The notes beneath the pieces are model-generated. The model had not been told where the DNA came from and did not search any database. It saw only the letters and a program-made list of their open reading frames with translations. The translations under genes were made by a program, and so were the position numbers. Source: Desulfurellales bacterium (GTDB lineage: Bacteria; Campylobacterota_A; Desulfurellia; Desulfurellales; Hippeaceae). Taken from it: a stretch of 35,051 nucleotides of DNA. The stretch is taken from NCBI GenBank assembly GCA_027064405.1, contig JAMOPP010000164.1:1-35051 (forward strand), in the 5' to 3' direction. Positions 1 through 35,051 of this stretch are shown here, one piece after another; positions within the stretch are counted from its first letter, which is position 1; each line of letters starts with the position of its first letter.

Positions 1-941
1 TTATCTAAGTTTTCTTTCACAAGAGAAAATATTTCCTCAAATCTCGGCTCTATAATGTCGCTAAGAAGACACTTTTGAATACTTCTTGACTGCCTGTCAC
101 CTATGCCCGGTATCTCCACTGTTTCACTCTTATCAACCACATCCGACACAGCACATCCATACTGTTTTTTAATCTCTTCAGCCTCTTTAAATGGAGTTCT
201 TAAACCTATGGCTATGTCATTTGTTATATGGTCACCACCTATTGATATTACAGAGGTGTGTTTTATTGAGTTGGATACGAAAACCGCAACATCCGTTGTG
301 CCCCCGCCTATATCAATTAAGCCTATGCCCAAATCTTTTTCTTCAGGAAGTATTATTGATTGACTTGAAGCAATGGGTTGAAGAACTATATTGTTAACTT
401 TTAAAGAACTTCTCTGGCAACATTTTACTATGTTTTGAACATTTGCAACAGCTCCTGTAACTATATGCACCCTAACTTCCAATCTTGTTCCGCTCATACC
501 CCTTGGGTCTTTGATTCCGCCTTGATTATCAACTATAAATTCCTGAGGTATTATATGTATAATTTCTCTATCAGGAGGAATGGCAACGGCTTTTGCAGCG
601 TCAATAACCCTTCTTATGTCAGATTCTGCAACCTCTAAATTTTTAATAGCAACAACCCCGCTTGAGTTGTAGGAGCGGATATGCCCGCCGGCTATGCCCG
701 CATATACACTTTCTATTTTAACGCCACTCATTCTTTCTGCAAGCGCTACAGCCATTTTTATTGATGCAACGGCTTCATCTATATTAATAACAACACCTTT
801 TCTCAATCCTTTGGAAGGTGTTTGCCCTATACCTATAATTTTAATTTGACCCTCTTGGGTCTTTTTACCTACTATTGCACATATCTTTGTCGTTCCTATG
901 TCTAATCCTACAATTGTATCATTGTTGATAACTTCACTCAC
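1..941 (-). CDS. ftsA: Cell division protein FtsA, partial (3' end outside window), GTG start
   Basis: Own translation of the minus strand from GTG at 941: MSEVINNDTIVGLDIGTTKICAIVGKK...GLRKGVVINIDEAVASI...GIGLIDIGGGTTDVAVF...; ASKHA phosphate motifs. Start overlaps the ftsQ stop (GTGA). Not in the ORF track because it is partial and starts with GTG. Confidence 0.95.
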   Translation of the reverse strand, partial: MSEVINNDTIVGLDIGTTKICAIVGKKTQEGQIKIIGIGQTPSKGLRKGVVINIDEAVASIKMAVALAERMSGVKIESVYAGIAGGHIRSYNSSGVVAIKNLEVAESDIRRVIDAAKAVAIPPDREIIHIIPQEFIVDNQGGIKDPRGMSGTRLEVRVHIVTGAVANVQNIVKCCQRSSLKVNNIVLQPIASSQSIILPEEKDLGIGLIDIGGGTTDVAVFVSNSIKHTSVISIGGDHITNDIAIGLRTPFKEAEEIKKQYGCAVSDVVDKSETVEIPGIGDRQSRSIQKCLLSDIIEPRFEEIFSLVKENLD

Positions 942-1723
942 TTAACATCTCCTTTTTTCCATCTTAATACAAATTTATTATTGAAACATATGCTGATGTT
1001 TTCCAAGTTGTTTTTCTCTCTTAAAAACTCACTCCATCTATTTTTAAGCCTGTCAAACGATTTGTTCGGACAGCTTAAACTGTTAACAACAACATTTATA
1101 CCACTTTTAAAATGTGCAAGCTGGCGACTGTCAAATACAATATCAATATAATCTATTCTGTCAATATTGTCTAACTTTTTATATGTTTTAAAAATAGAAT
1201 TTAATAAAGAATGTTTATTTAAATAACTTTGATTCTTTGTTCTTAATTGCATTAATTTATTTATATGAATATTCACATCGTTTTTGTATTCACTTATTAA
1301 ATATCCGTCATTATCAATGATATATATTTTTTTATTTATACGCAATGCCGCAACAGGTGTCACCTCTTTTAGTTTTATGTAGATAGTATCGGGATATATT
1401 TTTGCAACACTTACCTTCTTTATCCACGGATTTGTTATAAGATTGGAATATATCTTTTTCTCACTGTAGAATGACATAGACTTCGGACTGTTTGTTTGTG
1501 CAATATTTTTTATTTTTTTTATGGTTAAAATTCTATTTCCGGATATAGCCACATTTCTTAATTTAAAATAGTTATCCATATAAGCTTTATATGCGTAGAA
1601 AAATAAAAATATAATCGACACGAATAGAAAGATAGAAGAGATAATGCCCACATTTTTTAATATTACCGGTTTATGCTTTTTTAACTTCTTTTCATCGTTG
1701 TTAATATTTTTATAGTCTATCAT
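938..1723 (-). CDS. ftsQ: Cell division protein FtsQ (POTRA domain, one TM)
   Basis: N-terminal TM segment, POTRA-like 'LRNVAISGNRILTIKKI', 'NPWIKKVSVAKIYPDTIYIKLKEVTPVA'; sits between ddl and ftsA. Confidence 0.88.
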   Translation of the reverse strand: MIDYKNINNDEKKLKKHKPVILKNVGIISSIFLFVSIIFLFFYAYKAYMDNYFKLRNVAISGNRILTIKKIKNIAQTNSPKSMSFYSEKKIYSNLITNPWIKKVSVAKIYPDTIYIKLKEVTPVAALRINKKIYIIDNDGYLISEYKNDVNIHINKLMQLRTKNQSYLNKHSLLNSIFKTYKKLDNIDRIDYIDIVFDSRQLAHFKSGINVVVNSLSCPNKSFDRLKNRWSEFLREKNNLENISICFNNKFVLRWKKGDVK

Positions 1724-2607
1724 TTTTCAAGTGCCATAATTTTAACTAAATCCTCAAAGCTAATACCGTCGGATTTTGCCGCCTTTGGCAGAAGAGATGT
1801 CGCCGTCATACCCGGTATTGTATTAACTTCAAGAACATATGGAACATTATCCCTTATTAACATATCAACCCTTGCGGCTGAAGAACACCCCAATGCTTGA
1901 TAGGTTCTTATTGCTAATTTCTGGCAAAGTCTTGTTATATCCTCTCCCAATGGAGCCGGAACTATATATTCGGTTGAACCGGCAGTATATTTATTTTTGT
2001 AATCATAAAAACCTTTTTTTGGTCTTATCTCTATGATAGGTAGCGCCTTACCGTTTATGACACTTACAGTCAACTCTTTTCCCTCAATTTTTTCCTCTAT
2101 TAAAATATCTTTAAACTCTTTTAATAGTTCTTTAACTCTTTCAAACAGCTCCTCTTTGTTATTTGCAAAATATACACCTATAGACGAGCCTTCACTATTC
2201 GGCTTTATACATACAGGATAAAAATCAATATCGTCGATATCCTTACAATTATTAATTAGAATACCTTTTGGTGTAGGTATGTTGATATTTTTTAATATGG
2301 ATTTTGTGACAAATTTATTCATACATAAAGCGCTACTTTCACAATTTGAACCTGTATATTCTATATTCAGCATATCAAGAGCAGCCTGTAGATAACCGTT
2401 TTCCCCCCAACTTCCATGGAGAGCTATAAAAACAAGATCCGGGTTTTTTGTCGCAATCTCTTGTATGCAACTTTTTTTGTCTGAACACTCCAAACATTCA
2501 ACATTTTGGAAATTTTTTAGCAAAGCTTCATATACGGTTTTGCCGCTTTTTAAAGAAACCTCTTTTTCTTTTGAATCCCCTTTACATACAACAACTATCT
2601 TTTTCAT
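1720..2607 (-). CDS. ddl: D-alanine--D-alanine ligase
   Basis: ATP-grasp motifs 'ALHGSWGENGYLQAALDMLNIEYTGS', 'VCIKPNSEGSSIGV', 'YVLEVNTIPGMT'. Confidence 0.96.
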   Translation of the reverse strand: MKKIVVVCKGDSKEKEVSLKSGKTVYEALLKNFQNVECLECSDKKSCIQEIATKNPDLVFIALHGSWGENGYLQAALDMLNIEYTGSNCESSALCMNKFVTKSILKNINIPTPKGILINNCKDIDDIDFYPVCIKPNSEGSSIGVYFANNKEELFERVKELLKEFKDILIEEKIEGKELTVSVINGKALPIIEIRPKKGFYDYKNKYTAGSTEYIVPAPLGEDITRLCQKLAIRTYQALGCSSAARVDMLIRDNVPYVLEVNTIPGMTATSLLPKAAKSDGISFEDLVKIMALEK

Positions 2608-3413
2608 ATTATTTTAACCTCTTCTTCCAACTCTACGGAAAATAGTTTAAATACATCATTCTTCATCTTGTCTATTAAAAAAAGTATATCATAAACTTCC
2701 GTTTCTTTCGAGCCTATTATGTAGTTTGCGTGTCTGTTTGATATTTTGGCACTGTTTTTGATGAAGCCTTTTAATTTAGCATCTTCTACTAACTTACCGG
2801 CATACGCATCTTTTGGATTTTTAAAAACACTGCCAAATGTGTTGTGTATGTGAGCATTTTTTACTCTTGTGCTTATATTTTTTTTTACTTTTAAAATAAG
2901 GTTTTGCCTATCATCTTTCTCATATTTAAATGCGGCTTCCGTAACGATTCCCTTAATTGAGGTTTTTCTGTAGGAAAAATTAATTTCATTGCAATATAAA
3001 GTTTTCACCCCACTGCCCTTTAGATATACTTTTGCATAAATCAGCTTATCTTTAATGGAATTTTGAAATGCGCCGGCATTCATAAAAACAGCTCCGCCTA
3101 TACTCAATGGAACCCCGTATAAAAAGTCCAAAGAGGAGATGGAATTGTTTATGCAAAATTGCATAATCTTAGACATTTTTGTAGCTGCACCTACAATAAG
3201 CATATCATTTTCTATTCTTATATAAGAAAATTTTTCTGAGAGTTTAAAAAGTTTTATAAAATTATCTTTAATTATTATATTACTTCCTCCGCCTATAAAG
3301 TAATCCTGTTCAACACTTGCTAAATCCTCCATTGATTCAACGATATTTAAATAGGAGTATCCCGATAAATGTATAGTTGTTAAATGCGATAGAGGTATTG
3401 TTTTAATTATCAT
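2604..3413 (-). CDS. murB: UDP-N-acetylenolpyruvoylglucosamine reductase
   Basis: 'FIGGGSNIIIKD', 'LYGVPLSIGGAVFMNAGAF', 'GSVFKNP', 'AGKLVEDAKLKGF', 'ISNRHANYI'. Confidence 0.95.
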   Translation of the reverse strand: MIIKTIPLSHLTTIHLSGYSYLNIVESMEDLASVEQDYFIGGGSNIIIKDNFIKLFKLSEKFSYIRIENDMLIVGAATKMSKIMQFCINNSISSLDFLYGVPLSIGGAVFMNAGAFQNSIKDKLIYAKVYLKGSGVKTLYCNEINFSYRKTSIKGIVTEAAFKYEKDDRQNLILKVKKNISTRVKNAHIHNTFGSVFKNPKDAYAGKLVEDAKLKGFIKNSAKISNRHANYIIGSKETEVYDILFLIDKMKNDVFKLFSVELEEEVKII

Positions 3414-4761
3414 TCACAAGTTTTTTTGCTATTTGAGATATACTGCCGGCTCCAAGAGCGGTCAGCACACCCTTGTTTTCAATCTGGTCTAAATGCTTCT
3501 TTAAAGATTCATAATTATTTATATATACGGCATTCCCGCTTACTTTGTTGATTTTTTCAGAAAGAGCAAGTGAATTAATTCCATCAATGGGCTCTTCTGA
3601 TGCAGAATACACATCGAGTACAAAAACTTTATCTATATTTTTAAAACTTTTGGAAAAGTCATCCATAAGATATGAAGTCCTTGAGAATCTATGGGGCTGA
3701 AATATTGCATAAACTTTATTAGATATAAGTTTTGCAGAGGAAATCGTTGCCTTAATCTCATTAGGATGATGTGCATAGTCGTCATAAACATCAAGATTGT
3801 TGTATTTCCCAAGATATGTAAACCTTCGATCAACACCCTTGAATTCAGCAAACGCTTTTCTTAAAACACTTTCTTTAATTCCTGACTCTTGTGCAATAGC
3901 ACATACAGCAAGTGCATTTGAAACATTATGAAGACCTATAACGCCAATTTCAATATTTTCTAAAATCCTATCACCTATTTTGACATCAAAGAAGCTTTTC
4001 ATATCCTTGACAGTGATATTATAAGCGTATATATCGGCTTTTTTCGATGTTATACTGTAAGTTATACAGTTCTTGTAATCATTTTTAATCTGTTTTATTA
4101 TAGGATCATCGAAATTTAGTATTTTTACTGATGAGCTTTCTATAAAGTCTCTAAACGCTATTTTTTCATTTTCAAAATTACCATAAAATCCGAGATGGTC
4201 ATTGTCTATATTGGTCACAACACCTATATGCGGATTAAGAAGCAAGAAACCTCCGTCGCTTTCATCTGCTTCGGCTATAAAATATTCACTTTCGCCTATC
4301 ATTACATTGTTGTTTATATTGCGCAGTTTTCCGCCCATTATTGCGGTTGGGTCTAATCCCGCTTCCTTAAAAAGTGACGCACAAAGGGAGGTTGTTGTTG
4401 TTTTTCCATGAGAACCTGCTATTGCAATCGACTTTTTTTCATTTATAATATGGGATAAGAGCTGATATCGTTTAATTACGGGTATATTTTTCTTTTGCGC
4501 ATAAATCAATTCTATATTATTGTCCCTAATTGCGGAAGAAGTAACCACCACATCTATATCATCTGTGATATTTTGTATGGAATGGCTTATATTTATCTTT
4601 AACCCTAAAGCCATAAGCTGCTTAACGGACGAATTCAGATTCAAGTCTGAGCCTGTAATAATTTTGCCCTTTGCATGCATATATTGGGCAATGGAACTCA
4701 TACCTATTCCGCCTATTCCTATAAAGTAAAATTTTTTTGCATTGTCAATTATGTGTTTCAT
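3403..4761 (-). CDS. murC: UDP-N-acetylmuramate--L-alanine ligase
   Basis: 'FYFIGIGGIGMSSIAQYMHAKG', 'AGSHGKTTTTSL', 'DDYAHHPNEIKATI', 'IFQPHRFSRT'. Confidence 0.97.
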   Translation of the reverse strand: MKHIIDNAKKFYFIGIGGIGMSSIAQYMHAKGKIITGSDLNLNSSVKQLMALGLKINISHSIQNITDDIDVVVTSSAIRDNNIELIYAQKKNIPVIKRYQLLSHIINEKKSIAIAGSHGKTTTTSLCASLFKEAGLDPTAIMGGKLRNINNNVMIGESEYFIAEADESDGGFLLLNPHIGVVTNIDNDHLGFYGNFENEKIAFRDFIESSSVKILNFDDPIIKQIKNDYKNCITYSITSKKADIYAYNITVKDMKSFFDVKIGDRILENIEIGVIGLHNVSNALAVCAIAQESGIKESVLRKAFAEFKGVDRRFTYLGKYNNLDVYDDYAHHPNEIKATISSAKLISNKVYAIFQPHRFSRTSYLMDDFSKSFKNIDKVFVLDVYSASEEPIDGINSLALSEKINKVSGNAVYINNYESLKKHLDQIENKGVLTALGAGSISQIAKKLVNDN

Positions 4762-4766
4762 ATTTT

Positions 4767-5375
4767 TTAATCCTTTAATATGCAGGCATCAATTTTTTGA
4801 CCTGATTCGCATATTTCTTCCGAAATGATTTTAACATTCTTTGGCATATTAGTTATTAATTGTTTATTGTTTATCAGAACAACTTTAACCATACTCCAAT
4901 CCTCTATTTTTTTCATTTCATCTTCATTGTCAAATTTTAATATAGGCGTAGTGCCAAGAAGTAAGGATGACAAAAGAATATCCTTTATCGTCTGTTTGTC
5001 AACATAAGATGTGTTAAAAATTACTCCGTCCATACCAAAGACTCTATGCAAAAATACTTGATAGTTTTCCAAAATTATATCTTCGGCAATTACTATAAGA
5101 TTGCTGTTTAACTGTTTAGACAGGGTAATATCATCCATTTCGGGGGTGTATTCTTTCTCTCTCATATCAATTATGACTGCGCTTTTTTCATTTTCTACAT
5201 TATAGAGTTCTTCTATATCTTTTATTCTATTAATAGATTTAATATCATTTCCAATTTCTTCATAGAGATCACACGGTTCTGCATATAGCATATTAAAATT
5301 TCTTTCCATAACAACCATCGGTATGTCTTGTTTCTTTTTTTCAATAAATTTTTCTTTTCTCTTCTTTAAATCCAC
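4767..5375 (-). CDS. Degenerate indole-3-glycerol-phosphate-synthase (TrpC)-like TIM-barrel protein, function unknown
   Basis: Segment 'LIVIAEDIILENYQVFLHRVFGMDGVIFNTSYVDKQTIKDILLSSLLLGTTPILKFDNEDEMKKIEDWSMVKVVLINNKQL' follows the IGPS pattern 'vLrKDFiiDeYQiyeAr.aGADAvLLI...L......L..A..LGm..LVEVHdeeEle.al..ga.iIGINNRdL', but with AED in place of RKD. GTG start overlaps the lgt stop (TAGTG). Confidence 0.6.
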   Translation of the reverse strand: MDLKKRKEKFIEKKKQDIPMVVMERNFNMLYAEPCDLYEEIGNDIKSINRIKDIEELYNVENEKSAVIIDMREKEYTPEMDDITLSKQLNSNLIVIAEDIILENYQVFLHRVFGMDGVIFNTSYVDKQTIKDILLSSLLLGTTPILKFDNEDEMKKIEDWSMVKVVLINNKQLITNMPKNVKIISEEICESGQKIDACILKD

Positions 5376-6148
5376 TATTGACTCCTTTTTTTGTATCTAA
5401 AAAATAAACCTATAATTGCTACTATTATCATACTTAAACATAACCACTGCCCCATTGTTAGCCCGTATATAAAACCTATTTGTATATCAGGTTCTCTCGT
5501 AAATTCTATAAAAAATCTAAATATTCCATACAATAAAATGAATGTATAAAATAAAAATCCTTCATATTTAATAAATTTATCACGACTGTAGAACATTATC
5601 AGAAACAAAAAAAAACCCTCAAACAGGGCTTCATAAATCTGGGAAGGATGTCTTGGTATATATCCCCCTGAAGGAAAAGCTACAGCCCAAGGAACATTAC
5701 TTGCCCTACCCCACAATTCATCGTTTATAAAATTTGCTATTCTGCCAAAAAAGAGCCCAACTGGAGCAATAACCACAGCTTCGTCAGCAAGCTGATAAAA
5801 ACCTATATTGTATTTCTTAGCCAATAAAAATCCTGCCACTACTACGCCTATCAATCCTCCGTGAAAACTCATTCCGCCTTTCCATATATATAACATTCTT
5901 ATCGGATTTTCAATATAATAAGAAAAATTATATATAAAAATATATCCTAATCTTCCACCTAAGATTACTCCGAAAACTATATACAAAAAAACATCATCTG
6001 TTAGGTATTTTTTGTTAAATTTTTGCAGTCTTTTTTTTAAATAAAAATAAGCTATTATAAAACTTAATGCATAGGCTACACCGTACCACCTTAAATGCAG
6101 AGAGCCTATGCTTAAAATATTCGGGCTTATGTTAGGGTACTTTAACAT
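5375..6148 (-). CDS. lgt: Phosphatidylglycerol--prolipoprotein diacylglyceryl transferase
   Basis: 'LRWYGVAYALSFI', 'GGRLGYIFIYN', 'IWKGGMSFHGGLIGVV', 'GRIANFINDELWGRAS', 'RHPSQIYEALFEG'. Confidence 0.97.
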   Translation of the reverse strand: MLKYPNISPNILSIGSLHLRWYGVAYALSFIIAYFYLKKRLQKFNKKYLTDDVFLYIVFGVILGGRLGYIFIYNFSYYIENPIRMLYIWKGGMSFHGGLIGVVVAGFLLAKKYNIGFYQLADEAVVIAPVGLFFGRIANFINDELWGRASNVPWAVAFPSGGYIPRHPSQIYEALFEGFFLFLIMFYSRDKFIKYEGFLFYTFILLYGIFRFFIEFTREPDIQIGFIYGLTMGQWLCLSMIIVAIIGLFFRYKKRSQ

Positions 6149-6914
6149 ACCTTTTAATTATGGGAAAGTATCCAAGCTTAAGTTGCCTTTTTATATTTAA
6201 AGACTCTTCTTTTGCAGCAGAATATCCACTTATAGGACCTACCATAACTCTGGTATATGTCTTGTTATTAACAACAACCTTTTTAGAATATGTTTTATGA
6301 CCGCATTTCCTAAGTTTTAATACATTTCTCAATGCCTGTGAACGATTAAGATTTGATGAAACCTGTATTACATACCTTCTAAGATGATGTACGGTTTTTT
6401 TGTGTAGCACTCTATGTTTTTTTGTTTTTGCAACAGTCGTCTTCTTGTGCTCTAAAACCTTTTTTACTTTGGGCTGAAATACATTATTATTGTTCTTGTA
6501 AGTGCTTTGACTACTCTCGTTGCCTTTATTATCAGAATAGGGATTTACTATTGTAGGCGTGCTTACCCCTTCGGATAAATTGTCTTTGGTATTATTTTTA
6601 TCCGAATTGTCAGACTGAATAGCATATGTCTTAATCTCTTCACTATTATTAGAGCCTAAATCTTCTGCACTATTTTGCAAATCATTGCTGTCAAATTGCG
6701 GATTACTTTGCTCCTCATCCGTATTCTTGCTCATTTGATTTAATGTTATTGCCGTATTTGTCTTCTTTGTACTCACTAATGAATTTATTATATATCCTGC
6801 CGCAATACCTACTATCAATATTATCGCAGATACTATAATAATTACTTTTGTACCTGATTTATTCTTCTGTTTTTGAAGAATTTCCTTAATTCTGTCTTTA
6901 TTGTTATCTTCCAT
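6132..6914 (-). CDS. Single-pass membrane protein with C-terminal SPOR domain
   Basis: TM 'VIIIVSAIILIVGIAAGYIINSLV', polar/low-complexity linker, C-terminal 'RRYVIQVSSNLNRSQALRNVLKLRKCGHKTYSKKVVVNNKTYTRVMVGPISGYSAAKEESLNIKRQL' fits the SPOR fold pattern. Confidence 0.85.
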   Translation of the reverse strand: MEDNNKDRIKEILQKQKNKSGTKVIIIVSAIILIVGIAAGYIINSLVSTKKTNTAITLNQMSKNTDEEQSNPQFDSNDLQNSAEDLGSNNSEEIKTYAIQSDNSDKNNTKDNLSEGVSTPTIVNPYSDNKGNESSQSTYKNNNNVFQPKVKKVLEHKKTTVAKTKKHRVLHKKTVHHLRRYVIQVSSNLNRSQALRNVLKLRKCGHKTYSKKVVVNNKTYTRVMVGPISGYSAAKEESLNIKRQLKLGYFPIIKRYVKVP

Positions 6915-6923
6915 TTTCTAACC

Positions 6924-8555
6924 TCACATCTTTTTTTTGGCTTCTATTCCTATCAAATCGAAACCCAACTTTAATGTTTTAGCGACTGCATCCAACAGAG
7001 CAAGTCTAGCGTCCATTAGATTACTCTCTTGTCCTATAACCCTTATATGGTTATAGAACTTATGCAACTTTTCAGCTATCTCCAAAATACCCCTTGCTAT
7101 ATGATAGGGTTCAAGTTCATCGTGTGCCTTTTTAATATAGTCTTTGAACTTAACAACAGATTTTATCAGATTTATTTCGTATTTATCTGACAATAAACTT
7201 AAATTTTTGTTCGTTATCTCGTAGTTTTTGTCAAGTTGAGCAAAAATATTTGATATTCTTGCATAGGCGTACTGGGCGTAGAATACGGGATTTTCGCTAC
7301 TCTGTTTCTTTGCCAAATATACATCAAAATCGAGATGAGAATCTACGCTACGAAGTAAAAACATAAATCTTGCCGCATCGACCCCTGCCTCTTCAAGAAC
7401 CTTATCAAGTTCAACAAACTCGGCTTTTCTTGTTGACATAGATAGTTTTTCACCGTCTCTAAGTAGATTTACTATCTGAATTAATATAACATTTAAGTTA
7501 TCACTATCTATTCCAAGAGCGCTTACTGCAGACTTCATCCTCTTTACATAACCGTGATGATCCGCTCCCCATATGTCTATAACCCTATCAAATTTTCTTG
7601 TTATAAATTTATTTTTATGATAGGCAATGTCACTTGCGAAATATGTATAATCTCCATTGCTTTTCTTTAAAACCCTATCTTTATCGTCTCCAAAATTAGT
7701 TGTTTTAAACCATAAAGCACCGTCTTTTTCATAGATTAAATTTTTATCTTTCAAGAATGATATCGAGTTTTCAACCTCATTTGAATCAAACAGCCTCTTC
7801 TCCTTAAAGAAATTATCAAAGCTTACCCTGAAATTACTAAGTGTATTTAAAATATCTTTAAGTATGACCTCTGAACTTTTCTCCATACATATGGAAATAG
7901 ATTCATCCTCATTTTTATTTAAAAGATTACTGCCATATTCCGCCATAATATCTTTTGCTATATCAATAATATATTCGCCTCTGTATCCGTTTTTTGGTAT
8001 ATCTTCAGACATACCCATAAGTTGTTTATACCTTATAAATGTCGATATGCCGAGCATTCTCATCTGAAGACCGGCATCATTGATATAGTACTCCTTTTCA
8101 ACATCGTGACCGGCAAATTTCAAAATTCTTGATATTGAATCTCCTATGGCAGCACCTCTTCCGTGACCAATATGTAAAGGTCCCGTTGGATTAGCACTCA
8201 CAAATTCAACTTGAATTTTCTGTTTTTTTACATTCGGTCTAAAATAGCCACTCGTGTCATTATTAATTTTTTCTATTTCCTCAATAAAAACACTATTTTT
8301 TATGTAGAAATTTATGAACCCTGGCCCGGCAATTTCTATTCTTTCAAATAGATTTTCATCTAAAGCCATATCCCTAAATTCTTCAGCTATTAAATACGGT
8401 TTTTTCTTTAATTGCTTTGACAAAAGCATAGCAATATTGGTTGAATAGTCGCCAAATTCTTCCTGTTTAGGATATTCTATAGAATACAATATATCGGAAT
8501 TTAGGTTTTTTGCTTTTAAATATTTAATTATTATACTGTCTATCCTTGCTCTCAT
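6924..8555 (-). CDS. argS: Arginyl-tRNA synthetase
   Basis: 'VEFVSANPTGPLHIGHGRGAAIGDSISRIL', 'WGADHHGYVKRMKSA', DALR anticodon-binding C-terminus. Confidence 0.98.
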   Translation of the reverse strand: MRARIDSIIIKYLKAKNLNSDILYSIEYPKQEEFGDYSTNIAMLLSKQLKKKPYLIAEEFRDMALDENLFERIEIAGPGFINFYIKNSVFIEEIEKINNDTSGYFRPNVKKQKIQVEFVSANPTGPLHIGHGRGAAIGDSISRILKFAGHDVEKEYYINDAGLQMRMLGISTFIRYKQLMGMSEDIPKNGYRGEYIIDIAKDIMAEYGSNLLNKNEDESISICMEKSSEVILKDILNTLSNFRVSFDNFFKEKRLFDSNEVENSISFLKDKNLIYEKDGALWFKTTNFGDDKDRVLKKSNGDYTYFASDIAYHKNKFITRKFDRVIDIWGADHHGYVKRMKSAVSALGIDSDNLNVILIQIVNLLRDGEKLSMSTRKAEFVELDKVLEEAGVDAARFMFLLRSVDSHLDFDVYLAKKQSSENPVFYAQYAYARISNIFAQLDKNYEITNKNLSLLSDKYEINLIKSVVKFKDYIKKAHDELEPYHIARGILEIAEKLHKFYNHIRVIGQESNLMDARLALLDAVAKTLKLGFDLIGIEAKKKM

Positions 8556-8558
8556 AAA

Positions 8559-8768
8559 TTATTTTCCTTTTTCTTCTGTTTCGGCTTCTATTACTTTTTT
8601 ATCTTTTTTGTCGTCTTCGTCCTCTTCCTTACCCACATCTTTTACGGATTTTTTGAATTCCTTTATTCCTTTGCCCAATCCGGAGCCTATCTCAGGAAGT
8701 TTTTTTGCTCCGAAAATTATGATTAATATAATTAGAATAGGCAAAAGTTCTTGCCAGCTTGGCATCAT
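8559..8768 (-). CDS. tatA: Sec-independent translocase TatA/TatE family protein
   Basis: 'QELLPILIILIIIFGAKKLPEIGSGLGKGIKEFKKSVKD': TM, FGxxKLPEIG hinge and amphipathic helix. RBS GGAGG upstream. Confidence 0.93.
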   Translation of the reverse strand: MMPSWQELLPILIILIIIFGAKKLPEIGSGLGKGIKEFKKSVKDVGKEEDEDDKKDKKVIEAETEEKGK

Positions 8769-8799
8769 TGTAAGTTCCTCCTTCTTTCACATTTCCTTA

Positions 8800-8827
8800 A
8801 GTTTATCTATATACAAAAAAAAGTCAA
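8800..8827 (-). promoter_or_regulatory. Putative sigma-70-type promoter for the tatA-argS-SPOR-lgt... gene run
   Basis: Minus-strand TTGACT (8827-8822), 16-nt spacer, TAAACT (8805-8800), followed by AAGGAGGAA RBS and ATG at 8768. Confidence 0.55.
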
Positions 8828-8895
8828 TGAAGATTTGAAACGGTACAAATTATGATACCGCCACAGAGCAACCCGTTAAGATTTAACTTTAATAT

Positions 8896-9777
8896 TTATG
8901 TTTTAGAAAATTTCTTTAATATATCATTTTTAAAAATCTGCATTAGACCTGAGAAAATTATTAACATTCCACCTATTATTTTAAATAGCTCCAAATTATC
9001 ATTAAAAATCAACACTCCAAATGCAACTGCAAAAAACATTTCAAGATAAGATAAAACACTATATTCCACAGCCGGCAATCTTTTTATTGCATTAAACATA
9101 AGTGTTATACCTAAAAATCCGCATACAAAAGCCATTGCGACAAGAATAAGAATATCGTTCTCTACAGTTTTAACATCAAAATCTTTAATAACAAATGGCA
9201 ATACTATTAAACTTCCAAACAAAAATTGATAAAAGCTTCTAACATTAAGGCTCACATTGGACTTTATGGTTCTATTGAAAAAAATAATCATTCCGTAAGT
9301 AAAGCCTGCTAAAATTCCGCAAATTGTTCCGTATAAATCTATACCTTTAAAATGAAAATTAAATTTTAACATAAATAAAATACCCAATACAGACAAAACA
9401 AGAGACAGAACATCAATACTCGTTAAGTTTTCTTTGAGAAATAGAAAAGCGGCAAGTGATGCAAATACAGGTCCCAAATAGAGTAAAAACACTGCATTTG
9501 ACATAGATGTTCTTTGAATTGCTATTATGTAAAATATTACGCTCGCAGATAGTGCTGCCCCGCTTAAAACTAAATTTTTCGAAGGCACTATTTTTAATTC
9601 TTTTATATCTTTTTGCATTACAACAACAAAAAACATAAGCAAAGCCGATATGAATAATCTAAAGAATGTTGTTACAGACGGTGATGTTTGAATATTTTTG
9701 ATAAATATTCCCAAACTGCCCATAAACATAGTGGCGAACAGAGCACTTATATAACCTTTTGTTTTAGAGTTAATCAT
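8896..9777 (-). CDS. EamA/DMT family 10-TM transporter (start trimmed from 9861 to 9777)
   Basis: Multiple TM helices, duplicated EamA-like halves, 'AALSASVIFYIIAIQRTSMSNAVFLLYLGPVFASLAAFLFLKE...'. First 28 ORF residues lack transporter character and overlap a putative terminator; 'MINSKTKGYISALF' is a natural start. Confidence 0.85.
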   Translation of the reverse strand: MINSKTKGYISALFATMFMGSLGIFIKNIQTSPSVTTFFRLFISALLMFFVVVMQKDIKELKIVPSKNLVLSGAALSASVIFYIIAIQRTSMSNAVFLLYLGPVFASLAAFLFLKENLTSIDVLSLVLSVLGILFMLKFNFHFKGIDLYGTICGILAGFTYGMIIFFNRTIKSNVSLNVRSFYQFLFGSLIVLPFVIKDFDVKTVENDILILVAMAFVCGFLGITLMFNAIKRLPAVEYSVLSYLEMFFAVAFGVLIFNDNLELFKIIGGMLIIFSGLMQIFKNDILKKFSKT

Positions 9778-9859
9778 AAAGCGAATTGTATCGATATGGC
9801 ATAAAAATGCAAGTTTCATAAAAAACTTATCGCATAACACAAGATGACATCTATATTGC

Positions 9860-9916
9860 AAAAAAACTGCTTTATCTTTAAATAGGGCGAGTAATCAAAA
9901 ATCTACACAAAGCAGT
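9860..9916 (-). terminator. Putative Rho-independent terminator at the 3' end of the radical SAM gene
   Basis: Minus-strand ACTGCTTT (9916-9909), 35-nt loop, AAAGCAGT (9873-9866), then a run of T (9866-9860). One arm is inside the terminal codons. Long loop lowers confidence. Confidence 0.4.
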
Positions 9917-10943
9917 AAGGGTCTATCGCCAGATAGTCTCCATAATACGCATCCGCCCTGGCTCTGCATCCTCCACAAACATTTATGTATTTGCAAGTTG
10001 AACACTTTTTATTATAAGAATTAAAGTTTCTCATATCCTTGAAAATTTTAGAGTTATGCCAAATATCAAGAAATCCCTTTTCCAAAATATTACCGGCATC
10101 TCTTAAAAAATAACTGCAAGGTTTTACATTTCCCTCATAATTTATGAACGCTATCTTTTGTCCTGCAAGACACCCCTTTGCTCCCCCTGTCGAAAAGCTT
10201 AAATTTCTCCTTGTATAGTCTATATTGTTTTTCCTTGCTTCTATATCGCATACTGCATAATATTCAGGTGCGCAAGTGGGTCTTACGAAGATATCCTTTT
10301 CTTTAAGCTCCATATAAAAATGCCATTTCAATATTTTTTCATAATCTGTTTTTGATATAAGCTCGTCATTTATGTCTGCACCTCGACCGGTTGGGACAAT
10401 CATAAACATATACCATGCACTTGCACCAATTTTTTTTGACAGTCTGTATGTATTTTCTATGTCATTTTGATTTCTTTTTGTAAAAGAAGAATTAACAATA
10501 AAATTTATGCCAAGTTCTTTAAAAATACTTGCCGCTTTTATTGTTTTGTCAAATGCTCCATTAATATGTCTAAAATCATCATGTATCGAACTGCTTGAAC
10601 CGTCTATACTTAAAGATACTATATCTATGTGCCGTTTTATCTCTAAAGCCTTGCTATAATCAACCAATGTTCCGTTTGTAGCAAGACCTACACGCATACC
10701 TTGTGCCCTTATATAATCGGCAATTTCAAAAACATCATTTCTTAAAAGAGGCTCTCCCCCCGTTAACACAACAACAGGCTTAAATTCTTTTGCAATTTCA
10801 TCTATCGTATCTGTTATATTCTTAAATGTTAAAACATCTTTTAACTGCATTGATGCATTTGTTCTGCAGTGTATGCAGTCTAAGTTGCAACGAGGAGTTA
10901 TTTCAAACGCAACCCATTTCAAATCAAAATCGGTTTCCATCAT
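9903..10943 (-). CDS. Radical SAM/SPASM protein, AhbD/NirJ-like (alternative heme biosynthesis-type)
   Basis: 'CNLDCIHC' (CxxxCxxC), 'VVLTGGEPLLR', 'MFMIVPTGRG', 'RPTCAPEYYAVC', 'GCLAGQKIAFINYEGNVKPCSYF', 'CSTCKYINVCGGCRARADAYYGDYLAIDPYC'. Confidence 0.82.
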   Translation of the reverse strand: MMETDFDLKWVAFEITPRCNLDCIHCRTNASMQLKDVLTFKNITDTIDEIAKEFKPVVVLTGGEPLLRNDVFEIADYIRAQGMRVGLATNGTLVDYSKALEIKRHIDIVSLSIDGSSSSIHDDFRHINGAFDKTIKAASIFKELGINFIVNSSFTKRNQNDIENTYRLSKKIGASAWYMFMIVPTGRGADINDELISKTDYEKILKWHFYMELKEKDIFVRPTCAPEYYAVCDIEARKNNIDYTRRNLSFSTGGAKGCLAGQKIAFINYEGNVKPCSYFLRDAGNILEKGFLDIWHNSKIFKDMRNFNSYNKKCSTCKYINVCGGCRARADAYYGDYLAIDPYCFV

Positions 10944-10944
10944 A

Positions 10945-11139
10945 TTAAAACTTCCCGTAGTTCTTTATATCCATAGTGGCGGACGCCTGCCGAGTTGGCA
11001 TTATTACCATATCTTCATCGGTTAATTTCTCTACTCTTCGTGTAGCAATAATTAAATTAATACCGTTTTTTGCAAAAAGCACAGCACAGGATTTCCCTAT
11101 TCCGCTTGATGCACCTGTTATCATAGCTATTTTATTCAT
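10945..11139 (-). pseudogene. Internally deleted short-chain dehydrogenase/reductase remnant (64 aa, in frame)
   Basis: Residues 1-39 'MNKIAMITGASSGIGKSCAVLFAKNGINLIIATRRVEKL' are an SDR N-terminus (TGxxxGIG). The tail 'DMVIMPTRQASATMDIKNYGKF' resembles the C-terminal tail of YdfG-type SDRs. The catalytic S/YxxxK core is absent. Confidence 0.75.
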
Positions 11140-11141
11140 TT

Positions 11142-12977
11142 TTACGGCTCCTTTTTGTAGTCTTCTATCATATGTTTCGAAAACCTAATAACCCTATTCT
11201 TACCTGTATTCTTTGCTCTATACAGTGCCATATCTGCGTATTTTATGGCTTCTTCAAGTTCGCTTGCATCTTCAGGGATAAAAGCACAGCCTACACTTAT
11301 TGTAATTTTTATCTCATTTCCTTCATAAACCACAACATCGGATTCTATAGATTTTCTTAACTCTTCGAGAGATTCTATGGATTTGTTGATTTCCATATCG
11401 GGTAATACAGCCAAAAATTCTTCGCCTCCATATCTAATAATCATATCACTCTTTCTTTTAAATAATATTTTTGTTATATGGCTTACATTTTTTAGCACAA
11501 AATCACCTGCAAGATGTCCGTAAGTATCATTAATTTTTTTAAAATTATCAATATCAATCATTGCAACCGCAATCCTTATTTTGCGCCTTGCTGCTGATGA
11601 CATTAATGTCTGTGATACCTCATTTAGAAATCTTCTATTATGAAGCCCCGTTAGTTCATCTCTTAAGCTTTTCATTTTCAAAGCACTTTCTAAATTCTTA
11701 ACATTTATAGAGTGAGCAACGCTTTTTATAAAATTTTCAAGTAATTTTAGGTTTTCTCTTATATATTCCTGATTTTTTTCATTTGTTATTATGTAAACCA
11801 TACCCACCGTACTCTGATTCGATATTATAGGTATACATAAACAACTTACATTATTATCTATATTGCATTCAACGGTTTTATGCTTTTCTGAAGACTCAAA
11901 GTCCTTTAAGCATTTTTGGAAAAATTCATAATACTTTTTAATTTTATCGCCTTTTTCAAGAACTACATTGAATTTAAAACCAATTTTGCTACATATAATA
12001 TAGTTATCTATAAGAAATTTTTCTTCTAACAGCTCCGCCAACTGCTGATAAATACCGTTTAATGCATCCTGATTTTCTATATTTTCTTTAAAATGCATTA
12101 AGTAGTAGGTGTTTTCTATATACTTATTCGTATTTTTTATAAGCTTTCCCAAACAATCGCCATTTGCCTTCTCAGGAAATTTCATATTTATATCAACATC
12201 ACCCGTAGATAACCTTTTAGAAGCCTCAGACACCCTTTCTATCGAACCTACAATTTTATTCAAAAATATGAACAGTATTAATAAAACCATGCTCGAGAGT
12301 ATTCCGCCTTGCATAATGCTTTCTATTATAGAATTCCTAAGTTCAGTTATTTTTTTTGCTTTTAAAACATCAAATCTCGATTCTATATCTTTTAAATAAA
12401 CACCGCTACCTATAATCCAATTCCAAGTTCTTACCTTTTTAACATATGCAAGTTTTTTGAATTGCTTATCCTTAATACCCGGATAATTCCAATAGTATTC
12501 AATAAATGCACTATTATGAATAGAGAGAGTAGATTGAATTTGCTTAAAAAATGCAGAATGCATTTTATCGCGTATGCCCAAAACATTTTTACCAACTAAA
12601 TCTTCTCTTGGGGGATCAACGAGTAATATTCCACTTTGAGTCATACACCAAACATAGCCCGACTTGCCGTATTTTATGGACTGCAGCTCTTCTATCGCAA
12701 CTTTTTTTGCTTTTTCTTCGCTTATAATTCCCTTTTCGTAAAGATATAAAGATGTATTTACTATATTTTCGGCAACATAAACAGCAGTTTTAATCATATC
12801 TTTATTTTGTTCGTTTATATCTTTCTTTATCTGCGCTATTTCTCTGTTTGTGTTTTTAATTTGAGTATAAAAAAAATATCCGTATCCGAATATTGCCATT
12901 AATAAAAGTCCCAATATGTAAAGCGACAATATTTTGAATCTTAGCGATACATTGTAAAACCTTTTCAGTATTTCCAT
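11142..12977 (-). CDS. Membrane diguanylate cyclase with extracytoplasmic Cache, HAMP, GAF-like and GGDEF domains
   Basis: N-terminal TM; 'YGKSGYVWCMTQSGILLVDPPREDLVGKNV' (sCache); second TM + HAMP 'VSEASKRLSTGDVDINMKF'; 'DELTGLHNRRFL'; 'RKSDMIIRYGGEEFLAVLPD' with GGEEF active site and RxxD I-site. Confidence 0.93.
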   Translation of the reverse strand: MEILKRFYNVSLRFKILSLYILGLLLMAIFGYGYFFYTQIKNTNREIAQIKKDINEQNKDMIKTAVYVAENIVNTSLYLYEKGIISEEKAKKVAIEELQSIKYGKSGYVWCMTQSGILLVDPPREDLVGKNVLGIRDKMHSAFFKQIQSTLSIHNSAFIEYYWNYPGIKDKQFKKLAYVKKVRTWNWIIGSGVYLKDIESRFDVLKAKKITELRNSIIESIMQGGILSSMVLLILFIFLNKIVGSIERVSEASKRLSTGDVDINMKFPEKANGDCLGKLIKNTNKYIENTYYLMHFKENIENQDALNGIYQQLAELLEEKFLIDNYIICSKIGFKFNVVLEKGDKIKKYYEFFQKCLKDFESSEKHKTVECNIDNNVSCLCIPIISNQSTVGMVYIITNEKNQEYIRENLKLLENFIKSVAHSINVKNLESALKMKSLRDELTGLHNRRFLNEVSQTLMSSAARRKIRIAVAMIDIDNFKKINDTYGHLAGDFVLKNVSHITKILFKRKSDMIIRYGGEEFLAVLPDMEINKSIESLEELRKSIESDVVVYEGNEIKITISVGCAFIPEDASELEEAIKYADMALYRAKNTGKNRVIRFSKHMIEDYKKEP

Positions 12978-13044
12978 AAATACTCCCTAAAAAATCGTTG
13001 TTTTTCTATTACTACGCTGATTTATCCAATATAAAAAATTTATA

Positions 13045-14844
13045 TTAAGAATTATTCGCCTCAATAAGTTTGATAAATGCCTCTTTGGAAACCGCTACGC
13101 TCCCAATCTGTTTCATTCTTTTTTTACCCTTTTTTTGCTTCTCCAGCAGTTTTCTTTTCCTTGTGATGTCTCCGCCATAGCATTTTGCCAAAACATCTTT
13201 TCTTAATGCTCCAATCTGTTCTTTGGCTATTATTTTCCCGTTTATTTTTGCTTGAAGTCTAACTTCAAAAAGCTGTTTCGGTATATATTTTTTTAGGGTT
13301 TTAAGCACATCCCTTGCCATTCTGTACGCTTTTTCCTTTGGAACTATCATCGAGAAGGAGTCAACCTCTTTTGAATTTATCATTACTACAAGTTTTGTCA
13401 GGTCGGATTTCTTAAATCCCTCAAAATTGTAATCAAAAGAGGCGTATCCTTTTGACAACGACTTCAGTTTATCATAAAAATCGGTAATAACCTCCGAAAG
13501 AGGAATGGAGTATTTAATTAAAACTCTATCTTGAGAAATGTATGTCATATTTTTTTGATTGCCACGCTTATCCTGAAGAAGCCTTAGTATATTGCCTACA
13601 AATTCTGATGGTGTAATAATTTCAACAATAACAAAAGGTTCATATATACCGGATATCTTCTGTGGCTCAGGAAGTAACGAAGGATTGTATATATCAATGA
13701 CCTCGGAATTTGTTTTCTCAATCCTATATACAACACTTGGGCTTGTAGCAACTACATCCAGATTAAATTCATCTTCAATTCTTTCTTTTGTTATATTCAT
13801 ACTTAGAACGCCCAAAAATCCGCATCTAAATCCGAAACCGAGTGAGTCTGATTTCTCAGGCTCTATTGTTAACGACGCATCGTTGAGCTGAAGTTTTCCG
13901 AGTGCTTCTTTTAAATCTTCATATTTATCCGTATCGGTTGGATAAATACCTGCATAAACAAAGGGTTTAGGCTTTTTAAACCCCTCAAAGGCTTCTTCAC
14001 TTGGGTTATTTTCAAGGGTAATTGTATCGCCTATCAATGCATCTTTTATATTTTTAACATTTGCAATTACATATCCTACGCTTCCTACATCAAGTTTTTC
14101 TATAATTTTCTGCTTTGGTGTGTAAACACCGAGTTCTTCAACCTCAAACACTTTTCCATTTGACATAATCTTGATTTTATCCCCTCTTTTAAGGGAACCT
14201 TCAAAAATTCTTACGGCAAAAACAACTCCTCTGTAGTTGTCATACCAGGAATCTACAACAAGTGCTTTTAACCGAGCAGTGTCGTTTCCTTTAGGATACG
14301 GAATTCTTTTAACGATTGCCTCAAGTATGGTATCTATTCCTATATTTTGTTTTGCGGAAACTTTAAGTGCAGACGATGTGTCTATTCCAATAGCATCCTC
14401 AATCTCATGTTTAGTCTTTTCTATATCAGCTGAAGGTAAATCTATTTTATTAATAACCGGTATTATTTCAAGGTTGTGCTCTATTGCAAGATATGCATTT
14501 GCTATTGTCTGAGCTTCTACCCCCTGTGTTGCATCCACAACAAGCAGGCAGCCTTCGCAGGCAGATAGACTTCTTGAAACCTCGTATCCGAAATCAACAT
14601 GACCTGGTGTGTCTATCATATTCAAATAGTATTTTTCATTATTATGGGTATATTCTATTCTTACTGTTTGAGCCTTTACTGTAATTCCGTGTTTTCTTTC
14701 AACATCAAGACTGTCAAGCACCTGTTCCTTCATCTCTCTTTTGCTTAGTCCGCCTGTATTTTCTATAATTCTGTCTGCAATAGTGCTCTTTCCGTGATCT
14801 ATGTGTGCTATAATTGAAAAATTTCTTATATGTTTTGTATCCAT
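13045..14844 (-). CDS. lepA: Elongation factor 4 (LepA GTPase)
   Basis: 'NFSIIAHIDHGKSTIADRI', 'MIDTPGHVDFGYEVSRSL', 'NKIDLPSAD', 'LGFGFRCGFLGVLSMNI', C-terminal 'KCYGGDITRKRKLLEKQKKGKKRMKQIG'. Confidence 0.98.
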   Translation of the reverse strand: MDTKHIRNFSIIAHIDHGKSTIADRIIENTGGLSKREMKEQVLDSLDVERKHGITVKAQTVRIEYTHNNEKYYLNMIDTPGHVDFGYEVSRSLSACEGCLLVVDATQGVEAQTIANAYLAIEHNLEIIPVINKIDLPSADIEKTKHEIEDAIGIDTSSALKVSAKQNIGIDTILEAIVKRIPYPKGNDTARLKALVVDSWYDNYRGVVFAVRIFEGSLKRGDKIKIMSNGKVFEVEELGVYTPKQKIIEKLDVGSVGYVIANVKNIKDALIGDTITLENNPSEEAFEGFKKPKPFVYAGIYPTDTDKYEDLKEALGKLQLNDASLTIEPEKSDSLGFGFRCGFLGVLSMNITKERIEDEFNLDVVATSPSVVYRIEKTNSEVIDIYNPSLLPEPQKISGIYEPFVIVEIITPSEFVGNILRLLQDKRGNQKNMTYISQDRVLIKYSIPLSEVITDFYDKLKSLSKGYASFDYNFEGFKKSDLTKLVVMINSKEVDSFSMIVPKEKAYRMARDVLKTLKKYIPKQLFEVRLQAKINGKIIAKEQIGALRKDVLAKCYGGDITRKRKLLEKQKKGKKRMKQIGSVAVSKEAFIKLIEANNS

Positions 14845-15244
14845 TAAACCGCCATTTTTTTAAGTTTTAAAATAATATCCTGTTCCAAAATATAGCTTTC
14901 GTACCTCAATTTCTTAAATTGCAAAGAATCGTCTATATTTATCATCTTAAAGAGTTCTTCGAGAACCCTCAATGATTCTTCTATGCGTTTTAAATTAGCA
15001 TAAACAATATCTTCAATACTGTTTCTCACCTTTTCAATATTGCTGTTAATTGTTTTGCCTACATCATTTTTAGTATCTCTAAACAGTATAAAGTCGTTGT
15101 ATCTTTTTTGAATTAACGAAACTTCCGAGCGAATATTCTTAATTTTTCCCGATATCTCTTTATCGTCAAGTATAAATCTTGATATATCTTCGGCAACCCT
15201 TAGTCCTTCCCTTAATCGATTGAGATTTGCATCCGCTATTCTTT

Positions 15245-15269
<25 letters not shown>
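14844..15269 (-). CDS. thiD2: Stand-alone ThiD2-like protein (HMP-phosphate kinase type, related to the N-terminal extension of some ThiE proteins)
   Basis: 'RIADANLNRLREGLRVAEDISRFIL...IRSEVSLI...RDTKNDVGKTI...NLKRIEESLRVLEELFK': hallmark DANLNRxREGLRVxED and RxxESLRxLEE. No TMP synthase domain attached. Confidence 0.75.
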
Positions 15270-19250
<3,981 letters not shown>

Positions 19251-19251
<1 letters not shown>

Positions 19252-20090
19252 TATTTATCCTCCATATAAACCTTTGCTATATTTGCAGCCATTTCCCTTA
19301 TTCTTCTTATATATGTCGTTCTTTCCGCCACACTTATAGCATTTCTGGCATCAAGCAAGTTGAATGTGTGCGAACATTTCATACAATAATCATAGGATGG
19401 TCTAACTAATTTTTCTTTTATGCAGGCTCGTGATTCTTCTTCATACATATCAAAGAGCTTAAACAACATATCCGTATTTGCCGTCTCGAAATTGTATCTT
19501 GAATATTCATATTCATCATACTTATGAACATCACCGTATGTAAATTTATCATTCCATTGCATATCAAAAACATCATCAACCTGCTGAATATACATACCCA
19601 ATCTTTCGGTTCCGTATGTTATCTCAACGGGAATAGGCTTTAAGGAGTAACCGCCAATCTGTTGAAAATATGTAAATTGTGTAACTTCCATACCATCTAA
19701 CCAAACTTCCCATCCAAGTCCCCAAGCCCCAAGAGTTGGAGATTCCCAATTGTCTTCAACAAATCGTATATCGTGCTCATTAAGTTTAATGCCCATTTCT
19801 TCAAGACTCTCCAAATACATATCTTGTATATTCAATGGAGATGGCTTCATTACGACCTGATATTGATAATAGTGCTGTAGTCTATTTGGATTTTCCCCGT
19901 ATCTTCCGTCTGTAGGTCTTCTGCTTGGTGCAACATAAGCAACATTCCAATCCCCTTTATCAAGAGATTTGAGTGCTGTAGCCCAATGAAAAGTACCTGC
20001 CCCTGCCTCCATATCGTAAGGCTGTAAAATAATGCATCCCTTATTTTTCCAAAAATTAGATAAGGTTAATACGATATCTTGATAATTCAT
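19251..20090 (-). CDS. glyQ: Glycyl-tRNA synthetase alpha subunit
   Basis: '[28 protein letters not shown]', '[34 protein letters not shown]', '[24 protein letters not shown]'. Confidence 0.98.
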
Positions 20091-20102
20091 ATCTCCTCCT
20101 TC

Positions 20103-20876
20103 TTAAATATCAAATGAAGCTACCATTGGTGCGTGATCGGATGGTTTTTCTTTGCCTCGTTCATCCGTGTCAATGTAACAATTTGTGCACAAGTTTATAA
20201 GAGGCTTTGAAATCCATATATAATCAATTCTCAGTCCGATATTTCGTTTAAATGAAGATAATCTGTAGTCCCACCAACTGAACTCTTGTTCCTTATTAAA
20301 AAGCCTGAAGGCATCGGTGAAACCCCAATTATAAAAATTTAAAAGAGCCTCTCTCTCTTTGGGATGAAAACCTATTTTTCCCACCATCGAGTTGACATCA
20401 TAAACATCAATCTCCTCTTTTGCAACATTGAAATCTCCGACTATTATTATTTTATCCTTTTCGCTTGAGTAGTTATTTTCAATATATTTTCTGAAACCGT
20501 TTATAAACTCAAGTTTATATCTAAAATTATCACTTTCAGGACTTTTACCGTTGGGGAAATAGGAGTTTATTATGGTTATATCGTTTATTTTTGTTAAAAT
20601 AACCCTTCTTTGCTTATCTTCCTCTTCAAACAGTTTGGTTTTTACTTCATCAAAGGGCTTTTTTGATACCGTAGCAACCCCGTTAAATCTTTTCTGACCG
20701 AATAATGCAATGTTGTAGCCTAAATTCTCAAACTCCTCTTTAGGAAACATTCTATTTTCAACCTTTGTCTCCTGCATACATAAAACATCGCTTTCGTTGT
20801 TTTTTAAAAATTCAACTACATTCTTTATCCTTGCCCTTACCGAATTGACATTCCATGTTACAACTGAAAACTTCAT
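20103..20876 (-). CDS. xthA: Exodeoxyribonuclease III (AP endonuclease)
   Basis: 'TWNVNSVRARI', 'VLCMQETKVE', 'SYFPNGK', 'IIVGDFNVA', 'RIDYIW', 'SDHAPMVASFD'. Confidence 0.96.
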   Translation of the reverse strand: MKFSVVTWNVNSVRARIKNVVEFLKNNESDVLCMQETKVENRMFPKEEFENLGYNIALFGQKRFNGVATVSKKPFDEVKTKLFEEEDKQRRVILTKINDITIINSYFPNGKSPESDNFRYKLEFINGFRKYIENNYSSEKDKIIIVGDFNVAKEEIDVYDVNSMVGKIGFHPKEREALLNFYNWGFTDAFRLFNKEQEFSWWDYRLSSFKRNIGLRIDYIWISKPLINLCTNCYIDTDERGKEKPSDHAPMVASFDI

Positions 20877-20885
20877 TCTTTAAAC

Positions 20886-21149
20886 TCACTTTCTATATTT
20901 TAAATATGCAAACAGGGTGGCAAGTATAATAAGAAAGCCAACACTATTTGCAGCTATTATTACTATATCTTGCCTTAAAAGTCCATAAACAATCCATAAA
21001 ATTAAGCCCAGCATTATTTGTATTATCATAATCGGACTTATGCCCTTAGTTTCTTTTGTTCTTATAATCTTTAAAAATTGAGGCACAAAGCTGAAGGTTG
21101 TAAGCAATGCTGCTGCCACCCCGGTCAAATTAATAATAATCTGATTCAT
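20886..21149 (-). CDS. SemiSWEET/PQ-loop family 3-TM protein
   Basis: 'LTGVAAALLTTFSFVPQFLKIIRTKETKGISPIMIIQIMLGLILWIVYGLLRQDIVIIAANSVGFLIILATLFAYLKYRK': PQ-loop, W/Y and N positions, 87 aa. Confidence 0.88.
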   Translation of the reverse strand: MNQIIINLTGVAAALLTTFSFVPQFLKIIRTKETKGISPIMIIQIMLGLILWIVYGLLRQDIVIIAANSVGFLIILATLFAYLKYRK

Positions 21150-21150
21150 C

Positions 21151-22641
21151 TTACTTAAAATCCATATATTCTAAGTATAAATTCTGAAAATTTGCTTCAT
21201 TGGCTATTTCAATATACTCTATTTTTTTCGATACGGACTCTATCTTTTCCCTTTCCTTTTTACAAAAAAGTTGTAGAGCACCTGACAAAGATGAATTGCC
21301 CAAAAATTCCACATTATCTTTAAAAGCAAGCAAGTTGGATTCAAAAATATCCTCTTTTGAGATATTTTTTGAAAAACCGCCTGACATATATACCGTTTCA
21401 ATTTCGTTAAACGACAAACCCGTTTTATCAATTAATATTTGAATACCGGCATTAAGTGACGCCTTAACAAGCTGAAATTCTCTTATTGATTTTTGCGTCA
21501 AAAATATATTATTATCGAGCAGAAAACGGTTTTCTTTAATCCTATTAATAAGCTGAAGCGGAGCATCTTCAATCTCCCAGGCTTCGACTATATTCCCTCG
21601 TTTATTAATAATATTATACCGTCTTAAAAGTGCAATTGCGCTGATTAAACCGCTTCCTGTAATACCTTTTGCTTTTTTGTTACCAATAGTTGTGCATTTC
21701 AATATCCCGTCAAATTCAACTTTTTCAATCGCACCCTCCTGAGCAGTCATTCCGTAATCTATGGATGCTCCTTCAAGAGCAGGACCTGCAGGTACGCTCG
21801 CTGAATATATTCTGTTTTTATAATTAAGCACAAATTCGCAGTTCGTTCCTATATCCAAAAATAAAAAATTTTTGTTGAAATCAAGTTTAGTTAGCCCTGA
21901 AGTTACATCAGAGCCTATAAACGCACTCAATACAGGTGGAGTGTAAGTGTCTATACCGTTCCATTCTGTATATAAAGAACCGTAAAACACAGGTTTATAG
22001 GGATATTTTCCTATACTCGTCGGATTTTTTGAGAAAAAAAACGCAAGCATTGTAGGATTTGCGGAGACTATCATAAAATCAATTTTACCGACATTATGTT
22101 TCATTTTAATTTGTTCAATAATTTTAAGAATGGAGGATTGTAGAATATTAATTAAAATATCAGTCTTACCGTTGTTAGAAAAGCTGATTCTCGATAACAC
22201 ATCCGCTCCATATGCCATTTGAGGATTAAGAAAATTTACATTTTCTGCAACTTTCCCATTTTTTACAAAAGAAAGCGCAATTGTTGTTGTTCCTATATCG
22301 AGTGCAATATAATTTTTATCATCATCAGTGCATACATCTCCATCAAAATTTGAAAATTTCGGCTTATTTTCAAAAACTTCTACAATGGAATCTTCAACCG
22401 CATTGTGCATACACGCAAGTCTTATTCCGCTTTTTAATTCCTGCTCAGTAAAACTTTGTTTTTCTATTTCGTTGGGCGCAGGAATATTTTTTAGAAATCT
22501 TACCTTGCATTTTTTACATATCCCCCTGCCACCGCAATACGCATTTATGGATATAGAATTCTCTGCAAGTATATTTAATAACGACCCGTTAGAACCATTA
22601 ATCTCTATAAATTTATCTGAATTTTTAACGGTAAATTTCAT
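21151..22641 (-). CDS. RACo-like protein: N-terminal 2Fe-2S ferredoxin + ASKHA ATPase (DUF4445-type reductive activator of corrinoid proteins)
   Basis: 'AYCGGRGICKKCKVRFL...IRLACMH' Cys set; 'ALDIGTTTIALSFV'; 'FLFLDIGTNCEFVL', 'ITGSGLISAIALL', 'VYMSGGFSKNI'. Confidence 0.85.
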   Translation of the reverse strand: MKFTVKNSDKFIEINGSNGSLLNILAENSISINAYCGGRGICKKCKVRFLKNIPAPNEIEKQSFTEQELKSGIRLACMHNAVEDSIVEVFENKPKFSNFDGDVCTDDDKNYIALDIGTTTIALSFVKNGKVAENVNFLNPQMAYGADVLSRISFSNNGKTDILINILQSSILKIIEQIKMKHNVGKIDFMIVSANPTMLAFFFSKNPTSIGKYPYKPVFYGSLYTEWNGIDTYTPPVLSAFIGSDVTSGLTKLDFNKNFLFLDIGTNCEFVLNYKNRIYSASVPAGPALEGASIDYGMTAQEGAIEKVEFDGILKCTTIGNKKAKGITGSGLISAIALLRRYNIINKRGNIVEAWEIEDAPLQLINRIKENRFLLDNNIFLTQKSIREFQLVKASLNAGIQILIDKTGLSFNEIETVYMSGGFSKNISKEDIFESNLLAFKDNVEFLGNSSLSGALQLFCKKEREKIESVSKKIEYIEIANEANFQNLYLEYMDFK

Positions 22642-23589
22642 TTATTTAAGGAATGAAAACGAGTCAATAATTTTTGTCTTAACCTCTTCCAATGTTCCTT
22701 CAATCTGGGCTCCTGCTGCATTTTTGTGACCGCCTCCTCCGAAAACAGAAGCTGCACGAGCAACATCAATCTTACCTTTGGAACGCATACTTATCTTAAA
22801 AACATTGTGCCTGTCTTCCCTTAATAATATACCTACCTCAGCGCCTCTTATACTTCTTGCGTAATTTACAAACCCCTCAGAGTGCTCAATTTGCGTAGCG
22901 GTTTTTTTGAACATATCTTCGGTCACATAAAGAATAGCTATTTTACCGTCTATAAACACCTGAAGTGTATTAAGAACAAGACCCAACAACTTAATGGTTT
23001 CAAGCGTATTGCTTTCATAAATATTATAGGCACAGAACCACGGGTCAACACCTATTTCAAGTAAATCCGCAGCGATTCTCATAGTCTCCGGAGTGGTGGA
23101 TGAATATCTAAAAGAACCGGTATCTGTCATTATGCTTACATATAAATACTGAGCTGTTTTTTTTGAAATAGCAATACCGTTCTGTTTAAATATTCTCCAT
23201 AGCATAATGCCCACGGCACTTGCATCACCATCGATAAAATTAATATCTCCGAAGAGGGTATTCGTTTTGTGATGGTCTATGTTAATAAAAATCTTATCTT
23301 TTGTGTCTTCTTTTTTTATGCCACATCTTTCAATTTCTGCCGTATCAACTGCTATAATAACATCGGTTTTCTTCATCGTTTTTATTGGCTCTATTATGTC
23401 ATAGTCCTCTAAAAAAGAATAAACCTCAGGCGGTTTTGTTAGATTAACAACCTGGACATTTTTGCCCATATCCTTTAAAGCACTGTAAAGAGCCAAAGAT
23501 GAACCTATTGCATCCCCGTCAGGATTTTTATGAGAAACTATAAGAAAGCTATCTTTTTCTTTTATTATGTTTCCTATTTTTTCTATCAC
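22642..23589 (-). CDS. nrnA: DHH/DHHA1 phosphoesterase, NrnA-like (nanoRNase/pAp phosphatase)
   Basis: 'VSHKNPDGDAIGSSLAL', 'AVDTAEIERCG', 'NIDHHKTNTLFGDIN', 'MTDTGSFRYSSTT', 'VFGGGGHKNAAGAQI'. Confidence 0.93.
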   Translation of the reverse strand: MIEKIGNIIKEKDSFLIVSHKNPDGDAIGSSLALYSALKDMGKNVQVVNLTKPPEVYSFLEDYDIIEPIKTMKKTDVIIAVDTAEIERCGIKKEDTKDKIFINIDHHKTNTLFGDINFIDGDASAVGIMLWRIFKQNGIAISKKTAQYLYVSIMTDTGSFRYSSTTPETMRIAADLLEIGVDPWFCAYNIYESNTLETIKLLGLVLNTLQVFIDGKIAILYVTEDMFKKTATQIEHSEGFVNYARSIRGAEVGILLREDRHNVFKISMRSKGKIDVARAASVFGGGGHKNAAGAQIEGTLEEVKTKIIDSFSFLK

Positions 23590-23593
23590 TTTT

Positions 23594-23956
23594 TCAACCT
23601 TCTTCTTTTAAATCTTTTAATAATTTATCAACCTTAAAGCCGTAATCTATAGAATCATCATATTTAAAGTGTAAGTGTGGCATATATCTTAATTTTATTT
23701 TGTTTGATAAATTTTTCTTTATGTAGCCTTTTGCATTATCGAGAAGCTCCAACACCTCATTTTTGTCAACTCCACTTAAGCTTGTGGATATATAAATCTG
23801 GGCATTTTTAAGATCATTGCTTAAAGAAATATCTGTTAGTGTAATCTCATTCAATCTTCCATCATTCATTTCAAACTGTATAATGCTTGATATGGCTTTT
23901 CTTAATTCCTGCTCCACTCTGTCTTTTCTTTTGTAGGGATTATTTCTTCTAATCAT
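23594..23956 (-). CDS. rbfA: Ribosome-binding factor A
   Basis: 'RKDRVEQELRKAISSIIQFEM', 'LTDISLSNDLKNAQIYIS', 'LRYMPHLHFKYDDSIDYGFKVDKLL'; follows infB. Confidence 0.95.
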   Translation of the reverse strand: MIRRNNPYKRKDRVEQELRKAISSIIQFEMNDGRLNEITLTDISLSNDLKNAQIYISTSLSGVDKNEVLELLDNAKGYIKKNLSNKIKLRYMPHLHFKYDDSIDYGFKVDKLLKDLKEEG

Positions 23957-23970
23957 AAATATGTCCTTAT

Positions 23971-26115
23971 CTATAGTTCTCTTTGTATTTTATTGATAAC
24001 ATAAGCCTCTATAAAATCTCCAGCTTTGATATCATTAAAATTCTCAACTCCTATTCCGCATTCGTATCCCTGTTTGACCTCTGAAACATCATCTTTAAAT
24101 CTCTTTAATGACATTATAGGACCGTCGTGAATGATAACCCCATCTCTTAAAATTCTTATTCTGGCATTTCTCGTTACCTTTCCGTATGTCACATAACATC
24201 CTGCCACAATACCAATTTTTGGCACCTTGAATGTGTCTCTAACCTCAGCTCTTCCGATTGCCTCCTCTTTCTCTTCAGGCGACAGAAGACCGGATAAAGA
24301 TTTTTTAATATCATCAATAATATCGTATATGACACTGTATGTTCTTACATCTATGTGCATATCTTTGGATATTTTTAGGGCTTCCTGGGTCGGTCTCACA
24401 TTAAATCCTAAAACTATGGCATTTGATGCTGATGCTAAGTTTATATCACTTTTTGTTATGGCACCGACTCCGGAGTGTATTAATTTAACCGAAACTTCAT
24501 CGGTTGAAAGCTTTGATAATGCAGCATCAATCGCTTCTACAGAACCATTTACATCCGTTTTTAAAATAATAGGCAACTCTTGAATCTCACCCTCTTTTAC
24601 CTGCTCAAATATATTTTCAAGACTTATGCCGTTTTTATTAAGCATAACTTTTTTTATTTCTCTCTGTCTTTCTTCAGCTATTTTTTTTGCAGACTGTTCA
24701 TCCTTAACCACTATTAAGGTATCTCCTGCCTCAGGCACCCCATGAATACCTGTAATTACAGTCGCAAAAGATGGTAAAACTTTTTTTACTTTCTTATTAT
24801 TGTTGCCCATTAAAGCTCTTGCTTTTCCATAATGAGCTCCAACTATGTAAAAATCTCCTTGGCGTAGCGTTCCTTCTTTAACAACAACTGTTGCAATCGG
24901 ACCCATTCTTTTATCAAGTTTTGATTCAACAACAACGGCTTTTGCTCTTTTATTCGGATTTGCAGTTAATTCCATAACCTCAGCCTGTAATAGAATACTT
25001 TCAAGTAAATCGTTTATTCCAAGATGTTTTTTTGCACTCACCTTTACAAAAATATTTTCTCCGCCCCATTCTTCAGAAATAATACCGTAATTGGAAAGTT
25101 CCTGTATAACCCTATCAGGATTTGCATTTGGTTTATCTATTTTATTAATAGCCACAACAATAGGTACGCCGGCAGCTTTGGAATGATTTATAGCCTCTAT
25201 GGTTTGAGGCATAACACCATCATCGGCAGCAACAACAAGAATAACTATATCCGTGATTTGCGCACCCCTTGCCCTCATCTCCGTGAAAGCTTCATGCCCC
25301 GGAGTATCAAGAAATGTTATGTATTTTCCCTTTACCTTAACAGAATAAGCAGCCATATGTTGCGTAATACCACCGGCTTCCTTCTGCGCTACATTTGTGG
25401 TTTTAATGGCATCAAGTATGGATGTTTTGCCATGATCAACATGCCCCATTACGGTAACTATAGGATGTCTCGGTTGAAGATCTTCCTTTTTGTCTTCTAT
25501 ATCCATTAAATCTGCAAATTTAGTCGATTTTATAACCTCTTCTTCTACTTTAAATCCATATTCATCTGCTATTATTTTAGATGCTTCCAAGTCAACTATA
25601 TCATTTTTTCTTAGCATAACCCCAAGTTCGAAGAATTTGGAAATAATCTCAGAAAAGTCAACATTCAGTTTTTCAGCCAATTCAAAAACCGTTATGCCTT
25701 CGCTTAGCTTTAAGATATTGCTTTCTTCATTCTCTTCCTGTTCTTTTTCTGTTTTTTTGTACTTCTTCTTAGTTTTTAATTTTTGAGGAGTGACAGCTTC
25801 TATAAACGCTTCCTTTCTAAATCTTCGTTTTGTCCTGCTATTTTCTTGTGGCTTGGGATCTGTTTTTGGCTTTTCCTTATGCATTTCTTTTTTTGTATTT
25901 TTATTGTCCGTAACAACTTTTTTTGTTTTTGATTTTACCTCTTTAATTGCACTTTTCTTCTTTTCAGACCATTGCTTCATAAATCTTTCAGCATCTTTTT
26001 CTTCAATACCCGAAAAGTTACTCTTTGCTTCAATACCGAAATCATTAAGTTTTTTTATTATTACACTGCTTTTGCTGTTTAATTTTCTTGCTATCTCATA
26101 AACTCTTATCTTCAT
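23971..26115 (-). CDS. infB: Translation initiation factor IF-2
   Basis: IF2_N motif '[20 protein letters not shown]'; '[20 protein letters not shown]', '[38 protein letters not shown]', 'NKIDKP'. Confidence 0.98.
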
Positions 26116-26144
26116 CTATCACCCCTTTCAATTCCAAGCAACCA

Positions 26145-27239
26145 TTAAGAAAAATATTCATCATTTACACTTATACTGTAACTACTCTCTGAAGATTCTT
26201 CATCATTAACCACTCTATCTGAAATTTTTATAATATCTATATTGTAACCTGTCAATTTTGCCGCAAGTTTTGCGTTCACACCCGCCTTCCCGATAGCCAT
26301 AGAAAATTCTTCATCATCAACATAAACTTTGGCTCTTTTTAAGTCTTCGTCTATATCAACAGAAATTACCTTGGCGGGAGACATAGCATTTCTTATGAAT
26401 ATTGATGGATTTGCACTCCATTTTATAACATCAATTTTCTCATCTCCAAGCTCTTTCACAATAGCTGAAACCCTTATCCCTTTTGAGCCTACGCATGTTC
26501 CTATAGGATCTATTTTTGAATCTTTTGAGTAAACCGCCACCTTCGTTCTTCTTGACGGTTCTCTCGCTACAGATTTAATCTCTACATTGCCATCTCTTAC
26601 TTCAGGCACCTCTTTTTCAAAAAGTTTCTTCACAAATCCCGGATGAGTACGAGACAGTATGAGTTTGACACCCTTAGCTTCCTCCAAGACATCAAGAACA
26701 TAAGCCCTTATATTTTCACCTACAATAAATTTATCATTGATTCCCTGTTCTTTTTTAGGCAGAATTCCTATGGCATTTTTGAAATCTACTATAATGTCGT
26801 TGTAAGCCCCGATACTCCAAATTTCACCCACAATTATTGTTCCTACTCTACTTTTATATTCTTCAAAAGCAGAGTGTTTCTCTACATCCCTGAAAAGTTT
26901 TGCAATAACATTTTTTATTGAAGATACGGCAATTCTTCCAAGGCTTTTGGCATCTACGCCTATTTCCACAAAATCGCCTATTTTCGCATCAGGATTGATT
27001 TGCAATGCATCTTGCAGACTTATTTCGTTTTCCCGTATTGCATTTTTTACAACCTTTTTTTTCACAAAAACATTAAATTCCTTTGCGTCCATATCTACAT
27101 ATGTTCTTATCTCTGTTTCTTCTCCGTATTTTCTCATCATAGCTGTTTTTATAGCTTCAACAAGGGACTCAAAAACCCTTTCCATAGGTATCTGATGATC
27201 CTTGGCTATTTGCTGTGCTATATCAAAAATTTCCTTCAT
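26145..27239 (-). CDS. nusA: Transcription termination/antitermination factor NusA
   Basis: S1 'VGTIIVGEIW', 'LSRTHPGFVKKLFEKEVPEV', KH 'VAVYSKDSKIDPIGTCVGSKGIRV', 'AIGKAGVNAKLAAKLTGYNIDI'. Confidence 0.97.
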   Translation of the reverse strand: MKEIFDIAQQIAKDHQIPMERVFESLVEAIKTAMMRKYGEETEIRTYVDMDAKEFNVFVKKKVVKNAIRENEISLQDALQINPDAKIGDFVEIGVDAKSLGRIAVSSIKNVIAKLFRDVEKHSAFEEYKSRVGTIIVGEIWSIGAYNDIIVDFKNAIGILPKKEQGINDKFIVGENIRAYVLDVLEEAKGVKLILSRTHPGFVKKLFEKEVPEVRDGNVEIKSVAREPSRRTKVAVYSKDSKIDPIGTCVGSKGIRVSAIVKELGDEKIDVIKWSANPSIFIRNAMSPAKVISVDIDEDLKRAKVYVDDEEFSMAIGKAGVNAKLAAKLTGYNIDIIKISDRVVNDEESSESSYSISVNDEYFS

Positions 27240-27249
27240 TTTCTACTCC

Positions 27250-27687
27250 TTAAATTGCATCAATTCTGGCTTTTTTTATATTATTTTTTTCTATCACTAT
27301 GTCTTTATCATTGCTGAGCAATATACTATTTTCATCAATTGATTTTAAGATACCTCTAAATGTTTTGGTATCGCCTATTTTTTCATGTGTTTTAATTAAG
27401 CATTTTTTGCCCACAGCAGCCTTAAAATGTTCATCCGTTCTCAATTTCCTATTTATTCCCGGGCTTGAAACTTCAAGTGTGTAAGAGTCGCTACTGTTAT
27501 ATTCAACATCAAGCAAAACACTTAAGTTTCTGCTGACATCAGTGCAATCTGATATAGATACACCGCCAACTTTGTCTATATATATACTTATTTTTTTGTT
27601 GCTTGTTTCTATATCGTACACCGAAAATCCTAAATTTTCAATAATAGCATAAATATCGTCTTTTAATTCGCCACTTAAAATCATCAT
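27250..27687 (-). CDS. rimP: Ribosome maturation factor RimP
   Basis: 'IYIDKVGGVSISDCTDVSRNLSVLLD', 'YTLEVSSPGINRKLRTDEHF'; precedes nusA. Confidence 0.95.
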   Translation of the reverse strand: MMILSGELKDDIYAIIENLGFSVYDIETSNKKISIYIDKVGGVSISDCTDVSRNLSVLLDVEYNSSDSYTLEVSSPGINRKLRTDEHFKAAVGKKCLIKTHEKIGDTKTFRGILKSIDENSILLSNDKDIVIEKNNIKKARIDAI

Positions 27688-27736
27688 AATTCCTTTAAAT
27701 AGTCTAACAAAATTTATTTTAAATTGGAAGTAATTC

Positions 27737-28576
27737 TTATTTGCTGTTTATTGCTGATTTCAAAGTGTTATATAAAAGCATAGCAATAGTCATTGGGCCA
27801 ACCCCACCAGGCACAGGTGTTATATATGAAGCTTTTTGTGACACGCCCTCGAAATCTACATCGCCTGTAACCTTTCCGTTAATTTTACTTATACCCACAT
27901 CCACAACTACGCATCCTTCTTTAACCATTTCTTGAGTAATAAGATGGGGTTTTCCTACAGCCGATATCAATATATCCGCCTTAGATGTTTTATCCTTTAA
28001 ATTTTTTGTGTGTATATGGCATAACTGTACAGTAGCATCCGCATTTGTAAGCATTGCACTCATTGGTTTGCCTGTAATGTTTCCGGCACCTACTACAACA
28101 ACATCCTTACCCTTTAATTCTATTTTGTATTCTTCAAATAGCTTCATTATACCAAAAGGTGTGCATGGATAAAACATAGGATTTCCTCGCGAGAGTGTTC
28201 CTACATTATAGGGATGAAACCCGTCCACATCTTTTTTGTAATCTATTGCCTCTATAACCCGCTCTTCCCTTATATGTGGTGGAAGTGGTAGCTGAACCAA
28301 AATTCCGTGCACCATAGGATTATTATTCAACATTTTAATTACACTTATTAGTTCATCTTCGGAAATTTCCTTAGGCATTCTATGATTTATAGAATAAATA
28401 CCGACATCTTCACAAGCCTTGGTTTTCATATTAACATACAATTGGCTTGCCGGATTTTCTCCAACGAGCATCACTGCAAGACCCGGTATTACACCCTGTT
28501 TTTTAAGCCCTTCGACCTCTTTTTTGATTTCCTCTCTCATCTTTTTGGATAATGATTTTCCGTCCAATAACACCAT
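27737..28576 (-). CDS. folD: Bifunctional methylenetetrahydrofolate dehydrogenase/cyclohydrolase
   Basis: 'PGLAVMLVGENPASQLYVNMKTKACEDVGI', 'VHGILVQLPLPPHI', 'KDVDGFHPYNVG', 'VVVGAGNITGKPMSAML', 'TPVPGGVGPMTIAMLLYNT'. Confidence 0.98.
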   Translation of the reverse strand: MVLLDGKSLSKKMREEIKKEVEGLKKQGVIPGLAVMLVGENPASQLYVNMKTKACEDVGIYSINHRMPKEISEDELISVIKMLNNNPMVHGILVQLPLPPHIREERVIEAIDYKKDVDGFHPYNVGTLSRGNPMFYPCTPFGIMKLFEEYKIELKGKDVVVVGAGNITGKPMSAMLTNADATVQLCHIHTKNLKDKTSKADILISAVGKPHLITQEMVKEGCVVVDVGISKINGKVTGDVDFEGVSQKASYITPVPGGVGPMTIAMLLYNTLKSAINSK

Positions 28577-28592
28577 TTTAATAACCTTCTTT

Positions 28593-29495
28593 CTACAAGG
28601 CTTTTTCTATTCTTGTAATTAAATTTCCATTTTTAAATATTGTAACATCCCCTGTTGACTCTGAAACGACTACACTTATCGCATTTGTTAAAGCTGTAAT
28701 GGATGCGGCGGCAAGGTGTCGCGAACCCAAACCTTTCGGTATCTCTTCAGTAACAGCAGAAGATGTTGCTATAAACACTCCTGCGGATTCTACTACACCA
28801 TCTGCATCAATTAAAATAGCACCGTCAAGCAGACTAAACTCTTTCAATGTATCATCAAGATTAACCTTTAGTATATTCCTCTCGTCGGGATTGTATCCCT
28901 TAAAAGGGTTAAATATCATTTGCTTAACATTTTCCAACACCTTTTCTTTATCTCCAAGTATAAAAATGGCACCGATACTCTTTCCTTCTCTGCCCTGATT
29001 TGCAAGTTCAAGTGCTATTCTTAAAATTCTCTCAAAAACCTCAGGTTTAACCGATTTCTCCAAATCAATCTCACCCTTAAAACTAAGCAGCTCTTTTTCC
29101 TTTGATATATCTATAAAAATAGAAGTATCTATACTGTCTGAAACACCCGTTAATGCAATTAGATTTTCATCTTTTGACAACATACCGGATGACATACACA
29201 TCATTAATGCTATCTTTACCTTATTCATTCTGTTAAAATTTATGGAGGGAGCTACAATTAGATTTCCCAAGCTTTTGAGTTTCTCAAAAATTATCTTATC
29301 ATCCTCTTCTTTCTCCTCTTCTCTTATGATGATAATTTTTTTTACATCGTTATTTTTAACAAAATCTTCATCAAGATAGTCTTTTACATCATTGTAGTAA
29401 AATAAAACAGAGGTATTACCCTCAATACTCTTTGCCAATTCCAAAGAGTTCTGAAATATAAATTTAGCCACTCTTTTTGTCATCTTTTTTCTCAA
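28593..29495 (-). CDS. Diadenylate cyclase, DacZ/DisA_N-like C-terminal domain with a pyruvate-kinase-C-like N-terminal region
   Basis: 'LLDGAILIDADGVVESAGVFIA' (DGA motif) and 'IPKGLGSRHLAAASITALTNAISVVVSESTGDVTIFKNGNLI' (DisA_N/DAC core; RHL where RHR is canonical). Start may be 29495 or 29483. Confidence 0.82.
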   Translation of the reverse strand: MRKKMTKRVAKFIFQNSLELAKSIEGNTSVLFYYNDVKDYLDEDFVKNNDVKKIIIIREEEKEEDDKIIFEKLKSLGNLIVAPSINFNRMNKVKIALMMCMSSGMLSKDENLIALTGVSDSIDTSIFIDISKEKELLSFKGEIDLEKSVKPEVFERILRIALELANQGREGKSIGAIFILGDKEKVLENVKQMIFNPFKGYNPDERNILKVNLDDTLKEFSLLDGAILIDADGVVESAGVFIATSSAVTEEIPKGLGSRHLAAASITALTNAISVVVSESTGDVTIFKNGNLITRIEKAL

Positions 29496-29625
29496 CTTTT
29501 TTCTTTAAAGATATATCAAATGTAAAGTCCGGGCAATGGAGAGCATAACCCTCCTTCATAAGGAACTGTTTTTTACAGGTTGCTCTCCATGCACATACAC
29601 TACAGCTTATTTTTTTGTCTTCCAT
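29464..29625 (-). CDS. 53-aa Cys-rich conserved-looking mini-protein (not in supplied ORF track)
   Basis: Own translation: MEDKKISCSVCAWRATCKKQFLMKEGYALHCPDFTFDISLKKKVEKKDDKKSG*. Fills the leuA-dacZ gap, overlaps the dacZ start by ~20-32 bp, Cys pattern CxxCx5Cx13C. Confidence 0.75.
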   Translation of the reverse strand: MEDKKISCSVCAWRATCKKQFLMKEGYALHCPDFTFDISLKKKVEKKDDKKSG

Positions 29626-29630
29626 TTTAT

Positions 29631-31151
29631 TTACATATACATTAAAGCTTTATTTATTGCGTCAAGATAGGCTTTTGCACTTGCCTCAATGATATCCGTA
29701 GATGTTCCCCTTCCCAAAATATTTTTGTCAATATCGGAAAAATAGACCTTTACGATAACCTCGCCTATTGCATCTTTACCCTCTGTTAAAGCTTGTATGT
29801 CATATCTTAAAAGCTTACCCTTTACATATGTAATTCTTTCAAGAGATTTAAATGTAGCATCTACAGGCCCGTCTCCCAATGCAGCATCTTGAAATTCTTC
29901 TTCATTTTTTACAAGTTTAATGGTTGCAGTAGGTGATGTGTTACTTCCTGAGACAACCTGCAGAGAAACAAGTTTGTATATTTGAGGAACAACTTTGAAT
30001 TTCTCCTCTATAATAGACCTTAAATCTTCGTCATATATCTCTTTCTTTTTATCGGCAAGTTTTTTAAAGTCATTAAACACATCAAGCAGTTTTTCTTTGT
30101 CAAGGTCGTATCCCAGCTCTTTAAGTCTTTTTTCAAGTCCGTGTTTACCAGAGTGTTTGCCAAGAACAAAGTTATTTGTTTCAATACCAACATCCTTAGG
30201 CTTCATAATTTCATATGTCTGTTTTTCCTTTATAACTCCGTCTTGGTGAATGCCAGCTTCATGGGCAAAGGCATTAATTCCCACTATTGCCTTATTTCTC
30301 TGTATATGAATACCCGTAAGCTTACTTACCATTCTGCTTGTTCTATGTATTTCTTCAGTATTAATTTCCGTATAGCAATCCTTGTAAAAATCATTTCTTG
30401 TCTTTAGAGCCATTACTATTTCTTCAAGGGCTGCATTTCCGGCTCTCTCTCCCAATCCGTTAATTGTGCATTCAACCTGATTTGCCCCTGCCAAGACAGC
30501 TGAAAGAGAATTTGCAACCGCCATGCCAAGATCATTATGGCAGTGTACGCTTATATTGGCTTTATCTATGTTTGGCACTTTATTTTTTAGGTATTGTATA
30601 AGTTCATAATATTCTTGAGGTGTCGTATAGCCTACGGTATCAGGGACATTTATTGTTGTTGCGCCTGCATTGATAACTTTTTCATATATTGTGCACAAAT
30701 AATCCCAATCGCTTCTTGTAGCATCTTCAGCGGAAAATTCTACATCATCGGTATAGTTTCTTGCCAATTTAACAGAGTCCACAGCTACATCTATTACCGC
30801 ATCATAACTCATTTTTAATTTTTTCTCTACATGAACCGGACTTGTGGCGATAAATGTGTGTATTCTTCCCCTTTCCGCTTTTGAGAGAGCTTTACCTGCC
30901 TCTTCGACATCCCTTTTTGTTGCCCTTGCTAAAGATGCAATTATCGGTCTTCTAACCTCTTGAGCCACTTTTGCGATTGCATCGGCATCACCCAAAGATG
31001 CAGCGGCAAAACCCGCTTCAATAACATCAACGCCGAGGGTTTCGAGCTGTCTTGCTATAGATAATTTTTCCTCAGTGTTTAAGCTTGCGCCCGGAGATTG
31101 TTCCCCGTCTCTTAGCGTAGTGTCAAAAATTACAATCTTTCTTTCACTCAT
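29631..31151 (-). CDS. leuA: 2-isopropylmalate synthase (long form with regulatory domain)
   Basis: 'IFDTTLRDGEQSPGASLNTEEKLSIARQLETLGVDVIEAGFAA', 'SVHCHNDLGMAVANSLSAVLAGANQVECTINGLGERAGNAALEE', C-terminal LeuA_dimer-like region. Confidence 0.97.
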   Translation of the reverse strand: MSERKIVIFDTTLRDGEQSPGASLNTEEKLSIARQLETLGVDVIEAGFAAASLGDADAIAKVAQEVRRPIIASLARATKRDVEEAGKALSKAERGRIHTFIATSPVHVEKKLKMSYDAVIDVAVDSVKLARNYTDDVEFSAEDATRSDWDYLCTIYEKVINAGATTINVPDTVGYTTPQEYYELIQYLKNKVPNIDKANISVHCHNDLGMAVANSLSAVLAGANQVECTINGLGERAGNAALEEIVMALKTRNDFYKDCYTEINTEEIHRTSRMVSKLTGIHIQRNKAIVGINAFAHEAGIHQDGVIKEKQTYEIMKPKDVGIETNNFVLGKHSGKHGLEKRLKELGYDLDKEKLLDVFNDFKKLADKKKEIYDEDLRSIIEEKFKVVPQIYKLVSLQVVSGSNTSPTATIKLVKNEEEFQDAALGDGPVDATFKSLERITYVKGKLLRYDIQALTEGKDAIGEVIVKVYFSDIDKNILGRGTSTDIIEASAKAYLDAINKALMYM

Positions 31152-31890
31152 GTTCCACCCCCTGCTTTTTTCCTTCTCTTCTAAAATTTCTTTTAAATAT
31201 TTTATATAAAGATTCGGTAGGACCTAAAATTGCATACGAAAAAGATATTAAAGGTACAAAAATATACGGTTTAAAAATTATCAATGATAGAGTTAAAATA
31301 ATTAACGCAAAGGTTCTTATCGAAATCCTTTTATGCGTGCTTGCATCTTTTAAACTTTTATATTTTAGAGTGCTTATCATTAAGAATGATAGAGTATAGG
31401 TGGCGATTAAGAATATATAATTATATTTTTCATAATTCAAATTAAAATGCATCGATATCAACACCATAGAAGCAACCGTAGCGGCGCCTCCGGGTATTGG
31501 AAGTCCTATAAAGCTATCTTTATGATTTGTCTGTATGTTAAATCTTGCAAGGCGAAGTGTTCCGGTTAGAAGGAATAAAAATGCAGCTATAATGCCCAAT
31601 CTTCCAAAATCTTTTAGAACAAAGCTGTACATTAAAAATGATGGAGCAATTCCAAAACTTATAAGGTCGCTTAGAGAATCGTATTCTACGCCAAACTGAC
31701 TCTCTGTGTGAGTTAATCTTGCAACTTTACCGTCTAAATTATCAAATAAAACGGCAAGTATTATAATCCAGGCAGCCGACAGAAAATGACCGTCATATGC
31801 CCTTAATATACTATAAAAACCCGCTGCAATATTTGCTGTTGTAAAAAGATTTGGTAGAATATATACGGCTCTGCGATTTTTATCCGTCAT
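31144..31890 (-). CDS. pssA: CDP-diacylglycerol--serine O-phosphatidyltransferase
   Basis: 'LPNLFTTANIAAGFYSI'; CDP-alcohol phosphatidyltransferase motif 'DNLDGKVARLTHTESQFGVEYDSLSDLISFGIAPS'. Confidence 0.96.
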   Translation of the reverse strand: MTDKNRRAVYILPNLFTTANIAAGFYSILRAYDGHFLSAAWIIILAVLFDNLDGKVARLTHTESQFGVEYDSLSDLISFGIAPSFLMYSFVLKDFGRLGIIAAFLFLLTGTLRLARFNIQTNHKDSFIGLPIPGGAATVASMVLISMHFNLNYEKYNYIFLIATYTLSFLMISTLKYKSLKDASTHKRISIRTFALIILTLSLIIFKPYIFVPLISFSYAILGPTESLYKIFKRNFRREGKKQGVEHE

Positions 31891-32534
31891 TTAAATACAC
31901 CGAGGATAGTTTCGCCTGCTTTGACGCTTTCGTTAAGGTTAACAAATTCATCTATATCATCCTGAACATAGACATCAAGCCTTGAACCAAATCTTATTAA
32001 ACCTATAATTTCACCTTTTTTAACCTCATCTTCAGGCTGTTTGTAGTTCACTATTCTTCTTGCTACCATTCCGGCTATCTGGACAACAACTATTCTTCTT
32101 CCGCTCTTGCCCTCTATCAAAAAGGCGTTTTGTTCATTGTCCATAGATGCTTTCTCTCTGTAAGCAGGTAAAAATTTACCTTTATTGTAAACAATATCTA
32201 TTATTTTCCCGTTTATAGGAGACCTGTTTATATGCACATTAAACAATGACATAAAGATACTTATCCTTTTGGTTTCCTTTTTAAAAAAGTACCTCTCATA
32301 AGAGTCTTCCTTTGAAATTACAACGCCGTCAGCCGGACTTACCAATGCGTGCTTCATAACCGGTATATCTCTTTTCGGATTTCTAAAAAAGAAACTGCTA
32401 AAAGTCCCGAAACCCGCAGATAAAAGAGCCGGAAAAATCATCCTCTTTTTATAAAAAAGATAAGAGGAGGCAAAGCCTCCCATAATAAAGGGGTATCCCT
32501 CTTTTGCTATAAAATCCTTTTCTTTCGTTTTCAT
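31887..32534 (-). CDS. psd: Phosphatidylserine decarboxylase (short, archaeal/PssD-type proenzyme)
   Basis: 'FFRNPKRDIP', 'LVSPADGVV', 'ISIFMSLFNVHINRSPINGKI', 'VVVQIAGMVARRIV', 'GLIRFGSRLDVYV' (GS processing site). Confidence 0.95.
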   Translation of the reverse strand: MKTKEKDFIAKEGYPFIMGGFASSYLFYKKRMIFPALLSAGFGTFSSFFFRNPKRDIPVMKHALVSPADGVVISKEDSYERYFFKKETKRISIFMSLFNVHINRSPINGKIIDIVYNKGKFLPAYREKASMDNEQNAFLIEGKSGRRIVVVQIAGMVARRIVNYKQPEDEVKKGEIIGLIRFGSRLDVYVQDDIDEFVNLNESVKAGETILGVFK

Positions 32535-32536
32535 TT

Positions 32537-33562
<1,026 letters not shown>

Positions 33563-33574
33563 TTAAAATCCTCC

Positions 33575-34057
33575 CTACTTTTTATTCTCTCTTATCATAG
33601 CCACTTTTCCCGTTCTTGCAAGTTCTTTTATGCCAAGCGGATGCAATAAATTAAGTATTGCATCTATTTTGTTTGAATCTCCCGTAACTTCAACCGTGTA
33701 GGAATCAGGGGATACATCAACGATTTTTCCTCTGAAAATATCAACAACTCTTAACACTTCAGCTCTTGTACCAAGATCGGTATGCATTTTTATTAATGCC
33801 ATTTCTCTTTCTACGAACGGTACATCTCCAAATTCAGTTACCTTAATAACATCTATGAGTTTATTAAGCTGTTTCCCTATCTGTTCTAAAATCTGTTCAT
33901 CACCTTCTGTAACAATGGTCATCCTTGATAAATTTTCTTCATCTATAGGTGCAACATTTAAGCTTTCTATATTATATCCTCTTCCGGAAAAAAGGTTTGC
34001 TATGCGTGAAAGCACACCTGCTTCATTTTCAACAATAATTGAAAAGATTCTCTTCAT
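33575..34057 (-). CDS. ilvN: Acetolactate synthase small (regulatory) subunit
   Basis: ACT domain 'IFSIIVENEAGVLSRIANLFSGRGYNIESLNVAPIDEENLSRMTIV'; adjacent to ilvB and ilvC. Confidence 0.96.
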   Translation of the reverse strand: MKRIFSIIVENEAGVLSRIANLFSGRGYNIESLNVAPIDEENLSRMTIVTEGDEQILEQIGKQLNKLIDVIKVTEFGDVPFVEREMALIKMHTDLGTRAEVLRVVDIFRGKIVDVSPDSYTVEVTGDSNKIDAILNLLHPLGIKELARTGKVAMIRENKK

Positions 34058-34067
34058 AATCCACTCC

Positions 34068-35051
34068 TTAAGTCAAAAGCATATTATTTATTGGAGCACC
34101 TGCAGGCACCATCGGATACACATTTTCCTCTCTTACTATAACGGCATTTAGAATATAAGGACCGTTATATTCCCTCATCTCTTTTAAAGCATCTTCAACT
34201 TCTGATTTTTTTGTTATCTTTTTGGCTTTAATTCCATAACTCTCAGCAAGTTTTACAAAATCAGGCTGCACCTCTATATCTGTAGCGGCGTATCTTCTTC
34301 CGTAAAAGAGCTGTTGCCATTGCCTAACCATACCAAGATATCCATTGTTAAGTATTATAACTTTTACGGGTTTGTCGTAGGCAACTAAGGTTGCAAGTTC
34401 CTGCTCATTCATCTGAAAACTGCCGTCTCCTGCAAAAACATAAACAGGTTTATCCGAATCTGCAAACTGAGCGCCTATCCCTGCAGGAAATCCAAAGCCC
34501 ATAGTTCCAAGACCGCCTGACGTTAAAAGCCTTCTCGGCTTTTTAAATGTATAAAATTGCGCTACCCACATTTGATGCTGTCCAACTTCGGTTGACACTA
34601 TAGGATCGTCATCTTTTGTTATTTCCGCCAATTTTTCTATTACGAATTGAGGTAAAATAGTTTCATCTTCTTTATCATATGCAAGTTTATGCTCATTTTT
34701 CCATTTATCAATCTGTTGAAGCCAAGGTTTTCTAATCTCATTCCAATTAATATTTGAATATTCATCAAGTATCGAATTTAACTCTTTTAAAACAAGCTTT
34801 GCATCTCCAACGATAGGATAATCGACTTTTACATTCTTGCTTATACTTGTAGGATCTATATCTATATGAATTATTTTAGCATAAGGAGCAAATTCCGATA
34901 GCTTTCCTGTAATTCTATCATCAAATCTCGCACCGATTGAAACAAGAAGATCCGAATATTGAATAGCCATATTAGCCCTGTATGTCCCATGCATACCTGC
35001 CATACCAAGACTCAAGTCGTCATCTTCGGGATAAACGCCTATTCCCATAAG
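34068..35051 (-). CDS. ilvB: Acetolactate synthase large subunit, partial (5' end outside window)
   Basis: 'SIGARFDDRITGKLSEFAPYAKIIHIDIDPTSISKN', 'LTSGGLGTMGFGFPAGIGAQFA', ThDP motif 'GDGSFQMNEQEL...ILNNGYLGMVRQWQ', 'YPMVPAGAPINNML'. Confidence 0.97.
   Translation of the reverse strand, partial: LMGIGVYPEDDDLSLGMAGMHGTYRANMAIQYSDLLVSIGARFDDRITGKLSEFAPYAKIIHIDIDPTSISKNVKVDYPIVGDAKLVLKELNSILDEYSNINWNEIRKPWLQQIDKWKNEHKLAYDKEDETILPQFVIEKLAEITKDDDPIVSTEVGQHQMWVAQFYTFKKPRRLLTSGGLGTMGFGFPAGIGAQFADSDKPVYVFAGDGSFQMNEQELATLVAYDKPVKVIILNNGYLGMVRQWQQLFYGRRYAATDIEVQPDFVKLAESYGIKAKKITKKSEVEDALKEMREYNGPYILNAVIVREENVYPMVPAGAPINNMLLT

Follow-up and report, generated by a model that had tools for sequence, protein, structure and literature searches.

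TrpC (IGPS), an enzyme that serves a single pathway, is a textbook model and is much favored as a scaffold for protein design. In C. jejuni, cj0498 is listed as trpC within a region linked to invasiveness, by a study (PMC5841378) that includes no functional work on TrpC. Pseudoenzymes as such are familiar; in the open-access literature that we searched, a scope that excludes most subscription journals, we found no description of a TrpC-derived pseudoenzyme or of one that arose repeatedly in place. Here, we describe by computation a degenerate TrpC, referred to as X, that is encoded next to genes of the cell envelope in a Desulfurellales bacterium.

The window, by which we mean the whole stretch of 35,051 nucleotides that was analyzed, carries X in a run of genes on one strand (Table 1). 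A preliminary description of this DNA had noted an open reading frame for a 202-aa protein between lgt and murC, coupled to the former by a TAGTG overlap, and no trp genes nearby. Both observations hold: the reading frame is real, its stop codon lies 5 nt from the ATG of murC, and no trp genes are present within the 35,051-nt window. Two other genes of the window are recorded for their own sake. One encodes a stand-alone ThiD2 of 141 aa, a domain frequently seen as a fusion with ThiE. The other encodes a protein carrying a DisA-type DAC domain in its C-terminal part, preceded by an unusual N-terminal part of ∼160 aa without a Pfam match; c-di-AMP synthesis by this second protein is possible.

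Table 1. Coordinates of X, its landmarks, and other genes in the 35,051-nt window
Feature	Position	Strand	Remarks
Degenerate TrpC (X)	4767..5375	minus	CDS, 202 aa, GTG start
TAGTG, start of X and stop of lgt	5373..5377	minus	One-base overlap; read from the sequence
alpha0 helices, N-terminal, residues 3-43	5247..5369	minus	With conserved P19...L...EP motif; best match is lgt-linked canonical TrpC
Glu98, at the IGPS catalytic Lys position (RKDF to AEDI)	5082..5084	minus	From alignment
D99-D116, best-kept block of X (beta3-alpha3-beta4)	5028..5081	minus	Y105, Q106, and D116 invariant among orthologs
Shortened C-terminal end of X, residues 180-202	4770..4838	minus	Strands 7 and 8 predicted; alpha7, alpha8, and phosphate-binding glycines gone
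lgt, upstream neighbor of X	5375..6148	minus	Ancestral order SPOR-lgt-TrpC/X-murC
murC, downstream neighbor of X	3403..4761	minus	Ancestral order
SPOR-domain protein gene	6132..6914	minus	Belongs to the conserved gene order
ThiD2, stand-alone	14844-15269	minus	PF17792, E 4.5e-39; thiamin-pathway domain
Protein with DisA-type DAC domain	28593-29495	minus	PF02457, E 1.2e-21

The IGPS-like signature of X that had been read from its sequence is supported by profile searches. X scored 24.2 bits against Pfam PF00218 (E 2.2e-5), below the curated cut-off of 27 bits, and reached E values down to 5e-7 against NCBIfam TrpC models, while its ortholog in D. acetivorans (53.9 bits, E 1.9e-14) and further orthologs exceeded the Pfam cut-off. 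Judged by these scores, the similarity to IGPS exceeds chance, being weak in the window protein and strong in the orthologs. In an AF2 model built from a 28-row alignment that included TrpC rows (pLDDT 88.5, pTM 0.86), X folds into alpha0 helices and eight strands, with alpha7 and alpha8 missing. The same elements were obtained from an alignment of orthologs only (pLDDT 78.7, pTM 0.78), which rules out that the barrel is an artefact of the TrpC rows. The PDB matches listed for both models were IGPS structures or designs on an IGPS scaffold, with best E values of 7e-7 to 9e-7. The structural comparison proposed in the preliminary description has returned a (beta/alpha)8 barrel with an N-terminal alpha0, minus alpha7 and alpha8, and X is predicted to be a shrunken, miniature eight-stranded IGPS (TrpC) barrel.

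Alignment to canonical TrpC showed that X lacks the AExK and SPS motifs, the RKDF lysine, the LVExH glutamate, the ExGI motif, and the phosphate glycines, and that it has lost the beta1-alpha1 and beta6-alpha6 loops. The earlier reading of the RKDF segment as AEDI, with AEIKRxSPS unrecognizable, is borne out in that Glu98 replaces the lysine and the AEIKxxSPS strand is absent. At nine catalytic positions, X orthologs keep 16% of the residues, with a range of 8-22% across X groups compared to 97-100% in canonical groups, and the phosphate-binding glycines of the beta7 and beta8 loops are kept at 0% in all X groups. Elsewhere in the same genome, on another contig, a canonical TrpC of 243 aa is encoded in a trpG-D-C-F-B cluster, and trpA is present as well; canonical TrpC is likewise found in most X-bearing relatives. 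Because the genome holds this intact trpG-D-C-F-B cluster and trpA, X is not needed for tryptophan synthesis. The suggestion that a TrpC-derived barrel had lost tryptophan chemistry thus stands on both counts, the missing residues and the genuine enzyme encoded elsewhere.

We further compared the surroundings of lgt across related genomes. Of the 18 further Desulfurellales genomes searched, 17 carry X, as does its own genome, and the order is SPOR-lgt-X-murC wherever the flanks were present. The exception is G008, whose assembly also lacks lgt; as lgt is missing from the G021 assembly too, the apparent loss of X in these two genomes was dismissed as uninformative. Two sister families at the class level have a complete canonical TrpC of 264-270 aa directly following lgt. 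The order is SPOR-lgt-TrpC-murC at two loci (L060 and L061) and SPOR-lgt-TrpC-TrpF at three (L070, L071, and L073). One sister-family genome (G023) encodes both an lgt-linked and an operon TrpC, each recognizable by Pfam, an arrangement that looks like an intermediate state. An HMM of the X family gave a median score of 60.5 bits for lgt-linked canonical TrpC versus 32.2 for the operon TrpC of the Desulfurellales, and the alpha0 motif of X is shared with lgt-linked TrpC only, the operon TrpC being without it. Since sister lineages have canonical TrpC at this very position, X is a native trpC that decayed where it stood. It is gene order and HMM scores, not the tree, that make the case for this native origin.

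The same decay was seen in Campylobacteria, where dead TrpC forms were found by profile search. In the genus that we take as Campylobacter, in which a close match to 6bma, the structure of C. jejuni TrpC, occurs, the locus TPR protein-TrpC-HIT-rhodanese carries, depending on the species, a canonical 258-aa, a dead 236-aa, or a dead 200-aa TrpC. In Campylobacter, TrpF was absent from each of the 22 checked genomes that have dead TrpC, and TrpA from all 14 checked among these, whereas both were present in the three genomes checked that have canonical TrpC. A lone trpB is mostly kept in Campylobacter with the 200-aa form (G135, G156, G259, and others, without TrpA and TrpF), which suggests indole salvage; trpB is missing from the six that carry the 236-aa type form. 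In the tree, the Campylobacter dead forms group with C. jejuni-like TrpC (support 99), and the alternative was rejected (AU p 0.0003). Helicobacter-like genera (family f45, a name that is inferred) have dead forms of 184-256 aa, mostly with a TrpCF fusion encoded elsewhere; where such a fusion stands alongside a dead native TrpC (L089, L123, L124, and L150), the native enzyme has been replaced by another TrpC. Long branches make the placement of these Helicobacter-like forms in the tree unstable; that they and the local canonical TrpC descend from a common ancestor is argued from shared neighbors, namely, TPR and/or Ppx/GppA genes found beside both in the same family. A canonical TrpC at the same locus, pointing to descent from an active enzyme, is found for X in the SPOR-lgt-TrpC-murC order and for the Campylobacter forms in equivalent pairs, and native TrpC has decayed in place at least three times, in Desulfurellales, Campylobacter, and Helicobacter-like genera.

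In Campylobacteria, dead TrpC lies in neighborhoods unlike that of X, after a TPR-protein gene or glyS. A TPR protein of ∼410-460 aa, similar to Cj0497, precedes native TrpC in most Campylobacteria (L126, L095, L119, L154, and others). It was ruled out as an obligate partner of X, as its gene is kept in all Campylobacteria genomes tested, including those without TrpC, and in genus g49 is separated from the dead TrpC.

Selection on the dead copies was assessed by Nei-Gojobori dN/dS in close pairs, where computable. All dead copies tested gave values of 0.05-0.21: 0.18 for X in Desulfurella and 0.15-0.21 in other Desulfurellales, 0.05-0.17 for the 200-aa and 0.14-0.17 for the 236-aa Campylobacter form, and 0.10-0.14 for the Helicobacter-like forms. 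No internal stops occur in the dead copies listed from the Desulfurellales and Campylobacteria searches. The low dN/dS indicates that these copies are selected proteins rather than pseudogenes or mere spacers; catalytic residues are lost while purifying selection continues, as in a pseudoenzyme.

In ordinary TrpC comparisons, the best-conserved segments are beta1 (50%), beta2 (57%), and beta6 (59%) and the least conserved are alpha0 (19%) and alpha2 (23%). Between the 200-aa Campylobacter form and C. jejuni-like TrpC, identity is 53% in alpha0, 52% in alpha2, 70% in alpha3-beta4, 58% in alpha4, and 57% in alpha5 but only 11% in beta1, 6% in beta2, 11% in beta6, 9% in beta7, and 0% in beta8. 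Conservation in these alignments is inverted, with the active-site strands lost and the outer helices kept. A set of 12 positions (GRSL, P, R, YQ, E, Y, and D), chosen after the alignment had been seen, is kept at 93-100% in dead forms of Campylobacteria and at 83% in the canonical TrpC of the same group, compared with 51% in X of the Desulfurellales and 45% in TrpC from other phyla; because of how this set was picked, the segment identities are the fairer evidence. The inverted pattern is weaker in Desulfurellales because X is more divergent there, and the kept positions could in part reflect a requirement of the fold rather than an interface.

Several other readings of X were weighed. The shared fold would allow X to be an active, highly divergent IGPS, but with the catalytic residues and phosphate glycines lost and a genuine TrpC present, we give this practically no chance. 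Hardly more credible is an ORF that acts purely as a cis element coupling lgt and murC translation, with an idle protein product. The one-base overlap with lgt and the 5-nt gap to murC would suit such a device, but amino-acid constraint in Desulfurellales and Campylobacter pairs and the retention of dead TrpC in unrelated gene contexts speak against it. The preliminary description had the barrel inserted into an envelope gene run; such an insertion, of a duplicated operon TrpC, is permitted by the tree alone, since among these very divergent rows descent of X from operon TrpC was not rejected (AU p 0.43). It is nevertheless very improbable, as two sister families carry canonical TrpC in exactly this slot and X scores far better against lgt-linked TrpC than against operon TrpC lacking the alpha0 motif. 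The survey of lgt neighborhoods proposed there did find X co-conserved in its slot; what it did not find is a move into an envelope gene run, the slot being ancestral for TrpC. Because the location is ancestral, the envelope neighbors are weak evidence for an envelope role, and a function tied to lgt or murC was set aside as unsupported.

Readings in which the protein itself has a task merit more attention. X might be a regulatory subunit of tryptophan synthesis, e.g., an allosteric partner of genuine TrpC, TrpF, or TrpB, as X-bearing Desulfurellales have the pathway and trpB persists by itself in most Campylobacter that carry the 200-aa form. This is quite unlikely, however, given that Campylobacter with dead TrpC keep the gene under selection with neither TrpF (22/22) nor TrpA (14/14 checked) and that trpB, too, is gone from the six genomes carrying the 236-aa type form. 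TIM barrels often change function, and X could be an enzyme or ligand-binding protein with a different chemistry in a remodeled barrel mouth; a mouth is still predicted in the AF2 model, and Asp99, Tyr105, and Gln106 are invariant among Desulfurellales orthologs. In every X group, however, conservation is lowest in the strand ends and loops that make up the mouth, beta7, beta8, and the phosphate site are reduced, and the X-group alignments contain no new conserved polar set at the strand ends, so that we regard a new chemistry as unlikely, if the best placed of these alternatives.

We favor the reading that X is an in-place-decayed native trpC, a pseudoenzyme kept for a noncatalytic, most likely protein-binding task, and put its probability at about 0.65. 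X would be the vertically inherited native trpC of Desulfurellales, its place between lgt and murC being older than the order itself. The chemistry would have passed to another, shorter TrpC in a trp operon, after which X would have shed its catalytic residues, phosphate site, beta1-alpha1 and beta6-alpha6 loops, and alpha7 and alpha8. The resulting mini barrel, presumably incapable of making indole-3-glycerol phosphate, would be kept by purifying selection for a noncatalytic task, most likely the binding of a partner protein through the outer helices (alpha0 and alpha2-alpha5). Within this account, the homology, the decay in place, the loss of catalytic residues, the selection, the predicted barrel, and the recurrence in Campylobacter and Helicobacter-like lineages are shown by computation. 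We infer this binding as the retained task, and likewise that it may already have existed in the active enzyme and may be one and the same in all lineages. Of the roles suggested in the preliminary description (regulator, scaffold, or new enzyme), a noncatalytic one is reasonable; placement in the envelope run is a poor clue to it.

Because the same decay arose separately in Campylobacter and Helicobacter-like bacteria, TrpC probably has a second, nonenzymatic job. In its fuller form, which we propose tentatively and at somewhat less than even odds, TrpC of the Campylobacterota type would be bifunctional: the outer helices (alpha0 with its GRSLA motif and alpha2-alpha5) would carry a conserved noncatalytic role, and at least three times the active site would have been shed once the chemistry was lost or moved, the protein persisting for that role. 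Profile searches gave no match in G276, in G113 and other g94 genomes, in G146 and other g102 genomes, or in G184; because the gene has been lost altogether there, the task of X is dispensable in some lineages.

Retention of dead TrpC time and again, even in Campylobacter species without the pathway, would mean that a second function has been overlooked in a widespread bacterial group. The Campylobacter locus provides a natural series of one gene before, during, and after catalysis was lost, at 258, 236, and 200 aa, which makes the question of which surface matters directly testable. Compared with canonical TrpC, X has a homologous barrel with alpha0, a recognizable beta3-alpha3-beta4 core block, and an inherited genome position, but it is ∼60 residues shorter, is without the catalytic Lys and Glu, SPS, ESG, and the phosphate glycines, and is dispensable for the tryptophan pathway. 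The TrpC of C. jejuni (PDB 6bma) and its degenerate relatives in other Campylobacter are similar to the Desulfurellales case in that a native TrpC lies away from the trp operon and that, in related species without the pathway, its locus carries a dead ORF of 200 or 236 aa; they differ in their neighbors, a TPR-protein gene and a HIT gene, and in having decayed independently. With bacterial pseudoenzymes in general, X shares an enzyme fold, the loss of catalytic residues, and purifying selection, and it stands apart from them in that its type of change recurred in place in several lineages.
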